Notes under the pieces: model-generated
What the model saw: only the letters and a program-made list of their open reading frames with translations
The model's database searches: none
What the model was told of the DNA's origin: nothing
Assembly (NCBI RefSeq): GCF_003217355.1
Contig: NZ_QJTK01000009.1
Coordinates: 1-64,000 of the forward strand
Length of the DNA stretch: 64,000 nucleotides
Source of the DNA: Rhodobacter viridis
GTDB taxonomy: Bacteria; Pseudomonadota; Alphaproteobacteria; Rhodobacterales; Rhodobacteraceae
Direction of reading: 5' to 3'
Shown: positions 1 to 64,000 of the stretch, one piece after another
Layout of the letters: each line of letters begins with the position of its first letter
How positions within the stretch are numbered: position 1 is the first letter of the stretch
Translations under genes and position numbers: made by a program

Positions 1-2
1 AC

Positions 3-113
3 GCGCTTGCGGGCGGGCTGGTAGCCTTTGCGGCGCGGGCCGGGGCGATCGTCTTCGGCTGGACGCTGCCCGCCTATCGCGCCCGCGCCGGACGCCCGAC
101 CGATCCGCGCTGA
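3..113 (+). CDS. C-terminal end of a TRIC/UPF0126-like membrane protein (partial)
   Basis: Only the last 36 codons are in the window; the gene enters from the left and stops with TGA at 111-113. The visible peptide is a hydrophobic Gly/Ala-rich helix containing AGAIVFGWTLP and then a short basic tail (YRARAGRPTDPR). UPF0126/TRIC-family trimeric intracellular cation channels end in the same way, with a last helix followed by a W-x-LP motif and a basic tail. The assignment rests on this short similarity alone; another polytopic membrane protein is possible. Confidence 0.5.
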   Translation, partial: ALAGGLVAFAARAGAIVFGWTLPAYRARAGRPTDPR

Positions 114-138
114 GCCCCGGCCAGTCGTGATACGAAAA

Positions 139-164
139 GCCCGCCCCGATCACTCGGGACGGGC
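139..164 (-). terminator. Intrinsic terminator of the M20 amidohydrolase gene
   Basis: GCCCG-C-CCCGA (139-149) pairs with TCGGG-A-CGGGC (154-164) around a TCAC loop. Read on the minus strand the stem is followed by CTTTTCG, a short U-run, 22 bases past the stop codon of the amidohydrolase gene. Confidence 0.7.
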
Positions 165-185
165 GCTGCGCGGGAAGGGACAGTC

Positions 186-1346
186 TCAGCGCAGCGTGGC
201 TTCGGTCAGCGCCACCCAATAGGCGGCGCCGATCGGCAGGATCTCGGGGTCGAGCACATATTCGGGGTGATGCACGAATTTCGTGTCGCCATTGCCCAGG
301 AAGCAATAGGTGCCCTTGCACTTTTGCAGCATGAAGGCGAAATCCTCGGAGCCGAGATAGGTCGGGCCTTTGTCGATCACATTGTCCGTGCCAAAGGCGG
401 CGCGGGCGATGGCAGCGGCCTTGCGGGTTTCCTCGGGGTCGTTGGTCAGCACTGCCCCCGGCACGCCCTCGCGAATTTCGGCGCTGCAGCCGAAGGACTC
501 GCACTGGCGCGCCACCAGACGCCGGACATTTCCCAAAACGACGGCCCGATCCTGCGGCGTGGTGGTGCGGATCGAGAGCCGCAGCACTGCGCTTTGCGCG
601 ATGACATTGCCCGCTTGCCCCGCCTGAAACGCCCCCACCGTGACGACAGCACTATGGGAGGGCGCCACATTGCGCGCCACCACCGTCTGCAACGCCATCA
701 CCAGCGACGCCCCCGCCACGACCGGATCGATCGCCAGTTCGGGAAAGGCGCCGTGGCCGCCCTTGCCGGTGATCTCCACCTCCCAGTTGTCGACCGCAGC
801 CATCGTGTCGCCTTCGGTGAAGTAGAGCTTGCCCTTTTCGAGCCCCGGCATGTTGTGCATCCCGAAGACCGCATCGACCGGGAAGCGCTCGAACAGACCA
901 TCGGCGATCATCGCCGGGCCGCCCTGCATCGTCTCCTCGCCGGGTTGGAAGATCATCCGCACCGTGCCGTTGAAATTGCGCGTCTCGGACAGGTATTGCG
1001 CTGCGCCCAAGAGCATCGCGGTATGGCCGTCATGGCCGCACAGATGCGCCCGGCCGGGGATCTGCGATTTCCAGGGCAGGTCGTTCACCTCCTGGATCGG
1101 CAGGGCGTCGAAATCGGCGCGCAGCCCGATGGCCTTGCCGCCCTTGCCCGAGGTGATCGAGGCGACGATGCCGTGCCCGCCGACGCCGGTGACGACCTCG
1201 ACGCCGGGAAAGCTGTGCAAGGTGTCGGCGATGAAGGCGGCGGTGCGCTCTTCCTGCATCGAGAGTTCGGGGGTGCGGTGCAGATGGGCGAACCAGGTTT
1301 CCATCAAGGATTTGTCCTGTTCGAGCCGGGTGATGATGGCGTTCAT
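186..1346 (-). CDS. M20-family metallo-amidohydrolase (hippurate hydrolase/aminoacylase-like)
   Basis: 386 residues. Family members are cytoplasmic binuclear metal hydrolases that cleave N-acyl amino acids or amides. The metal-ligand motif C-G-H-D-G-H lies at residues 103-108, the catalytic E-E pair at 137-138 (PGEE) and a further ligand His at about 164 (GMHNMPG), so the active site is complete. The ATG at 1346 was chosen because AGGAG sits seven bases upstream on the minus strand; a longer open frame lacks a ribosome site. It lies 63 bases downstream of an MFS exporter gene on the same strand and is probably cotranscribed with it, under the divergent MarR regulator. The real substrate cannot be read from sequence; an export-plus-deacylation role is inference. 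Confidence 0.88.
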   Translation of the reverse strand: MNAIITRLEQDKSLMETWFAHLHRTPELSMQEERTAAFIADTLHSFPGVEVVTGVGGHGIVASITSGKGGKAIGLRADFDALPIQEVNDLPWKSQIPGRAHLCGHDGHTAMLLGAAQYLSETRNFNGTVRMIFQPGEETMQGGPAMIADGLFERFPVDAVFGMHNMPGLEKGKLYFTEGDTMAAVDNWEVEITGKGGHGAFPELAIDPVVAGASLVMALQTVVARNVAPSHSAVVTVGAFQAGQAGNVIAQSAVLRLSIRTTTPQDRAVVLGNVRRLVARQCESFGCSAEIREGVPGAVLTNDPEETRKAAAIARAAFGTDNVIDKGPTYLGSEDFAFMLQKCKGTYCFLGNGDTKFVHHPEYVLDPEILPIGAAYWVALTEATLR

Positions 1347-1409
1347 GTCACGCTCCTGTAAGGCGGTTTCGGGGTGCTCCCGCCAGCCGTCCGGCGGGGG
1401 CAAAGGCGG

Positions 1410-2870
1410 TCAGGCGGTTGCTTTCTTGCCCGCCGGGATCGTCAGCAGGATGCTGAGGATGGCGACGAGGACCAGCATCAGGTTGAACCCGAGCGCGACC
1501 AGCGCGGCTTCGCGGATGGCGACGTTGTCCTGCCGCCCGACGAAGGTGATCACGCCCTGCATCCACTGCACCGAGGCGTCATTGGCGCTGAGTGCGGTGA
1601 AGATCGCCGCCGAGATCGCCACACCGAAGGAGCCACCGAGCGACGAGGCCATCTTGTAGATGCCCGCCCCGGCCGCCGCCTGATCATCGGGCAGGTTCGA
1701 CAGCGCCGCATCGGTCGAGGGGGTGGCGTAGAAGGCAAGACCAAGGCCAAGCAGGATGTAGGAAATCACGGCGAGGATGCGGTATTGGTCGAGCATCAGG
1801 TTCGTCGGCAGCAGCAGCGCGATCGACAGGCCCGAGATCAGGCAGGCCCAGAGCATCGGCTTGCGCGAACCGAAGCGTTGCAGAAGCTTTTCGCCGACCC
1901 GGATGAAGGCGACGATGGTGATCGCATAGCCGAGCGTCAGCATGCCCGCCGCCTGCGCCGTCAGCCCGCCACCGAGTTGCAGGAGCATCATCGAGACGAT
2001 GATCATGCCCGCGATGCCATTGAGCAGGAAGTTGGAGATCGTCGCCCCGGTATAGATCCGGTTGGAAAACAGCTTGAAGTTGACGAAAGGCGCGTTCGAG
2101 CGGGTTTCCAGCAGGAAGAAGATCACGCCAAACACCACCGCGACAACAGCGAGGCCAAGCGTCAGCGGATCGGTCCAGCCGATTTTCGAGCCCTGCGTCG
2201 CGACGATCTGCAACGCGACCATGCTGATCAGGAAGGTGACCAAGCCCTTGAAGTCGAACTTGTAGCTGCCCTTGGCCTCGGCCTTGCACTCGGGGGTGCC
2301 GCGCACCATCAGCATGCCGACGAGCGAGACGACGGCCGAGATGATGAAGATCCAGCGCCAGCCGACGTTCGAGGCCATCAGCCCGCCAAAGAGCGCGGCA
2401 AAGCCTGATCCGCCCCAAGACCCCATCGACCACAGGCTGATCGCCCGCTGCCGCGCCGCGCCCTCCCAATAGGTTTTCACCAGCGCGAGGCTTGAAGACA
2501 TGATGAAGGCCGCCGACAGCCCTTGGGCGATGCGGCCGAACATCAGGAAGGTGCTGCCCGAGGCGCCCGTGGGGGCAAAACCCACGAGGAGCGAGCCGAG
2601 GATCGACAGCACGAAGCCCCACATCACCATGCGGACGCGGCCGACCCGGTCGGCGAGGCCGCCGACGACGACGATGAAGATGCCGGAAAACAGCGCCGTG
2701 ATCGACACGGCGATGTTCATCAGGCTTTGTTCGATCTGCAGATCGGCCGCCATCTGCGGCGCGATGTTGAGCGTGGTCTGGGCAAACAGCCAGAAGGCCA
2801 GAACGCCCATGATGATCCCGAACAGGAGCCTGTCGGTCCCCTGATAGGAGGATTTGGATGTGTCAGACAT
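1410..2870 (-). CDS. MFS transporter, DHA2-type (14-helix drug:H+ antiporter-like)
   Basis: 486 residues, the usual length of 14-span DHA2 exporters. MFS motif A is present as G-G-L-A-D-R-V-G-R-V-R (70-80), and the region around GRIAQGLSAAF is the conserved helix 4-5 segment of this family. Hydrophobic helices run almost the full length. The start at 2870 (MSDTSKS) is preceded by AAAGGA; the open frame extends further upstream but across the promoter. The gene is divergent from a MarR gene with a palindrome between them, the common arrangement for a substrate-induced efflux pump. The exported compound is unknown; the cotranscribed M20 hydrolase suggests an acylated amino acid or aromatic amide, which is inference. 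Confidence 0.85.
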   Translation of the reverse strand: MSDTSKSSYQGTDRLLFGIIMGVLAFWLFAQTTLNIAPQMAADLQIEQSLMNIAVSITALFSGIFIVVVGGLADRVGRVRMVMWGFVLSILGSLLVGFAPTGASGSTFLMFGRIAQGLSAAFIMSSSLALVKTYWEGAARQRAISLWSMGSWGGSGFAALFGGLMASNVGWRWIFIISAVVSLVGMLMVRGTPECKAEAKGSYKFDFKGLVTFLISMVALQIVATQGSKIGWTDPLTLGLAVVAVVFGVIFFLLETRSNAPFVNFKLFSNRIYTGATISNFLLNGIAGMIIVSMMLLQLGGGLTAQAAGMLTLGYAITIVAFIRVGEKLLQRFGSRKPMLWACLISGLSIALLLPTNLMLDQYRILAVISYILLGLGLAFYATPSTDAALSNLPDDQAAAGAGIYKMASSLGGSFGVAISAAIFTALSANDASVQWMQGVITFVGRQDNVAIREAALVALGFNLMLVLVAILSILLTIPAGKKATA

Positions 2871-2982
2871 CTCGGTGGTCCTTTGGAAAGCGCGAGGGGC
2901 GCATGAACAAGGCGAGGTCTCGCGGCAGGGGCGGGAGGAACGACTCGGGTCACCTGCTTGCCTCTGCGCGCAATATACAATA

Positions 2983-2997
2983 GTTGCTTCTTGCAAC
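2983..2997. promoter_or_regulatory. Palindrome in the MFS/MarR divergent promoter, likely MarR operator
   Basis: GTTGC-TTCTT-GCAAC is a perfect inverted repeat in an AT-richer patch between the divergent start codons (2870 and 3121). MarR dimers bind palindromes of this size and commonly autoregulate; the assignment to this MarR protein is inference from position. Confidence 0.6.
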
Positions 2998-3120
2998 AAG
3001 TGAAAAATGCAAGCGAAACTCGAGACCGTTGACCCGGGCAATGGTTGCAATTTCCGCCCTCCTCGCCCACCTTGAGGCCATCGGCACGACCTGCCCGGCG
3101 CCGCAGAAGGATCACGGACC

Positions 3121-3600
3121 ATGGAAAAACCCTTTTCGCGCGAACGGCTGACGTTCCGGCTCGACATGCTGGCGAAGGAGTCGATCGATGCGAACGACGG
3201 GATCTTTCAGCATCAGCTGGGGCTGAGCATCCGCGAGGTCCGGGCGCTGCGGATCATTCACGACCACGCCGGGCTGACCTTCGTCGATCTGGTGCAGATG
3301 GCGGATCTGGAACGGACGCTGACCTCGCGGATCATCCAGAGCCTGATCAAGCAGGGGCTGGTGCGGCGCGAGAACGACGAAAACGATGCGCGCAAGTTCC
3401 GGCTCTATCCGACCGAGGCAGGCAGCCGCAAACGCGAGGCGGCCGGGCGACTGTCTGAGGCGCTCGAAAAGCTGCTGGTGGCGCCGCTGAGCCCCGAGGA
3501 ACTGGTGCAGCTTGACGATCTTCTGGCGCGTCTGGCGGTCTGGGTCCGCGCCAGGGACTACCACGACCAGCTTGCCACGTTCAGCGAAACCGAAAGCTGA
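3121..3600 (+). CDS. MarR-family transcriptional regulator
   Basis: 159 residues, typical MarR length. A winged helix-turn-helix spans roughly residues 35-100: helix pair LSIREVRALRII, recognition helix region LTSRIIQSLIKQGLVRR, then the wing with the family D-x-R signature (ENDENDARKFRLY, about 84-96). N- and C-terminal helices would form the dimer interface. MarR proteins are small-ligand-responsive repressors. The gene is divergent from the DHA2 exporter and M20 hydrolase, with a palindrome between, so it most likely controls both. The ligand is unknown. Confidence 0.88.
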   Translation: MEKPFSRERLTFRLDMLAKESIDANDGIFQHQLGLSIREVRALRIIHDHAGLTFVDLVQMADLERTLTSRIIQSLIKQGLVRRENDENDARKFRLYPTEAGSRKREAAGRLSEALEKLLVAPLSPEELVQLDDLLARLAVWVRARDYHDQLATFSETES

Positions 3601-3702
3601 CCCGACGCGCGCGCCGACCTGCCCGCCAGCCGACGCTGCGCGGTTGCCCCTGCGGCTGCGGCGGTTTCACGCGCGCAAACCGAGATAACCCTCTGCGCAG
3701 AA

Positions 3703-3869
3703 ACACCCTCCGTCTCGGATCAGGCCTCCGCCAGCCGCGCCGGAGGGTGTGGTGAAACGCCGGGTTGAACTTCGATCTGCTGCGGACTTACGAGGGGGGG
3801 CGAACACAGCACAAGATCCCGGCAACGCGACCCGCGCTGCACACCCGCGCGTCTTTTCGTCGAAGACGC
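3703..3869 (+). promoter_or_regulatory. Structured leader upstream of the AGCS symporter gene
   Basis: The 299-base gap 3601-3899 holds no convincing gene. It contains a perfect 10-bp stem, ACACCCTCCG (3703-3712) with CGGAGGGTGT (3741-3750), enclosing 28 bases, and a second hairpin, GCGTCTT (3849-3855) with AAGACGC (3863-3869), about 30 bases before the start codon. Neither is followed by a U-run, so they are not simple terminators. A regulatory 5' UTR is possible; no known riboswitch class is recognisable. Confidence 0.35.
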
Positions 3870-3899
3870 TGGTGCGAGGGACAGAGAGGAGACTGGCGT

Positions 3900-5258
3900 T
3901 TGGAACTGATTCATAACTTCTTCGAGTGGCTGAACGGGATCGTCTGGGGCGTTCCGATGATCGTCCTGATCATCGGCACAGGCTTTTACCTGCAGATCCG
4001 TCTGGGCTTCATGCCGATCCGCAAGCTGATCTACGGCTTCCGGATGATCTGGAAAAGCCGCACCCCCGGCGCGGAGTCGGAAGGGGAAATCACCCCCTAT
4101 GCGGCGCTGATGACCGCGCTTTCGGCCACCATCGGCACCGGCAATATCGCGGGCGTCGCCACCGCCATTGCGGTCGGCGGCCCGGGGGCGCTCTTTTGGA
4201 TGTGGGTCACCGCCTTTGTCGGCATGGCAACGAAATATGCCGAGGTCGTCGTCGCGGTGAAATACCGCGAGGTGGACGACAAGGGCGAGCACATCGGCGG
4301 TCCGATGTTCGCGATCAAGAACGGGCTGGGCAAGAACTGGGCCTGGCTCGCCACGGCCTTCGCCTTCTTCGGCGGGCTTGCGGGCTTTGGCATCGGCAAC
4401 ATGGTGCAGGCGAACGGCATCGCGAGCGCGGTGCAGAACTCCTTCGGCATTGCGCCCTGGATCTCGGGCATCGTGATGATGGCCCTCACCGGTCTCGTCG
4501 TTCTGGGCGGGATCAAGCGCATCGGCGCGGTGGCCGAAAAGGTCGTGCCCTTCATGGCGATCGTCTATCTGGTTTGCGTGGGCGTCGTGCTGGTGGTCTT
4601 TGCCGAAAATATCCCCTCGGCCTTTGCCACCGTGATCTCCGATGCCTTCACCGGCACGGCGGCGGCGGGCGGCTTCCTTGGCTCGACCATCCTGATGGCG
4701 ATGCAAAAGGGTGTGGCGCGGGGCATCTTCTCGAACGAGGCGGGGCTGGGCACCGCGGGCATCGCGCAGGCCTCGGGCTCGACCTCGAACCCGGTGTTTT
4801 CGGGCGTGATCGGGATGATGGGAACCTTCATCGACACGATCATCATCTGCACGCTGACGGGTCTGGCGATCATGGTCACCGGCGTCTGGACGAATGGCGA
4901 GACCGGGGCGATGCTCTCCTCCTCGGCCTTCGAGGCGGCGATGCCGGGCTATGGCAAATATCTGCTGACGATCTGCCTTGCGCTCTTTGCCTTCACCACC
5001 ATCCTTGGCTGGGCCTATTACGCCGAGAAATGCTGGGAATTCCTGCTCGGCACGATCAGCGAAAAGCCGTTCCGGGTGCTTTGGACCATCGCGGTCTTCT
5101 TCGGCGCGACGCTGAGCCTCGATTTCGCCTGGCTGGTCGCCGATACGCTCAACGCGCTGATGGCGATCCCGAACCTGATTGCGCTGCTTCTTCTCTCGCC
5201 GGTCATCGTCAAGCTGACGCGAGAGTACTTCGCCCCCGGCGGCGAAGGCGGGAACTGA
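3900..5258 (+). CDS. Alanine/glycine:cation symporter (AGCS family)
   Basis: 452 residues, normal for AGCS sodium- or proton-coupled alanine/glycine symporters of the inner membrane. Family landmarks are TGNIAGVATA (about 80-89), GPGALFWMWV followed by GMATKYAE (about 95-114), and a conserved SNEAGLGTAGIAQA segment in the second half. The start is taken as TTG at 3900 because GAGAGGAG lies eight bases upstream and the protein then begins directly before the first helix; an ATG at 3765 in frame has no comparable ribosome site and would add 45 non-homologous-looking residues. The gene follows a hairpin-rich leader, hinting at mRNA-level control. Substrate specificity between alanine, glycine and D-alanine cannot be decided. 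Confidence 0.9.
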   Translation: MELIHNFFEWLNGIVWGVPMIVLIIGTGFYLQIRLGFMPIRKLIYGFRMIWKSRTPGAESEGEITPYAALMTALSATIGTGNIAGVATAIAVGGPGALFWMWVTAFVGMATKYAEVVVAVKYREVDDKGEHIGGPMFAIKNGLGKNWAWLATAFAFFGGLAGFGIGNMVQANGIASAVQNSFGIAPWISGIVMMALTGLVVLGGIKRIGAVAEKVVPFMAIVYLVCVGVVLVVFAENIPSAFATVISDAFTGTAAAGGFLGSTILMAMQKGVARGIFSNEAGLGTAGIAQASGSTSNPVFSGVIGMMGTFIDTIIICTLTGLAIMVTGVWTNGETGAMLSSSAFEAAMPGYGKYLLTICLALFAFTTILGWAYYAEKCWEFLLGTISEKPFRVLWTIAVFFGATLSLDFAWLVADTLNALMAIPNLIALLLLSPVIVKLTREYFAPGGEGGN

Positions 5259-5364
5259 CACAACGTGCCGGGGCGTCCAGTCGGATGCCCCGGCCGACAT
5301 TTCTGACGCGGCAGGCCCCACCTCGGGCAGGCGAGATCGCGCGGATGATGAGCCACACGGGCGG

Positions 5365-6603
5365 CTAGGCCAGCCTGCGCGCGGCGATCCAGCTTGCCGC
5401 CGCCATGGCGCCCGCGGTGGCAAGGCAAAGCGCCAGCCCGCCGATCTGGTAGCTCAGGCCCGACAAAAGCGTGCCGATGAGCCGCCCCGCCGCATTGGCC
5501 ATGTAGTAAAAGCCGACATCGCGGGTGATCCGCCGCGCGTCGCCAAAGGCGAGGATCAGGTAGGAATGCACCGAGGAATTGATGGCGAAGACGAAGCCGA
5601 AGGCGAGAAGCCCGATGAGGATCGTTGCGGTCAACCACGGGGCGGGCGCGGGGGCGATCAGCACGGCGAGGGCAAGCACGAAGGGGATCGGAACGAGATA
5701 GCCCGCCCAAGCGATGGCTTTTGCGGTGATGGCGGGTTCTGGCTGGGATTTCGCGCCCAGAAGCCGGGGGGCAAAGGCCTGCACCGCGCCATAGGCGATG
5801 ATCCAGAGCGCCATGATACCGCCGGTGAGAAAGAACGCCTCGCGTCGGCCCTCGGCCGTGCCATCGGACAGAACCGCTTGGAAATAGACCGGAAGGCCGA
5901 CGACGAACCAGACATCGCGAGCGCCGAAGAGAAACATCCGGGCCAGCGAGAGCCGGTTCACCTGCGGGTTTTGCGATCGCCAGCCGCCCCAACTGTCTTC
6001 GGATTTCATCCGCCCCGGCAGGCCTGCGGGCAGAAAGGCCACGACCGCGATCAGGATCAGGGCCAGCAGAACCGCCATGCCCCAAATCGCCGGTTTGAAA
6101 CCGACAAGCGCCAAGAGCGCGGCGCCCAGGAAGAATCCGAGCCCCTTCACCGCGTTCTTTGATCCGGTGAGCGCCGCGACCCAGCGGAACAACCCGCTCT
6201 CCCCCGTTGGCGCCAGCAGTTTCACCGCCGATTTTGACGACATCTTCGCCAGATCCTTGGCGACGCCCGAGACGCCCTGCACCGCCATCACGAACGTGAC
6301 CGAGGCGGGGATCGACCAGCCCGGATCGAGTTGGGCAAGTGCCACGAGAGCCGCCACCTGCAGGCCGAGCCCGCCATACAGCGTCGCGGCAAGTCCGAAG
6401 CGCGCCGCCAGCCAGCCCGCACCAAGATTGGTGGCGATGCCCGCGACTTCATAGAGCAGGAAGAGCCAGGCAAGCTGCAAGGCGCTGAAGCCCAGCCCGT
6501 TGAACTGCAGAAGCACCAGCATCCTGAGCGCGCCATCGCTGAGCATGAAGGCCCAATAGGCGGCGGTGACGGCGGCATAGGCGCGGATCGGATTGGCGCT
6601 CAC
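5365..6603 (-). CDS. arsJ: ArsJ, MFS exporter of 1-arseno-3-phosphoglycerate
   Basis: 412 residues with about twelve hydrophobic helices. ArsJ exports the unstable organoarsenical made when GAPDH uses arsenate instead of phosphate. The identification rests on the MFS fold and, strongly, on context: it directly follows a GAPDH gene and an ArsR-ArsC gene, the signature arsJ locus. The N-terminal segment after the start ([22 protein letters not shown]) is characteristic of ArsJ. The start is GTG at 6603, overlapping the GAPDH stop by four bases (GTGA), so the two are translationally coupled; an in-frame upstream extension would run far into GAPDH. Expected to be induced with the operon by arsenic. 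Confidence 0.85.
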
Positions 6604-7607
6604 AGTGACCCCGCCACCATCCGGGCGATATCGGCCAGACGGCAGACATAGCCCCATTCGTTGTCATACCAGGCGTAAAGCTTCAGTTGCGTGCCGTTCA
6701 CCACCATCGTCGACGGCCCGTCGATCACGGCCGAGCGCGGATCGTTGGTGAAATCCGACGATACCAGCGGCCGGGTCTCGAAGCCGAGAATGCCGCTCAG
6801 CGGCCCCTCGGCGGCGGTTTTGAGCAGGCCGTTCACCTCCTCAACCGTGGTCGCACGCTCAAGCTCGAAGACGCAATCGGTGAGCGAGGCGTTGAGCAGC
6901 GGCACCCGGACAGCGTGACCATTCAGCCGCCCCGTGAGCTCGGGATAGATCAGCGTGATCGCCGTGGCCGAACCGGTGGTGGTCGGGATCAGGTTCATCA
7001 GCGCAGACCGGGCGCGGCGCAGATCCTTGGCGGGGCGATCGACGATCGTCTGCGTGTTCGTCACATCATGCAGCGTGGTGATGGATCCGTGCTTGATCCC
7101 AAGGGCTTCGTGGATCACCTTGACCACCGGGGCAAGGCAGTTCGTGGTGCAGGACGCCGCCGTGATCAGCCGCTGGCTGCCATCGTAAAGCGTGTGATTG
7201 ACGCCATAGACAAGGTTCAGTGCGCCCTCGTCCTTCACCGGGGCCGAGACGACGACCTTGCGCACACCTGCATCGAAATAGGGTTCAAGCTTTGCCGCGG
7301 TTTTGAAATGGCCGGTGCAGTCGAGCACCAGATCGACGCCCATTTCGGCCAGCGGCAGGGCCTCGAGCCTCTTTTCCCGTGTCAGGGGGATGCGGTGTCC
7401 ATCGATCATCAGCGCGCCTTCGGAGGCCGCAGTGGGGGCCGACCAGCGGCCATGCACTGTGTCGAACTCGAGAAGCAGCGCATGGGTTTCCGCATCGCCC
7501 ACGGCGTCGTTCAAGAGCACGATCTCGGCCGCGTGGCCCAGATCGACCAGCCGCCGCAGCACGAGTTTTCCCATCCGGCCGAGGCCGTTGATCGCAATCC
7601 TCGCCAT
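6600..7607 (-). CDS. Phosphorylating glyceraldehyde-3-phosphate dehydrogenase of the ars operon
   Basis: 335 residues, full GAPDH length. The N-terminal Rossmann motif is INGLGRMG (7-14) where glycolytic enzymes have NGFGRIG; the catalytic cysteine is C153 in SCTTNCLAP and the catalytic His is probably H180 in LHDVTNTQT. In ars loci this enzyme converts glyceraldehyde-3-phosphate plus arsenate to 1-arseno-3-phosphoglycerate, which ArsJ exports. ATG 7607 is chosen over ATG 7613 because AAGGA is six bases from the former and abuts the latter. It starts two bases after the ArsR-ArsC stop and overlaps arsJ by four bases. It is probably not the main glycolytic enzyme, judged by its context and divergent motifs. 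Confidence 0.9.
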
Positions 7608-7609
7608 GG

Positions 7610-8440
7610 TCATTCCTTTTCAAGCGCGATGCCGATCGCATCGACGCGGGTTTGCAGCGCAAGGCGGTCGAGCGTGCCGAAGGGCAGCGCGACAAAGGCG
7701 GCGATCCGGCGGCGCAGCGCGCCATAGGTTTGCGCGAAGACGAGCGCCCTTTCCGCCTCGGTGCCCACGGCCTTCACCGGGTCGGGCAGGCCCCAATGGC
7801 CGGTGATCGGCTGGCCGGGCCAGGGCGGGCACTCTTCGGCGGCGGCAGTGTCACAGACGGTGAAGACGAAATCCATCTGCGGCGCGGCGGGGCCCTGAAA
7901 CTCCGACAGATGTTTGGCGCGCAGGCCCCCGGTGTCATGGCCGTTGCGGGCCAGAACCTCGAGCGCGACGGGGTTGATCGAGGTTCCGGGCCTTGTGCCA
8001 GCCGAATGGGCGATGAACTTGCCCGCCCCCAGATCGCAGAGCAGCGCCTCGGCAAAGATCGAGCGGGCGGAGTTGCCCGAACAGATGAAAAGCACGTTGA
8101 AGGCAGTGTCGGACATGAGATTTGCCTTGTCAGGAAGGGCTTTGGGCATCAGGTCGGGACGAGCCCGGCCCAGATCGAGCGCGAGATAACCGATCAGGGA
8201 TTCGGTTTTCTGAAGGTCGACGGCATAGAACAGCGACCGCCCCTCGCGGCGCACCTGCACCAGCCCGCAAGCCATCAGGTCCGCCAGATGATGCGAGAGG
8301 GTGTTTTGCTTGATCCCCAGCGCGGCGGAAATCTCCGTCGGGCGCACGCCTTGCGGCGCAAAGCGCATGAGTAGCCGGAACACGGCAAGACGGCCGGGAT
8401 GGCCAAGGCAGGCGAAGGCGGGGGCGGCTGATCTTTCCAT
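7610..8440 (-). CDS. ArsR-ArsC fusion: HTH repressor joined to thiol-dependent arsenate reductase
   Basis: 276 residues in two domains. Residues 1-95 are an ArsR-type winged HTH ([22 protein letters not shown] at about 34-55). Residues 112-250 are a low-molecular-weight-phosphatase fold arsenate reductase with the P-loop C120-SGNSARS. Cysteines C196 and C204 fall where thioredoxin-coupled ArsC enzymes have their second and third redox cysteines. The classical ArsR metal-site motif ELCVC is absent; C11 and C58 are candidate As(III) ligands. No separate arsC or arsenite pump is visible in the window. The start codon lies inside the operator palindrome and has no Shine-Dalgarno sequence, so translation is probably leaderless. 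Confidence 0.9.
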
Positions 8441-8475
8441 AATTTATGAATTATGGATTGAATGAAGGATGTCCA
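8437..8475 (-). promoter_or_regulatory. ars promoter with operator palindrome overlapping the start codon
   Basis: CCATAATT (8437-8444) and AATTATGG (8449-8456) form a perfect 8-bp inverted repeat around TATG, and the ATG of the fusion gene (8440-8438 on the minus strand) is part of it. A TGGACA -35-like hexamer lies at 8475-8470 and a TAATTC -10-like hexamer at 8453-8448, 16 bases apart. This puts the transcription start at or one base before the ATG. Confidence 0.65.
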
Positions 8476-8654
8476 GTGAAGCTTTGATGACAGCCCCGAC
8501 TTGCAAGACCGTGGCCAAGCCAGCCTATCGCACCATCGATGCAGGCAATGGCACGCGCACGCCATTGCGGCGGCGGTTGGGATCTGGCTCTCGTATAGGC
8601 GCCGTTGTCACGGCAACGCGCGGCCAACCGCGCCGGTGGCGGCGGGCCACACCG

Positions 8655-8685
8655 CAGCGGATCTGCTCAGGGAGCAGACCCGCTG
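8655..8685. terminator. Long hairpin between ars operon promoter and acyl-CoA synthetase
   Basis: CAGCGGATCTGCTC (8655-8668) pairs with GAGCAGACCCGCTG (8672-8685) with one G-T or A-C wobble and an AGG loop. A T-rich run (ATTTCTTCTT) follows on the plus strand; the only adjacent gene end is the minus-strand acyl-CoA synthetase at 8723, so it may act in that direction. The rest of 8476-8722 shows no gene. Confidence 0.5.
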
Positions 8686-8722
8686 ATTTCTTCTTGGCCC
8701 AAATACGCCCTGTCGCGGCCGG

Positions 8723-10615
8723 TCACTCGGCCCAGTCCCAGGGCACGGTGAACTGCCCCAGCACCTGGCCCAGCTTCGCCGCGTCGTGATCGCCCGTGGT
8801 CGCCAGCTGCGCCACCAGACCGCGCTTCTTGTCCTCGACCACCGCGACCACATGCACCGGCACCGCAGCCTCGGCCAGCGCGGCATCCAGCACCCGGACA
8901 ATCGCCCGCTTGCGCAGCTCGGGCTTGAAGATCTTGCCCACCGCGGTTTTCGGCAGTTCGTCCAGCACCTCGATGTGCTTCGGCACCGCCGCGCGTTCGT
9001 GGATGTGGCGCTTGGCATGGGCCATCAGCTCGTCCGGGGTGATCGTCGCATCCTTGACCAGCTCGACATAGGCGCAGGGCAGCTCGCCCGCAAAGGCGTC
9101 GGGCTGGCCGATCGCGCCCGCAAAGGCGATGGCCGGATGAGCGAGCAGCGCCTCCTCGATTTCCGCGGGGTCGATGTTGTGGCCGCCGCGGATGATCAGA
9201 TCCTTGGCGCGGCCGGTGATCCAGAGATAGCCGTCCGGGTCGATCCGGCCCAGATCGCCGGTGCGCAGGAAGCGTTCCTCGGCGAACAGGTCGTGGTTCT
9301 TGTCCACCTCGGTATAGGTCGAGCCCTCGAACACGCCCGGGTTGGCGACGCAGATCTCGCCCACCTCGTCGGCCGCACATTCAAGGAAACCGGCCTCGGT
9401 CTTGCGCAGGATGCGGACGTGGCTGTAGGGCAGCGGAATGCCCACCGAGCCGACTTTCTTCGGCCCGTCGACCGGGTTGATCGAGACAAGGCAGGTGGCT
9501 TCGGTCAGCCCGTAGCCCTCGCAGATCTCGACCCCGGTGGCGTCCTTGAAGCGGTTGTAAAGCTCGACCGGCAGGGGCGCAGAGCCCGAAATCGCCGTGC
9601 GCAGCGAGGAAATGTCGGCATCGACCTTGCGCTGCATCAGCGCGGCAATGGCGGTGGGCACGGTGATCAGGAAGGTGACCTGCCAGCGCTCGATCAGCTT
9701 CCAGAAATTGTCGAAGACCCCCTCGCCGCGATAGCCCGCAGGGGTCGGGAACACGACATGGGCGCCGGAATGGATCGCGGACATCAGGATCGGATAGGCG
9801 GCAAAGACGTGGAAGAGCGGCAAGGGGCAGATCATCACGTCGGTATGGCGGAACAGAAGCGTGCCGCCGAGCCAGCCGTTGTAGACCATGCCCGAATATT
9901 TGTGCTGCGCCACTTTCGGCATGCCCGTCGTGCCGCCGGTGTGGAAATAGGCCGCCACGCGGTCGGTCTTCGCATCCTCGAACACCAGCTTGTCGGCGGG
10001 CTGGCCGTCGCAGGCGGTGTTGAAATCATAGACATCGGCGTGATGGCGGAAATGCGTCTTCGGCCGGAGGAAGGGCACGATCCACGATTTCGGCGCGGTC
10101 AGGTAGCGGTTCAGATCGACCTCGAGGATCGTCTTGACGTTCGGCGCGTGCTTGACCGCCTCGGCCGCCTTTTGCGCGATGTCGGATTTCGGGAAACTTT
10201 TCAGCGTGACCAGCACCTTGGCCTTGGTCTCGCGCAGGATCGCGGCGATCTGCTCGGGCTCCAGCAGCGGGTTGATCGGGTTGACGATCCCCGCCGTCGT
10301 GCCCGCCAGCAGCACCACCGCGGTTTCAAGGCTGTTCGGCAGCAGGTAAGCCACCGTGTCCTTTTCGCCCACGCCCATGCGGCGCAAAAGGTTCGCGGCC
10401 TGCGTCACCCGGGCCAGAACCTGCTCCCAGGTCATGGTGACCGAATGATCCTTGGGCCCCGAGGTGATCTGGAACGTCAGCGCCGGACGGGCCCCGTGTT
10501 TCGCCGTCACCCGGGACAGGAAGTCATACATCGTGATCGCGCGGTCGCGGTCTTCCCAGGGCATCTGCCCTTCGACGCGGTCGCGGTCGGCCACGGTCGC
10601 ATAGGTCTCGGTCAT
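8723..10615 (-). CDS. AMP-forming acyl-CoA synthetase/ligase
   Basis: 630 residues of the ANL (AMP-binding) superfamily, activating a carboxylic acid to its CoA thioester through an acyl-adenylate. Motifs: phosphate loop HTGGTTGMPK (about residues 214-223), A5-type motif GYGLTEATC, A7-like TGDLGRIDPDGYLWITGR, and the C-terminal catalytic lysine motif PKTAVGKIFKPELR. No signal peptide or fused carrier domain. The C-terminal tail beyond the catalytic lysine is about 60 residues longer than in minimal members. The start at 10615 (MTETYA) is the first Met with an upstream purine-rich site (GGGGGAGGACACC). Chain length and substrate cannot be predicted by eye; medium or long fatty acids are likely. 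Confidence 0.88.
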   Translation of the reverse strand: MTETYATVADRDRVEGQMPWEDRDRAITMYDFLSRVTAKHGARPALTFQITSGPKDHSVTMTWEQVLARVTQAANLLRRMGVGEKDTVAYLLPNSLETAVVLLAGTTAGIVNPINPLLEPEQIAAILRETKAKVLVTLKSFPKSDIAQKAAEAVKHAPNVKTILEVDLNRYLTAPKSWIVPFLRPKTHFRHHADVYDFNTACDGQPADKLVFEDAKTDRVAAYFHTGGTTGMPKVAQHKYSGMVYNGWLGGTLLFRHTDVMICPLPLFHVFAAYPILMSAIHSGAHVVFPTPAGYRGEGVFDNFWKLIERWQVTFLITVPTAIAALMQRKVDADISSLRTAISGSAPLPVELYNRFKDATGVEICEGYGLTEATCLVSINPVDGPKKVGSVGIPLPYSHVRILRKTEAGFLECAADEVGEICVANPGVFEGSTYTEVDKNHDLFAEERFLRTGDLGRIDPDGYLWITGRAKDLIIRGGHNIDPAEIEEALLAHPAIAFAGAIGQPDAFAGELPCAYVELVKDATITPDELMAHAKRHIHERAAVPKHIEVLDELPKTAVGKIFKPELRKRAIVRVLDAALAEAAVPVHVVAVVEDKKRGLVAQLATTGDHDAAKLGQVLGQFTVPWDWAE

Positions 10616-10743
10616 GGTGTCCTCCCCCGGCCCGTTCCTCCGCAGGCCTTGGGCGCAGAATGCGTCATAAAGCGGCACCCGGGCAAGGGCGGGATTGCCG
10701 CAAACGTCACGTCATGGCGGGCATGACGCAAGGACAAGCCGAT

Positions 10744-12531
10744 TCAGGCGCTTGCGCCATCGGTGAATTGCAGCCGCGCCAGTTCGGCATAGAGCCCGCC
10801 TTCCGCGACCAGCGCCTCATGCGTGCCCTGCGCGACGATCTTGCCCTGATCGAAGACCACGATCCGGTCGGCTTTCTTCACCGTGGCAAGGCGATGCGCG
10901 ACGATGATCGTGGTGCGGGTGGCGCGCAGATCATCGACCGCCGCCTGCACCGCGCGTTCCGAGGCCGCATCCAGCGCCGAGGTCGCCTCGTCCAGAAGCA
11001 GCACCGGCGCGTCGCGCAGGATCGCCCGGGCGATGGCGATGCGCTGCTTCTGCCCGCCCGAGAGCATGATGCCGCGCTCGCCCACATAGGTGTCGAAGCC
11101 CTGCGGCAGCGCCGACAGGAAGTCATGCGCGTAGGCTGCGCGGGCGGCGGCCTCGACCTCGGCATCGGTGGCTTCGGGGCGGCCAAAGCGGATGTTTTCC
11201 CGCGCCGTCGTCGCAAAGATCACCGGGTCTTGCGGCACCAGCGCCAGCGCGCGCCGGTAATCGGCCCGCGCGAGGTCACGCAGATCGACACCATCAAGGG
11301 TGATCCGCCCCGCTTCGGGGTCATAGAACCGCTCGATCAGCTGAATGATCGTGGTTTTTCCCGCGCCCGAGGGGCCGACCAGCGCCACGGTTTCCCCGGG
11401 CGCAATCGACAGGCTGACCGCGTTCAGGGCCGAGGTCTCGGGCCGCGAGGGGTAATGGAAGGTGACATTTTCAAAGGCAATCGCGCCTTTCACCGGGCTT
11501 GGCAGCGGCACCGGCCTGGCCGGATCGGTCACGGTGTCGCCCGCATGGAGCAGCTCCACCAGCCGCTCGGTCGCGCCCGCGGCCCGCTGCACCTCGCCCC
11601 AGATTTCCGTCAGCGCGCCGACAGCGGCCGAGACCATCACCGCATAGATGACGAATTGCACCAGCTGGCCGACCGTCATCAGCCCCTCGCGCACGTCGCG
11701 CGCACCGATCCAGAGCACGCCGACGATCCCGGCGAACACAAGGAAAATCACGATCATCGTCATGATGGCGCGGGTGGTGATGCGGGCATTGGCCGAGGCG
11801 AAGGCCTTTTCGGTGACCTCGGAAAAGGCGTTCCGGGTCAGCGCCTCATGGGTGAAGGCCTGCACCGTCTGCACCGAACTGAGCGCTTCCGACGCCGAAC
11901 CCGAAGAAGAGGCGATCCAGTCCTGGTTCTCGCGGCTGAGCCGGCGCAGACGGCGCCCCATCACCACGATCGGCACGATGACCAAGGGGACGATCAACAG
12001 CACCAGCCCGGTCAGCTTCGCCGAGGTGAACAGCAGCATGGTGATGCCGCCGATCAGGATCAGGATGTTGCGCGCCGCGACCGAGATCGAGGAGCCGAGC
12101 AGCGACAGGATCAGCGTCGTGTCGGTGGTGATGCGCGAGATGATCTCGCCGGTCAGGATGCGCTCGTAGAAGGCGGGGGAAAGTTCGATCACCCTGCCGA
12201 AGACCGCCTTGCGGATATCGGCGACGACGCGCTCGCCAAAGCGGGTGACGAGCCAGTAGCGCAGCCCGGTGCCCACGGCCAGCAGCGCGGCGATGACATG
12301 GGCGGCCAGAAAATAGCTGTCGAGCAGCTCGCCGCCCTGCTGGAAGCCGTCGACCACGCGGCGTGCCGCGATGGGCAGGATCAGGGTCACCATCGCCGTC
12401 AGCACCAGCGCGCCCGAGGTGGCGAGGGCCAGACGGCGATAGGGGGTGATGAAGGGGGCAAGACCCCGGATCGCGCCCATGCGTTTCGGCTTCGGACGAT
12501 CTTCCAGCGGGGTGGCAGGTCTGCGGGCCAT
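10744..12531 (-). CDS. ABCB/MsbA-type ABC exporter, fused permease and ATPase
   Basis: 595 residues: an N-terminal six-helix transmembrane domain (about 25-320) and a C-terminal nucleotide-binding domain. The NBD has Walker A GPSGAGKTT, Q-loop LVPQDPVIF, signature LSGGQKQR, Walker B VLLLDEATSALD and the switch His in VAHRLAT. This is the half-transporter architecture of lipid and multidrug exporters that work as homodimers in the inner membrane. The gene stands alone between acyl-CoA synthetase and tRNA-Leu, both on the same strand, with 74 and 128 base gaps. The substrate is not deducible; it may be an annotated 'ABC transporter transmembrane domain-containing protein' or MsbA-like lipid flippase. 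Confidence 0.9.
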   Translation of the reverse strand: MARRPATPLEDRPKPKRMGAIRGLAPFITPYRRLALATSGALVLTAMVTLILPIAARRVVDGFQQGGELLDSYFLAAHVIAALLAVGTGLRYWLVTRFGERVVADIRKAVFGRVIELSPAFYERILTGEIISRITTDTTLILSLLGSSISVAARNILILIGGITMLLFTSAKLTGLVLLIVPLVIVPIVVMGRRLRRLSRENQDWIASSSGSASEALSSVQTVQAFTHEALTRNAFSEVTEKAFASANARITTRAIMTMIVIFLVFAGIVGVLWIGARDVREGLMTVGQLVQFVIYAVMVSAAVGALTEIWGEVQRAAGATERLVELLHAGDTVTDPARPVPLPSPVKGAIAFENVTFHYPSRPETSALNAVSLSIAPGETVALVGPSGAGKTTIIQLIERFYDPEAGRITLDGVDLRDLARADYRRALALVPQDPVIFATTARENIRFGRPEATDAEVEAAARAAYAHDFLSALPQGFDTYVGERGIMLSGGQKQRIAIARAILRDAPVLLLDEATSALDAASERAVQAAVDDLRATRTTIIVAHRLATVKKADRIVVFDQGKIVAQGTHEALVAEGGLYAELARLQFTDGASA

Positions 12532-12605
12532 CGGCTCTCCCTCTCGGTTTTGTCCGATCTATGGTTGCAAGGCCCTGACGGCAAGGTTCACGCCCAGAAA
12601 GAGGC

Positions 12606-12691
12606 TGGTACGGGCGACCGGACTCGAACCGGCATGGAGTTGCCTCCGAGGGAGTTTAAGTCCCATGCGTCTACCATTCCGCCACGCCCGC
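12606..12691 (-). tRNA. tRNA-Leu (anticodon UAA)
   Basis: On the minus strand the 86-base gene begins GCGGGCGTGGCGGAATGGTA and ends with encoded CCA. The acceptor stem GCGGGCG pairs with CGCCCGT, the anticodon loop is C-T-TAA-A-C, a class II long variable arm follows (CGGAGGCAACTCC), and the T-loop is GGTTCGAGTCC. The 27-43 position of the anticodon stem is a T-T mismatch, otherwise the cloverleaf is regular. Confidence 0.96.
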
Positions 12692-12733
12692 GGCCCGCCT
12701 TGGGTAGCGCGGGCGGGCGAGCGGGGCAAGGGC

Positions 12734-13507
12734 CTAGCGCCCGGTGAACTGCGGCGGGCGTTTTTCCAGAAAGGCCTGCACGCCCTCGCGGAAATCCGCG
12801 CTGCGGCCAAGCTCGCCCTGATAGCGGGCCTCGAGCGCGAGCTGCGCGCCAAGCGGGTTCGACAGCCCGATGTGGAAGGCCCGCTTCAGCGCCGCAAAGG
12901 CCGCCGTCGGCCCCTTCGCCAGATGCGTGGCCCGCGCCCGCCAGTGATGTTCGAAATCGACATCGGGCACGGCTTCCCAGATCAGCCCCATCCGCGCGGC
13001 CTCTTCGGCGCCGATCTTCTCGGCAAAAAGCGCCATGCCCATCGCGCGGGCCATGCCGACCTGCCGGGGCAGCCACCAGGTCCCGCCCGCATCCGGCATC
13101 AAGCCGATCCGGGTGAAGGCCTGCATGAACGCCGCCGACTGCGCCGCGATCACCACATCGGCCGCCAGCGCCAGATTGGCCCCCGCCCCCGCGGCCGCCC
13201 CGTTCACCGCCGCCAGAACCGGCAGCGGCGCACTGTAGATCGCCTGCAGCAGGGGTTCATATTCCTCGCGCAGCACGGTCTCGAGGTTCAGCCCCTCGGC
13301 TGCGCCATCGCCCAGATCCTGCCCCGAGCAGAAGGCCCGCCCCGATCCGGTCAAGACGATCGCCCGCGCCTCGCCGCGGGCGCGGTGCAGCGCCTCGGTC
13401 AGCTCGCGCCGCATCGCCGCATTCAGCGCATTCATCACTTCGGGCCGGTCGAGCGTGATCACCGCCAGCCCCTCGGAAATCTCGTAGCGGATCGTGTGAT
13501 AGCTCAT
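12734..13507 (-). CDS. Enoyl-CoA hydratase/isomerase family, PaaG-like
   Basis: 257 residues of the crotonase fold. The two oxyanion-hole segments are visible: SGSGRAFCSGQDLGDG (about 53-67) and AVNGAAAGAGANLALAADV (about 99-117). The segments NLETVLREEYEPLLQAI and GLMPDAGGTWWLPR match PaaG, the ring-1,2-epoxyphenylacetyl-CoA isomerase (oxepin-CoA forming), better than general fatty-acid hydratases. No other phenylacetate genes are beside it, so a general crotonase role is possible. It starts at 13507 after GGAGG and is followed by tRNA-Leu on the same strand. Confidence 0.8.
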   Translation of the reverse strand: MSYHTIRYEISEGLAVITLDRPEVMNALNAAMRRELTEALHRARGEARAIVLTGSGRAFCSGQDLGDGAAEGLNLETVLREEYEPLLQAIYSAPLPVLAAVNGAAAGAGANLALAADVVIAAQSAAFMQAFTRIGLMPDAGGTWWLPRQVGMARAMGMALFAEKIGAEEAARMGLIWEAVPDVDFEHHWRARATHLAKGPTAAFAALKRAFHIGLSNPLGAQLALEARYQGELGRSADFREGVQAFLEKRPPQFTGR

Positions 13508-13594
13508 GGCCTGCCTCCTCTTTGCCCCAGCTTGCCGCGCGGGCAGCGAAAGGCAAAGCGAAACCGCACGTCACAAACAGCCCCCGGCCCCGGC

Positions 13595-13672
13595 TTTTCC
13601 TTGGCAAAATACGCAAAGCGGGGGCGCGGGGGGCGCAGCCCCCCGCGGGTCGCCTCGGGCTTGCCCGAGGCG
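13595..13672. repeat. Intergenic repeat-family copy plus strong GC hairpin
   Basis: The segment starts with TTTTCCTTGGCAAAATACG, the same CTTGnC...AAATA core seen at 17604, 18606 and 51126, followed by a G-run/C-run stem (GGGGGGCGCAGCCCCCC at about 13628-13644). Immediately downstream CGCCTCGGGC (13651-13660) and GCCCGAGGCG (13663-13672) form a perfect 10-bp stem with a two-base loop just past the ccmH stop, probably its terminator although it lacks a clear U-run. Confidence 0.55.
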
Positions 13673-13679
13673 AAAGCCC

Positions 13680-14132
13680 TCACTCCTTCAGCAACTCCGT
13701 CAGCCGCGCCTCTTCCTCGGCCGACAGCACAGTAGCCCCCGCCTCGTCCTCGCGCCGACGCCCGCGCAGCCACAGGAAGACCCCGCCCAAAGCCACCACC
13801 AGCACCGCAGGCCCGATCCAGTACAGGATCAGGTTCGCCCCCGTGCGTTCGGGCTCAAACAGCACATATTCGCCGAACCGCGACTTGACGTAGTCGATCA
13901 CCTGCGCGTCGGTATCACCCGCCACCAGCCGCTCACGCACCGCAAGCCGCAGATCCCGCGAGACTTCGGCATTCGACTCGTCAATGTTTTCGCCCTGACA
14001 GACCGGGCAGCGCAGCACCTGCGAGATCTGGCGCGCCCGAGCCTCAAGCCCGGGATCGGACAGAACCTCGTCGGGCTGCACCGCATGGGCGGGCGTGGCG
14101 AGCAGCAACAACAGGGCAAGACGTTTCAGCAT
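13680..14132 (-). CDS. ccmH: Cytochrome c maturation protein CcmH/Ccl2
   Basis: 150 residues. It has a cleavable N-terminal signal (LLLLLATPAHA), the periplasmic redox motif R-C-P-V-C-Q-G-E-N at 41-49 (C42, C45) and one C-terminal transmembrane helix (about 100-122). CcmH reduces or holds apocytochrome c thiols for heme attachment by CcmF. ATG at 14132 is preferred to GTG at 14135 because GGAG is six bases upstream; either way it starts immediately after the ccmF stop, so translation is coupled. Known in Rhodobacter capsulatus as ccl2. The acidic C-terminal tail (SAEEEARLTELLKE) is usual for short alphaproteobacterial forms without the fused CcmI part. Confidence 0.95.
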   Translation of the reverse strand: MLKRLALLLLLATPAHAVQPDEVLSDPGLEARARQISQVLRCPVCQGENIDESNAEVSRDLRLAVRERLVAGDTDAQVIDYVKSRFGEYVLFEPERTGANLILYWIGPAVLVVALGGVFLWLRGRRREDEAGATVLSAEEEARLTELLKE

Positions 14133-14135
14133 CAC

Positions 14136-16097
14136 TCACTCCGCCGCGACAGCATTGGGGGCCACAGACCGGTGCGCGCCCGCCGCGCTGCGATAGCGCC
14201 GGTCGCTCAGGCTCAGGCCGCCGCCAAAGGCCATCATCAGACAACCCGCCCAGACCCAGTTCGCGAAGGGCTTGATATAGGTCCGCACCGCCCAGCCGCC
14301 GCCCTCCTGCGGGTCGCCGATCACCAGATAGACGTCGCGCCAGACCCCGTTGTCGATATCGGCCTCGGTCGTCGGCATCGCCTGCACCGGATAGATGCGC
14401 TTTTCGGGATGCAGCGTCGCGACGAGCTTGTCGCCTTGCCGCACCTCCATCGTCGCCGTCTTCGAGGTGAAGTTCGGCCCCGGCACCTCTTCGACGCCCT
14501 TGAGCGTGATCGTGTAGCCGCCGACGGTGAAACTTTCGCCCGCCTGCGCCACGCGGATATCCTCGATCTGACCGGCCATCAGCAGCCCGACACCGGCAAA
14601 GACGATGCCCAAGCCGCCATGCGCAAAGGCCTTGCCCCAATCGGCCCGCGGCAGCCGCAGGACGCGCCCCGGCGTCCGCCCAGCCCTCTGCCAGATCTCG
14701 GCCAAGGCGCCAAAGACGATCCAGGCGCCCAGCCCCGCCGCACCCAGCGCCAGCATCGGCCGCCCCGTCGCCATCACCCAGACGAGCGCCAGAACGGCCA
14801 GCGTCAGCGCGAGGGCGGGCAGAAGCGGGCGCGCCAGCGTGCCCAGGCGCGCGCGTTTCCACGGCATCATCGCACCGAGCGGCAGCAGCAGCGCCAGACC
14901 GATCATGAAGGGCGTGAAGGCCTTTTCGAAGAACGGCGCGCCGACCGAGAGCTTGCGCGCCCAGACCAGCTCCGCGACCAGCGGCCAGACCGTGCCGGTG
15001 AAGACGACAAGCGCCGCCACAGCCAAGAGCACGTTGTTCACGACGAGCGCCGATTCCCGGCTGACCATGGAGAACAGCCCCTTCGCCTGCATGTTCGAGG
15101 CCCGCGCCGCATAAAGCGTCAGCGCACCGCCGGTGAAGAAGGCGAGGATGAACAGGATGAACACGCCGCGTTTCGGGTCATTGGCAAAGCTGTGCACCGA
15201 GGAAATCACCCCCGAGCGCACCAGGAACGTCCCGATCAGCGAAAAGCCGAAGGCCATGATCGCCAAAAGGATCGTCCAGCTTTTCAGCGCCTCGCGCTTT
15301 TCCACGACGATCGCGGAATGCAGCAGCGCCGCCGCCAGCAACCAAGGCATCAGCGAGGCGTTTTCCACCGGGTCCCAGAACCAGAAGCCGCCCCAGCCGA
15401 GTTCGTAGTAAGCCCACCACGAGCCCAGCGCGATGCCGATGGTCAGGAAGATCCAGGCGGCAAGCGTCCAGGGCCGCACCCAGCGCGCCCAGGCGGCATC
15501 GACCCGCCCCTCGATCAGCGCGGCCACGGCGAAACTGAAGGCCATCGAAAGCCCGACATAGCCGAGATAGAGGAACGGCGGATGGAAGGCCAATCCGGGG
15601 TCCTGCAACAGCGGGTTCATGTCACGGCCGTTGAAGGGCACCTCTTCAAGCCGCAGGAACGGGTTCGAGGTGAAAAGCACGAAGACAAGGAAGGCGACGC
15701 CGATCGTCGCCTGCACCGACAGCACCCGCGCCCGCAGCCGCTCGGGCAAAGCGGCGCCAAAGGCTGCCGCCGCGGCGCCGAACATCGACAGGATCAGCAC
15801 CCAGAGCAGCATCGAGCCCTCGTGGTTGCCCCAGACGCCGGTGACCTTGTACAGCATCGGCTTGTCGGTATGCGAGTTTTCGTAGACGAGCTTCAGCGAA
15901 AAGTCCGACACCACAAAGGCATAGGTCAGCGCGGCAAAGGCCGTGGCGATCAGCAGGAACTGCGCCAGCGCCGCGGGGGTGGCGACAGCCATCCAGCCCG
16001 ACCAGCCCTTTTGCGCGCCCACCAGCGGGATGATCGCCTGCACCAGCGCCACGCAAAGGGCCAGGATCAGGGCGAAGTGACCGGTCTCGACGATCAT
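14136..16097 (-). CDS. ccmF: Heme lyase subunit CcmF/Ccl1
   Basis: 653 residues, polytopic inner-membrane protein of cytochrome c maturation system I that transfers heme from CcmE to apocytochromes. The tryptophan-rich WWD domain is seen as WGGFWFWDPVEN (about residues 240-251) and conserved histidine-bearing segments occur elsewhere (e.g. NHEGSMLLW near 94-102, LHSAIVVEKRE). The length equals that of characterised CcmF. ccmH begins four bases after its end. R. capsulatus ccl1 mutants are known to lack c-type cytochromes, so photosynthetic and respiratory electron transport would depend on this pair. Confidence 0.96.
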   Translation of the reverse strand: MIVETGHFALILALCVALVQAIIPLVGAQKGWSGWMAVATPAALAQFLLIATAFAALTYAFVVSDFSLKLVYENSHTDKPMLYKVTGVWGNHEGSMLLWVLILSMFGAAAAAFGAALPERLRARVLSVQATIGVAFLVFVLFTSNPFLRLEEVPFNGRDMNPLLQDPGLAFHPPFLYLGYVGLSMAFSFAVAALIEGRVDAAWARWVRPWTLAAWIFLTIGIALGSWWAYYELGWGGFWFWDPVENASLMPWLLAAALLHSAIVVEKREALKSWTILLAIMAFGFSLIGTFLVRSGVISSVHSFANDPKRGVFILFILAFFTGGALTLYAARASNMQAKGLFSMVSRESALVVNNVLLAVAALVVFTGTVWPLVAELVWARKLSVGAPFFEKAFTPFMIGLALLLPLGAMMPWKRARLGTLARPLLPALALTLAVLALVWVMATGRPMLALGAAGLGAWIVFGALAEIWQRAGRTPGRVLRLPRADWGKAFAHGGLGIVFAGVGLLMAGQIEDIRVAQAGESFTVGGYTITLKGVEEVPGPNFTSKTATMEVRQGDKLVATLHPEKRIYPVQAMPTTEADIDNGVWRDVYLVIGDPQEGGGWAVRTYIKPFANWVWAGCLMMAFGGGLSLSDRRYRSAAGAHRSVAPNAVAAE

Positions 16098-16153
16098 GCG
16101 GGGTCCTCCTCAAGTCGCGGGCATCATAGAGACGCAGCCCCCCGGGGCCAAGG

Positions 16154-16167
16154 CAGATGCGCATCTG
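16154..16167. promoter_or_regulatory. Perfect 14-bp palindrome between ccmF and argD
   Basis: CAGATGC-GCATCTG, with GCATCT repeated again at 16172-16177. It is 57 bases upstream of the ccmF start and about 75 bases before the candidate leader peptide of argD, in a divergent promoter region of about 320 bases. Its binding protein is unknown. Confidence 0.4.
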
Positions 16168-16241
16168 TCCCGCATCTTTCGCAAAAGCGTGAAGCAGTCA
16201 TTTCCTTTGACTTTGCGTCAGCCCGCCGCTAAGCGAAGGGC

Positions 16242-16298
16242 ATGATCACCCGGACCACCCTCTTTGCCCGTCCCCGACGTCGCGCGCCCCGCGCCTGA
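16242..16298 (+). CDS. Candidate arginine-rich leader peptide upstream of argD
   Basis: An 18-codon frame, MITRTTLFARPRRRAPRA, then TGA. Six of 18 residues are Arg, five of them within nine codons near the end (R-P-R-R-R-A-P-R). GAAGGG precedes the ATG at very short spacing. It lies 124 bases before argD. Downstream there is a GTGGC/GCCAC hairpin (16312-16326) and a 7-bp GAAGGCC/GGCCTTC pairing (16350-16356 with 16397-16403) ending just before the argD ribosome site. This is the layout of translational-coupling attenuation, but a chance GC-rich frame also tends to encode Arg, Ala and Pro, so the call is tentative. Confidence 0.35.
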   Translation: MITRTTLFARPRRRAPRA

Positions 16299-16421
16299 CG
16301 TCTGATCTCCCGTGGCCTCTCGCCACACCCTTTCCACAAAACCGTCCCTGAAGGCCCCAGACCGTTGACAGCCGCCCCGCGCCTGTTGCACGCCTTGGCC
16401 TTCCATTTTCAGGAGCAGAAA

Positions 16422-17603
16422 ATGATCGCTTCCGTGCTGCCGACCTACACCCGTGCCCCCCTCGCCTTCGTGCGCGGCGAGGGCTCCTGGCTCTGGACGG
16501 AGGATGGCAGCCGATACCTCGACCTTGGCGCGGGGATTGCGGTCAATGCGCTCGGCCATGCCGCGCCGGAACTGGTCGCGACGCTGACCGAACAGGCGGG
16601 CAAGCTCTGGCATGTCTCGAACCTCTACCGGATCCCGGAGCAGGAACGGCTCGCCGACATGCTGGTGGCCAACACCTTCGCCGACACCGTCTTCTTCACC
16701 AATTCGGGGACCGAGGCCTGCGAGTTGGCCGTGAAGATGGTGCGCAAGTATTTCTACGAAAAGGGCCAGCCCGAGCGCAGCGACATCCTGACCTTCTCGG
16801 GCGCCTTCCACGGCCGGTCCTCTGCCGCCATCGCCGCGGCGGGAACCGAGAAGATGGTCAAAGGCTTCGGCCCGCTGCTGCCCGGGTTCAAACACCTGCC
16901 GTGGGGCGATCTGGAGGCCGTCAAGGCCGCCGTCACCGACACCACCGCCGCGATCCTGATCGAACCCATTCAGGGTGAAGGCGGCATCCGCCCCGCGCCC
17001 GAGGGCTTCCTGAAAGCCTTGCGCGAGATCTGCGACGCCACCGGCACGCTTCTCGTCTTTGACGAGGTGCAATGCGGCGTCGCCCGCACCGGCCGGCTGT
17101 TCGCGCATGAATGGGCGGGCGTCACCCCCGATGTGATGATGGTCGCGAAGGGCATCGGCGGCGGCTTCCCGCTCGGCGCCGTGCTTGCCACCGCAAACGC
17201 CGCCTCGGGGATGACCGCGGGCACGCATGGCTCGACCTATGGCGGCAATCCGCTGGGCTGCGCGATCGGCGCGAAGATGATCGAGATCGTCACCGCCCCC
17301 GGTTTCCTGGAAGAGGTCAGCCGCAAGGCGGGCTTCCTGCGCCAACGGCTCGAAGGCCTCGTCGCCGCCCATCCCGACATCTTCGAGGAGGTGCGCGGTC
17401 AGGGCCTGATGCTCGGCCTGCGCTGCAAGCTGCCGCCCGGGGATGTGGTGAAGGCCGCTTATGCGCAGAACCTGCTGACCGTGCCGGCCGCCGACAACGT
17501 GCTGCGGCTCCTGCCGGCGCTGACCATCACCGAAGACGACATGGCCGAGGCCGTCCGCCGCCTTGAGGCCGCCGCCACCGCGCTCGAACAACAACCGGCC
17601 TGA
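16422..17603 (+). CDS. argD: Acetylornithine aminotransferase
   Basis: 393 residues, PLP-dependent class III transaminase making N-acetylornithine in arginine biosynthesis (and possibly succinyl-DAP in lysine synthesis). The PLP lysine is K243 in [24 protein letters not shown] (211-224) holds the PLP-ring Asp and the conserved Glu/Gln; SGTE (95-98) binds phosphate. ATG 16422 has AGGAG seven bases upstream; a longer frame from 16365 has no site. The ornithine carbamoyltransferase gene follows 71 bases later on the same strand, forming an argD-argF unit with an intergenic repeat between them. Confidence 0.95.
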
Positions 17604-17657
17604 TTTATCTTGCCACAAATATCCCGGGGGGTCTGGGGGGCAGAGCCCCCCGGCCTT
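17604..17657 (+). repeat. Intergenic repeat, copy A (argD-argF gap)
   Basis: Begins at the argD stop with TTTATCTTGCCACAAATA, continues into two G-runs and closes with a C-run able to form a stem (TGGGGGGC...GCCCCCC). It is nearly identical, in opposite orientation, to 18606-18656 on the other side of argF. The AAATATCCCGGG core is shared. Confidence 0.75.
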
Positions 17658-17674
17658 ACGGAAAGGAAACCGGA

Positions 17675-18601
17675 ATGACCCATTTTCTCGACATCCAATC
17701 CACCAGCCCCGCCGAATTGCGCGCGATGATCGACAGCGCCCGCGCGATGAAGACCGCGCGCATGGACCGCCCGAAAGGCGCGCCCGATGACGAGCAGCCG
17801 CTGGCGGGCTGCATGGTGGCGCTGATCTTCGAAAAACCCTCGACCCGGACCCGCGTCAGCTTCGATGTCGGCGTGCGGCAGATGGGCGGGCAGACGATGG
17901 TGCTGTCGGGCAAGGAGATGCAGCTCGGCCACGGCGAGACCATCGCCGACACCGCCCGGGTGCTCTCGCGCTATGTGGACCTGATCATGATCCGCACCTT
18001 CGAGGAAGCGACCCTGCTCGAAATGGCGGAATATGCCTCGGTTCCCGTGATCAACGGGCTGACGAACCGCACCCATCCCTGCCAGATCATGGCGGACATC
18101 ATGACCTATGAAGAACACCGCGGCCCGATCGCCGGACGCAAGGTGGTCTGGTCGGGCGACGGCAACAACGTCTGCGCGTCCTTCCTGCAGGCGGCGGGGC
18201 AGTTCGGGTTCGATCTGACCTTCACCGGGCCGCAGACGCTCGACCCGGAACGCGAATGGATCGAATTTGCGCGGGCGAAAGGCGCGAATGTGGTGATCGA
18301 GCGCGACCCGGCCAAGGCGGTCGAAGGCGCCGATCTGGTCGTCACCGACACCTGGGTCAGCATGCACGATCCGGAATCGGCCAAGGAACGGCGGCACAAC
18401 CAGCTGCGCGCCTATCAGGTGAACGAGGCGCTGATGGCCAAGGCGAAACCCGATGCCTTGTTCATGCATTGCCTGCCCGCGCATCGCAACGACGAGGCAA
18501 CTTCGGCGGTGATGGACGGCCCGCATTCTGTTATCTTCGACGAGGCCGAGAACCGGCTGCATGCGCAAAAGGCGATCATGCGCTGGGCCTTGGGCAAGTG
18601 A
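17675..18601 (+). CDS. argF: Ornithine carbamoyltransferase
   Basis: 308 residues, anabolic OTCase length. Carbamoyl-phosphate binding motif S-T-R-T-R at 56-60, ornithine/carbamoyl motif HPCQ at about 134-137, and the ornithine-binding HCLPAHR near 263-269 are all intact. The enzyme makes citrulline from ornithine and carbamoyl phosphate in the cytoplasm. AAAGGA precedes the ATG. It follows argD and is bracketed by two inverted copies of the same intergenic repeat; the next gene on the same strand (isochorismatase-like) starts 65 bases downstream. Confidence 0.96.
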
Positions 18602-18605
18602 AGGC

Positions 18606-18656
18606 AAGGCCGGGGGCGCTGCCCCCGGACCCCCGGGATATTTGTCGCAAGATAAA
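18606..18656 (-). repeat. Intergenic repeat, copy B (downstream of argF, inverted)
   Basis: Read on the minus strand it begins TTTATCTTGCGACAAATATC and ends in the G-run/C-run stem, matching copy A at 17604-17657 with few differences. The stem GCCGGGGGC-GCT-GCCCCCGG could act as a terminator for argF. Confidence 0.75.
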
Positions 18657-18666
18657 AGGAATTGCG

Positions 18667-19212
18667 ATGGGCAAGACCGCGCTTCTGATCATCGACATGC
18701 AAAGGGAGATGCAGGCGCGGCTCGATGCGGGCCGCGCGGCGGTGAACCCCGAAGCCGGGGCGGCGATCGCGGCATTGGCTGCGGCCTGTCGGGAAAAAGG
18801 CGTGGCGGTGGTGCATGTGCGTCATCACGATGCAGATCCGGCTTCGCCCTTTCACCCGGATGCGCCGGGCGCGCAGCCGATGCCCTGTGCCGCGGCGCGG
18901 CCCGGTGAGGCGGTGTTTGTCAAATCCACCTCTTCGGTCTTTGCCTCGACCGATCTGGCGGCGCATCTGCGGGGCCAAGGGATCACCCGGCTGATCATCG
19001 TGGGCGCGGTGCTGGGCTTTTGCGTCACCTCGGCCGTGCGGGCGGCGGCGGATCTGGGCTTTGCGGTGATCTTGCCGCGCGATGCGGCCTTGGGCTTCGA
19101 TCTGCCGATGATGGGGCTTTCGGCGGACGAGATCGCGAAAGTGACCTTTGGTCTGCTCGGCGCGGATTTCGCCACGCTCTCGACCAGCGCCGAAGTGATC
19201 GCCAGCCTTTAG
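18667..19212 (+). CDS. Isochorismatase-family cysteine hydrolase
   Basis: 181 residues. The family catalytic triad is present: Asp in L-I-I-D-M-Q (about D10), Lys in VFVKSTSS (about K81) and Cys in GAVLGFCVTSAVR (about C119), followed by the usual helix. Members hydrolyse amides or ureas such as nicotinamide, N-carbamoyl compounds or isochorismate; the substrate here is undetermined. Its position behind argF might suggest a carbamoyl- or ureido-type substrate, which is only inference. AAGGA precedes the ATG at 18667. The 3' end overlaps the convergent hrpB stop by four bases. Confidence 0.85.
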   Translation: MGKTALLIIDMQREMQARLDAGRAAVNPEAGAAIAALAAACREKGVAVVHVRHHDADPASPFHPDAPGAQPMPCAAARPGEAVFVKSTSSVFASTDLAAHLRGQGITRLIIVGAVLGFCVTSAVRAAADLGFAVILPRDAALGFDLPMMGLSADEIAKVTFGLLGADFATLSTSAEVIASL

Positions 19213-21647
19213 GTGCCGCGCGGTTTTGCCCGCGTCGTCGGGTCGGCCTCGCGCGGGTTTTCCGGCCAAGGATGGCGCGGATAGCGGCCGCGCATGTCCT
19301 TGCGCACCTCGGCATAGGAACCGTCCCAAAAGCCGGGCAGGTCCATCGTCACCTGAATAGGCTTGCCTCCGGGCGAGAGAAGCTCGATCCGCAAGGGATG
19401 GCGCTTCGGCCCGACGCTCGGGTGAACAGTCACGCCATACATCTCGGGCAGTTTCACTTCGATCGTCGGCACCTCGGCGCCGTAATCGATCGGCACGCGG
19501 CGCCCTAAGGGCGTTTCGAAATGGCCGGGAACAAGCCGGTCCAGCTCGGCCATCTGCCCCCAATCGAGCTGCGCGCGGAACGCCTCGGTCAGGTCAAGAT
19601 TGCGCAGATCGGCCTCGGTCCGGACTTTTTTCAACCACGGTAGCAGCAACTCCCCCGCCAGAAGCGCGGCATCCGAGAGGTCGGGCAGATCGACGCCATC
19701 GGCGCGCAGGATATTGACGCGGGCGCGAAACCGGGCGGCGCCGGGCGTCAGCGTCAGGCCGATCTGGCGCAGACCCTCAAGCGCGCCGCGCGCCATCGCC
19801 TCGGGCGGGGCCTCGGGCCAATGGCGGTCTTCCAACACCAACGCGCCGAAACGCTCCTGACGGCGGGCGACCACCCGGCCCTCGCGTTTCGACCATTCGC
19901 AGAGATCGACCCAAGTGATGCGGTCGCCATAAAGACGGCGCAGCTCGGCATCGGCGAGCGCCAGGCCCTGCCGGACGCGGGCCTCGCGCGGGTCGCCGTC
20001 AAGGTCCGAGGCCACCAGCAGCCGGTGCTTGCCCAGACCATCGGCCTCGTCGACCACCGCGCCCTTGCCGCCAGACAGCACATAGCGGGCGGCATCGCCC
20101 TTGCGGCGCAGACCGATGCGGTCGGGGTAGGCCAGCGCCAGCATCTCGGCCGAGGAATGGGCCGCCGCGACCGGCTCGACCATGCGGGCAAGGCGTTTGG
20201 CTTCGAGACGAATGCGCTCGATCGTGCCGCGGTGGAGTTGGCCGGGGTGGTCGGTCTCGTAGCGGCCCGGGTTGGCGATGGCCGCAAGGCGCAGGGTCAG
20301 ATCGGCCGAGGCACCGCGGATCGGGTCACGTTCTTCCAGAAGCGCCGCCAAGGTCGCGGCCTCTGGCCCCGCGGTCACCAGCATATGGGCGAGGCGCGGA
20401 TGCAGCGGCAGGGCGGCCAGCGCTTTACCGTGCGGGGTGATCCGGCCGCCCTCGAGCGCCCCCAACCCCTCCAGCAGCGCCCGAGCCTCGGCCAGCGCGG
20501 GCCCGGGCGGCGGGGTAAGAAAGGCAAGGTCCGCGCCGTCACTGCCCCATTGGGCGAGTTCGAGCGCAAGGCCCGACAGATCGGCCACAGCCATTTCCGG
20601 CGGGGCGAAGGCGGGCAGCGCGCCTTCCTCGCCCTTGGTCCAGAGCCGGTAGCAGATCCCCTCGGCCACCCGCCCGGCCCGGCCGCGGCGTTGCTCGGCC
20701 TCGGCCCGCGACACACGTTCGGTCACCAGACGCGCCATCCCCGAGGCGGGATCGAAGCGCAGCCGCCGCGCGCGGCCGGCATCGACCACCACGCGGATGT
20801 CCTGAATGGTGAGCGAGGTTTCCGCGATCGCGGTCGCAAGCACGACCTTGCGGCCGCTTTCGCAAGGCGCAATCGCGGCGCGTTGGGCGGCGAAGTCCAT
20901 CGCGCCGAAGAGCGGGCGCAGATGGACGCCCGCGGGCAGACGGTCGCGCAGAAGCGATTCGGCGCGGCGGATCTCGGCCTCGCCGGGCAGGAAGACAAGG
21001 ACACCGCCCGTGGTCTCGGCCACCGCCTCCTCGACCAGCCCGGCCACGGCGGGCTCAAGCCGCATGCCGGGCGCCAGCGAGCGGCCGAGCCAGCGGGTTT
21101 CAACCGGAAAGGCGCGGCCCTCCGAACGCAGGATCGGCGCATCATCGAGCAGCGCCGCCACCGGCTCGGCATCGAGCGTGGCCGACATCACCACAAGCCT
21201 CAGATCGGGGCGCAGGGCGGAGCGCGCCTCCCAGACCAGCGCGAGGCCCAGATCGGCATTCAGCGAGCGTTCGTGGAATTCGTCGAAGATCACGCAGCCG
21301 ATGCCGGTCAGTTCCGGGTCGGACTGGATCATCCGGGTCAGGATGCCCTCGGTCACCACCTCGATCCGGGTCGCTTTCGAGAGCTTCGCCTCGCCGCGGA
21401 TGCGGTAACCGACGCGCTGCCCCACGGCCTCGCCCAGCGTCTCCGCCATCCGCTCGGCCGCCGCGCGGGCGGCCAGACGGCGCGGCTCCAGCATCAGGAT
21501 GCGGCCCGGCACCAGATCGAGCAGCGCCAGCGGCACGCGGGTGGTTTTCCCCGCGCCGGGCGGCGCCATCAGAACGGCGCGACCTGCGCGGCCAAGGGCG
21601 TCGCACAGGTCGGGAAGAATAGCGTCGATGGGAAGTGTCGCGGTCAC
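19209..21647 (-). CDS. hrpB: ATP-dependent RNA helicase HrpB
   Basis: 812 residues, the normal HrpB size. DEAH/RHA helicase motifs in order: Walker A APPGAGKTT (28-36), Ia [10 protein letters not shown], motif II D-E-F-H (122-125; HrpB-type rather than DEAH), motif III SAT, motif VI QRRGRAGR, then the HrpB-specific C-terminal domain. The start is GTG at 21647, overlapping the TGA of the DUF3108 gene by four bases, so it is cotranscribed and coupled. Its cellular role is poorly defined in bacteria (RNA remodelling). Confidence 0.93.
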   Translation of the reverse strand: MTATLPIDAILPDLCDALGRAGRAVLMAPPGAGKTTRVPLALLDLVPGRILMLEPRRLAARAAAERMAETLGEAVGQRVGYRIRGEAKLSKATRIEVVTEGILTRMIQSDPELTGIGCVIFDEFHERSLNADLGLALVWEARSALRPDLRLVVMSATLDAEPVAALLDDAPILRSEGRAFPVETRWLGRSLAPGMRLEPAVAGLVEEAVAETTGGVLVFLPGEAEIRRAESLLRDRLPAGVHLRPLFGAMDFAAQRAAIAPCESGRKVVLATAIAETSLTIQDIRVVVDAGRARRLRFDPASGMARLVTERVSRAEAEQRRGRAGRVAEGICYRLWTKGEEGALPAFAPPEMAVADLSGLALELAQWGSDGADLAFLTPPPGPALAEARALLEGLGALEGGRITPHGKALAALPLHPRLAHMLVTAGPEAATLAALLEERDPIRGASADLTLRLAAIANPGRYETDHPGQLHRGTIERIRLEAKRLARMVEPVAAAHSSAEMLALAYPDRIGLRRKGDAARYVLSGGKGAVVDEADGLGKHRLLVASDLDGDPREARVRQGLALADAELRRLYGDRITWVDLCEWSKREGRVVARRQERFGALVLEDRHWPEAPPEAMARGALEGLRQIGLTLTPGAARFRARVNILRADGVDLPDLSDAALLAGELLLPWLKKVRTEADLRNLDLTEAFRAQLDWGQMAELDRLVPGHFETPLGRRVPIDYGAEVPTIEVKLPEMYGVTVHPSVGPKRHPLRIELLSPGGKPIQVTMDLPGFWDGSYAEVRKDMRGRYPRHPWPENPREADPTTRAKPRGT

Positions 21648-22381
21648 TGCCGGATCAGGTGGCCTTGGCCGATGATCGTGTCGGTTGTGATGTCGACCAC
21701 GCGCAACCGGGTGCCGTCGCCCGTGGGCGCATAGGTGAGGGTAAAGGGAAAGCGGGTCTTTTCCGCCATTTCCTTTTCCTTGAACCCGGCAATGCGGCGG
21801 TATTCGCCGGTGCAGGTCACGCCCTTTTCAGTCGGCTGCGGCGCCGACAGCGCCACTTGCGAGCGCCGGACGCCGTCGAACATCGTCACCTTGAGCGTGC
21901 AGGCCTCGTCCCGGTCGACATCGCGCAAGACCGCGTAAAGCGCGGTCAGGGGGTCGATCGTGCCACCCTGCTTGGCCGGATCGACATCGGTCGCACGCGG
22001 CGCGCGCGGCGGCTCGTGGCTGACCGAGGCGGGGGTGCCGTTCTTGTAGATCATCGTGTTCTTCGAGCTGTCATCGCCGCGCTGCGAGGCGACCTCGACC
22101 GCGCGGGGGGTGAAGCGGCCCTTCGCGAAGCTGCCCGAGGCGATGGCATCGTAACGGATCTTCTTGATCATGCCCGCCAGCCCCGTGGTCTTCACCACGC
22201 CATTGGCGGCATAGGAACCGCCTGCGATCTTGCCGTCGATCGCCAGCTCGCCCGCCTTGATCCCCTTGAGGACGACGTCGAAGACGATGCGATCGCTCTG
22301 ATCGGCCAGTGCGGGCTGGGCCGCCAGCAGCGCAAGGCCGGTGGCGAAAGCGGAAAGGGTGCGGGTCGGTACTGCTGTCAT
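21644..22381 (-). CDS. DUF3108-family exported protein
   Basis: 245 residues from ATG 22381 (MTAVPTRTLSAF); a more upstream in-frame Met lacks support. An N-terminal signal peptide ends about ALADQ. The rest is a predicted beta-rich periplasmic domain with the opening segment IVFDVVLKGIKAGELAIDGKI and SYAANGVVKTTGLAGMIKKIRYDAIASG, which is the DUF3108 pattern. The function of the family is not established; it is usually described as an envelope protein. hrpB follows with a four-base overlap. Divergent from meaB. Confidence 0.75.
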   Translation of the reverse strand: MTAVPTRTLSAFATGLALLAAQPALADQSDRIVFDVVLKGIKAGELAIDGKIAGGSYAANGVVKTTGLAGMIKKIRYDAIASGSFAKGRFTPRAVEVASQRGDDSSKNTMIYKNGTPASVSHEPPRAPRATDVDPAKQGGTIDPLTALYAVLRDVDRDEACTLKVTMFDGVRRSQVALSAPQPTEKGVTCTGEYRRIAGFKEKEMAEKTRFPFTLTYAPTGDGTRLRVVDITTDTIIGQGHLIRQ

Positions 22382-22435
22382 GGGCCTGTCTCTGCGGATG
22401 CCTTCGGACTGGACATACACCGCCCGTTGAGGGCA

Positions 22436-22454
22436 TGAAACCGAAACCGTTTCA
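22436..22454. promoter_or_regulatory. Inverted repeat in the DUF3108/meaB divergent promoter
   Basis: TGAAAC (22436-22441) and GTTTCA (22449-22454) flank CGAAACC, about 50 bases before the meaB start. It may be an operator; no regulator is encoded nearby. Confidence 0.35.
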
Positions 22455-22503
22455 CGCTGGTTGACGTTTTCGTTCGATCGGCACCGTTTCGCACAGGCCC
22501 GCC

Positions 22504-23493
22504 ATGACCGTTTCTTTCGACACTGCCGCCGATCTGGCCCCCCGTATCCTTGCCGGAGAACGCCGCGCGCTGGCGCGGGCGATCACGCTGGTGGAATCGG
22601 GCCGCGCCGATCACCGGGCGCAGGCGACGGCGCTGCTCGACCGGCTGGGCACCGAGAAAAAGGCGCTGCGGATCGGCCTTTCCGGCACGCCCGGGGTGGG
22701 CAAGTCGACCTTCATCGAAAGCTTCGGGATGATGCTGGTCGGGCTTGGGCTGCGGGTCGCGGTGCTGGCGGTCGATCCGTCCTCGGCGCGCTCGGGCGGC
22801 TCGATTCTCGGCGACAAGACCCGGATGGAGCGGCTCTCGCGCGAGCCTGCGGCCTTCATCCGCCCCTCGCCGTCGCAAGCGCAGCTCGGCGGCGTGGCAA
22901 GGCGCACCCGCGAGGCGGTGGCGCTGTGCGAGGCGGCGGGCTTCGATGTCGTGCTGATCGAGACCGTCGGCGTCGGCCAATCGGAAACGCTGGTGGCCGA
23001 GATGACCGATCTTTTCATCCTGCTGATGGCGCCCGCGGGCGGTGATGAGTTGCAGGGCGTCAAGCGCGGCATCATGGAAATGGCCGACATGATTCTGGTC
23101 AACAAGGCCGATGGCGATCTGAAACCGGCGGCTTTGCGCACGGTCTCGGATTACGCGGGCGCGCTGCGGCTGTTGCGCCGCCGCCCGCAAGACCCGGAGG
23201 GCTTCCCGAAAGCCGTGCCGGTCTCGGCGCTGGCCGAGGAAGGGCTGAAGCTGGCTTGGGAAGACATGCAGAGCCTCGCCGCCTGGCGGCGCGACAAGGG
23301 CCATTTCGACCGCCGCCGGGCCGAGCAGGCGCGGCACTGGTTCGAAACCGAAGTGCGCGAGGGGCTTCTGGCGCGGCTGACGCAGGACCCGGCGATTCGG
23401 GCGCGAATGCAGGCCTTGGGCACGGCCGTGGCCGAGGGCCAGGCCGCCCCGGCGGCCGCCGCGGCCGAGATGCTGGCGGAGTTGCAGCGCTGA
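22504..23493 (+). CDS. meaB: Methylmalonyl-CoA mutase-associated GTPase MeaB
   Basis: 329 residues of the MeaB/ArgK G3E-type GTPase family, which protects and reloads adenosylcobalamin mutases. The P-loop [10 protein letters not shown] starts near residue 61, the metal-binding region [10 protein letters not shown] (about 157-166) contains the family's conserved switch residues, and NKAD (about 200-203) is the guanine-specificity motif. The mutase itself is not in the window. This fits an organism running propionyl-CoA and ethylmalonyl-CoA metabolism, as does mcl1 at 52466. A bidirectional terminator follows. Confidence 0.93.
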
Positions 23494-23500
23494 AATGAAA

Positions 23501-23524
23501 AAACCCCGCCAAAGGCGGGGTTTT
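23501..23524. terminator. Bidirectional terminator between meaB and rpmB
   Basis: AAACCCCGCC-AAA-GGCGGGGTTTT: seven G-C pairs with A-run and T-run tails, just after the meaB stop (23493) and before the convergent rpmB end (23546). Confidence 0.9.
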
Positions 23525-23545
23525 CTGATCCGGTGGATCAGCCGA

Positions 23546-23833
23546 TCAAGCCGCGGCTTGCGCCTTGGCGATGGCTTTCTTGATTTTCAGCGCATTCGCC
23601 GAAAGTTCGTCATCCGAGGCTTTCGCAAGGAAAGCATCCAGACCACCGCGGTGATCGACGGTGCGCAGGCCAGCGGCCGACACGCGCAGCTGGAACGATT
23701 GCCCCAGCACGTCCGAGATCAGGGTGACTTCGTTCAGGTTCGGCAGAAAGCGGCGACGCGTCTTGTTGTTCGCGTGGCTGATGTTGTTGCCCGACATCGG
23801 GCCTTTGCCGGTCAGTTCGCAGACGCGCGACAT
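23546..23833 (-). CDS. rpmB: 50S ribosomal protein L28
   Basis: 95 residues starting [21 protein letters not shown], the alphaproteobacterial L28 N terminus; AAGGA lies nine bases upstream, deciding ATG 23833 over longer frames. [12 protein letters not shown] is the conserved rRNA-binding segment. The C-terminal extension ([19 protein letters not shown]) is common in this class. Monocistronic, with the terminator at 23501-23524. Confidence 0.97.
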
Positions 23834-23956
23834 GGCGTTGATCCTTCGTTTCCTCGGGCGACGCGGCCCACTTCCAATACTGCGGGACCCGCTGCACGCG
23901 GTGCCCGGAAATCCGTTCGCGGGGAATAAGGGCAATGCCGCCCCGCGTCAAGCGAT

Positions 23957-24649
23957 TCATGCGGCGAGCATCTCGTCCACCCAGGCCGGAACCACCTGTG
24001 TCGCAGGACCATGCCGGGCCGCGTCGAACATCCGGGTGCCCTGCGACGGCTCGAGATTGAGTTCCAGCGTCGGCACGCCTGCATGCATCGCATCGGCTAC
24101 GAAGCCCGCCGCCGGATAGACATTGCCCGAAGTGCCGATCGAAACGAAAAGATCCGCCGCCCGGAGCGCCGTCCAGATCTCCTCCATCCGATAGGGCATC
24201 TCGCCGAACCAGACGATATCGGGCCGCGTCGCGGGCTTGCCACAGGCCGGGCAGGACTGGGTCTTGCACATCTCGCTGGGCGCGGGCCAACGATGGCCGC
24301 AGGCGGCGCACAGCGCCCTGTTCAGCGTCCCGTGCATGTGGATCAGATTTTGCGACCCGGCGCGCTCGTGCAGATCATCGACGTTTTGCGTGACGATCAG
24401 CACCTGATGCGCCCCCGCGGCTTCAAGTCGCGCCAGCGCCCGATGCGCTGCATTGGGTTCGGCCGCCGCGGCCGCCGCCCGGCGCTCGTTGTAGAACCTG
24501 TGCACCAAGGCCGGATTGCGGGCAAAACCCTCGGGCGTTGCCACATCCTCGATCCGGTGCTCCTCCCACAGACCATCGCTGGCGCGGAAGGTGCGGATCC
24601 CGCTTTCGGCAGAAATTCCCGCACCTGTGAGAATCACGATTCTGGCCAT
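23957..24649 (-). CDS. cobB: NAD-dependent protein deacylase, Sir2 class III (CobB)
   Basis: 230 residues. NAD-binding GAGISAESGI (9-18), catalytic region TQNVDDLHERAG with the active-site His in HMHG, and a zinc ribbon of two C-x2-C pairs (CAACGHRW and CPACGKP). The pair Y53/R56 (FYNERR) is the Y-x-x-R signature of class III sirtuins that remove succinyl and malonyl groups as well as acetyl. ATG 24649 follows a GGGGAAACGCCG site; the longer frame runs into the divergent gene's start. Divergent from the LMW phosphatase with only 28 bases between the starts. Confidence 0.92.
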   Translation of the reverse strand: MARIVILTGAGISAESGIRTFRASDGLWEEHRIEDVATPEGFARNPALVHRFYNERRAAAAAAEPNAAHRALARLEAAGAHQVLIVTQNVDDLHERAGSQNLIHMHGTLNRALCAACGHRWPAPSEMCKTQSCPACGKPATRPDIVWFGEMPYRMEEIWTALRAADLFVSIGTSGNVYPAAGFVADAMHAGVPTLELNLEPSQGTRMFDAARHGPATQVVPAWVDEMLAA

Positions 24650-24677
24650 CGGCGTTTCCCCTTGGTAAACACCCCTC

Positions 24678-25127
24678 ATGCGTATCCTGTTTCTCTGCCT
24701 TGGCAACATCTGTCGCTCCCCCGCAGCTGAGGGGGTCTTCCGCACGCTCGCCGCGAACGAGGGCGTGCCCGTAACGCTCGACAGCGCCGGAACCGGTGGC
24801 TGGCATGCAGGCGAGCCGCCCTATGGCCCGATGCAGGCGGCGGCCAAGGCCCGCGGCCATGATCTGAGCAGCCTGCGGGCGCGACAGCTGAGCCCCGAGG
24901 ATTTCCGCAGCTTCGATCTGATTCTGGCGATGGACCGGCAGAACTACCGCGATGCGCAGACGGTGCGGCCCGCGGATGCGACGGCGCGGCTGGAGATGTT
25001 CCTGCAAAGCGAACGCGGGGTCTCGGACGTGCCGGACCCCTATTACACGCGGGATTTCGAGGGCTGCCTCGACATCATCGAGGCTGGATCACGGGCCTTG
25101 CTGAAGCGGCTTCAGCGCGCGCAGTAA
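24678..25127 (+). CDS. Low-molecular-weight protein-tyrosine phosphatase
   Basis: 149 residues. The P-loop is C7-L-G-N-I-C-R-S-P, and the general-acid Asp is in the late DPYY motif (about 115-118). This is the canonical cytoplasmic LMW-PTP/Wzb fold. Unlike the ArsC domain at 7610 it has no downstream redox cysteine pair, so it is a phosphatase, not an arsenate reductase. Its 3' end overlaps a convergent small gene by 16 bases. No exopolysaccharide kinase is nearby; its targets are unknown. Confidence 0.9.
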   Translation: MRILFLCLGNICRSPAAEGVFRTLAANEGVPVTLDSAGTGGWHAGEPPYGPMQAAAKARGHDLSSLRARQLSPEDFRSFDLILAMDRQNYRDAQTVRPADATARLEMFLQSERGVSDVPDPYYTRDFEGCLDIIEAGSRALLKRLQRAQ

Positions 25128-25423
25128 GTCTCGGCCGCTTGGGCAAAACCCTTGTAACGGGCCCAGAAGTCTTCGTCCGAAGCACGGTCGGACACGCGGG
25201 TTTCCTGCGCCTGATCGGGATCTTCGAAGAATTTCGCCGCGCGGCGCTGATCCGAGCGCGACAGGGTCTGGTCAGCCACCTGCTGGATGCAGCCACAGAG
25301 CGACGGATCGGCGGTACGGCCGGCGCGCATGCAGGCGTTGCCGATCGGACCCGCAAAGGCAGCCGATCCCACAAGAACAAATGCCGCAGAGAACGCGGCG
25401 GCGGTCAGGGTAAGTTTCATCAT
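25112..25423 (-). CDS. Small exported Cys-containing protein of unknown function
   Basis: 103 residues: a clear signal peptide (AAAFSAAFVLVGSAAFAG), then a mature domain of about 79 residues with four cysteines (NACMRAG, SLCGCIQ and a C-terminal YCAR). The CGCIQQVAD and RASDEDFWARYKGF segments look like a small family I associate with Rhodobacterales, sometimes misannotated as an arginine transporter. Four cysteines suggest two periplasmic disulfides. ATG 25423 or 25420 could be the start. It overlaps the end of the phosphatase gene convergently. Confidence 0.75.
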   Translation of the reverse strand: MMKLTLTAAAFSAAFVLVGSAAFAGPIGNACMRAGRTADPSLCGCIQQVADQTLSRSDQRRAAKFFEDPDQAQETRVSDRASDEDFWARYKGFAQAAETYCAR

Positions 25424-25536
25424 GCTCTGCTCTTCGGTTGCGGGTCGGGTTCGTGCCCAAATCCCATCAATTTGACGTTTCCTTTAGGGGATTCGGCAAG
25501 CAGGCACAATAGTTTCGGCAGCTTTCCGCCGATCAA

Positions 25537-25570
25537 AGGCCATCGCCGCCAGATTTGGCGGCAATGGCCT
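25537..25570 (-). terminator. Hairpin terminator of the copper chaperone gene
   Basis: AGGCCAT-C-GCCGCCA (25537-25551) pairs with TGGCGGC-A-ATGGCCT (25556-25570), a 15-position stem with one internal mismatch and a GATT loop; TTTGATC follows on the minus strand. It lies 21 bases past the chaperone stop. Confidence 0.7.
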
Positions 25571-25590
25571 GATTTCTGCCGAAATCTTGG

Positions 25591-25779
25591 TCAGGCGATG
25601 ACTTCGGCTTCGAAGCCCGCAGCCTTGAGCGCAGCCAGAACGGTTTCTTCGGGCAGGCCATTCACCTCGACCTCACGGTCTTCGAGGCTGACGAGGGCCT
25701 TTCCGCCCACTTCGGTGATGGCTGCTTCGACGCTGGCCTTGCAATGGCCGCAGGTCATGTTGGGGACGGACAGGATCAT
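25591..25779 (-). CDS. Heavy-metal-associated domain protein, copper chaperone CopZ-like
   Basis: 62 residues forming one HMA ferredoxin-like fold. The metal site is M-T-C-G-H-C at 8-13. GGAGG lies six bases before ATG 25779. Free-standing HMA proteins carry Cu(I) to P1B ATPases or regulators; no copper ATPase is in the window, so the partner is elsewhere. The preceding gene on the same strand is an unrecognised 103-residue protein about 100 bases upstream. Confidence 0.88.
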   Translation of the reverse strand: MILSVPNMTCGHCKASVEAAITEVGGKALVSLEDREVEVNGLPEETVLAALKAAGFEAEVIA

Positions 25780-25879
25780 CGGGGGCCTCCGCAATTCGTC
25801 TTCATGATCTGGCGCGAACCGCAGGCGCCGTCAACCGGGATTGCACGGCGCATCGCCGATCCTGCCCCCCTGCCCCGGC

Positions 25880-26191
25880 TCAGAAAGCCAGCACCCCCTC
25901 GGCCAAAAGGATCCCGTCGCAGGTCACGCGATAGGGACGCTCGCCCGGCCGCAACTGGCCGAGCGAATATTCGACCGTGATCGGCTGCTCGACATTGGTG
26001 AAGATCCCCGGCCGCTGGCGCGTGCGCAACGACAGAAGCACGCCCGAGGTGGTCAGCGCCGCCTCGCCGACAATGCTCCAGCCCGCATCGGGCAGCACGC
26101 CCTTGAGCCGGATGAAGGTGACCAGACCGGCGCTGCGGGCGCTGACCGATTTGATCGTGAGCGGAGATTTCAGGGTGGCTTGCGTGTTCAT
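25880..26191 (-). CDS. Hypothetical protein, 103 residues
   Basis: Not recognised. GAGGCGG precedes ATG 26191 and the codon usage matches the neighbours, so it is probably real. There is no signal peptide or membrane helix. Alternating hydrophobic segments (GLVTFIRLKGVL, WSIVGEAALTT, GVLLSLRTRQ, ITVEYSLGQL, YRVTCDGILLAEGVLAF) suggest a small all-beta domain. It lies upstream of the copper chaperone, but the gap of 100 bases makes an operon uncertain. The 280 bases between it and lepA (26192-26471) hold no gene. Confidence 0.6.
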   Translation of the reverse strand: MNTQATLKSPLTIKSVSARSAGLVTFIRLKGVLPDAGWSIVGEAALTTSGVLLSLRTRQRPGIFTNVEQPITVEYSLGQLRPGERPYRVTCDGILLAEGVLAF

Positions 26192-26471
26192 GATCCGCCT
26201 CAGCCTCCGGTATCGTCATGCTGGGGCGCGGCAGTGCAATCGGGTCTCGACATCCTCTCTCTCCCTCCCTGGATGAGATTATCCGTTAGATCGTCTGCAA
26301 GGCGCCGGATCTCCGGCAAGATAACGCTACCATTCGCCTCAAGGTTGCGTCAACGGAATCGCTCTCTCGACTTTGGTGCAATTCGCCGTATCCCGGGGCG
26401 CGGCGCACTGCCCCCGCCGCGCCCCGCAATCCCCCTTCCCGCACCCTTGATTTGCTGTTATTTGCGCGCCC

Positions 26472-28271
26472 ATGAAAAAGCTCGATCACATCCGCAACTT
26501 CTCCATCGTGGCGCATATCGACCACGGCAAATCCACCCTGGCCGACCGTCTGATCCAGATGACGGGCACGGTGGCCGCGCGCGACATGAAAGAGCAGATG
26601 CTCGACAGCATGGATATCGAGCGCGAGCGCGGCATCACCATCAAGGCGAACACCGTGCGGATCGAATATCCGGCACAGGATGGGCGGACCTACATCCTGA
26701 ACCTGATCGACACCCCCGGCCACGTCGACTTCGCCTATGAGGTGAGCCGCTCGATGCGCGCCGTCGAGGGCTCGCTGCTCGTCGTCGACGCCTCGCAGGG
26801 CGTCGAGGCGCAGACGCTGGCGAACGTCTATCAGGCGATCGACGCGGGACACGACATCGTGCCGGTGCTGAACAAGATCGACCTGCCCGCCGCCGACCCG
26901 GATGCGGTGAAGAAGAACATCGAGGATGTGATCGGCCTCGATGCTTCCGACGCGATTCCGATTTCGGCGAAGACCGGCCTTGGCATTCCCGATGTGCTCG
27001 AAGCCATCGTGCACCGCCTGCCCGCGCCGGAGGGCGATGTGGATGCGCCCCTGAAAGCCATGCTCGTCGACAGCTGGTATGACCCCTACCTTGGCGTTGT
27101 GGTCATGATCCGCGTCATGGATGGCTTTGTCCGCAAGGGCGACCAGATCAAGATGATGCAGACGGGTGCGAGCTACCGCATCGACAAGCTCGCCGTGCTG
27201 AAGCCGCAGATGGTCGATATTGCGGAACTCGGGCCGGGCGAGATCGGCGTTCTGACCGCCTCGATCAAGCAGGTCCGCGACACCCGCGTGGGTGACACCA
27301 TCACCCATGAACGCAAGCCCTGCGACGCCGCCTTGCCGGGCTTCAAACCGGCGCAACCGGTGGTGTTCTGCGGTCTGTTCCCGGTCGATGCGAACGACTT
27401 CGAGCCGCTGCGCGACGCAATCGAGAAACTGGCGCTGAACGACGCGAGCTTCACCTACGAGATGGAAACCTCGGCCGCGCTTGGCTTTGGCTTCCGCTGC
27501 GGTTTCCTCGGCCTTCTGCACCTTGAAGTCGTGCGCGACCGTCTGGAACGCGAATATGACCTCGATCTGATCACCACCGCGCCTTCGGTCGTGTTCAAGC
27601 TTTACATGAAGGACGGCGAAGTGCGCGACCTGCACAACCCCGCCGACCTGCCCGACCTGACCTATGTCGACCATATCGAGGAGCCGCGGATCAAGGCGAC
27701 GATCATGGTTCCCGACGAATATCTGGGCGACGTGCTGAAGCTGTGCCAGGATCGCCGCGGCATCCAGATGGACCTGACCTACGCGGGCTCGCGCGCGATG
27801 GTGGTCTATGACCTGCCGCTGTCGGAAGTCGTCTTCGACTTCTACGACCGGCTGAAATCGGTGACGAAGGGCTACGCCAGCTTCGACTATCAGCTCGCCG
27901 AATACCGCGAGGATTTCCTGGTGAAGATGTCGATCCTCGTGAACGACGAGCCGGTGGATGCGCTCTCGATCATGGTGCACCGCGACCGCGCCGAAGGCCG
28001 CGGCCGGGCGATGGTGGAGAAGCTGAAGGAGCTGATCCCGCGGCACATGTTCAAGATCCCGATTCAGGCGGCGATCGGCGGCCGGGTGATTGCGCGCGAA
28101 ACGCTGAGCGCGATGCGCAAGGACGTGACGGCGAAATGCTACGGCGGCGACGCGACGCGGAAGAAGAAGCTGCTGGAGAAGCAGAAAGCCGGGAAGAAGA
28201 AGATGCGCCAGTTCGGGAAGGTTGAAATTCCCCAGAGCGCGTTCATCGCGGCACTGAAGATGGATGAGTGA
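26472..28271 (+). CDS. lepA: Elongation factor 4 (LepA)
   Basis: 599 residues, exactly the family size. Translational GTPase with P-loop AHIDHGKST, switch [14 protein letters not shown] and the LepA-specific C-terminal domain ending in the basic [19 protein letters not shown] stretch. It back-translocates or remodels ribosomes, mainly under ionic stress and during initiation. The ATG at 26472 begins the canonical [19 protein letters not shown] but there is no Shine-Dalgarno sequence upstream (CTGTTATTTGCGCGCCC), which is unusual for such a conserved gene. Two hairpins follow the stop. Confidence 0.97.
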
Positions 28272-28299
28272 GCGGCGCCGGGGGCCTTGCCCCCGGGGG

Positions 28300-28320
28300 A
28301 ACGCTCCGGTGGAGCGTTTT
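28300..28320 (+). terminator. Terminator of lepA
   Basis: AACGCTCC-GGT-GGAGCGTT followed by TT, 29 bases past the lepA stop. A second hairpin, GACCCCGC-CCCG-GCGGGGTC (28347-28366), followed by ATTTCATTT, lies just beyond. Confidence 0.8.
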
Positions 28321-28406
28321 CAGCCGCGAACGCCCGAAGCGCAAGCGACCCCGCCCCGGCGGGGTCATTTCATTTCCGTGGAGCGATTTGAGCATCGAAC
28401 GCCCGA
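28309..28406 (+). repeat. Imperfect 29-base direct repeat after lepA
   Basis: 28309-28337 and 28378-28406 share GTGGAGCG, TTT, AGC and CGAACGCCCGA, with about five differences, at a period of 69 bases. The first copy overlaps the terminator arm. Region 28272-28502 otherwise shows only hairpins and presumably the promoter of the next gene. Confidence 0.6.
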
Positions 28407-28502
28407 GCCCGCTTGCGAGGGCCAGCGGCGCGAGCGAGAGACTTGAAAATTCGCCCCGCTATGCGATCCTCTTCGGAGGGATTTTGTCGGGGTTGATTGG
28501 AT

Positions 28503-29366
28503 ATGGACCATAACGGCTACGCACTTGGTCGCATTCACCGGATCGCAAACGATCGGAAGTTCTTTTGCCACTTCACGGGCTTTCTTGAGGGGGTCGCTGC
28601 AAGCGGCATGATCGAGCGCGGCGAGGTAGCTCCCCTGCTCGCTGAGTGCCGCGAGTTTGTTTCGAGAATTGCAGATGATGATGCGCACGAAATTCTTGAA
28701 GACTTCGAGGCGGAATTGCTGGAGCATGACACGATCACCCTGATGGTGGACGTGCGTGCGCGACAAATCGATCCTGAATGCCCCAAGAGCAGCCTCAACC
28801 GCTTTCTGGGTTATTGTCGCGGGATCGTCTGCGACAATGTGATTACGACGTCAGAGGCGCAAGGCATCCTTCAGATGATCGCCCATGCTCCGCAACTTCT
28901 GAGTGCAATCGGGGTCAAGGAAATTCAGAACACCTGCCTCGACGCGGTGCAGGACGAGATCGTCACACCGGATGAGTCCCTGACCGTCTGCGACGCTATC
29001 GGGAGAGTGGTCGGTGACTCCTATGGCGACACGGGCTTGTCGGATGTTTTTGGCGTGGCGAATTACGACGAATACCAGCTTTCTCGATTTCCCGAAGACC
29101 TTGACGGGGCTCAGGTCGTCTTGACGGGCACGTTCCAGACCGTCCCGCGAAGCCATTTCGAGGACGAACTTGCGGATCTGGGAGCGGTTATTGCGAAGTC
29201 CGTCAGTGGCAAGACAGATTATCTGATCGTCGGCGGCACGGCTTCGCGCGATTGGATCGAGGTGAACCGTGGCACGAAACTTCGCAAGGCGATGGAACTT
29301 TGCCTTGTGGGGAAAGGGCCCCGGTTTGTCTCCGAATGGCAATTGCTCAGATTGATGGGTAAGTGA
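28503..29366 (+). CDS. Free-standing BRCT-domain protein
   Basis: 287 residues. The C-terminal part (about 198-285) is a BRCT domain: AQVVLTGTF, the conserved ADLGAVIAKSVSGKTDYLIVG glycine/β3 region and W279 in VSEW. The N-terminal 185 residues contain two similar helical units (about 18-75 and 98-180), each with a 'G.....G.....E...L' pattern, possibly an internal duplication. Bacterial BRCTs normally sit in NAD-dependent ligase or Pol III epsilon; here there is no ligase domain. Codon use is visibly less GC-biased than its neighbours and it lies beside repeats, hinting at acquisition. A TTG at 28497 is an alternative start; no strong ribosome site is seen for either. Function unknown; DNA-repair or DNA-end binding is inference. 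Confidence 0.8.
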   Translation: MDHNGYALGRIHRIANDRKFFCHFTGFLEGVAASGMIERGEVAPLLAECREFVSRIADDDAHEILEDFEAELLEHDTITLMVDVRARQIDPECPKSSLNRFLGYCRGIVCDNVITTSEAQGILQMIAHAPQLLSAIGVKEIQNTCLDAVQDEIVTPDESLTVCDAIGRVVGDSYGDTGLSDVFGVANYDEYQLSRFPEDLDGAQVVLTGTFQTVPRSHFEDELADLGAVIAKSVSGKTDYLIVGGTASRDWIEVNRGTKLRKAMELCLVGKGPRFVSEWQLLRLMGK

Positions 29367-29739
29367 AGCGGCGCGGGGAGATGATCCGCCCGATGCGTAT
29401 CGCGCGCCCGGTCCATGTCGGGCGACGCACTAAATGATCTGAGCGCGGGCGCGACGAGCGGCTCACTGAGGGCCTTTGGGCCCCCGGCGGTCACGGGGCA
29501 TCTCGCGCGCAGGGCCTCGGCGATGGCCTCGGCCATGCCCTCCCCCGCCATCGGACAACGCTCACGGACCTCTTCACCGTCCCTCACAATGCCGCGCGAT
29601 TGGTGCGCAAATGCACATTGTCATCACCTTATTCGCCATTTTCAATATGATCGCACATCGCCATATTTCCCTCATGACGACGGAATGACACGCCGTCACC
29701 GCTCATCACATTGATAACCAAAGGAAATGGAGAACTTCC
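29367..29739. other. Noncoding gap between the BRCT gene and a small exported-protein gene
   Basis: 373 bases. The first 200 are GC-rich with no gene I can support; the last 130 (about 29605-29735) are distinctly AT-rich and probably hold the promoter of the gene at 29740. A minus-strand open frame across 29219-29587 looks like a compositional shadow. Confidence 0.6.
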
Positions 29740-30156
29740 ATGCGTAATGAACTCGTCTTCGCCGGTCTGGCCCTTGTCCTTGCGGCCGGTGCCGCGAATG
29801 CCACGGGCGTGACCCCGGGCCATCTGCAACTGGCGAACCAACTTGGTGTCGAGGCCGGGGCTTCCAGCGCCGGAGAGCTGGCGCAGATCGCCGATGCCCG
29901 CCGCGATAACGACCAAAGCACCGTCGCCTGGCTTCTCGCCCATGGCAACAGCCGTGCGAGCGCGGAAACCTCGGTCGGCAAGGCGCAGATCGCGGCGCAA
30001 CTCGGGGTTGACGCGTCGGACTTCACCGCCGCCGAATTGACCCAGATCGCGGACGCGAAACGCGACGGCAACCTGCATGGCGTGCGCTTCATCCTGAAGC
30101 ACGAAAACCGCAACGACTACTATTTCCCGCAACCCGCGGTCGGTCACGACAAGTAA
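29740..30156 (+). CDS. Exported protein with two tandem 42-residue repeats
   Basis: 138 residues. A signal peptide (about 1-21, ending AANA) is followed by two homologous units, residues 29-70 and 82-123, each reading Q-(I/L)-A-x-QLGV(E/D)A...(G/A)EL-x-QIADA(R/K)RD, then a short C-terminal tail rich in Asn, Tyr and His. The repeats look helical and may form a small helical bundle. GGAG lies 7-8 bases before the ATG. I do not recognise a named family; secreted or periplasmic location is predicted from the signal peptide. Strong terminator downstream, so it is monocistronic. Confidence 0.75.
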   Translation: MRNELVFAGLALVLAAGAANATGVTPGHLQLANQLGVEAGASSAGELAQIADARRDNDQSTVAWLLAHGNSRASAETSVGKAQIAAQLGVDASDFTAAELTQIADAKRDGNLHGVRFILKHENRNDYYFPQPAVGHDK

Positions 30157-30195
30157 GACTGTCGGCCCGCCGTGGCGGTGGGCTCTGACGTCAAG

Positions 30196-30221
30196 GGGCG
30201 GCTCCTTCGGGGCCGCCCTTT
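30196..30221 (+). terminator. Terminator of the two-repeat exported-protein gene
   Basis: GGGCGGC (30196-30202) and GCCGCCC (30212-30218) close on TCCTTCGGG, followed by TTT. Confidence 0.85.
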
Positions 30222-30236
30222 CCGCATCGCAAATGA

Positions 30237-30262
30237 AAAGCGGCCCCCGAAGGAGCCGCTTT
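30237..30262 (-). terminator. Terminator of the cold-shock gene
   Basis: AAAGCGGC (30237-30244) pairs with GCCGCTTT (30255-30262); on the minus strand TTTTCATTT follows. It is an inverted near-copy of the hairpin at 30196-30218. Confidence 0.85.
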
Positions 30263-30284
30263 CCGAAATCCCGTGCGCACAGGC

Positions 30285-30491
30285 TCAGGCGATGGCGAGG
30301 TTGATCGCCGATTCGCGGCCATCGCGGCCTTTTTCCAGATCGTAGTTGATCGCTTGGCCGTCGTTCAGGCCGCGCAGACCGGCGCGCTCGACCGCCGAGA
30401 TGTGCACGAACACGTCCTTACCGCCGGTTTCCGGGGCGATAAAGCCGAAGCCTTTGGTTTGGTTGAACCATTTCACGGTGCCTTTGGCCAT
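30285..30491 (-). CDS. Cold-shock protein (CspA family)
   Basis: 68 residues. RNP1 KGFGFI and RNP2 VFVHIS are intact, within the classic opening MAKGTVKWFN. It binds single-stranded RNA/DNA and melts mRNA structure. AGAAGGAG precedes the ATG. The 183 bases between its start and the rimO end could hold a long cold-responsive 5' UTR. The gene is single and has its own terminator. Confidence 0.97.
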   Translation of the reverse strand: MAKGTVKWFNQTKGFGFIAPETGGKDVFVHISAVERAGLRGLNDGQAINYDLEKGRDGRESAINLAIA

Positions 30492-30674
30492 CCGTAGTCT
30501 CCTTCTATATGCCGCCCGCAGGATTGCGGCGGCCCGGCTCAGTCACGTCACGATCGAGAACTGTAGCCGCAGAGGGAGCAGGTCGTCGAAAAGGCGCGGT
30601 GCGCAGGGAAATGATATGGGGCCATCACTCCCGCATTGCAAGAAAATTGCGCGCGGGATGGCGCGGCAAAAAGC

Positions 30675-32069
30675 CTATTGCACGCGCCCCCAAAGATCGT
30701 AATCGGAGGCCTCCTCGACTTCGACCGTGACCATGTCGCCCGGCGCGAGCGACTCGAAATCCTCGTCGATGAACAAATTGCCATCGATTTCAGGGGCATC
30801 GGCGCGGGTGCGGCAGGTCGCGCCTTCGTCATCGACGCTATCGACCAGCACTTGCTGAATCGTGCCGACCTTGGCCGCAAGCTTCGCCTCGGAAATCGCC
30901 TGCGCGGTTTCCATGAAGCGTTCCCAGCGCTCCTGTTTCAACTCTGGGGCGATATGATCCGGCAAATCGTTCGACCGGGCGCCCTTGACGTTCTCATACT
31001 GGAAGCAGCCGACTCGGTCGAGCTGCGCTTCCTGCATCCAGTCGAGCAGATACTGGAACTCCGCCTCGGTCTCGCCGGGATAGCCGACGATGAAGGTCGA
31101 GCGCAGCACGATCTCGGGGCAATCCGCACGCCAGGCGGCGATCTCGTCGAGCGTCTTCGCCGAGGCCGCGGGCCGGGCCATGCGTTTCAGCGTCTCGGGG
31201 TGGGCATGCTGGAACGGAATGTCGAGATAGGGCAGCACGAGGCCGTCCGCCATCAGCGGGATCAGGTCACGCACATGCGGGTAGGGGTAGACGTAATGCA
31301 GCCGGACCCAGGCGCCCGAGGGCTGGGCGAGCTTGCCAAGTTCCCGCGTCAGGTCGGTGATATGCGCGCGCACCTCGCGCTCCTTCCACACCGTCGCCTC
31401 GTGCTTGCGGTCAAGCCCATAGGCGGAGGTGTCCTGCGAAATCACCAGCAACTCCCGCACCCCGGCCTCGAGCAGCTTTTCCGCCTCGCGCAGCACCGCA
31501 TGGGCGGGGCGGCTGACCAGCTTGCCGCGCATGTCGGGGATGATGCAGAACTTGCAGGCGTGATTGCAGCCCTCGGAAATCTTCAGATAGCTGAAGTGGC
31601 GCGGCGTGAGCTTGATGCCGGTGGCGGGCAGCAGATCGACAAAGGGATCGGGCTTCGGCGGCACCGCACCGTGCACGGCATCCAGAACCTGCTCGTATTG
31701 CTCGGGGCCGGTCACGGCCAGCACCTTCGGATGCACGCCGGTGATGAACTCCGGTTCAGCGCCCAGACAGCCGGTGACGATCACCTTGCCATTCTCGCTC
31801 AGCGCCTCGCCGATGGCTTCCAGGCTTTCGGCCTTGGCACTGTCCAGAAACCCGCAGGTGTTCACAATCACCGCATCGGCGCCCTGATAGCTGGGCGAGA
31901 TCGCATAGCCCTCGGCCCGCAGCCGGGTCAGGATGCGTTCGCTGTCGACGAGCGCCTTGGGGCAGCCGAGCGAGACCATACCGATCGTCGGCTGGCCCGG
32001 ACGGGGGGCATCGGTCATCAGCGCCTTGGGGGCGAGGTCGGGGCGGAGGTTGGGCGGGTTCTGGCTCAT
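30675..32069 (-). CDS. rimO: Ribosomal protein S12 methylthiotransferase RimO
   Basis: 464 residues, radical-SAM enzyme that adds a methylthio group to the conserved Asp of ribosomal protein S12. The N-terminal cluster domain begins at [17 protein letters not shown] with cysteines in GCPK, NTCGF and TGCLG; the radical-SAM cluster is C-N-H-A-C-K-F-C; a TRAM domain closes the protein. The start at 32069 ([14 protein letters not shown]) has a weak site; ATG 32018 has a better spaced AAGG, so translation could begin there, but the extension looks like that of related Rhodobacteraceae RimO proteins. Confidence 0.95.
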
Positions 32070-32120
32070 GGGCAGGGCTTATACCGGCAAGCGCGCAAGG
32101 CGGGAAGGAGAGAAACGGAA

Positions 32121-32140
32121 AGGGCGCCCGCAGGCGCCCT
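32121..32140 (-). terminator. Terminator of gcrA
   Basis: AGGGCGCC-CGCA-GGCGCCCT; read on the minus strand TTTCCGTTT follows. It separates gcrA from rimO. Confidence 0.8.
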
Positions 32141-32155
32141 GTTCTTTGTGCGATC

Positions 32156-32231
32156 CGTCGCCTTACCGCCGACGATCCCGGCACCGTTGCGTCTTGCCGG
32201 GCCGCGTCGCCTTACCGCCGACGATCCCGGC
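32156..32231. repeat. 27-base direct repeat duplicating the gcrA 3' end
   Basis: Two identical 27-base copies at 32156-32182 and 32205-32231, period 49. The right copy contains the last codons and stop of gcrA; the left copy is noncoding, between gcrA and its terminator. Confidence 0.85.
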
Positions 32232-32856
32232 GGGCGCTCATCGGTTGGAACGCCACCGAGACATGCGCCTCGCAATAGGGTTTGCCCGCCTGGCTCGGCA
32301 GGCCGCAGAAATAGAAATGCTCCGTCGCCGGGTCGCCGATCGGCCATTTGCAGGTGCGCTCGGTCAGTTCCATCAGCGAGATCTTGCGCGAACGCTTTTC
32401 GACTTCGCGCACCGAGGCGAGCGTCTCGGGGCTGATTTCATTCAGCGAGGGTTGCGGCGGCAGCGGTTGGCCCGCGGGCACCAGCGCCGGTTTGCGCACG
32501 ACGCCCGGCACCGAGGCGACCGGCGCCGCCGGTTGCGGCGCGGCGGGCGCGGGGCGCGGCGGCACGGCGGCAATCGTCGGACGCACGGGTTCGGGCTCGG
32601 GCTCGACACGCGGGGCCGCGGCGGCGGGCGCAGCGACCGGCTCGGGCGCGGCGGGTTTCGCAGCAGCGGCAGGCGCCGCGGCCGGGGCGGGCGCAGCAGG
32701 CGCCCCTTCGACCCGGTTCGACAGGCCCAGACGGTGCACCTTGCCGATCACGGCATTGCGCGTCACCCCGCCCAATTCCTTGGCGATCTGACTTGCCGAT
32801 TGACCCTCGGTCCACATCTTCTTCAGAAGTTCGACACGTTCATCGGTCCAGGACAT
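32212..32856 (-). CDS. gcrA: Cell-cycle regulator GcrA
   Basis: 214 residues. The N-terminal HTH is the GcrA hallmark (MSWTDERVELLKKMWTEG, residues 1-18, then SASQIAKEL and TRNAVIGKVHRLGLSNR). A long Pro/Ala-rich linker (about 52-145) leads to the sigma70-interacting C-terminal module with WPIGDPATEHFYFCG and PYCEAH. In alphaproteobacteria GcrA binds RNA polymerase holoenzyme and activates promoters with methylated GANTC sites. ATG 32856 is chosen at the conserved N terminus. The C-terminal SARRDRRR tail lies in a duplicated 27-base repeat. Confidence 0.95.
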   Translation of the reverse strand: MSWTDERVELLKKMWTEGQSASQIAKELGGVTRNAVIGKVHRLGLSNRVEGAPAAPAPAAAPAAAAKPAAPEPVAAPAAAAPRVEPEPEPVRPTIAAVPPRPAPAAPQPAAPVASVPGVVRKPALVPAGQPLPPQPSLNEISPETLASVREVEKRSRKISLMELTERTCKWPIGDPATEHFYFCGLPSQAGKPYCEAHVSVAFQPMSARRDRRR

Positions 32857-33007
32857 CGGCGCACCTTGTTTCTTCGCCCCTGAATGGGCGGCGTTCTTCA
32901 CCCGATTGGGTATCACCCTGCGGGGCGGTCTTGACCCATTTTAGCCGGGACGGTGCGCAATACAAGCACCGTCCCGGAATTTCAAGGGCGACCGAGAAGC
33001 CCTGCGC

Positions 33008-33475
33008 TCAGAACCGCGCAGCCGGGCGGCGGGAGGACAGCTGGAGGTTGGTTTCCGTCCGCCCCACCCCCTCGACGCGACGGATCGAGAGGATCGTCTC
33101 GTCGAGTTCTTCAAGCGAGCGGGCCCCGATTTCGGCAATCAGGTCCCACTGCCCGTTCGTCGTATGCACGGCCTGCACCGGCGGCAGGCCGAGCAGGCGG
33201 GCGACCACCTTTTCGGTGGCGCGGCCGTCGATGCACAGCATCATCAGGCCCCGCACCGGCGCGGCAGAGACATCGGCGCGCGTCATCACGGTGAAGCCCG
33301 AGATTTCGCCGCGCGCCACCAGCCGCTCGATCCGCGCGCGCACGGTGGCGCGCGACAGACCGAGTTGCACGGCAAGGTCCGACACCGCGGCCCGACCGTC
33401 GCGGCGCAGTGCCGCGATCAGCCGTTGATCGGTGTCGTCCAGACGCTCGACCCCGCGTGCAGGCTCGCCCCACAT
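33008..33475 (-). CDS. Lrp/AsnC-family transcriptional regulator
   Basis: 155 residues. N-terminal HTH (LDDTDQRLIAALRRDGRAAVSDLAVQLGLS, about 12-41, then RATVRARIERL) and a C-terminal RAM/AsnC ligand domain. It begins only four bases after the gabT stop on the same strand, so it is very likely cotranscribed with the transaminase and may sense an amino acid related to that pathway. Family members act as octamers of DNA-wrapping dimers. The effector is not predictable. Confidence 0.9.
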   Translation of the reverse strand: MWGEPARGVERLDDTDQRLIAALRRDGRAAVSDLAVQLGLSRATVRARIERLVARGEISGFTVMTRADVSAAPVRGLMMLCIDGRATEKVVARLLGLPPVQAVHTTNGQWDLIAEIGARSLEELDETILSIRRVEGVGRTETNLQLSSRRPAARF

Positions 33476-33479
33476 CGCC

Positions 33480-34763
33480 TCAGCCCTTCGCGGCGAGGAT
33501 CGAGGCGTCGAGGATGTCGAGCGCCTCGTCGAAGACCGCGTCCTGAATGGTCAGCGGCGCGAGGAAGCGGATGACGTTGCCATAGACGCCGCAGGTGAGC
33601 AGGATCAGGCCGCGCTTCAGCGCCTCTTCGCGGACGCGGTTGGTCATTTCCGGGTTCGGCGTATGCGTGCCCGCCACGTTGAACTCGACCGCGTTCATGA
33701 AGCCCGGGCCGCGGATGTCGATGATTTCCGGCACGCTGTCCTGCAGCGCGGCCAGACGCTGCTTCAGCCGCGCGCCCAGACGCTCGGCGCGGGCGCAGAG
33801 CTGTTCCTCCTCGATCACGTCGAGCACGGCATGCGCGGCGGCGACGGCAATCGGGCTGCCCGCATAGGTGCCACCCAGACCGCCCGGGTTCGGGCTGTCC
33901 ATGATTTCCGCCTTGCCGGTCACTGCCGAGATCGGGAAACCGCCGCCAAGGCCCTTGGCCATCGTGGTCAGGTCGGCGGCAACGCCGTGATGTTCCATCG
34001 CAAAGAGCTTGCCGGTACGGGCAAAGCCGGTCTGCACTTCGTCGGCAATGAGCACGATGCCGTTCTTGTCGGCGATTTCGCGCAGCTTGCGCATGAAGCC
34101 TTCCGGCACCGGGTAGAAGCCGCCCTCGCCCTGCACGGGCTCGACGATGATCGCGGCAACGCGGGTCGGTTCGATGTCAGCCTTGAACAGGCGTTCCAGC
34201 GCCGCAACCGCTTCATCACCCGACACGCCATGCAGCGGGCAGGGGAAGGGCAGGTGCCAGACGTCGTTCATCATCGGGCCGAACCCGGCCTTGTAGGGCT
34301 GGACCTTGCCGGTCAGCGTCATGCCCATGAAGGTACGGCCGTGGAAGCCGCCCGCAAAGGCGACGACGCCAGCGCGGCCGGTGTAGTGACGCGCGATCTT
34401 GATCGCGTTTTCAACGGCTTCGGCGCCGGTGGTGGCGAAGATGGTTTTCTTGGCGAAATCGCCCGGAACGGCGGCGTTCAGACGCTCGGCCAGTTCGACG
34501 TAGTTTTCGTAGGGCACGACCTGATGGCAGGTGTGGGTGAAGGCATCAAGCTGCGCCTTGACCGCCTCGATCACGCGCGGATGGCGGTGGCCGGTGTTCA
34601 CCACGGCGATGCCCGCGGCGAAGTCGATGTAGCGGGCGCCGTTCTTGTCCCAGATTTCCGCGTTCTCGGCGCGTTCGGCATAGATCTGCGTCGTCACGCC
34701 AACGCCTTTGGCGATGGCGGCGGTGCGGCGGGCGGAAAGGTCGGGCGAGGTTTGGACGGTCAT
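33480..34763 (-). CDS. gabT: 4-aminobutyrate aminotransferase
   Basis: 427 residues, class III PLP transaminase of the GabT type, converting GABA plus 2-oxoglutarate to succinate semialdehyde and glutamate. The PLP lysine is in TTMAKGLGGGFPIS; the PLP-ring Asp in VLIADEVQTGFARTG; TTGAEAVENAIKIAR is the conserved phosphate/PLP region. ATG 34763 has GGAG six bases upstream; a start at 34790 would have no site. Followed at four bases by an Lrp gene and divergent from a MerR-XRE-cupin regulator. Related omega-amino-acid or diamine substrates cannot be excluded. No succinate semialdehyde dehydrogenase is adjacent. Confidence 0.92.
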   Translation of the reverse strand: MTVQTSPDLSARRTAAIAKGVGVTTQIYAERAENAEIWDKNGARYIDFAAGIAVVNTGHRHPRVIEAVKAQLDAFTHTCHQVVPYENYVELAERLNAAVPGDFAKKTIFATTGAEAVENAIKIARHYTGRAGVVAFAGGFHGRTFMGMTLTGKVQPYKAGFGPMMNDVWHLPFPCPLHGVSGDEAVAALERLFKADIEPTRVAAIIVEPVQGEGGFYPVPEGFMRKLREIADKNGIVLIADEVQTGFARTGKLFAMEHHGVAADLTTMAKGLGGGFPISAVTGKAEIMDSPNPGGLGGTYAGSPIAVAAAHAVLDVIEEEQLCARAERLGARLKQRLAALQDSVPEIIDIRGPGFMNAVEFNVAGTHTPNPEMTNRVREEALKRGLILLTCGVYGNVIRFLAPLTIQDAVFDEALDILDASILAAKG

Positions 34764-34813
34764 GAGGGGCTCCGATTCGAGATGTGCCATCCTCTCACTT
34801 TACATTTTTTCTG

Positions 34814-34827
34814 CAAGAAAATTCTTG
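34814..34827. promoter_or_regulatory. Palindrome in the gabT/regulator divergent promoter
   Basis: CAAGAA-AA-TTCTTG, perfect, in an AT-rich patch between gabT (start 34763) and the regulator (start 34874). CAAG/CTTG steps recur nearby (34830-34863). It is a good operator candidate for the divergent regulator. Confidence 0.55.
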
Positions 34828-34873
34828 GCAAGGTCGGTAACAAAGGTCATCCTTGTCTTGTAAGGCAGGGAAG

Positions 34874-35695
34874 ATGACCGAGTCGTTCGCAGACCCATCC
34901 GAGGAAGAACCGTTGTTTCGTGTGGCCGAGGCTGCGCGGGCGGCGGGCGTGGCCTCCTCGACGCTGCGGCTGTGGGAGACGCAGGGGCTGGTGGCACCGC
35001 AACGCCGGGCCTCGGGGCAGCGGCTTTATTCCGCCGCCGATGTGGCGCGATTGCAGCGCATCGCCTATCTGCGCCGCGAAGCCGGGCTGAACCCCGCCGC
35101 GATCCGCGCGACGCTGGAAGCCGAGAACGACGCCCCTGCGCCCCCCGCGATCACCAACGAACCCCTTGGCGCGGCGCTGCGGGCACTGCGGCAGAACCGG
35201 GGCGAGACGCTCGACACGGTGGCGCAGGCGATGGGGGTTTCGGCCTCGGCGCTGTCCACACTCGAACGCACCGGCGCGGGGGTCAGCTTCAAGACGCTGG
35301 CCGATCTGGCGCAATATTACGGCTCCACCGTCTCGCGCATATCGGGGCAAGACGAGATCGGCCAATCGGTCGTCCGCGCGGGCGCGGCGCGGGTCTGGCC
35401 GATGCCGGTCGAGGGCGTGCGGGTCGAAGTTCTGGCCGAGGGGCGGCGGCAGATGGATTGCCATCGCTTCATCCTTGCCCCCGGCGCGGCGTCGGAGGGC
35501 GGCTATGGCCACGAGGGCGAGGAATTCATCACCGTGCTGGAGGGCCGCTTCCGCATCACCCTCGACGGCGACGAGCTACACGAGTTGGGCGTCGGCGACA
35601 GCATCTATTTCGAAAGCCGCCGCCCGCATGCCTGGGCCAATGCCGCCGACGGCCGCACCGTGGTGATCTGGGTCAACACGCCGCCCACCTTCTGA
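34874..35695 (+). CDS. Three-domain regulator: MerR HTH, XRE HTH and cupin
   Basis: 273 residues. Residues 15-82 are a MerR winged helix (FRVAEAARAAGVASSTLRLWETQGL with RRASGQRLYSAADVARL). Residues 98-155 are a second, XRE/Cro-type HTH (LGAALRALRQNRGETLDTVAQAMGVSASALSTLERTGAGVS). Residues 195-268 are a cupin_2 barrel (GYGHEGEEFITVLEGRFRITL, metal-ligand-type H/E). Two DNA-binding domains plus a sensory cupin is an uncommon architecture; XRE-cupin proteins such as PuuR control GABA and putrescine use. Divergent from gabT, so likely its regulator. ATG 34874 follows AAGGCAGGGAAG. Confidence 0.88.
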   Translation: MTESFADPSEEEPLFRVAEAARAAGVASSTLRLWETQGLVAPQRRASGQRLYSAADVARLQRIAYLRREAGLNPAAIRATLEAENDAPAPPAITNEPLGAALRALRQNRGETLDTVAQAMGVSASALSTLERTGAGVSFKTLADLAQYYGSTVSRISGQDEIGQSVVRAGAARVWPMPVEGVRVEVLAEGRRQMDCHRFILAPGAASEGGYGHEGEEFITVLEGRFRITLDGDELHELGVGDSIYFESRRPHAWANAADGRTVVIWVNTPPTF

Positions 35696-35763
35696 CACCT
35701 TTGCGTGAAGACCTTGCGGCCCCGCGCCCGCGGGGTCACTCTGGTGAAAACCCCGGAGGTCTC

Positions 35764-36180
35764 ATGCGTGTCGCCGTTCTTGCCCTTGCCCTCGTCGCCC
35801 TTGCCGCCTGCAAGGAAGACGCCCCGAAGGCCCCGATCGACCCGCTCAGCCTGATGGGCAAGGATGTCGAATGGGTGGTCAGCGACATCGCGGGCGCCCC
35901 CGTGCCCGAAGGCGTCAGCGTCACCCTGCTCTCGCCCGAGACCGGGATGATCGCGGGCTCCTCCGGCTGCAACCGCTATTCGGGGCGCGTCGAGGTGCAG
36001 GAAGGCTTCCTGCATGTGGGCGCGCTGGCCGGAACGCGGATGATGTGCCCGCCCGCGCAGATGCAGGTCGAGCAGGCCTTCCATTCCACCGTCGGCACGG
36101 TGAAGAACCTGCGGCTGGCGGGCAAGGTGCTTGAATTCAGCGATGCAACTGGCAAGGTGGTGCTGCGCGCCAGCCGCTGA
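35764..36180 (+). CDS. META-domain (HslJ-like) lipoprotein
   Basis: 138 residues. A lipobox ends the signal at C16 (ALVALAAC), so it is an outer- or inner-membrane lipoprotein. The rest is one META domain with SGCNRYSG and the late T-R-M-M-C-P motif followed by EQAF, as in HslJ. META proteins are linked to heat or antibiotic stress in enterics but have no defined biochemistry. GGAGG precedes the ATG. It is followed 38 bases later by a rhomboid protease gene on the same strand. Confidence 0.88.
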   Translation: MRVAVLALALVALAACKEDAPKAPIDPLSLMGKDVEWVVSDIAGAPVPEGVSVTLLSPETGMIAGSSGCNRYSGRVEVQEGFLHVGALAGTRMMCPPAQMQVEQAFHSTVGTVKNLRLAGKVLEFSDATGKVVLRASR

Positions 36181-36218
36181 GGCTTGACGCAAAACCCGTC
36201 TTCGGGAAGGCTGATCCC

Positions 36219-36944
36219 ATGTTCCCGATCCGCGATCATAACCCGTCGACCCGCACCCCCTGGGTGGTGCGCGGCCTGATCGTGCTGAACGTGCTCATCT
36301 ACGTGCTGACGGCCGAATGGGGCGGGCGGATGATCGGGCTTTGGCAATGGGGCGCGCTTTACCCCGATGCGATCAGCCATGGCGCCTCTCTGCACGGGCT
36401 CTTCACCTACATGTTCCTGCATGCGGGGATCATGCACATCGCGGGCAACATGCTGTTCCTCTGGGTCTTTGGCGACAATCTCGAGGACCAGCTGGGCCAT
36501 CTCGGCTTTCTGATCTTCTATCTGCTCGGCGGGCTGGCGGCGGCGGCGGCGCAGATTGCGGGCGCCCCCTACAGCGACGCGCCGATGGTCGGCGCTTCCG
36601 GCGCGATTGCCGCGGTGATGGGAGGCTATCTGCTGCTCTTCCCAAAGGCCCGCGTCGATATCCTGTTCATCTTCGTCATCCTCTACAAGATCTTCACCAT
36701 CCGCGCCTGGATCGTGCTTGGCTTCTGGTTCGCGATCCAGCTGATGAATTCGCTTGGCGGCTCGGCCGATGGCGTCGCGTACTGGGCCCATGCGGGCGGC
36801 TTCCTCGCCGGGCTGGTGCTGGTGATGCCCGCTTTCCTGCGCCGGGGCGGACCGCAGTTCTGGCGCGCGCATGGCGGGCTGCCGCCGAACCCCTCGATCG
36901 ACTATGTGGCGACCCGCGTCCCGGTGGTGAAACGGCGCCGCTAG
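36219..36944 (+). CDS. Rhomboid-family intramembrane serine protease
   Basis: 241 residues with about six membrane helices. Catalytic Ser127 is in GASGAI and catalytic His191 in WAHAGGF; the L1-loop/TM2 motif HAGIMHIAGNMLFLWVFGDNLED is complete. These are inner-membrane proteases that cleave transmembrane substrates. The C-terminal tail (QFWRAHGGLPPNPSIDYVATR) is soluble. It lies after the META lipoprotein gene on the same strand and may be cotranscribed. Convergent with the GMC gene; a 13-14 base tandem (CCCCGGATCATCG twice) sits at the junction. Confidence 0.93.
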   Translation: MFPIRDHNPSTRTPWVVRGLIVLNVLIYVLTAEWGGRMIGLWQWGALYPDAISHGASLHGLFTYMFLHAGIMHIAGNMLFLWVFGDNLEDQLGHLGFLIFYLLGGLAAAAAQIAGAPYSDAPMVGASGAIAAVMGGYLLLFPKARVDILFIFVILYKIFTIRAWIVLGFWFAIQLMNSLGGSADGVAYWAHAGGFLAGLVLVMPAFLRRGGPQFWRAHGGLPPNPSIDYVATRVPVVKRRR

Positions 36945-36954
36945 CGGCCCCGGA

Positions 36955-38556
36955 TCATCGCCCCCGGATCATCGCAGCAGCGCGTTCGGCGATCATGATC
37001 GTCGGCGCATTGGTATTGCCCCCGATCAGGCGCGGCATGACCGAGGCATCAACGACCCGCAGCCCGGCAATCCCCCGCACCCGCAATTCTGGATCGACCA
37101 CCGCCATCGCATCGCTGCCCATCTTGCAGGTGCCGACCGGGTGATAGATCGTGTCGGCGCGCGCCCGGATGTCGGCCATCAGCCCGGCGTCCGAGCCGTC
37201 GTGCGGATAAAGCCGCGCGCCCCGCCAAGGCGCCAGAGCCTCGGCGCCCACGATCTGCTCCAGCATCCGCCCCGCCCGCAGCATCAGCGCCGCGTCGCGC
37301 GGATCGGCGAGAAACCCCGGATCGATGAGCGGCGCGCGGCGCGGGTTCTTCGAGGCAAGCCGCACCGTGCCGCGCGCATGGGGCCGCAGCACGCAGACAT
37401 GCGCCGACCAGCCGTCCGAGGTATGCAGCTTGCGCATGTGCTGATCGACGATGCCGACAACGAAATGGATCTGCAGATCGGGCACCGTGACCTCGGGCGA
37501 CGAACGCAGGAACGCCCCCCCCTCGGCCATGGGCGAAGCGAAAAGCCCCTCGCCATGCCGCATCCAGCCGCCCGCCGCCTTCATCAGCCGCATCAGCCCG
37601 CGCGGGTTCAGCCCCACCACATCGCGGCGCGGCGAAAAGTGAGAAATCGTGTAATCGAGATGATCTTGCAGATTGGCGCCAACCCCGGGCAGATCCTGCA
37701 CCACCTCAATACCCATCTCGCGCAGATGCGCGCCCGGGCCCACTCCCGACAGCATCAGAAGCTGCGGCGAGCCAAAGGCCCCGGCGGAGACGATCACCTC
37801 CCGCGCCGCCTCGAGCCGCAGCCGCCTGCGGCCCTGCCGCACCAGCGCCCCGGTCGCCCGACCTTCGACGATCAGCACCTTCTCCGCCCGCGCCCCGGTC
37901 AGCACCGTCAGGTTCGGCCGGTCCAGCACCGGATGCAGATAGGCCGCCGCGGCCGAGCAGCGCTCGCCCTTCCTCAAGCCATCCCAGAATTGCGTGACCT
38001 GAAAGGGGGCCGCGCCTTCCTGCCTCTCGCCGTTGAAATCGTCGGTTTCCGGGCAGTGCACGGCCTCGCAGGCCCGCACGAAAGCCCGGGTGATCGGGCG
38101 CGGGCGGCGCTGATCGCCCACCTGCAACGGGCCCTCGGCCCCGTGATGCGCCGAGGCGCCGCGGATGTTGCGCTCGGATTTCAGGAACCACGGCTGACAG
38201 GCTGCCCAGTCCCAGCCCGTGGCGCCCTCGGCGGCCCAAGCGTCATAGTCCGACGGGTGGCCGCGCACATAAAGCATCGCATTGATCGCGGACGAGCCCC
38301 CGAGCCCCCTGCCCCGCGGTTGAAACCCCCGGCGCCCGTTCAGACCGGGCTGCGGCACCGTATGCAGCGCCCAGTTGTGGGCGTAAAGATAGCCGGGCAC
38401 CAGCGCAGCGACCAGGGCGGGCGCGCGCACCAGAATATCCTTTGCCGCATCACCCGCCTCGACCAGACAGACGCGCGTGCCCGGATCTTCGCTCAGCCGC
38501 GCCGCCAGCACCGATCCGGCCGAGCCGCCGCCCAGAATGACATAGTCGAAATGCAT
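36955..38556 (-). CDS. GMC-family FAD-dependent oxidoreductase (choline/alcohol dehydrogenase-like)
   Basis: 533 residues. The FAD-binding dinucleotide motif GGGSAGSVLAARL (9-21), GMC signature 1 (RGLGGSSAINAMLYVRG), signature 2 (SAGAFGSPQLLMLSGVGP) and the C-terminal active-site region HPVGTCKMG (His) and GGNTNAPTIMIAERAA (Asn) are intact. Oxidation of a primary alcohol (choline-like, aliphatic or polyethylene-glycol type) is expected; the substrate cannot be assigned and there is no adjacent betaine aldehyde dehydrogenase. GGGGGAG precedes the ATG. Single gene. Confidence 0.92.
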   Translation of the reverse strand: MHFDYVILGGGSAGSVLAARLSEDPGTRVCLVEAGDAAKDILVRAPALVAALVPGYLYAHNWALHTVPQPGLNGRRGFQPRGRGLGGSSAINAMLYVRGHPSDYDAWAAEGATGWDWAACQPWFLKSERNIRGASAHHGAEGPLQVGDQRRPRPITRAFVRACEAVHCPETDDFNGERQEGAAPFQVTQFWDGLRKGERCSAAAAYLHPVLDRPNLTVLTGARAEKVLIVEGRATGALVRQGRRRLRLEAAREVIVSAGAFGSPQLLMLSGVGPGAHLREMGIEVVQDLPGVGANLQDHLDYTISHFSPRRDVVGLNPRGLMRLMKAAGGWMRHGEGLFASPMAEGGAFLRSSPEVTVPDLQIHFVVGIVDQHMRKLHTSDGWSAHVCVLRPHARGTVRLASKNPRRAPLIDPGFLADPRDAALMLRAGRMLEQIVGAEALAPWRGARLYPHDGSDAGLMADIRARADTIYHPVGTCKMGSDAMAVVDPELRVRGIAGLRVVDASVMPRLIGGNTNAPTIMIAERAAAMIRGR

Positions 38557-38619
38557 CAGGCTCCCCCGTTTCCGAGAGAGCCTAACCGGTTTTTCAGTGC
38601 GACAAAGCGTGACCTGCCG

Positions 38620-41040
38620 TCACTTCCGCTGCACACCGCCGGTAGCCTTGGTGACCTTTTCCACGACCTTGGCCGAGACCGCTTCGATCTCGGCATCGGT
38701 CAGGGTCTTGTCGCGCGGCTGCAGCCGGACCGACAGCGCGATCGACTTCTTGCCCGCGCCCATCTGTTCCTCGGCCTTGGCGCCGGTGAACTGGTCGAAG
38801 ACCGAGACCTGATCAATGAGCACCTTGTCGGCCCCGTAAGCCGCGTTCACCGCGGTCAGCGCCTCGACACCCGCATCGACGACGAAGGCGAAATCGCGCT
38901 CGACCGCGTGCAGATCCGAGAGCGCCAGCGCGGGCCGGGTCGGCGTTTTCGCTTTCGGGAAGGGCACTGCCTCGATCCAGACGGTGAAGGCGACCGCCGG
39001 CCCTTTCACGCCCATTTCGCGCAGCACTTTCGGATGCACCTCGCCAAAGCTCGCCAGCGCATTCGGCCCAAGCGCGATGGTGCCCGCGCGGCCCGGATGG
39101 AACCAGCCCGCCACCTTGCGGTTGACCTGCACCCGCGCGGGCGCGCCGATCGCGGCCAGCACCGCCTCGACATCGGCCTTGGCGTCGTAAAGATCGACCG
39201 GACGGCGCGAGGCCCAGGGGTCACGCGGCGCCGAAGCGCCCACCAGAAGCCCCGCCGCCTGCAACGCCTGATCGCCCGGTTCGCCACCGCTGAAGGCGGG
39301 GCCCACCTCGAAGAGCGCCAGATCGGCAAAGCCGCGCGACTGGTTGCGCGCCGCCGCCTGCAAGAGACCCGGCAGCAGGTCCGGGCGCAGGTGGGTCATC
39401 TCGGACGAGATCGGGTTTTCAATCCGCGTCGCATCCGCGCCACCGCCGAACAGCACCGCCGATTTCGCGTCGATGAAGCTGTAGGTCACGCATTCATTGT
39501 AGCCCAAGGCCGCAATCGTGCGCCGCGCGGTGCGTTCGCGGGTCTGGATCGGCGTCAGCACCGGACCGGGAACGCCGGTGGTTTCGCGCGCCATCGGACG
39601 GCCCACCAGCTTCGTGAGGGACGCAATCCGCGCCACTTCCTCGACCAGATCCGCCTCGCCCAACACATCGGGCCGCCACGAGGGCGCGGTGGCCATGTCG
39701 CCTTCAAAGGTGAAGCCAAGCGCCGTCAGCGTCGCGCGCTGCGTCGCCTCGGGAATGTCCATGCCGACAAGGCTGATGACGCGGGCCGGGTCGAGCTTGT
39801 AGGCGCGCTTGGTGTTCGGCACGGCGCCGTCCATCACCACGCTTGAGGCCTCGCCGCCGCACAGGTCGAGCACCATTTGCGTCGCCAGTTCCAGCCCCGG
39901 CAGGGTGAATTCCGGGTCCACGCCGCGCTCGAACCGATAGCGCGCGTCCGAGTTGATCTTCAGCGCGCGGCCGGTCGTGGCAATGGTGATCGGGTCCCAA
40001 TAGGCGCTTTCAAGGAAGACATCGGTGGTCTCCTCGGTGCAGCCCGAAAGCTCGCCGCCCATGATCCCGGCAAGGCTTTCCGGTTCCTTGTCGTCGCAAA
40101 TCACCATCTGACCGGGGCGCAGGGTGTAGGTCTTGCCATCGAGCGCCAGCAGCTCCTCGCCGCCCTTGGCAGGGACTATCCGCAGGTTCCCCGCCACCTT
40201 CGCCGCGTCGAACACGTGCAGCGGGCGGTTCAGGTCATAGGTGAAGAAGTTGGTGATATCGACCAGCGCCGAGATCGGGCGCAGCCCGATCGCCCGCAGC
40301 CGCGATTGCAGCCAGTCGGGGCTAGGCCCGTTTTTCACGCCGCGGATCAGACGGCCTGCAAAAAGCGGGCAGCCCTTTTCCTTGAGGCCCGGGTCGATTT
40401 CCACCTTGATCGGGCTTTCGAACCCGCCCGGCACGGCCTCGATTTCGAGCGGCTTGAGCCGCCCAAGACCGCGCGCCGCCAGATCGCGGGCGACGCCGCG
40501 CACGCCCAGCGCATCGGGGCGGTTCGGGGTGATCTTGATGTGGATCATCGGATCGACCGCCTCGGGGCGGTTTTCCGCCAGCCAGTCGATGAACTTGCAG
40601 CCGACCTCGGAATTCAGGCTGTCCTCGGGCAGCTCGATGATGCCGTTATGCTCGTCGGACAGTTCGAGTTCCCGTTCCGAGCACATCATGCCGTGGCTTT
40701 CGACGCCGCGGATCTTGCCGATGCCCAAAGTGGTGTCGATGCCCGGCACGTAATCGCCCGGTTTCGCCAGCACGACGGTGATCCCCGCCCGCGCATTCGG
40801 CGCGCCGCAGACGATGACCTTTTCGCCCTCGTCGGTCAGCACACGGCAGACCCGCAGCTTGTCGGCATCGGGGTGCTTTTCGGCGTGCAGCACCTTGGCG
40901 ATGGTGAAGGGGGCGAGTTTCGCGCCCGGGTTCACCACCTCCTCGACCTCAAGGCCAAGGTCGGTGAGCGCATCGGCGATCTCGGTGACCGAGGCCTCGG
41001 TTTCGAGATGGTCTTTCAGCCAGGAGAGGGTGAATTTCAT
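38620..41040 (-). CDS. pheT: Phenylalanyl-tRNA synthetase beta subunit
   Basis: 806 residues. Begins MKFTLSWLKDHLETEASVTEIADALTDLGLEVEEV in the PheT N-terminal domain, followed by the tRNA-binding OB domain (KVLHAEKHPDADKLRVC), B3/B4 editing domains and the C-terminal anticodon-binding FDX-ACB domain. It pairs with PheS to form the (alphabeta)2 enzyme. Its ribosome site (AAAAAGGTG) lies inside the last codons of the DUF6602-like gene, whose stop is four bases upstream, so pheT translation depends on the inserted gene's 3' end. A longer open frame runs backward into that gene and is not real. Confidence 0.97.
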   Translation of the reverse strand: MKFTLSWLKDHLETEASVTEIADALTDLGLEVEEVVNPGAKLAPFTIAKVLHAEKHPDADKLRVCRVLTDEGEKVIVCGAPNARAGITVVLAKPGDYVPGIDTTLGIGKIRGVESHGMMCSERELELSDEHNGIIELPEDSLNSEVGCKFIDWLAENRPEAVDPMIHIKITPNRPDALGVRGVARDLAARGLGRLKPLEIEAVPGGFESPIKVEIDPGLKEKGCPLFAGRLIRGVKNGPSPDWLQSRLRAIGLRPISALVDITNFFTYDLNRPLHVFDAAKVAGNLRIVPAKGGEELLALDGKTYTLRPGQMVICDDKEPESLAGIMGGELSGCTEETTDVFLESAYWDPITIATTGRALKINSDARYRFERGVDPEFTLPGLELATQMVLDLCGGEASSVVMDGAVPNTKRAYKLDPARVISLVGMDIPEATQRATLTALGFTFEGDMATAPSWRPDVLGEADLVEEVARIASLTKLVGRPMARETTGVPGPVLTPIQTRERTARRTIAALGYNECVTYSFIDAKSAVLFGGGADATRIENPISSEMTHLRPDLLPGLLQAAARNQSRGFADLALFEVGPAFSGGEPGDQALQAAGLLVGASAPRDPWASRRPVDLYDAKADVEAVLAAIGAPARVQVNRKVAGWFHPGRAGTIALGPNALASFGEVHPKVLREMGVKGPAVAFTVWIEAVPFPKAKTPTRPALALSDLHAVERDFAFVVDAGVEALTAVNAAYGADKVLIDQVSVFDQFTGAKAEEQMGAGKKSIALSVRLQPRDKTLTDAEIEAVSAKVVEKVTKATGGVQRK

Positions 41041-41044
41041 TTGG

Positions 41045-41815
41045 TCACACCTTTTTCCACATTTTTCCAAGGTCGGCGGCATAGCTAAAATACGGAACAG
41101 CGCCCCGCCGAGGATTTTCGCGCGCAACAAAATTGAAAGTTGAAACCCAGTAAGCAGTAAGAGCTTGGGCTGTTTCGTCACGCTCGGGCAGAAATCTTCT
41201 ACGCGATGGATGAACCAATCCTTTGCCAAGAACGTAAACCATCTCGACGCCCTCATAGTCGCCGACACTATGCTCAGCTATCTTATCGCAGACGGTAGCG
41301 GGCCAATTATCACCCCATGCGACATCGTATGCGAAGAGAGTGTGAAAATAGCGCGCGTCCCCATCGATACCCACCATTCCACTCTTAGCTTGCTGCTTTT
41401 TGAATGGACGCAAAGAGCGCAACTTCGCCGCTGCGATTTGAGACTTCTTTATCTCCTCATCGTTCAGGAGTGACTTGACTTCTATAGAGGCGAGCAAAGC
41501 TTCGGCGGGTAGTACTGCCGTTGCTCCTGAATAAAACGGGAAGTTACGAGACGAGTCATAAATCATAACGTCGAGTTGGGGGCTAGTTCTCTTACCGAGA
41601 TCTACGACTTCTCCTTTTATAGCCTTATAGACATTAGGCAATAGCCCGCCGATCAAGTTGGCGATGCTGTCCTCACGCTCATCTCCTTTTCCGCCCCGAT
41701 GCTGCAAGTTTCGAGTTTCTTCAATTCGAACCTTCAGCTTTTTGATCTCCGTTCCGAACCTATCGATAAAAATCGGGACAGCGTGACCTTTATTTAGAGG
41801 ATTCCGCTTCTTCAC
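41045..41815 (-). CDS. DUF6602-like, PD-(D/E)xK nuclease-type protein inserted between pheS and pheT
   Basis: 256 residues, starting with GTG at 41815 that overlaps the pheS stop by four bases (GTGA). The segment [12 protein letters not shown] followed by LDVMIYD and [11 protein letters not shown] resembles DUF6602: E47, D82 and E112-x-K114 are spaced like the catalytic residues of a PD-(D/E)xK restriction-type nuclease. N-terminal coiled/helical region about 15-40. The C-terminal half (about 150-256) has no obvious motif. The base composition is visibly AT-richer than pheS and pheT, with codons such as AAT, ATA and TTA rarely used elsewhere in the window, indicating acquisition. It is coupled to both neighbours, so it must be expressed with the synthetase. 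Function unknown; nuclease activity is inference. Confidence 0.8.
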
Positions 41816-42894
41816 TTACTCAACCCCCCGAACACCGTCGGCAGGTCCAGCGCGGCAAAGCCGTAGTGCTTCAGCCAGCGCAGGTCGCTTTCAAAGAACG
41901 CGCGCAGATCCGGGATGCCGTATTTCAGCATCGCGATCCGGTCGATGCCGACGCCGAAGGCAAAGCCCTGATATTCGTTCGGATCGATGCCGCCCGCCGC
42001 CAGAACCTTCGGATGCACCATGCCCGAGCCGAGGATTTCCAGCCAGGAATTGCCCTCGCCGATCTTCAGCTGGCCGCCTTCCCAGGAACAGCGGATATCC
42101 ACCTCGGCCGAGGGTTCGGTGAAGGGGAAGTGGCTGGCGCGGAAGCGCAATTCGACCGAGGGCACCTCGAAGAAGGTCTTGCAGAATTCCTCCAGCACCC
42201 ATTTCAGGTTCGCCATCGAAATGTCGCGGCCAATGGCGAGGCCCTCGACCTGATGGAACATCGGCGCGTGGGTCTGGTCCATGTCCATGCGGTAGACGCG
42301 GCCCGGCGCGATCACGCGAATGGGCGCGCCCTTGGCCTGCATGGCGCGGATCTGCACCGGCGAGGTATGGGTGCGCAGCACATGCGGCGGGCGCGGGTCG
42401 GCGGCGTCGCGGGCCATGAAGAAGGTGTCGTGTTCTTGCCGCGCGGGGTGTTCGGGCGCGATGTTGAGCGCGTCGAAGTTGTACCAGTCGGATTCGACCT
42501 GCGGCCCCTCGGCCACGGCAAAGCCCATGTCGGCGAAGATCGCGGTGACTTCGTCCATCACCTGAGAAACCGGGTGGATCGTGCCCTGACGGCGCGGACG
42601 GCCGGGCAGCGTCACATCGAGCCATTCCGAGCGCAGACGCGCATCAAGGGCGGCATCGGCCAGAGCCTCTTTCTTGGCACGCAGGGCGGCGTCGATCTCG
42701 TCCTTCAGACGGTTCAGCGCGGCGCCAGTGGTGGTGCGTTCCTCGGGCGTCATCTGACCGAGTTCGCGCATCTTCAGCGAAATCTCGCCCTTCTTGCCAA
42801 GGGCGGCCAGACGGATCTCCTCAAGGCTCGCCTCATCCGCGGCTTGCGCGATGCCTTCGAGATATTTCGCCTTGAGCACATCAAGCGTGGTCAT
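41812..42894 (-). CDS. pheS: Phenylalanyl-tRNA synthetase alpha subunit
   Basis: 360 residues, class II aminoacyl-tRNA synthetase catalytic subunit. An N-terminal coiled coil (about 1-85) is followed by the catalytic core with motif 2 ([10 protein letters not shown] region) and motif 3 ([18 protein letters not shown]). It charges tRNA-Phe together with PheT. Here pheT is displaced by a 0.77-kb insertion and the pheS stop overlaps the start of the inserted gene. Upstream 43 bases hold the hairpin at 42967-42999. Confidence 0.97.
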
Positions 42895-42966
42895 CCGGTC
42901 TCTCCTGCAAGTGGGTGCGTCTTGCTAGCCGCCCCCCGAAACGATTTCAAGCGCGGGAACGAAAAA

Positions 42967-42999
42967 CCCCCGCGACGGCGGCTGCCGCGCGGGGGTTTT
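42967..42999 (-). terminator. Terminator of the rpmI-rplT operon
   Basis: CCCCCGCG (42967-42974) pairs with CGCGGGGG (42988-42995), with a T-run on the minus strand (GGGTTTTTC), 20 bases after the rplT stop. Confidence 0.88.
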
Positions 43000-43018
43000 G
43001 TTTCCCGGTTGGGGGAAA

Positions 43019-43384
43019 TTACGCAGCCACGGCGGCCTTGGCCTGAGCGACGATCGCCGCAAAGGCTTCGGGTTCGTGGATGGCGAGATCGGCCAGAACC
43101 TTGCGGTCCACTTCGATCCCGGCCAGAGCCAGACCGTTGATGAAGCGCGAGTAGGTCATTTCCAGATCGACGGCGCGGACGGCGGCGTTGATACGCTGGA
43201 TCCACAGCGCGCGGAAGTTGCGCTTGCGCTGCTGGCGGTCGCGCGTGGCGTATTGCATCGCCTTGTCGACAGCCTGGGTGGCGGTGCGGAAGTTGCGCGA
43301 ACGGGCCGAGTAGTAGCCTTTCGCCTTCTTCAGGACTTTCTTGTGCGAGGCGTGAGTGACCTTGCCGGATTTGACGCGGGACAT
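43019..43384 (-). CDS. rplT: 50S ribosomal protein L20
   Basis: 121 residues, exact L20 length: a basic N terminus ([21 protein letters not shown]), [18 protein letters not shown] and the globular C-terminal domain ([26 protein letters not shown]). It is an early assembly protein of the large subunit and, in enterics, represses its own operon. It follows rpmI by 16 bases on the same strand; infC is not in the window. Confidence 0.98.
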
Positions 43385-43400
43385 TGTTCAGGCCTCCAGA

Positions 43401-43601
43401 TCAGCGGTTGTAGGGCATGTATTTTTTGACGATCTTCGCGTCCGCATCGGACAGGATCATCGTGCCCGCGCTGTCGCGGATGAACTTGGTCGTGCGCTTG
43501 ATCATGCCGTGGCGCTTGCCGGCCGGACCCGCGATGACCTTGCCGGTCGCCGTGAATTTGAACCGCTTTTTCGCAGCGGATTTGGTCTTCATCTTGGGCA
43601 T
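43401..43601 (-). CDS. rpmI: 50S ribosomal protein L35
   Basis: 66 residues starting [14 protein letters not shown], the standard L35 N terminus, and ending [16 protein letters not shown] lies six bases before ATG 43601; the in-frame ATG at 43607 abuts the ribosome site. First gene of rpmI-rplT. The 115 bases to the next gene upstream hold its promoter. Confidence 0.98.
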
Positions 43602-43716
43602 TTTCATCTCCTTTTCGAGAGTGAACGCACGACTCGGCATGCCACTGTTGGCCGGCCGTGCGGGATAGATGCGGGCAGATAGACGCGCAGGCCGGGAATG
43701 GCAAGCGAAAACAGGC

Positions 43717-43947
43717 CTATCGGTTGAGGAATCGCGCGATGATGCGGGCGAAGACCTCGGGGATCTGGCCGGGCGTGTAACCGCCCGGTTTCGTATACAT
43801 GGCCAGAAGGATCAGACCGCCCCCCACCAGCACCGCCATTGTCGCGGCGCGCGGCGGGCGGCTGTCGGCAAAGGCCGAGAGCACACCCGGAATCGCAAAG
43901 GCCGAAACGAGGATACCAAGCACGAGGAACAGATCGCTGTCGAGCAT
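43717..43947 (-). CDS. Small two-helix membrane protein of unknown function
   Basis: 76 residues: helices at about 6-26 ([21 protein letters not shown]) and 34-50 ([17 protein letters not shown]), then a soluble [24 protein letters not shown] tail. The segment PGGYTP-x-QIPEVF looks conserved in Rhodobacteraceae. It starts 30 bases after the pyruvate kinase stop on the same strand and is probably cotranscribed. Function unknown. Confidence 0.8.
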
Positions 43948-43977
43948 GGCACCCTCCGGCCCTGTATGCCGGGAAGG

Positions 43978-45423
43978 TTACTCCGGGTCGGTGCGATAGA
44001 TCAATCTTTCGTCGCAGGGCGCCACGCGCAGGATGTTCGTCGTCCCCTGCACGTTGAAGGGCACCCCGGCGATGACGATGATCTGATGGCTTTCATCGGC
44101 GAAACCGTAATCGCGGGCGGCGCGGGCGGCGTTCACCACGGCCTCCTTGAAGCGGCTCACTTCCTCGCAGCGGACGGCATGGACGCCCCAGTTCAGACAG
44201 AGCTTGCGCAGGGTCTGGGTGATCGGCGACAGCGCGATCACCGGAACGCGGGGCCGTTCGCGGCAGACCAGAGCGACGGTCTTGCCCGATTGCGAATAGC
44301 AGCAGATCGCCGAGACATCGGTGGTTTCCGCGATCTCGCGCGCGGCGGCGACGATGCCGTCGGCGACGGTCTGACGTTTGGCGCTGCGCGAAGCCTCGAT
44401 GATGTCGCGATAGGTCGGATCGCTTTCGACCGAGCGGGCGACGTTGTTCATCGTCTGCACCGCCTCGACCGGATAGCGCCCGGCGGCGGATTCGGCCGAG
44501 AGCATGATCGCATCGGCGCCCTCGTAGATCGCCGTCGCCACGTCCGAGATTTCGGCGCGCGTCGGCATCGGGCTTTCGATCATGCTTTCAAGCATCTGCG
44601 TCGCCACGATCACCGGCTTGGCGGCGGCCCGGCATTTGCGCACCAGCCGCTTCTGGATCGGCGGCACGGATTCGACCGGGAGTTCCACCCCCAGATCGCC
44701 GCGGGCGACCATGATCCCGTCCGAGACCTTGAGGATCTCGTCGAACGCGCGTTCGGCCGAGGGTTTCTCGATCTTCGAAAGCACCTGCGCGCGACCGCGG
44801 GCGAGGGTCTTCGCCTCGATCACATCCTCGGCGCGCTGCACGAAGCTGAGCGCGAGCCAGTCGGCCCCGAGTTCGCAGGCGAATTCCAGATCGGCGCGGT
44901 CCTTGTCGGACAGCGCCGCGAGCGGCAGCACCACATCGGGCACGTTCACGCCCTTGCGGTTGGAGATCGTGCCGCCGACGGTCACGACGCAATCGGCGAA
45001 GTCCGGGCCGCAGGCGGTGACGCGCAGGCGGATCTTGCCGTCGTTCACCAGCAGCCGGGCGCCGACTTCGAGCGCGGCGAAAATTTCCGGGTGCGGCAGG
45101 CAGACCCGGTGGCCGTCGCCCTCGGTCGGGTCGAGATCGAAGCGGAAGGGTTCACCCTCCTCCAGATCGGCGGCGCCGAAGGCAAAGGTGCCGACGCGCA
45201 GTTTCGGGCCTTGCAGGTCGGCCAGCACCGCGACCGGACGGCCGGTGTCGGCCTCGATCTGGCGGATGATGTCGTAGCGGACCTTGTGCTCGGCATGGGT
45301 GCCGTGGCTCATGTTCAGGCGGAACACGTCGGCGCCTGCCTCGAACAAAGCGCGGATGGTCTTGTAGTCGGAAGATGCGGGGCCAAGCGTAGCCACGATC
45401 TTGACGTTGCGAAGGCGTCTCAT
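43978..45423 (-). CDS. pyk: Pyruvate kinase
   Basis: 481 residues. Opening K-I-V-A-T-L-G-P-A-S-S (7-17), K+ and Mg2+ site segments (FRLNMSHG, VMVARGDLGVELP) and the active-site lysine region LSKIEKP are all present; the C-terminal allosteric domain is full length. It makes ATP and pyruvate from PEP. ATG 45423 follows GAGG; the longer frame overlaps the divergent gene's promoter. Cotranscribed with the downstream small membrane protein gene. Confidence 0.96.
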   Translation of the reverse strand: MRRLRNVKIVATLGPASSDYKTIRALFEAGADVFRLNMSHGTHAEHKVRYDIIRQIEADTGRPVAVLADLQGPKLRVGTFAFGAADLEEGEPFRFDLDPTEGDGHRVCLPHPEIFAALEVGARLLVNDGKIRLRVTACGPDFADCVVTVGGTISNRKGVNVPDVVLPLAALSDKDRADLEFACELGADWLALSFVQRAEDVIEAKTLARGRAQVLSKIEKPSAERAFDEILKVSDGIMVARGDLGVELPVESVPPIQKRLVRKCRAAAKPVIVATQMLESMIESPMPTRAEISDVATAIYEGADAIMLSAESAAGRYPVEAVQTMNNVARSVESDPTYRDIIEASRSAKRQTVADGIVAAAREIAETTDVSAICCYSQSGKTVALVCRERPRVPVIALSPITQTLRKLCLNWGVHAVRCEEVSRFKEAVVNAARAARDYGFADESHQIIVIAGVPFNVQGTTNILRVAPCDERLIYRTDPE

Positions 45424-45556
45424 GCGTCCTCGGGCGTTGGTGTTGCTGTCATTTCGTGGGCCGATCCCAGCTATGGCGCAAATTGTCGCGCAGGGCAACT
45501 GGAACACCGGCTCCGAGTGACGTAAATCTGTTGTGAGCGACAAAGGCAAAGAAAGC

Positions 45557-46306
45557 ATGACTGATCACGCCTTCCACATCCTTGGCGAAGACCGCCCCGG
45601 CCGCTGGCTGATCACCGTCGATCACGCCACGAACCGGGTGCCCGACTGGGTGGGCGGCGGCGATCTGGGCATCGCCCCCGAGGATATGGCGCGTCACATC
45701 GCCTATGACATCGGTGCGCTCGAGGTCGCGCGGCATCTGGCCGAGGCGCTCGACAGCCCGCTGATCTGGTCGGATTTCTCGCGGCTCGTCATCGACCCCA
45801 ACCGCGGCGAGGACGACCCGACGCTGGTGATGCAGCTTTATGACGGCACGATCATTCCCGCCAACCGCCACATCTCGGCCCCAGCGATCGAGGAGCGTCT
45901 GGCCCGGCTGCACCGCCCCTATCACGACGCGCTGGCCCGGCTGGCAGCCCGGCGGACGGATACGGTGATCTGCGCGATCCATTCCTTCACCCCCTGCCTG
46001 CGCGGACGCAGCCCGCGGCCCTGGCAGGTGGGCGTTCTGCATTCGCATCTGGACGGTCGGCTGGCCCTGCCGCTGATCACGGGGCTGCGCGCAGCCGGGC
46101 TTTGCGTGGGCGACAACGAGCCCTATTCGGGCCATCTGCGCGGCGACAGCGTCGATCGCCACGCGCTCGACACCGGGCGGCAGAACGTGCTGGTCGAGCT
46201 GCGCAACGACCTGATCGCGCACGAATCGGGACAGGCGCATTGGGCCACGGTGCTTGCCCCGACACTGCGCGACTCCCTGAGAGTTTGCGAAACAACGACC
46301 GCCTGA
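45557..46306 (+). CDS. N-formylglutamate amidohydrolase (FGase family)
   Basis: 249 residues from ATG 45557 (MTDHAFHILGEDR); an upstream GTG at 45533 lacks a ribosome site. FGase/HutG-type landmarks are LITVDHATNRVPDW (metal His), WSDFSRLVIDPNR, ICAIHSFTPCL (His) and LVELRNDL. The family deformylates N-formylglutamate in histidine degradation or formylated peptides/amino acids. No hut genes surround it, so the real substrate is open. Divergent from pyruvate kinase. Confidence 0.88.
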   Translation: MTDHAFHILGEDRPGRWLITVDHATNRVPDWVGGGDLGIAPEDMARHIAYDIGALEVARHLAEALDSPLIWSDFSRLVIDPNRGEDDPTLVMQLYDGTIIPANRHISAPAIEERLARLHRPYHDALARLAARRTDTVICAIHSFTPCLRGRSPRPWQVGVLHSHLDGRLALPLITGLRAAGLCVGDNEPYSGHLRGDSVDRHALDTGRQNVLVELRNDLIAHESGQAHWATVLAPTLRDSLRVCETTTA

Positions 46307-46359
46307 CTGCGGCATTGTTTCCGTCTACGCCCGCAATTCTATCGCAGGTTTAGCCCTTC

Positions 46360-46381
46360 ATTGCCCAAAGTTGAGGGCAAT
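46360..46381. promoter_or_regulatory. Inverted repeat upstream of the RTX gene
   Basis: ATTGCCC (46360-46366) and GGGCAAT (46375-46381) flank AAAGTTGA, followed by an AT-rich stretch (TTACTTTTTTCCAATAAATTTT) up to the AGGAG of the RTX gene. Likely operator or promoter element; its factor is unknown. Confidence 0.45.
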
Positions 46382-46416
46382 GTTACTTTTTTCCAATAAA
46401 TTTTCAGGAGTGAACT

Positions 46417-48480
46417 ATGGAAGGTCTCATTTTGATGTCGCTTTTCCCGGCCCTTCTTGTGGGACTTGCGATCCATGCCTCCAACACCAATGACGGCGGG
46501 TCAGAGGATCACGGCGACGCGATGCGCGGCACCGACGGCGCCGATACGATCACCGGAACCGACGGCGACAATTACATCGATGCGGGCTTTTCCAATGACA
46601 GCGTGGATGGCGGCGCGGGCGACGACACGTTGCGCGGCAACCTTGGCGCCGATGTCCTGATCGATTCCGAAGGCGCGAACGAACTTTACGGCGGCTATGG
46701 TTACGATCACCTGGCGGCGCTCGATGCCGATGGCGGCGATGCGGACCTTCTGAATGGCGGCGGCAACGACGACATGTTGCTTGGCGACAGTGGCGATACG
46801 CTGGTGGGGGACACCGGCACCGACACCTTTCTGGCGCAATGGACAAGCGGCAGCACAGCCCTGACGCTGAGCGACTTCGACCCGGCCGCGGGCGAGACCT
46901 TCACCATCGAGACCGACAGCGAGATCACCGACACGACCGACTTCCATCTCGAACAGGCCGATGGCGGCGTGAACCTGCTGCTGGATGGCGAGAGCGTGGC
47001 CTGGTTCGAAGGCGGCGACATGCATGCCATCGCGGCCTCGGTGACGCTTTACGGCACGAACGGCGACACCGGCATCAACCCGATCATCCCCGACGAGACG
47101 ATGACCGGCACCGCGGGCGATGACGACCTCGAGGGCTCCTCGTCTTCCGAGGTCTTCACGGGCTTGGCCGGGGATGACCGGATCGCGGGTCTGGGCGGCG
47201 ATGACACGATCTCGGGCGGCACGGGCGATGACTTGGCCTATGCGGGCGAGGGCAATGACATCGCGCAGGGCGATGACGGCGATGATTCCCTTTCCGGCGA
47301 CGATGGCGCGGATACGATCGAGGGCGATGCCGGGAATGACGTTCTCGCCGGGGGGGCGGGCCAGGACAGCCTGTCTGGTGGCGAGGGCAATGACAGCCTT
47401 GACGGCAATCCCGGGGTCGACACCGGCGATGCGGACACGCTCGACGGTGGCGCGGGCGATGACACGATCGAGGCCGCTTCGGGCGATCGGGTCACCGGCG
47501 GCGCGGGCGATGACAGCTATCAGATCACCTGGGCCCCGGGCGATGATGCGGTGACCGTCACCGATTACGGCAACACCACGGGCGCCGATGATGGCGCGAC
47601 CGAATCCGTCGTGATCGTCGATGACACCTACACCGCGGACATGGAATTCCGGCTCGACACCGTCGAGGGCGGCGTGATCGCGATCGTCGGAAGCGACACC
47701 GTGGCACTGTTCGAAGGCGCCGACATCGCCGAGCTGCAGGCGAACCTGACGCTTCTGGGGGCGGACGGCACCAGCTACAGCCTCGGTCAGGACATTGCGG
47801 GCACCGATGCCGACGACAATCTGGCGGGCACCGCGGGCGATGACTCCATCAGCGCCCGTCTGGGCGACGACACGATCGATGCCGGAAGCGGTGACGATCA
47901 GGTCACGGGCGGCTATGGCGCCGACACGATGGCAGGCGGCGCGGGCGATGACACGCTCGACGGCGGCGCGCAGAACGACACGATCGACGGCGGCACCGGC
48001 TCGGATGAAGCGCTTGGTCAGGATGGCAACGACGTGCTGCGCGATACCGCGGGCCTTGACACGCTTCTGGGCGGCAACGGCAATGACGAGCTTTACGCCA
48101 ATGACGGTCTGTCCGCGCAGATGCAGGGCCGTGCCTCTGACAGTCTCGATGGCGGGGCTGGCAACGATACGCTGTTTGGGGATTTCAGCGACACGCTGAC
48201 GGGCGGCGCGGGGTCGGATGAATTTGCGACGCAGGTCCTCGTGGATCCGGACACCGCAGACACCACCTACAGTCAGGACGTGGTCGTGACCGATTTCGAC
48301 GCCGCAACCGACACGCTGCGGCTCGACGAGGTGCCCGCCGATGCGGTGATCACCATCGTCGACTCGAGCGGCGGGGCCGCGGTGCAGGTGAATGGTGACA
48401 CACTGCTGATCCTGCAGGGCGTTTCGGCGAATGACGTCACCCTCGACATGATCACGGTCAATTACGCGACGGCCGCCTGA
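46417..48480 (+). CDS. Membrane-anchored RTX (hemolysin-type calcium-binding) protein
   Basis: 687 residues. A single N-terminal hydrophobic helix (about 2-21) is followed by three rounds of an acidic GGxGxDx(L/I) RTX block plus a spacer module. RTX blocks lie at about 37-136, 229-366 and 461-600; the spacers at 137-215, 367-450 and 602-684 share a pattern of (T)DF-P..(E)T-T-I..., DGGV, then an FEG or LQG turn. The composition is extremely Asp/Gly-rich, so it should fold on binding many Ca2+ ions. There is no classical C-terminal T1SS signal or enzymatic domain; the last element is a spacer. An anchored, surface or periplasmic calcium-binding/adhesive role is inference. AGGAG precedes the ATG and a strong terminator follows. 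Confidence 0.92.
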   Translation: MEGLILMSLFPALLVGLAIHASNTNDGGSEDHGDAMRGTDGADTITGTDGDNYIDAGFSNDSVDGGAGDDTLRGNLGADVLIDSEGANELYGGYGYDHLAALDADGGDADLLNGGGNDDMLLGDSGDTLVGDTGTDTFLAQWTSGSTALTLSDFDPAAGETFTIETDSEITDTTDFHLEQADGGVNLLLDGESVAWFEGGDMHAIAASVTLYGTNGDTGINPIIPDETMTGTAGDDDLEGSSSSEVFTGLAGDDRIAGLGGDDTISGGTGDDLAYAGEGNDIAQGDDGDDSLSGDDGADTIEGDAGNDVLAGGAGQDSLSGGEGNDSLDGNPGVDTGDADTLDGGAGDDTIEAASGDRVTGGAGDDSYQITWAPGDDAVTVTDYGNTTGADDGATESVVIVDDTYTADMEFRLDTVEGGVIAIVGSDTVALFEGADIAELQANLTLLGADGTSYSLGQDIAGTDADDNLAGTAGDDSISARLGDDTIDAGSGDDQVTGGYGADTMAGGAGDDTLDGGAQNDTIDGGTGSDEALGQDGNDVLRDTAGLDTLLGGNGNDELYANDGLSAQMQGRASDSLDGGAGNDTLFGDFSDTLTGGAGSDEFATQVLVDPDTADTTYSQDVVVTDFDAATDTLRLDEVPADAVITIVDSSGGAAVQVNGDTLLILQGVSANDVTLDMITVNYATAA

Positions 48481-48505
48481 TCCGGCCTCGCGAGATGACC
48501 CGAAG

Positions 48506-48529
48506 GGCCCCGCCTTTGCGGGGCCTTTT
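48506..48529 (+). terminator. Terminator of the RTX gene
   Basis: GGCCCCGC-CTTT-GCGGGGCC followed by TTTT, 26 bases past the stop. Confidence 0.92.
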
Positions 48530-48678
48530 CATCATCGGGTGCCGGGGCGAAACCAATGCCCACGCAGGCGAGGCATGGTTACCAAAGCGTTGACAATCGC
48601 GCCTTCATCGTGACGCGAATCCCTTGCCCGACCCGCGCCCCCTCGGCATGCTTTTCTTGAAACACTGGGGGTTTTTCG

Positions 48679-49209
48679 ATGCTTGCGCTCTTCATCGCGG
48701 TTTCTTGCGCGCTGGCTCTGGTGGTCTGGGCCGAATGGCGTTCCCAGCGCATCCCGACGACGAAATCCGTGCCTCCGGTTGCACCCGATCACGCCATCGC
48801 AGCCACAGCGGCGCCGATGACACCCCCCGCCGCGCCTGCCCCGCCCCCTGCGACCAAGGACCAAGACGATCTGATCCTTGCACGGCTCGCGCAGATGCTG
48901 GCCGAGCCCGTGCTCGTGCCCCCGACCCCGGTTCCTGCGGCGCCGGTCGCGCCTCAGGCCCCCGCCCCCGCCCCCGTCGCGACGACCGTCGCCGAGGACC
49001 TGCCCCGGATCAGCGGGTTTCGCCCCGGCGACGTGATCGAGCTGGAAATCGAAGGTCCGCTGCCACGCCCCGAAGATCTGCGCTTCGAACAGGTCGGGCG
49101 CGATGCCCGGATGATCCTCGAAGGCCTGCCCGCGCTGATCTTCGAGGGCGTTCCGGCCCGCGCCCTGCGCCCCTCGCACATCCGTTTCCGCAGTCCGCAA
49201 GCGGCCTGA
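48679..49209 (+). CDS. Membrane-anchored protein with an RTX-spacer-like C-terminal domain
   Basis: 176 residues. One N-terminal transmembrane helix (about 2-18), a long Pro/Ala-rich linker (about 30-105) and a compact C-terminal domain (111-171). That domain reads ISGFRPGDVIELEIEG...DLRFEQVG...MILEGLPALIFEGV, aligning by eye with the first spacer of the adjacent RTX protein (LSDFDPAAGETFTIET...FHLEQADGG...LLLDGESVAWFEGG). No ribosome site better than GGGGG at eight bases. Not otherwise recognised. It lies 198 bases downstream of the RTX gene beyond a terminator, on the same strand, with its own promoter. Confidence 0.7.
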   Translation: MLALFIAVSCALALVVWAEWRSQRIPTTKSVPPVAPDHAIAATAAPMTPPAAPAPPPATKDQDDLILARLAQMLAEPVLVPPTPVPAAPVAPQAPAPAPVATTVAEDLPRISGFRPGDVIELEIEGPLPRPEDLRFEQVGRDARMILEGLPALIFEGVPARALRPSHIRFRSPQAA

Positions 49210-49224
49210 CCGGCTGCACGGACG

Positions 49225-49259
49225 AAAAAGCCCCGGGCAGGGCTGGCCCGGGGCTTTTT
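49225..49259. terminator. Bidirectional terminator
   Basis: AAAAAGCCCCGGGC (49225-49238) pairs with GCCCGGGGCTTTTT (49246-49259); it serves the gene ending at 49209 and, convergently, the transaminase gene ending at 49281. Confidence 0.93.
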
Positions 49260-49280
49260 ATTTTACCGTCGCGAAGGGGC

Positions 49281-50141
49281 TCAGATCGCCGCCTTGCGCC
49301 CTTCTTCCAGATAGATCTCGCGCAGGCGCGTCGCCACCGGACCGACCTTGCCGCCATTCAGCGCCACGCCGTCCACTTCGACGACCGGCATCACGAAGGC
49401 CGAGGCCGAGGTGAAGAAGGCCTCGTCGGCGGCCTGAGCCTCGGCGATGGTGAAGGGGCGTTCCTCGATCTCCATCTGCGCTTCGGCGGCATATTTCAGC
49501 AGCGAGGCGCGGGTGATCCCGTGCAGGATGTCGTTCGACAGCTGCCGGGTGATGATCTTGCCGCCCTTGACGATATAGGTGTTGTTCGACGAGCCCTCGG
49601 TCACGAACCCGTCCTCGACGAACCAGGCGTCATGCTTGCCCGCGGCTTCGGCGGCCATCTTCGCCATCGACGGATAGAGCAGCTGCACCGTCTTGATGTC
49701 GCGGCGATGCCAGCGCAGATCCGGGATCGAGACCACCTTGATGCCGGTCTTCGCCTTCGGATCGTCCGCCAGACCCGGCTTCGACTGGGTGTAAAGCACG
49801 ATCGTCGGCGGCGTGCCCGCGGGCGGATAGTGGAAATCGCGATCGCCCGCATTGCCGCGGCTGACCTGCAGATAGATCATCCCATCCACGAGATTGTTGC
49901 GCGCCACCAGCTGGCGGTGAATCTCCAGCCACTCGTCGCGGCCGAGGTTGCCGGTCATCTCCAGCTCTGCCATCGAGCGGGCCAGACGGACCATGTGGCC
50001 TTCGAATTCCAGGATCTTGCCATCCAGAACCGAGGTCACTTCGTAGACGGCATCGCCCATCACGAAACCACGGTCAAAAACCGAGACCTTGGCCTCTTCC
50101 TCGGGCAGATACTCGCCATTCAGGTAAACGATGCGGCTCAT
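49281..50141 (-). CDS. Class IV aminotransferase, D-amino-acid transaminase type
   Basis: 286 residues, PLP fold type IV. The opening IVYLNGEYLPEEEAKVSVFDRGFVMGDAVYE and the PLP lysine in QLLYPSMAKM (K at about 156) plus VTEGSSNNTYIV are family hallmarks. Length and the RGFVMGDAVYE motif fit D-alanine/D-glutamate transaminases better than branched-chain enzymes, and the neighbours handle N-acetyl-D-glutamate. It starts 13 bases after dgcA and would interconvert D-alanine and D-glutamate, feeding D-Glu to the pathway. A strict substrate cannot be proven by eye. Confidence 0.85.
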   Translation of the reverse strand: MSRIVYLNGEYLPEEEAKVSVFDRGFVMGDAVYEVTSVLDGKILEFEGHMVRLARSMAELEMTGNLGRDEWLEIHRQLVARNNLVDGMIYLQVSRGNAGDRDFHYPPAGTPPTIVLYTQSKPGLADDPKAKTGIKVVSIPDLRWHRRDIKTVQLLYPSMAKMAAEAAGKHDAWFVEDGFVTEGSSNNTYIVKGGKIITRQLSNDILHGITRASLLKYAAEAQMEIEERPFTIAEAQAADEAFFTSASAFVMPVVEVDGVALNGGKVGPVATRLREIYLEEGRKAAI

Positions 50142-50153
50142 GCGCGTTCCTCC

Positions 50154-51116
50154 TCAACCCCAGAGCCCCGGCTCGGGGGGATAAACCATTCCGTCCGCAT
50201 ACTGCAGCGGGCTTTCGCGGTCTTGGGCCAGAAGCAGCGGCCCGTCAAGATCGACATAGGCCACACCCTGCGCCACAAGGGTCGCGGGCGCCATCGCAAG
50301 CGACGATCCGACCATGCAGCCAACCATCACGCCATAACCTTCGGCCAGTGCCGCTTGCCGCAGCGCAAGCGCCTCGGTCAGACCGCCAGTCTTGTCGAGC
50401 TTGATGTTCACAAGATCGTATTTGCCCTTCAGATGCGAAAGCGACTTGCGGTCATGGCAGCTTTCATCGGCGCAGACCGGCACCGGCCGGGCCATGCCAA
50501 TGAGGGCCTCGTCGGCAATCGCCGGCAGGGGTTGCTCGACCATCGCCACGCCCAGACGGACCAGATGCGGCGCCAGATCGGCATAGACCTCGGCCGTCCA
50601 ACCTTCGTTCGCATCGACGACGATCACCGATTTCGGCGCCCCCGCCCGCACGGCCTCAAGCCGCGGCATGTCATCGGGGGTGCCGAGCTTGATTTTCAGG
50701 ATCGGCCGATGCGCATTCCTCGCCGCCGCGGCCCGCATCACCTCGGGCTCGGCCAAGGACAGCGTGTAACAAGTGACTTCCGGCCCGGGCGCGGCCAGCC
50801 CGGCCAGCTCCCAGACCCGCTTGCCCGCGGCTTTCGCCTCCAGATCCCAGAGCGCGCAATCGACGGCATTCCGCGCCGCCCCGGGCGGCAGGGCATCGTA
50901 AAGCGCCGCGCGGGTGATCCCCTCGGGCAGGCCTTCGATCTGCGCCGTGACACTTTCCAGACTTTCGCCGTAGCGCGCATAGGGCACGCATTCACCCCAG
51001 CCGGTCTGCCCGCCGCGGCTGATCCGCACCGTCAACACCTTCGCCTCGGTCCGCGAGCCGCGCGAGATGGTGAACACCTCGGCCAGCCGGAACGTGTCGG
51101 CCGTTACGGAAATCAT
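50154..51116 (-). CDS. dgcA: Dipeptide-epimerase-type enolase-superfamily enzyme, likely N-acetyl-D-glutamate racemase DgcA
   Basis: 320 residues. Mandelate racemase/muconate lactonizing-type barrel: the K-x-K pair in LKIKLG, metal ligands in VDANEGW, VEQPLP and ADESCHD, and the second catalytic Lys in NIKLDKTGG are all present. In characterised operons a DUF1611 protein (DgcN) N-acetylates D-glutamate and the epimerase DgcA inverts it to N-acetyl-L-glutamate. The identical pairing here supports the call; an Ala-Glu dipeptide epimerase is the alternative. ATG 51116 follows GGGCGGAGC. A repeat-family copy lies between it and dgcN. Confidence 0.82.
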   Translation of the reverse strand: MISVTADTFRLAEVFTISRGSRTEAKVLTVRISRGGQTGWGECVPYARYGESLESVTAQIEGLPEGITRAALYDALPPGAARNAVDCALWDLEAKAAGKRVWELAGLAAPGPEVTCYTLSLAEPEVMRAAAARNAHRPILKIKLGTPDDMPRLEAVRAGAPKSVIVVDANEGWTAEVYADLAPHLVRLGVAMVEQPLPAIADEALIGMARPVPVCADESCHDRKSLSHLKGKYDLVNIKLDKTGGLTEALALRQAALAEGYGVMVGCMVGSSLAMAPATLVAQGVAYVDLDGPLLLAQDRESPLQYADGMVYPPEPGLWG

Positions 51117-51125
51117 GCTCCGCCC

Positions 51126-51176
51126 TTTCATCTTGCCTCAAATACCTCCGCCGGAGGCCTCGGCCCCCGGCACAGG
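51126..51176 (+). repeat. Intergenic repeat, copy C (dgcN-dgcA gap)
   Basis: Plus-strand TTTCATCTTGCCTCAAATAC continues into CCTCCGCCGGAGG and a G/C-run, sharing the CTTGnC..AAATA core with the copies at 13595, 17604 and 18606. Confidence 0.55.
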
Positions 51177-51185
51177 CGCACGGTC

Positions 51186-52193
51186 TCAGATCGCGGCGAG
51201 CGCGTCCACCAGCTTCTCGGCCCCGAAGCGGAAGGGATCGGTGGTGGACAGACCCATCTCGGCCTCGACCGCGGCGATATAGGCGCGGGCCTCGGCTTCG
51301 GGCATGTTCTGCGTGTTGATCGAGATGCCGACGACCTTGCAGTCCGGGTTCGCAACCTTCGCCACCTGCAGCGCCAGATCGCGCAGGGCGTCGAGCCCGG
51401 GCAGCTTGTAGCCCGGCAGGCCACGCATATGGGCGCGGGTGGGCTCATGGCACAGAACCAGCGCATCGGGTTGCCCGCCATGCACCAGCGCCATCGTCAC
51501 GCCCGAATAGCTGACGTGGAAGAGGCTGCCCTGCCCCTCGATCAGATCCCAGTGATCGGCGTCATTGTCCGGCGTCAGCCATTCCACGGCGCCCGCCATG
51601 AAATCGGCGATCACCGCATCGAGCGGCACGCCATCGCCGGTGATCAGGATCCCGGTCTGCCCGGTGGCGCGGAAGCTGGCCTTCAGCCCGCGCGCCCGCA
51701 TCTCTTTCTCCATGCAAAGCGCCGTATACATCTTGCCGACCGAGCAATCGGTGCCGACAGCCAGCATCCGCTTGCCGCTGCGCTTCACGCCATTGGCGAT
51801 CGGATAATCGACCTCCGGCACGCGCACATCATGCAGCTGCCGCCCGCAGGCCTTGGCGACGGCGACCAGGTCGTCTTCCTCGCGCAGCAGGTTATGCAGG
51901 CCCGAGGCCAGATCGAAGCCCTCTTCCAGCGCCATGATCAGCACTTTCTTCCAGGCCTGCGAAATCACGCCGCCGCGGTTCGCCACGCCGATCACCAGCG
52001 TCTTGCAGCCCGCGGCCTTGGCGGTGGCGAGGTTCATGTCCGGCAGACCCAGATCGGCGTTGCAGCCCTCCATCCGGTATTGGCCGACGGCATATTCCGG
52101 GCGCCAATCCTTGATGCCCTGCGCCACTTTCGCGGCCAGCTGGTCGGGCGCATCGCCAAGGAACAGAAGATAGGGGGTTTCGATCAGCGACAT
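51186..52193 (-). CDS. dgcN: DUF1611-family protein, likely D-glutamate N-acetyltransferase DgcN
   Basis: 335 residues. A Rossmann-like N-terminal half (PYLLFLGDAPDQLAAKVAQGI) and a P-loop-like C-terminal half with GTDCSVGKMYTALCMEKEM (about 166-184; the DUF1611 nucleotide/CoA site), RATGQTGILITGDGVP and HEPTRAHMRGLPG. DUF1611 proteins of this size are DgcN enzymes that acetylate D-glutamate. First gene of the minus-strand unit with dgcA and the transaminase. ATG 52193 follows CGAGG; the frame extends further upstream without support. Divergent from mcl1. Confidence 0.82.
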   Translation of the reverse strand: MSLIETPYLLFLGDAPDQLAAKVAQGIKDWRPEYAVGQYRMEGCNADLGLPDMNLATAKAAGCKTLVIGVANRGGVISQAWKKVLIMALEEGFDLASGLHNLLREEDDLVAVAKACGRQLHDVRVPEVDYPIANGVKRSGKRMLAVGTDCSVGKMYTALCMEKEMRARGLKASFRATGQTGILITGDGVPLDAVIADFMAGAVEWLTPDNDADHWDLIEGQGSLFHVSYSGVTMALVHGGQPDALVLCHEPTRAHMRGLPGYKLPGLDALRDLALQVAKVANPDCKVVGISINTQNMPEAEARAYIAAVEAEMGLSTTDPFRFGAEKLVDALAAI

Positions 52194-52465
52194 GGGAACC
52201 TCGGCGGGTTGGGAAGGGTTTCGCAAGGTATCGCGCGGACGGCCGCGGATTTTCTTGGAAAGATACGACGAAACCAAAGTTACTCGACACTTTTCTTGCG
52301 CATTATTGCATTTTCATCGAAGCTTCTTCCAAGTTTTCCGCGCGCTGCAAAATTCATCACCGTTTTTCGCCCGAATGCTGCATCCGCAGAAATTCCTTGC
52401 GCGCCGCAGCGCAACAATATATCGCAAACGCAACCAATCCCGTAACTTCCTTGCCGAGAGACCCG
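52194..52465. promoter_or_regulatory. Divergent promoter region between dgcN and mcl1
   Basis: 272 noncoding AT-richer bases. TTGC/GCAA tetramers cluster near each end: TTGCG 52296, TTGCA 52306, TTGC 52397, GCAA 52411, 52424 and 52430. They may be half-sites for an acyl-CoA-type regulator, which is inference. No gene is seen. Confidence 0.4.
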
Positions 52466-53422
52466 ATGAGCTTCCGCACCCAGCCGCCCGCCCCCGCCCG
52501 CCTCAACCGCTGCCAGCTGTTCGGCCCGGGCTCGCGCCCGGCGATCTTTGAAAAGATGGCGCAATCGGCGGCCGATGTGATCAACCTCGACCTCGAGGAT
52601 TCGGTCGCCCCCGATGACAAGCCGCAGGCGCGGCGCAACATCATCGAGGCCAGCCACACCATCGACTGGGGCAACAAATACCTGTCGGTGCGGATCAACG
52701 GCCTTGATACGCCGTTCTGGTATCGCGACGTGGTCGAGCTGCTCGAAGAGGGCTCGGAACGCATCGACCAGATCATGATCCCGAAAGTGGGCTGCGCCGC
52801 CGACGTTTACGCCGTCGATGCGCTGGTCACCGCGATCGAGGCCGCCAAGGGCCGCAAAAAGCGCATCTCGCTGGAAGTGATCATCGAATCGGCCGCGGGC
52901 ATCGCCCATGTCGAGGAAATCGCGGCCTCGAGCCCCCGGCTGCAGGCGATGAGCCTTGGCGCGGCCGACTTCGCCGCCTCGATGGGCATGGCGACGACCG
53001 GCATCGGTGGCACGCAGGAAAACTACTACATGCTGCATGCGGGCGTGAAACACTGGTCGGACCCGTGGCACTGGGCGCAGGCCGCCATCGTCGCCGCCTG
53101 CCGCACCCATGGCATCCTGCCGGTCGACGGCCCGTTTGGCGACTTCTCGGATGACGAAGGTTTCCGCGCCCAGGCGCTGCGCTCGGCCACTTTGGGCATG
53201 GTCGGCAAGTGGGCGATCCACCCGAAACAGGTCGCTCTGGCGAACGAAGTCTTCACGCCTTCTGACGCTGCGGTTGCAGAAGCGCGCGAGATTCTGGCTG
53301 CGATGGAAAAGGCCAAAGCCGAGGGCGCGGGCGCCACTGTCTACAAGGGGCGGCTTGTCGATATTGCCTCGATCCGGCAGGCAGAAGTGATTGTCAGACA
53401 GGCGGAAATGACTAAGGTCTGA
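52466..53422 (+). CDS. mcl1: L-malyl-CoA/beta-methylmalyl-CoA lyase
   Basis: 318 residues, the length of R. capsulatus Mcl1. HpcH/HpaI-citrate lyase barrel: INLDLEDSVAPDDK (metal/CoA), LEVIIESAAGI (metal Glu) and SLGAADFAASMGM (Asp) are intact, and WAIHPKQ is the C-terminal lid. The enzyme cleaves malyl-CoA and methylmalyl-CoA to acetyl-/propionyl-CoA plus glyoxylate, the last steps of the ethylmalonyl-CoA pathway used for acetate growth. ATG 52466 follows GAGAGACCCG. The divergent dgcN promoter region precedes it. Confidence 0.95.
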   Translation: MSFRTQPPAPARLNRCQLFGPGSRPAIFEKMAQSAADVINLDLEDSVAPDDKPQARRNIIEASHTIDWGNKYLSVRINGLDTPFWYRDVVELLEEGSERIDQIMIPKVGCAADVYAVDALVTAIEAAKGRKKRISLEVIIESAAGIAHVEEIAASSPRLQAMSLGAADFAASMGMATTGIGGTQENYYMLHAGVKHWSDPWHWAQAAIVAACRTHGILPVDGPFGDFSDDEGFRAQALRSATLGMVGKWAIHPKQVALANEVFTPSDAAVAEAREILAAMEKAKAEGAGATVYKGRLVDIASIRQAEVIVRQAEMTKV

Positions 53423-53434
53423 GCACCGTGTAAA

Positions 53435-53458
53435 CGATTCGTGACCGAATCGATTCGG
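53435..53458. promoter_or_regulatory. Overlapping palindromes after mcl1
   Basis: CGATTCG-TGAC-CGAATCG (53435-53452) overlaps the perfect 14-mer CCGAATCGATTCGG (53445-53458). They lie between the mcl1 stop and its terminator, upstream of accA. Confidence 0.4.
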
Positions 53459-53506
53459 ATCCCGGAGCAGCAGGGAGGGGAGGCCCGGCTGCATGAGGGA
53501 ACAGGG

Positions 53507-53531
53507 ACGCCCCGGACCTGCGCCGGGGCGT
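53507..53531 (+). terminator. Terminator of mcl1
   Basis: ACGCCCCGG (53507-53515) pairs with CCGGGGCGT (53523-53531), followed by TTCCAATTTT. Confidence 0.85.
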
Positions 53532-53643
53532 TTCCAATTTTACCCCGTCCCGCCCCGCGGCACTCTGCCCGCTTTTCCCTGCGTCAGTTGCAAATCCTGC
53601 CCCGCGCGGTCATATAGGCCACGACTGCGTTACGGAGGCTTCG

Positions 53644-54606
53644 ATGACGACCTATCTCGAGTTCGAAAAGCCGCTCGCCGAGATCGAGGGCAAGGCTGAG
53701 GAACTGCGGGCGCTTGCGCGCGCGAATTCGGGGATGGATGTCGAAAAGGAAGCGGCCGCGCTCGACAAGAAAGCGGCGCAGATGCTGAGCGAGCTTTACA
53801 AGGATCTGACGCCCTGGCGGAAATGCCAGGTGGCGCGTCACCCGGACCGGCCGCATTGCCGCGACTACATCAACGAGCTGTTCACCGAATACACGCCGCT
53901 CGCGGGCGATCGCAACTTTGCCGACGATCACGCGGTGATGGGTGGGCTTGCGCGCTTTGACGATCAGCCGGTCGTGGTGATCGGCCATGAAAAGGGCCAC
54001 GACACCGCGTCGCGGATCATCCACAATTTCGGCATGGCCCGCCCCGAGGGCTACCGCAAGGCGATCCGGCTGATGGACATGGCCGACCGCTTCGGCCTGC
54101 CGGTCGTGACCCTCGTCGACACCCCCGGCGCCTATCCGGGCAAGGGTGCCGAGGAACGCGGTCAGGCCGAGGCCATTGCGCGCTCGACCGAGAAATGCCT
54201 CTGCCTTGGCGTGCCGCTGATCTCGGTGATCATCGGCGAAGGCGGTTCGGGCGGGGCCGTGGCTTTCGCCACCGCCGACCGCATCGCGATGCTGGAACAT
54301 TCGGTCTATTCGGTGATCTCCCCCGAGGGCTGCGCCTCGATCCTGTGGAAGGATGCCGAGAAGATGCGCGAAGCCGCCGAGGCGCTGCGGCTGACGGCGC
54401 AGGATCTGAAGAAACTGGGCGTCATCGACCGGATCATCGCCGAACCGCTGGGCGGGGCGCAGCGCGACCGCAAGAAGACGATCGCAAGCGTCGGCGCCGA
54501 GATCGGCAAGATGCTCGCCGATCTGAAGGGCAAGAAACGCGCCGATATCCTGGCCGCCCGGCGCAAGAAATTCATCGACATGGGCTCGAAGGGTCTGGCG
54601 GCGTAA
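53644..54606 (+). CDS. accA: Acetyl-CoA carboxylase carboxyltransferase subunit alpha
   Basis: 320 residues. Start segment [20 protein letters not shown] is the AccA opening; the conserved carboxyltransferase core has [51 protein letters not shown] and [10 protein letters not shown]. With AccD it transfers carboxyl from biotin to acetyl-CoA for fatty-acid synthesis. The subunit is not with accD here, as usual. Own promoter in the 220-base gap and a terminator at 54628. Confidence 0.97.
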
Positions 54607-54627
54607 GTCACGGACCTTACCCAAGAA

Positions 54628-54651
54628 AAAGGGCGGCTCAAGCCGCCCTTT
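54628..54651. terminator. Bidirectional terminator between accA and plsC
   Basis: AAAGGGCGGCT (54628-54638) pairs with AGCCGCCCTTT (54641-54651), with A and T tails on both sides. Confidence 0.92.
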
Positions 54652-54674
54652 CGCATTTCGGGAGTTGGGAAGGC

Positions 54675-55406
54675 TCAGCCGATCTTCAGCCCGGCCTCGG
54701 CCATCAGCTTGTCCGAGGCGGCCTCGATCTGTTCTTCAATCACCTTCATGTAGTCACCCATCGGCATCCCGGCGTCGATCGGCGGCAGGAATTCCACCAC
54801 CGCCAGCCCCGGCTTGCGCAGGATCGCATGACGCGGCCAGAACACGCCCACATTCGTCGCCGCAGGCACGCAGGGCAGGCCGAGTTCGGCATAAAGCGCC
54901 CCGGCGCCAATCTTGTAGGGCTTCTTCGCCCCCGCCGCGACGCGGGTGCCCTGCGCGAAGATCACCAGCTGACCGCCCGCGAAGCGCGCATCCTTGGCCT
55001 GTTCCAGCATCCCCTTGATCGCCGCGCCGCGCTTGCCGCGATCGACCGGCACGCAGCCGATGAGATAGGCATACCAGCCGACGAAGGGGGTCCAGACCAG
55101 CTCTTTCTTCATGATGAACTTGCCCCGCGGGATCGCCGCGTAGATCATCAGAATGTCGAAGAAACTCTGGTGCTTCGCGGCGATCAGCACGTCGCCCTGC
55201 GGGATCTCGCCGCGGTATTCGGTCTTGATGCCGACGATCCAGCCCGCGCTCCAGCACACCCATTTGCAATAGCCGCGGCAGACATGGATGGCGGCAGACC
55301 GCCCGCCGATCAGCGCATAGGGCAGCCCGAACACGGCATAAACCGCCAGCATCACATACATCTGGATGATGAACACGACCGAGCGGATGTATTGCAGAAC
55401 GATCAT
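54675..55406 (-). CDS. plsC: 1-acyl-sn-glycerol-3-phosphate acyltransferase
   Basis: 243 residues. Acyltransferase motif I H79-QSFFD84 (HX4D), motif III FAQGTR (in place of FPEGTR) and two N-terminal hydrophobic segments. It acylates lysophosphatidate to phosphatidate at the inner membrane. Its ATG shares one base with the ftsX stop (TGATG), so it is the third gene of the ftsE-ftsX-plsC unit, coupling lipid synthesis to a division ABC complex. The FPEGTR Glu-to-Gln change may merit a check, though AQGTR occurs in other members. Confidence 0.93.
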   Translation of the reverse strand: MIVLQYIRSVVFIIQMYVMLAVYAVFGLPYALIGGRSAAIHVCRGYCKWVCWSAGWIVGIKTEYRGEIPQGDVLIAAKHQSFFDILMIYAAIPRGKFIMKKELVWTPFVGWYAYLIGCVPVDRGKRGAAIKGMLEQAKDARFAGGQLVIFAQGTRVAAGAKKPYKIGAGALYAELGLPCVPAATNVGVFWPRHAILRKPGLAVVEFLPPIDAGMPMGDYMKVIEEQIEAASDKLMAEAGLKIG

Positions 55407-56296
55407 CAGCGAATTCCCCTGAGCATGCGCAGCGCCGCGGCGCGGGTGGCGCCGTAGGCCACTACCGCAGCCAGCACCGGCAATGCAAGCGGCCAAAGCC
55501 AGCCCCAGCCGGTGAAGCCAAGCCCGGTCAGGAAGCCGCCCGCCACATCGGGGGCGGGCAGCGCAGCCACCGCCGCCATCCCGAGCGCTGTGCCGATCCC
55601 TGCACCCGCCAAACCGCGCTTGGTGAAACGCCGCACGAAGGCGCCGGCGATGAAGGCATCCTGCGCCCCCACAAGGCGCAGCGTCCGGATCACCTGCCCG
55701 TTCGCCGCCAGAGCCGCCTGCGCCGCCAGCGTGATCATCCCCGCCATCGCGCCCCCGATCAGCACGAGCGAGAGCCAGCCCAGAAGCCGCAACCGCCCGG
55801 CCGCCGCGATCAGCGGCTTGCGCCAGCGCGTGTGATCGTCGAGCACCGCGCCGGGCGCCTCGGCCGCAAGACGCAGCCGCAGACCCTCGGCATCGATGCC
55901 CTGATCGGTCTCGGTCAGCTCGACGAGCTTTGGCAGCGGCAGCGTGTCGACCGGCAGGTCGGGGCCGAACCACGGGTCCAGAAGCTTGCGCATCTCGCCC
56001 TCGTCCATCGGGCGGTAGCTCGCCACCCCGGGCGTCGTCGCCAGCGCATCCAGCACCGCGCGCAGCTGCGTCTCCATCTGATCGGCGGGGGCCGAAATCC
56101 GGATCGTGGCCGAGCGCGCCAGCGCCTCGGACCAGCGATCGGCAAGCCGCCCGGAGGCCATCGACAGCGCCAGCGCGAAAACCGCCAGGAAGGCCATCGC
56201 CGCCGAGGTCAGCACGGTCAGATTGGCGGTGAAGCCGGTGGGCGGAACGACCCGATCCGCCGTCGAAAGGTCAGAGCTGAAAGGATTGAACCGCAT
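55406..56296 (-). CDS. ftsX: FtsX-like cell-division ABC permease
   Basis: 296 residues, with a cytoplasmic N terminus, TM1 at about 29-49, a periplasmic domain (to about 160) and three C-terminal helices ending in GATRAAALRML; this is the FtsX layout. FtsEX controls peptidoglycan hydrolases at the septum. Starts with a one-base overlap with ftsE and ends with a one-base overlap with plsC, both as TGATG. The periplasmic part is divergent, as typical of alphaproteobacteria. Confidence 0.9.
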   Translation of the reverse strand: MRFNPFSSDLSTADRVVPPTGFTANLTVLTSAAMAFLAVFALALSMASGRLADRWSEALARSATIRISAPADQMETQLRAVLDALATTPGVASYRPMDEGEMRKLLDPWFGPDLPVDTLPLPKLVELTETDQGIDAEGLRLRLAAEAPGAVLDDHTRWRKPLIAAAGRLRLLGWLSLVLIGGAMAGMITLAAQAALAANGQVIRTLRLVGAQDAFIAGAFVRRFTKRGLAGAGIGTALGMAAVAALPAPDVAGGFLTGLGFTGWGWLWPLALPVLAAVVAYGATRAAALRMLRGIR

Positions 56297-56967
56297 CAGA
56301 GATCAGCCCCCGCCAGTTGCAGCCGCCGGTTCGCGATCCGCAGCACCCGCGCCGAAACCTGCGCCTTCGCCTGCCGGATCAGGTTCAGATCGTGCGTCGC
56401 AATCAGCACGGTCTTGCCGAGCTTGTTCAGCTCCATCAACAGCGACAGCAGCCGCAGCGACATTTCCCAGTCAAGGTTGCCGGTGGGCTCGTCGGCCAGA
56501 ATCACCTCGGGCGAGGTGATGATCGCCCGCGCCAAGGCCGCCCGTTGCCGCTCGCCGCCCGAAAGTTGCGGCGGCAGCGCGTTCATCTGTGCCTTCAGCC
56601 CGACCCAGGCCAGAAGCTCGGCCAGTTCCACCCCGTCGATCGGCTTGCCCGCCACGGTCAGCGGCAGCGCGACGTTTTCCGCCACCGAGAGGTGATCGAG
56701 GAACTGGCAGTCCTGATGCACGACGCCGATGCGCTGGCGCATCCGGGCAATGTCGTCGCGCCCCATCGTGCGCGCATCCTGCCCGTAAAGCCCCATGAAC
56801 CCCGACGAGGGCAGAAGCTCTGCATAACACAGCTTCAGGAACGTGGTCTTGCCCGCGCCCGAGGGCCCGGTCAGGAAGTGAAACGACCCCGGAACCAGCT
56901 TCAAGGTCATCTCTGCCAGAAGCTCGGTTCCGCCATAGCCGACGGCAACATCCTGCAACTCGATCAC
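56296..56967 (-). CDS. ftsE: Cell-division ATP-binding protein FtsE
   Basis: 223 residues. ABC ATPase: Walker A GPSGAGKTTFLK (about 36-47), signature LSGGERQR, Walker B EVILADEPTGNLD and the His switch in ATHDLNL. GTG at 56967 is the start because GGGGAGGGG is eight bases upstream; the longer frame is unsupported. First gene of ftsE-ftsX-plsC and divergent from a zinc-ribbon protein gene. Confidence 0.94.
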   Translation of the reverse strand: MIELQDVAVGYGGTELLAEMTLKLVPGSFHFLTGPSGAGKTTFLKLCYAELLPSSGFMGLYGQDARTMGRDDIARMRQRIGVVHQDCQFLDHLSVAENVALPLTVAGKPIDGVELAELLAWVGLKAQMNALPPQLSGGERQRAALARAIITSPEVILADEPTGNLDWEMSLRLLSLLMELNKLGKTVLIATHDLNLIRQAKAQVSARVLRIANRRLQLAGADL

Positions 56968-57019
56968 TGCGCGGCCCCTCCCCTGCTGCCCGGTTTTCGG
57001 GCGGCACCTGCGACACACT

Positions 57020-57065
57020 CAAACTATTGGAGTTTGTTTCTTTGCTTGCTACAACAAGCTTGTAG
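57020..57065. promoter_or_regulatory. Two tandem inverted repeats in the ftsE/zinc-ribbon divergent promoter
   Basis: CAAACT-ATTGG-AGTTTG (57020-57036) and CTACAA-CAAGC-TTGTAG (57049-57065), centres 29 bases apart, in an AT-rich patch upstream of the gene at 57108. Confidence 0.45.
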
Positions 57066-57107
57066 AAAAGGCCAGAATGGCGAGTGAGGGGCGAGGCTGG
57101 GAACCGA

Positions 57108-58469
57108 ATGCGGCTGATCTGCCCAAGATGCGGTGCGCAATACGAGGTGGATGATGTCATCATTCCCACCGCGGGGCGCGATGTGCAATGCTCTGGCTGC
57201 GGCCAGACCTGGTTCCAACCCAGCCGTCAGATGCTTGATGCGGCGCAGGAAAAGGCCCGCGAGGCGCAGGACGGCCTTGACCAATGGGATGTGAGTGCCC
57301 CCGAGCCGGAGGCCGCGACCGAAGCCGCTGCGGAACCTGAAGCCGCTGCGGTGGCCGAGGAGGAAGACTGGCCCGAACCCTTGCCCGAGGACTGGCCGGA
57401 CTTCGAGGCCGAGCCCGCACCGGACCCTGTCGCAGAGGCGGCCCCCGAAGCCGTGCCGGACCCCGAGGCCCCCGGCGCCGACGCCGGGGCCGAGATCCTC
57501 GACTGGGCCGTGCCTGCCACCCCGGCGCCCGCCGAGCCCGAACCGGCCGAGCTTGAAACGGCCGAGCTTGAAACGGATGTCTTGATCGCCATTTCCGAGC
57601 TGATGCGCTCGCATCCGCTGGCGCCCGCGGCCGAGCCGATCGAACCGGCGGCGACGACGCCCGAACCCGAGCCGCAGCAAGCAGAGCCGGAGGCCCCGGA
57701 GCCCGCGCCAGCCGTCGTCCCCCAGCCGATCGAGACTGCAGAAGTTGGCCCTGCGCCGCGCGTAGGCGCGATCCCGCGCCGGCCGCTCGACGAAAACCTG
57801 ATGGCCATCCTGCGCGAAGAAGCCGAACGCGAAGCCGCGGCCCGCCGGGCCGAAGGCAGCGGGATCGAGACGCAGGAAGAAATGAACCTTGATCCGGTGC
57901 TGACCAGCCCGGTGATGCCGACGGTTGCACCGCCTCCGCCGCCCCCGATGACGCCGCCCCCGATGACGCCGCCCTCGGTCCAGCCGCAGCGCGTGGCGCC
58001 GACCTTGCGCGCCGAGCCGTCGCGGCGGATGCTGGATTTCAGCGACCTCAACTCCGACGACGCCAGCGAGGGCGACCGTCACGCCGATCTGACCGAAGGC
58101 CCCGAGCCGGAAGAGGCCGAAAGCGCTGACCGTTTCCTGCGGCGGCGGCGTCTGCCCGATATCGACGAAATCAATTCGAGCCTGCGCGCCAGCGCCGACC
58201 GCAATGGGGACATCGCGGCGATGGGGATGATTCAGGGTCGGGATGAAGATCGCTCGGGCTTCCGCTTCGGCTTTTCCTCGGTGCTGCTGCTCGCCGCGAT
58301 TGCGGCGCTGCTTTATGCCTATGCGCCGAAACTGGCCGAGATGGTGCCCGCGGCGGGACCGCTGCTCGACAGCTATGTCGCGGCGGTGGATGCGGCGCGG
58401 ATCTGGCTGGATGCGCAACTGCGTGCGGTGATCGCGCAGGTTCAGGCGGGCGCCCCACCGCAAAGCTGA
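57108..58469 (+). CDS. MJ0042-type zinc-ribbon membrane protein
   Basis: 453 residues. The first 38 residues form an MJ0042 zinc ribbon (MRLICPRCGAQYEV with a second C-x2-C in QCSGCGQTW). A long acidic Pro/Ala/Glu-rich, presumably disordered linker (about 60-370) leads to one transmembrane helix (about 383-402, FSSVLLLAAIAALLYAYAP) and a short C-terminal segment. ATG 57108 is at the canonical zinc-ribbon start. Its pairing with ftsEX in divergent orientation suggests an envelope or division role, inferred only. A palindrome pair lies in the shared promoter. Confidence 0.85.
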   Translation: MRLICPRCGAQYEVDDVIIPTAGRDVQCSGCGQTWFQPSRQMLDAAQEKAREAQDGLDQWDVSAPEPEAATEAAAEPEAAAVAEEEDWPEPLPEDWPDFEAEPAPDPVAEAAPEAVPDPEAPGADAGAEILDWAVPATPAPAEPEPAELETAELETDVLIAISELMRSHPLAPAAEPIEPAATTPEPEPQQAEPEAPEPAPAVVPQPIETAEVGPAPRVGAIPRRPLDENLMAILREEAEREAAARRAEGSGIETQEEMNLDPVLTSPVMPTVAPPPPPPMTPPPMTPPSVQPQRVAPTLRAEPSRRMLDFSDLNSDDASEGDRHADLTEGPEPEEAESADRFLRRRRLPDIDEINSSLRASADRNGDIAAMGMIQGRDEDRSGFRFGFSSVLLLAAIAALLYAYAPKLAEMVPAAGPLLDSYVAAVDAARIWLDAQLRAVIAQVQAGAPPQS

Positions 58470-58478
58470 TCCGGGCGG

Positions 58479-61058
58479 CTATTGCCCCGCGAAACGGTCG
58501 AGCAGACGGCGCAGGTAGTCGCGTTCCGTCTCCGGCCGCTGCCGGTCGGCCGTGCGGCGGCGGATTTCATCGAGCAGATCGCGGGCGCGGCGATAGACGT
58601 CGTCCCCCTTCAGCAGATCGGAATCGGACCCGATCCGGCTGCCATCGCCGGTCGCCCGGCCGAGCGGATCACGCGGCAATTCACGCGCGCCATGTCCGCC
58701 CATCGCATCGCCGCGCCGCTCCATGCCTTCGGCGCCCTGACCGCTCTGGCCCTGCCCGTTTTCCTCGGCCATCGCCTCGCCCAGCTTGCGCATGCCCTCG
58801 CGCAGGGCTTCGATCGCATCGGCCTGCTTGTCGATGGCGCCGCCCAGATCGCCGTCCTTCAGCGCCTGTTCGGCGCCGTCCATCGCCTTGCCTGCGCCGT
58901 CCAGCGATCGTTCGGCCTCCTTGGCGGCGTCCCCGCCAAGACGCGGCATCAATCCGCGCTGGCGTTCCAGCTCCCGGCGCAGGGCCCGCTGACGCTCGGC
59001 AAGGCTCTTGCCCTGATCTTCCGCCGTGCCCTCCCCGGCTTGCGGCTGTCCGTCCGGTTGCGCTTGCGGCGCGCCCGGCCCCGGCTGTTCCAGCCCCGGA
59101 TCGACGCCCTCGGGCTGCGGGCTGCGCTGCATCTGGCGGAAGGAATCGTCCGACAGCTTCTGCTGATCGCGCAACGTCTGGCCCAGATCCTTCATCGCCT
59201 TGCCGCCGGGCATGTCGCCGTCGCCGCCCTCGCCCTGCGTGACCTTCATGTTCTGCATCATCCGGGACAGCTGATCGAGCAGCTCCTGCGCCTCCGCCAT
59301 CTTGCCTTCTTCCATCAGACGCTGGATTTCCTCCATCATCTTCTGGATCTGATCGCCGGTGATGCGCTGGCTGTCCTGCTTCTGCCCGAACTGCGGCCCC
59401 TGCTCCTGCTCGGTCGCGCGCTCGGCCAGCATTTGCAGATACCGATCGGTGGCCTCTTTCAGTTCCGCCATCAGCTTGGCGATCTCGTCCTTCGAGGCGC
59501 CGTTGCGGATCGCCTCGCTCAGCCGCTCCTGCGCCTGCTGCATCGCCGCCAGCGCATCGGCCAGACCGCCATCCTCGAGCAGTTTCGCCATGTCCCACAG
59601 GACCTTGGCGACCTCGTCACGGGCCTCGGGCGACAGCGGCCCGCCCTCGAGACGCTCGATCTGCGCATGCAGGGCCTCGGCCATCTGCGGGGCGGGAAAG
59701 ACACCTTCGGGCCGGTTCAGGATCGCGCGCAAAAGCGCGGCCGTGCGGGGGGCATTCTCGCGCGACCACAGCAAATCACGCCGCATCTCGATCAGCGCCG
59801 CCGCCCGCGGATCAAAGAACCGCCGCCCGGGCAGATCGAATGTCTGTTCGCCGCTCGTGCCGGTCTGGCCAAGACCATCCTCGACCGAGAGCGAAAGCTT
59901 GACCGGCAGGTTCGCCCAAGGATGCTCGGACATGTCCTCGGCCAGCGTTTCGGTGAAATCGGCGCGCGAGCCGGTGATCGGCAGCGGCAGATCGAAGACC
60001 AGATCCGGGCGCGGCTCGGGGTCGATCGCGAGCCCGTAGCGGCGGTCGATCGCCGCAAGATCAAGGCTGACATGCGCCTGCCCCTTGGCGATGCCGTAAT
60101 CGTCGGTGGCGTGGAAGGGTTGCGCCAGCTTGCCATCGGCGCGCCGTTCCGCCAGCCGGGGCAGTTCGACCGCGGGGGCGGCATCGGAGAGCAGCGTGAC
60201 CTTGAAGCTGCGCCCCATGCGCCCGCCGATCTCGACCATGCCCGAACGCCGGGCAATCAGATCAAGGCTTTGCACCTCGGCGCCCTCTGCCTTTTCGGGC
60301 GTGGCGGCGGGGCTCGACACGGTTTCGCTGAAGGGAACAGAACCGGGTGCACCATAGAAGCGGAAACTGAGCTTCGTGCCCTCGGGCAGCGACAGCGCAT
60401 CGCCGTCGACCCCGTTCAGATAAAGACCCGGCTTGCCGGTGTAGCGCGGCGGCTCGGCCCAGCCTTCCCAGGCGGGGCCCATCGCGGCCTCGGCGGCGCC
60501 GGGGGGTTGTGGATGCTCGGCTGGCTTGAAAATCGCGAGCGGCGCGCCAAAGATCAGCGCCACGGTGACGCCGGTCAGCGCGGAGATCCGCAGACCGTAG
60601 GGGTCACGCGGCGCCAGATCGGGCGTGGGCAAGGGCGCGCGGGCGGCAGCGGCGCGCTCGGCCATGCGACCGCGATGCAAAGCCCAAAGGGCGCGCGTCG
60701 CCGGATCGGTCTCGCCCAGCGCCAGACTGTCGGTCAGCGCGGCCAGCGGTCGACCGGGCAGGGTCGCATCCAGCCGGGCAATCGCCTCGGCCCGGGAGGG
60801 AAGACGAAACCGCCGGAACCCCGGTGCGGCCAAAACGACCGCAAGAAACCCAAGGCTTCCCGCCAGCACCGGCCACTGCCGCCCGCTCAGATAATCGGGC
60901 AGACGAAAGGCCAAAAGGGTGAAGGTGATCGCCGCAAGCGTCAGCAACGGCCAGAAGGCGCGCAGCAGCCGCTCGGCCGTCATCGCCGCCCGCGTCAGCG
61001 CGATCGGTCGGGCCAGCGGGGCGAGCGGGTCGCCCGGAAGGGGCGGCGGCGGCGGCAT
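58479..61058 (-). CDS. TIGR02302/DUF4175-family inner-membrane protein
   Basis: 859 residues. Two or three N-terminal membrane helices (about 33-75 and 155-175), a beta-rich central domain (about 200-400) with GLYLNGVDGDALSLPEGTKL, and a long helical, Gln/Glu/Gly-rich C terminus with many MxxxQ repeats (about 480-800), probably coiled coil. It matches the alphaproteobacterial TIGR02302 family of unknown function that sits beside lysA. 27 bases after it (upstream on the strand) lies lysA, so they are probably cotranscribed. A role in the envelope is inference. Confidence 0.85.
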   Translation of the reverse strand: MPPPPPLPGDPLAPLARPIALTRAAMTAERLLRAFWPLLTLAAITFTLLAFRLPDYLSGRQWPVLAGSLGFLAVVLAAPGFRRFRLPSRAEAIARLDATLPGRPLAALTDSLALGETDPATRALWALHRGRMAERAAAARAPLPTPDLAPRDPYGLRISALTGVTVALIFGAPLAIFKPAEHPQPPGAAEAAMGPAWEGWAEPPRYTGKPGLYLNGVDGDALSLPEGTKLSFRFYGAPGSVPFSETVSSPAATPEKAEGAEVQSLDLIARRSGMVEIGGRMGRSFKVTLLSDAAPAVELPRLAERRADGKLAQPFHATDDYGIAKGQAHVSLDLAAIDRRYGLAIDPEPRPDLVFDLPLPITGSRADFTETLAEDMSEHPWANLPVKLSLSVEDGLGQTGTSGEQTFDLPGRRFFDPRAAALIEMRRDLLWSRENAPRTAALLRAILNRPEGVFPAPQMAEALHAQIERLEGGPLSPEARDEVAKVLWDMAKLLEDGGLADALAAMQQAQERLSEAIRNGASKDEIAKLMAELKEATDRYLQMLAERATEQEQGPQFGQKQDSQRITGDQIQKMMEEIQRLMEEGKMAEAQELLDQLSRMMQNMKVTQGEGGDGDMPGGKAMKDLGQTLRDQQKLSDDSFRQMQRSPQPEGVDPGLEQPGPGAPQAQPDGQPQAGEGTAEDQGKSLAERQRALRRELERQRGLMPRLGGDAAKEAERSLDGAGKAMDGAEQALKDGDLGGAIDKQADAIEALREGMRKLGEAMAEENGQGQSGQGAEGMERRGDAMGGHGARELPRDPLGRATGDGSRIGSDSDLLKGDDVYRRARDLLDEIRRRTADRQRPETERDYLRRLLDRFAGQ

Positions 61059-61085
61059 CGGTCCTTTCCGGCCCGGACTACGGGA

Positions 61086-62354
61086 TCAGAGCCATTCCGG
61101 GATGCTATCGCGGGCCAGCATTTCCTCAAAGCTCGGTCTTTGCCGGATGACGGCGAAGTGATCCCCGGACACCAGCACCTCGGGGATCAGCGGACGGGAA
61201 TTGTATTCAGACGCCATCACCGCGCCATAGGCGCCCGCCGAGCGGAAGGCGACCAGATCGCCCTCGGCCATCACGGGAAGCTCGCGCCCCTTGGCGAAAG
61301 TGTCGCCCGTCTCGCAGACCGGGCCGACCACATCGAAGGGCTGCGGCGCGATGCCCGGCGCGGGCTCGATCACCGGGACGATATCATGATGCGCCGAATA
61401 CATCGCAGGCCGCACCAGATCGTTCATCGCCGCATCGACGATGAGGAAATCCCGCCCCTCGCCCTCCTTCAGATAGATGACCGAGGTCACCATCAGCCCG
61501 GCATTGCCGGAAATCAGCCGCCCCGGCTCGATCTCGATCTCGCAGCCGAGATCGCCCAGAACCCGCTGGATCATCGCGCCGTAATCGGTGGGCAAGGGCG
61601 GTGCCTCGTTCGAGCGCTGGTGATAGGGGATGCCCAAGCCGCCCCCCAGATCAAGGCGGCGGATGTTGTGGCCATCGGCGCGCAGGGCAAGGGTCAGGTC
61701 GCGGACCTTGGTGAAGGCTGCCTCGAACGGCGCCAGATCGGTCAGTTGGCTGCCGATATGCACATCGACACCGATCACGTCGATTCCAGGCAGTTTCGCG
61801 GCCTCGGCATAGACGGAGCGGGCCTTGGCGATCGGAATGCCGAACTTGTTCTCCGACTTGCCGGTGGCGATCTTTTCATGGGTCTTCGCATCGACATCGG
61901 GGTTCACCCGCAGCGCGATCGGCGCGGTGACGCCAAGGCCCGTCGCAATCTCGGAAATCGCCCGCAGCTCTGGCTCGCTTTCGACGTTGAACTGCCGGAT
62001 GCCGCCGGTGAGCGCCAACGTGATTTCCTCGCGCGTCTTGCCGACGCCGGAAAAGACGATCCGCGCGCCCGGCACGCCCGCGGCCTTGGCCCGGCGGTAT
62101 TCGCCGCCCGAGACCACATCCATCCCCGCGCCCAGATCGCCGAGCAGCTTCAGTACCGCAAGGTTCGAATTCGACTTGATCGCAAAGCAGACCAGGTGAT
62201 CGGTCCCCGCCAGCGCCGCATCGAACAGCTTGAAATGCCGGGTCAGGGTCGCGGCGGAATAGACATAGAACGGGGTGCCGACACTGGCCGCGATCTCGGT
62301 CAGGGCCACGTCTTCGGCATGCAGCACGCCATTGCGGTAAAGAAAGTGATCCAT
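61086..62354 (-). CDS. lysA: Diaminopimelate decarboxylase
   Basis: 422 residues, PLP fold type III. The PLP lysine is in VCFAIKSNSN (about K51); LDLGGGLGIPY binds phosphate; GPVCETGDTFAKGREL carries the active-site Cys of the dimer partner. It makes L-lysine from meso-DAP. ATG 62354 (MDHFLYRNGVLHAEDV) is chosen at the family start. Upstream on the strand are two tiny lipoproteins and argH, an arrangement common in alphaproteobacteria. Confidence 0.95.
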   Translation of the reverse strand: MDHFLYRNGVLHAEDVALTEIAASVGTPFYVYSAATLTRHFKLFDAALAGTDHLVCFAIKSNSNLAVLKLLGDLGAGMDVVSGGEYRRAKAAGVPGARIVFSGVGKTREEITLALTGGIRQFNVESEPELRAISEIATGLGVTAPIALRVNPDVDAKTHEKIATGKSENKFGIPIAKARSVYAEAAKLPGIDVIGVDVHIGSQLTDLAPFEAAFTKVRDLTLALRADGHNIRRLDLGGGLGIPYHQRSNEAPPLPTDYGAMIQRVLGDLGCEIEIEPGRLISGNAGLMVTSVIYLKEGEGRDFLIVDAAMNDLVRPAMYSAHHDIVPVIEPAPGIAPQPFDVVGPVCETGDTFAKGRELPVMAEGDLVAFRSAGAYGAVMASEYNSRPLIPEVLVSGDHFAVIRQRPSFEEMLARDSIPEWL

Positions 62355-62412
62355 CGCGGCCTCCGGTTGCTGAGGCGTTCTTAGCCGGTCGGACCCGTCA
62401 AGAAAAGCGGCC

Positions 62413-62613
62413 TCAGAAGCCCGCGCCCAGATGCAGCCAGCCAAGATGCGTGCCGACCGTGGCGCGCCCGCTGCTGTTCACGCCCAGCCGCATCGGGCCG
62501 ACACCGGTCGAAACCCCGGCGCCCACCTGACCGCCGGGGCTGGCGCCCACATTCGCGCGCGGCCCGTCACAGGCCGCGAGCAGGAGCAGGAGCAGGGGCA
62601 AGGCGATCCTCAC
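62413..62613 (-). CDS. Small lipoprotein of unknown function
   Basis: 66 residues. Lipobox LLLLAAC gives a mature N-terminal Cys15, then a Gly/Val-rich stretch (ANVGASPGGQVGAGVSTGVGPMRLGVNSSG). The GTG start at 62613 overlaps the TGA of the preceding tiny lipoprotein by four bases. No named family recognised. Gly-rich with VGxG repeats. It could be cell-surface or periplasmic. Confidence 0.6.
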   Translation of the reverse strand: MRIALPLLLLLLAACDGPRANVGASPGGQVGAGVSTGVGPMRLGVNSSGRATVGTHLGWLHLGAGF

Positions 62614-62753
62614 AGCGACCCCGTGACGCCCATGCGGGCTTCGCCGGTGATCGAAACGCCGGGGGCGGTGGTCGCTTTCGGCGGTTGCGGCGGGCCATCG
62701 ACACCGCAGGCCGCGGCAAGGGTCAGAAGCGAGAAAGCAAGAAGGATACGCAT
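62610..62753 (-). CDS. LptM (YifL)-like small lipoprotein
   Basis: 47 residues. Signal peptide with lipobox LTLAAAC, then C-G-V-D-G-P-P-Q-P-P, resembling the CGxKGPLxxP motif after the lipidated Cys of LptM/YifL, which helps mature the LPS transporter LptD and is encoded beside lysA in many proteobacteria. GGGAG precedes ATG 62753. The similarity rests on about nine residues, so it is tentative. Confidence 0.6.
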   Translation of the reverse strand: MRILLAFSLLTLAAACGVDGPPQPPKATTAPGVSITGEARMGVTGSL

Positions 62754-62766
62754 GAAAACTCCCGTG

Positions 62767-64000
62767 TCAGGCGAAAAGCCCCTTCCAGCGCGCGACCTGG
62801 GCGCGGACCTGATCAGGAGCGGTGCCGCCGTAAGACTGGCGCGAGGCGACCGAATTGTGAACCCCAAGCACGGAATAGACCGCCTCGGTCAGCGCCGGAT
62901 GGGCGGATTTCAGCTCTTCGAGGCTCAGATCGGGCAGATCGCAGCCCTTCTTTTCCGCCAGCGCGACGAGCGAGCCGGTGACATGGTGGGCATCCCGGAA
63001 GGGCAGACCGGCCTCACGCACGAGCCAGTCGGCCAGATCGGTCGCGGTCGAGAAGCCCGAGGAGGCCGCGGCTTCCAGCTTGCCCGTGTTCACCGTCAGA
63101 TCCGACATCATCCCGGTCATCGCGGCCAAGGCCAGCATCAGCGTATCGGCGGCGTCGAAGACCTGTTCCTTGTCTTCCTGCATGTCTTTCGAATAGGCGA
63201 GCGGCAGGCCCTTCATCACGGTGAACAGCGCGACAGCCGCGCCCAGCACCCGGCCGATTTTCGCGCGGATCAGCTCGGCCGCATCGGGGTTGCGCTTTTG
63301 CGGCATGATGCTCGACCCGGTCGACCACTTGTCCGACATCGCAACAAAGCGGAATTGCGCCGAGGACCAGATCACCAGCTCCTCCGCCAGACGGCTCAGG
63401 TGCACCGAGCAGATCGCCGCCGAGGACAGGAATTCCAGCGCGAAATCGCGGTCCGACACGCCATCCAGGCTGTTCGCCATCGGCCGGTCGAAGCCGAGCG
63501 CCGCGGCGGTCATGTGCCGGTCGATCGGGAAACCGGTGCCCGCAAGTGCCGCCGAGCCGAGCGGGCATTCGTTCATCCGCTTGCGCGCATCCTCAAAGCG
63601 CGACCGATCGCGCGCGAACATCTCGACATAGGCCATCATGTGATGGCCCCAGGTCACCGGCTGCGCGGTCTGCAGATGGGTGAAGCCCGGCATCACCCAA
63701 TCGGCGCCCTTCTCGGCCTGAGCGACCAACACCCGCATCAGAGCCGTCAGCGAAGTGATCGCCGCATCGGCCTGATCGCGGACCCAAAGCCGGAAATCGG
63801 TCGCCACCTGATCGTTGCGGCTCCGCGCCGTGTGCAGCCGCCCCGCCGGTTCGCCGATCAGCGCCTTCAGCCGCGCCTCGACGTTCATGTGAATGTCCTC
63901 GAGCGCGGTCGAAAACGGGAAATCGCCCGCCTCGATCTCTGACAAGACCGTGAGCAACCCTTCCCCGATCACCTCGGCATCGCTATTCGTCAAGATACCC
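62767..64000 (-). CDS. argH: Argininosuccinate lyase (5' end beyond the window)
   Basis: The frame is open to the last base, so about 50 N-terminal residues lie outside. The visible 411 residues include the fumarase/aspartase-superfamily signature [11 protein letters not shown] with the catalytic Ser, the [17 protein letters not shown] segment that carries the TARSRND motif, and [16 protein letters not shown]. It produces arginine and fumarate from argininosuccinate. The arginine pathway is thus split: argD-argF at 16-18 kb and argH here with lysA. Confidence 0.96.

Follow-up and report, generated by a model that had tools for sequence, protein, structure and literature searches.

A polymorphic gene slot at the pheS-pheT junction of Rhodobacteraceae, with a NucC-related cargo gene in Rhodobacter viridis

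The junction between pheS and pheT in Rhodobacteraceae appears to be a polymorphic gene slot, a finding worth following, and in Rhodobacter viridis it holds a gene for a nuclease-like protein. In Rhodobacter and its nearest genera the slot usually contains a single ORF, which starts at the pheS stop and in most cases reaches the pheT start or comes within a few nucleotides of it; given this layout, translation of pheS, cargo and pheT would be coupled throughout, with no promoter for the cargo. Unrelated cargos and a closed (empty) allele would swap by homologous recombination between the conserved flanking sequences of pheS and pheT, as suggested by exact homology boundaries, a mismatch between cargo and tree, and junction haplotypes, and a cassette together with both flanks could be carried by particles of the RcGTA type. 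Taken whole, that is a polymorphic slot, a coupled cargo, exchange by flank recombination that gene transfer agents could serve, and a NucC-related cargo with an intact catalytic set, this explanation is given a probability of about 0.6. No paper on a pheS-pheT slot or insertion was among the matches listed in the literature search.

Placement of the cargo gene and fit of the slot

Within the window, the 64,000-nucleotide stretch of R. viridis DNA that was analysed, the cargo gene occupies 41045..41815 on the minus strand and encodes a DUF6602, NucC-related protein of 256 aa from a GTG start. It lies exactly between pheS (phenylalanyl-tRNA synthetase alpha, 41812..42894, minus strand) and pheT (the beta gene, 38620..41040, minus strand, ATG at 41040), with rplT upstream of pheS (43019..43384, minus strand). 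The last 30 nt of pheS (41812-41841, minus strand) are of the "open" junction allele and end GGG GGG TTG AGT AAG TGA; in the GTGA at 41812..41815 (minus strand) the start codon of the cargo overlaps the pheS stop codon, TG being common to both. The pheT ATG starts 4 nt past the end of the cargo ORF and so the pheT ribosome site would fall in the last cargo codons: the presumed site is formed by the cargo 3' end and the 4-nt spacer (41041..41060, minus strand, 5' of the pheT ATG), which has AAAAAGGTGTGACCAA. GC content is 0.49 in the cargo stretch against 0.64 in the 300-nt flanks. The first-pass annotation had described a 256-residue ORF exactly between the two genes, its GTG overlapping the pheS stop, and an AT-richer, foreign composition, and all of this is borne out.

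The same annotation held that the pheS-pheT operon cannot be made without the gene, which therefore could not be lost. This is contradicted by closed junctions, with pheT overlapping pheS, in 2/18 Rhodobacter genomes and three other family members, and by unrelated DNA at the same bases in three close relatives; the closed Rhodobacter genomes mean that the cargo gene is not locked into the operon. Nor do all relatives have the gene here with ordinary composition: a match was found in 3/195 genomes including R. viridis, the other two being weak (30% and 22% identity) and located elsewhere. The recurring feature is the pheS-pheT site and not the DUF6602 gene.

How exactly the slot is bounded can be seen from the three close genomes (two of them titled R. 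capsulatus), which are homologous to the window as far as 41811-41812 and again from 41040-41041, and have unrelated DNA in the interval. The genus sample comprised 18 genomes, including Rhodobacter capsulatus DSM 1710 and SP108, R. aestuarii and R. maris, with one genome per species in the set, and 16 of the 18 have a filled slot. Within each filled slot the first ORF starts at −1 to +5 nt relative to the end of pheS, and in 13 the last ORF (chosen automatically) ends 15 nt or less from the pheT start, the exceptions being genomes G002, G009 and G012. GC is lower in each of the 16 slots than in its flanks (mean 0.510 vs 0.637, Wilcoxon p 3e-5), and every one has a pheS-coupled ORF of at least 80 aa where 0.18 such slots would be expected from mononucleotide-shuffled interiors; in other members of the family such an ORF is present in 19 of 60 open slots, against 2.35 expected.

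The slot is one variable place among others. Fetched stretches of G009 and G011 are collinear with the window over 32.4 and 32.8 kb (about half of it), and discontinuities above 150 nt there number four in G009 and three in G011, with the slot included in both cases; with two or three others in the collinear half, the slot is not the sole variable place in the window. At about 32072-32209 of the window, G009 and G011 have about 1.9 kb extra that the window lacks. The rplT-pheS gap, used as an internal control, is 126-160 nt in 11/12 named genus genomes and 1309 nt in one. The same gap exceeds 400 nt, reaching 3.8 kb, in 27/55 loci of Paracoccus and others (L109-L174), and so there may be a second variable spot just upstream of pheS in Paracoccus and other genera. 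Also near the operon is a 687-aa ORF (46417-48480, plus strand) with many GGxGxD-type repeats, RTX-like by eye.

Beyond the genus, the junction exceeds 200 nt in 76 of the 89 Rhodobacteraceae junctions read. In 91 family genomes the two genes share a contig and a strand; the gap between them is at most 60 nt in 7, 60-200 in 6, 200-3000 in 75 and above that in 3 (median 755). These 91 derive from 115 family genomes with a pheS match, of which 113 were used (G085, at a contig end, and G108, split, were left out) and 22 then dropped for genes on different contigs or strands or for having no pheT; G096 and G117, with gaps of 13.7 and 389 kb, count among the 91 and are absent from the 89. Named genomes gave a gap above 200 nt in 56 of 62 measurable cases (62 of the 80 named loci gave a pheS-pheT gap; 15 duplicates were removed and more may remain). 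Outside the family but within the class, the median gap is 2 nt and 24/27 genomes stay at or below 60 nt, the 27 being all genomes among the matches listed for both pheS and pheT. The contrast between these mostly short gaps and the open ones of the family suggests that the class was ancestrally closed at this junction and that the slot opened later, in the family.

Slot contents, turnover and junction alleles

Among the 16 filled genus slots there are about eight cargo families without detected similarity to one another. Their first genes comprise five DUF2513-like, four TM-coil, a weakly related pair in G002 and G006 (27% identity), one each of PycTM-like, PemK-like and NucC-related, and two orphan membrane proteins. 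When 139 slots, closed ones counted, were scanned with iterated profiles, they gave 12 DUF2513-like, 15 TM-coil, 14 YrhK, 7 PycTM-like and 2 PemK genes. Some of these labels are soft: the Pfam cut-off for DUF2513, a family on which the literature search found no paper, is passed by the G004 protein only, those of G008 and G001 falling below it and those of G003 and G017 giving no match; G013 and G014 were assigned to TM-coil by iteration only; and the PycTM label comes from weak PADLOC matches in two members (1e-4 and 8e-4), with none in three others scanned. Searches of 195 genomes, with slot positions checked by script, placed all six matches of a PycTM-like query after pheS (in G069 pheT lies elsewhere), 8 of the 15 DUF2513 matches at the slot, and the best four of the nine matches of a TM-coil query likewise. 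The cargo of G009 had no relative in the other 194 genomes.

The slot as such cannot be called a defence locus, since some slots hold ordinary enzymes (GATase, cytochrome bd, ASCH, YrhK); PADLOC matched at most 6 of 130 slot ORFs, which had been picked from 556 by length, strand and similarity. Two sister slots (L005 and L020, of G002 and G017) have a common YrhK gene beside pheT (93 aa, 96% identity) and different genes beside pheS, so that exchange may sometimes stop inside the slot.

Cargo seems to change without regard to the pheS-pheT tree. On the tree of 25 genomes, in which some inner nodes have low support, 16 changes are needed to place the 11 slot states (eight genus cargo labels, one other orphan, closed and short), where shuffled labels need a mean of 16.9 and 564 of 2000 shuffles are as low. 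Genomes G010 and G016, about 2.6% apart by branch length, have unrelated cargos, and of the sisters G006 and G007 the first is filled and the second closed, both splits having a support of 100.

This last pair also localises the change. The bodies of the G006 and G007 genes are 3.9% different, and the last 15 nt of pheS differ at 8 positions, the highest of 1170 windows; the last 60 nt of pheS differ at 14 and the first 120 nt of pheT at none. Closed G007 and closed G015 show one difference in the last 30 nt of pheS though they are 15.5% apart. Over these 30 nt filled pairs differ by a mean of 1.40 (n=120) and closed-filled pairs by 9.44 (n=32), and on these figures, with the single difference between the two closed genomes, the junction behaves as two alleles moving as a block. 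So sharp a difference between closed and filled ends of pheS points, at the sequence level, to allelic exchange through the pheS and pheT flanks.

Codon choice adds detail to these alleles. The serine codon TCC is found in the last pheS codons of 5/5 overlapping closed family junctions and in 0/107 slots above 60 nt with a readable motif. As a mark of any closed junction TCC was rejected: two near-closed junctions (13 and 15 nt) have AGC and outside the family, by eye, 1/20 closed junctions has TCC, so that TCC is a family allele and not a rule of closure. Filled genus junctions favour the rare TTG (5.3% of Leu) and AGT (1.6% of Ser) at the pheS end. This conserved 30-nt left edge with its rare codons, and the base-exact boundaries, would also suit the opening of the slot by a particular mobile element that brings its own recombinase and att site; yet no integrase or transposase is found among 25 of the 29 Pfam families matched, as listed, for the 130 selected slot ORFs, and no common right-hand repeat is seen by eye in the junction listing, and such an element is judged very improbable.

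Synonymous variation near the slot is to be read with some care. The first 10 codons of pheT show none in the 16 filled genus genomes, the lowest of 1156 windows, and the last 10 codons of pheS rank 48th for low synonymous variation; translation-initiation constraint, and not recombination, may be behind part of this low variation at the slot edges. In a close quartet, synonymous divergence is lower near the slot at p < 0.05 in 4/6 pairs, the pairs not being independent and the other two not reaching this, one of them reversed.

The turnover could be viewed in a plainer way, with the junction as an insertion-tolerant gap in which AT-rich foreign ORFs drift and are kept only since pheT needs an upstream ribosome site, the cargo itself having no selected role. 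It would account for cargo that is AT-rich and sometimes, as in G009, an orphan, for turnover nearly as frequent as that of shuffled labels, and for the mixed genes of wider-family slots. It sits poorly with the intact coupled ORFs in all 16 filled genus slots, with the recurrence of three families at the slot across genera, and with a catalytic set that is invariant in eight nuclease homologues, and on balance it seems unlikely. A slot exchanged through its flanks and carrying selected cargo is the reading preferred here.

The nuclease-like protein of R. viridis

The cargo protein of R. viridis matches DUF6602 (PF20247) in Pfam at E 8e-22 (77.6 bits, cut-off 27) and the PADLOC profiles PD_DExK at 5.9e-27 and NucC at 1e-14; a PHROG of unknown function matches at 8.7e-7 and no NCBIfam model matches at E up to 1. 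With this protein alone as query, NucC was the only solved structure found at E up to 1, the best match being 2.2e-10 (6uxf). A profile of four members without the NucC-like ones matches the solved NucC 7zgv at 1.3e-22, its three further weak matches (0.0013 to 0.97) being unrelated chains. The profile of all eight homologues reaches 5.2e-88 against NucC, an inflated value which is not independent because its member L176 looks almost identical to the solved 6q1h. A single-sequence structure model of the protein has a pLDDT of 31. Eleven residues are invariant in the eight aligned homologues (G44, E48, P60, S78, Q80, D82, E105, E112, K114, G199 and Y245), and E48, D82, E112 and K114 align with E39, D73, E104 and K106 of the NucC-like L176. 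By sequence, then, the relation of the DUF6602 cargo protein to the NucC nuclease is confirmed. The first-pass annotation's reading of a nuclease family thereby finds support in the DUF6602, PD_DExK and NucC matches and in the invariant catalytic set, and of its residue pattern E47/D82/E112-x-K114 the last three stand, the first acidic residue being E48 and not E47.

The closest homologue found (48% identity over 99% of the query) is encoded on the Paracoccus marcusii plasmid pCP157_14, and that this nearest relative sits on an 8.1-kb mobilizable plasmid suggests a mobile origin for the DUF6602 cargo. Homologues occur in 89/72,556 plasmid records and in 2/50,697 phage records, the latter partial and at 27% identity, and a single-protein scan of viral contigs gave none. 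The DUF6602 family model matches 4/289 genomes of the class sample, R. viridis included, and no paper on DUF6602 was found in the literature search. On an Aliarcobacter plasmid (L180) AAA ATPase, WYL-domain and hypothetical genes precede a DUF6602 gene, all in the same orientation, possibly a multi-gene system.

How such a nuclease would be triggered is a separate matter. In E. coli NucC, R53, Y81 and T226 are the residues which we take to be the cyclic triadenylate pocket, no NucC paper being among the matches listed in the literature search for these positions. In the alignment with the cargo protein, R53 corresponds to V62, Y81 to a gap and T226 to P235, where the alignment is poor; the NucC-like L175, L176 and L002 retain the R and Y, and the rows nearest the cargo protein do not. 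Searches of the R. viridis genome (a draft of 55 contigs) for a SMODS cyclase and for a type III RAMP gene gave none, with controls positive, and that for PF21654 (DncV-like) matched nothing anywhere, controls included, and hence has no weight. From the differing pocket residues and the lack of a SMODS or type III RAMP match, the cargo protein is probably not a cyclic-triadenylate-gated NucC. Its profile and PADLOC matches to NucC might be read as those of an ordinary NucC effector, fed with cyclic triadenylate by a CBASS or a type III CRISPR system elsewhere in the genome; given the empty genome searches with positive controls, and V, gap and P at positions where L175 and L002 keep R and Y, this is quite improbable. 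The L002 protein itself comes from the closed-slot genome G007, where its gene lies elsewhere (G007:C57) and both of these pocket residues are kept.

The R. viridis cargo would instead most likely be a DNA-cutting effector against phage or other mobile DNA that responds to a trigger other than cyclic triadenylate. A defence role is plausible from the NucC homology and is held tentatively, at a little under even odds. No link of the cargo gene with tRNA surveillance, a role also considered in the first-pass annotation, was found.

Vehicle of exchange and comparison with known systems

Gene transfer agents are a plausible vehicle for the supposed exchange. RcGTA is reported in PMC9690577 to carry random host DNA fragments of ~4.5 kb, which are integrated by allelic replacement. 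The GTA marker PF13547 is found in 106/120 family genomes, including 18/18 of the genus, and in 8/75 others. Within the family it is absent from 3/7 closed versus 4/76 open genomes (p 0.011), and beyond the family 2/2 open versus 3/24 closed ones have it (p 0.031); both tests ignore phylogeny and the GTA-slot association is for that reason treated as a lead. Having a GTA does not settle whether the slot is open, for three closed genomes (G007, G015 and G041) are GTA-positive too.

A bolder version of the argument would make of the junction a dedicated polymorphic effector locus in the PheRS operon of Rhodobacteraceae, with NucC-related, PycTM-like, DUF2513, TM-coil and PemK-like cargos, several mainly slot-bound, made in step with PheRS and moved between species by GTA-borne allelic exchange, so that each lineage holds a one-gene immune or growth-arrest effector needing neither cyclase nor promoter. 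This is rather doubtful as it stands. If true, a translationally coupled slot in an essential operon would be a plug-in site for single effector genes and a compact source of candidate effector families, several without any Pfam match. A family best known for gene transfer agents would also possess a natural, scorable target of allelic exchange, and with it a clear-cut way of asking whether useful genes are moved by transfer agents in nature.

Chromosomal turnover hotspots are known that have core genes as flanks and exchange their contents by flanking homologous recombination. The slot resembles them in that differing accessory DNA lies between the same core genes in relatives with no recombinase seen, and departs from them in that in the genus it usually holds one gene, inside an essential operon, with its start fused to pheS and its end near pheT, and in that some of its cargo families are found only or mainly at the pheS-pheT site. 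With NucC, the DNA endonuclease of CBASS and type III CRISPR systems (PDB 6p7o, 6q1h, 6uxf, 7zgv), the R. viridis protein has sequence kinship and the E48, D82, E112-x-K114 set in common, but it is only 19-20% identical to the NucC-like L175 and L176, is without the triadenylate-pocket residues and a detected cyclase, and is encoded by a lone gene in a housekeeping operon. The DUF6602 protein of P. marcusii pCP157_14 is a full-length homologue, but its gene lies outside pheS-pheT with neighbours of its own, on a plasmid that has a MobV relaxase and a ParD/ParE-type pair. RcGTA of the Rhodobacterales, finally, compares by its load, which at the reported ~4.5 kb accommodates a cassette of 0.4-1.7 kb and two flanks; it is not specific for the pheS-pheT locus, and its role at the slot is a presumed one.
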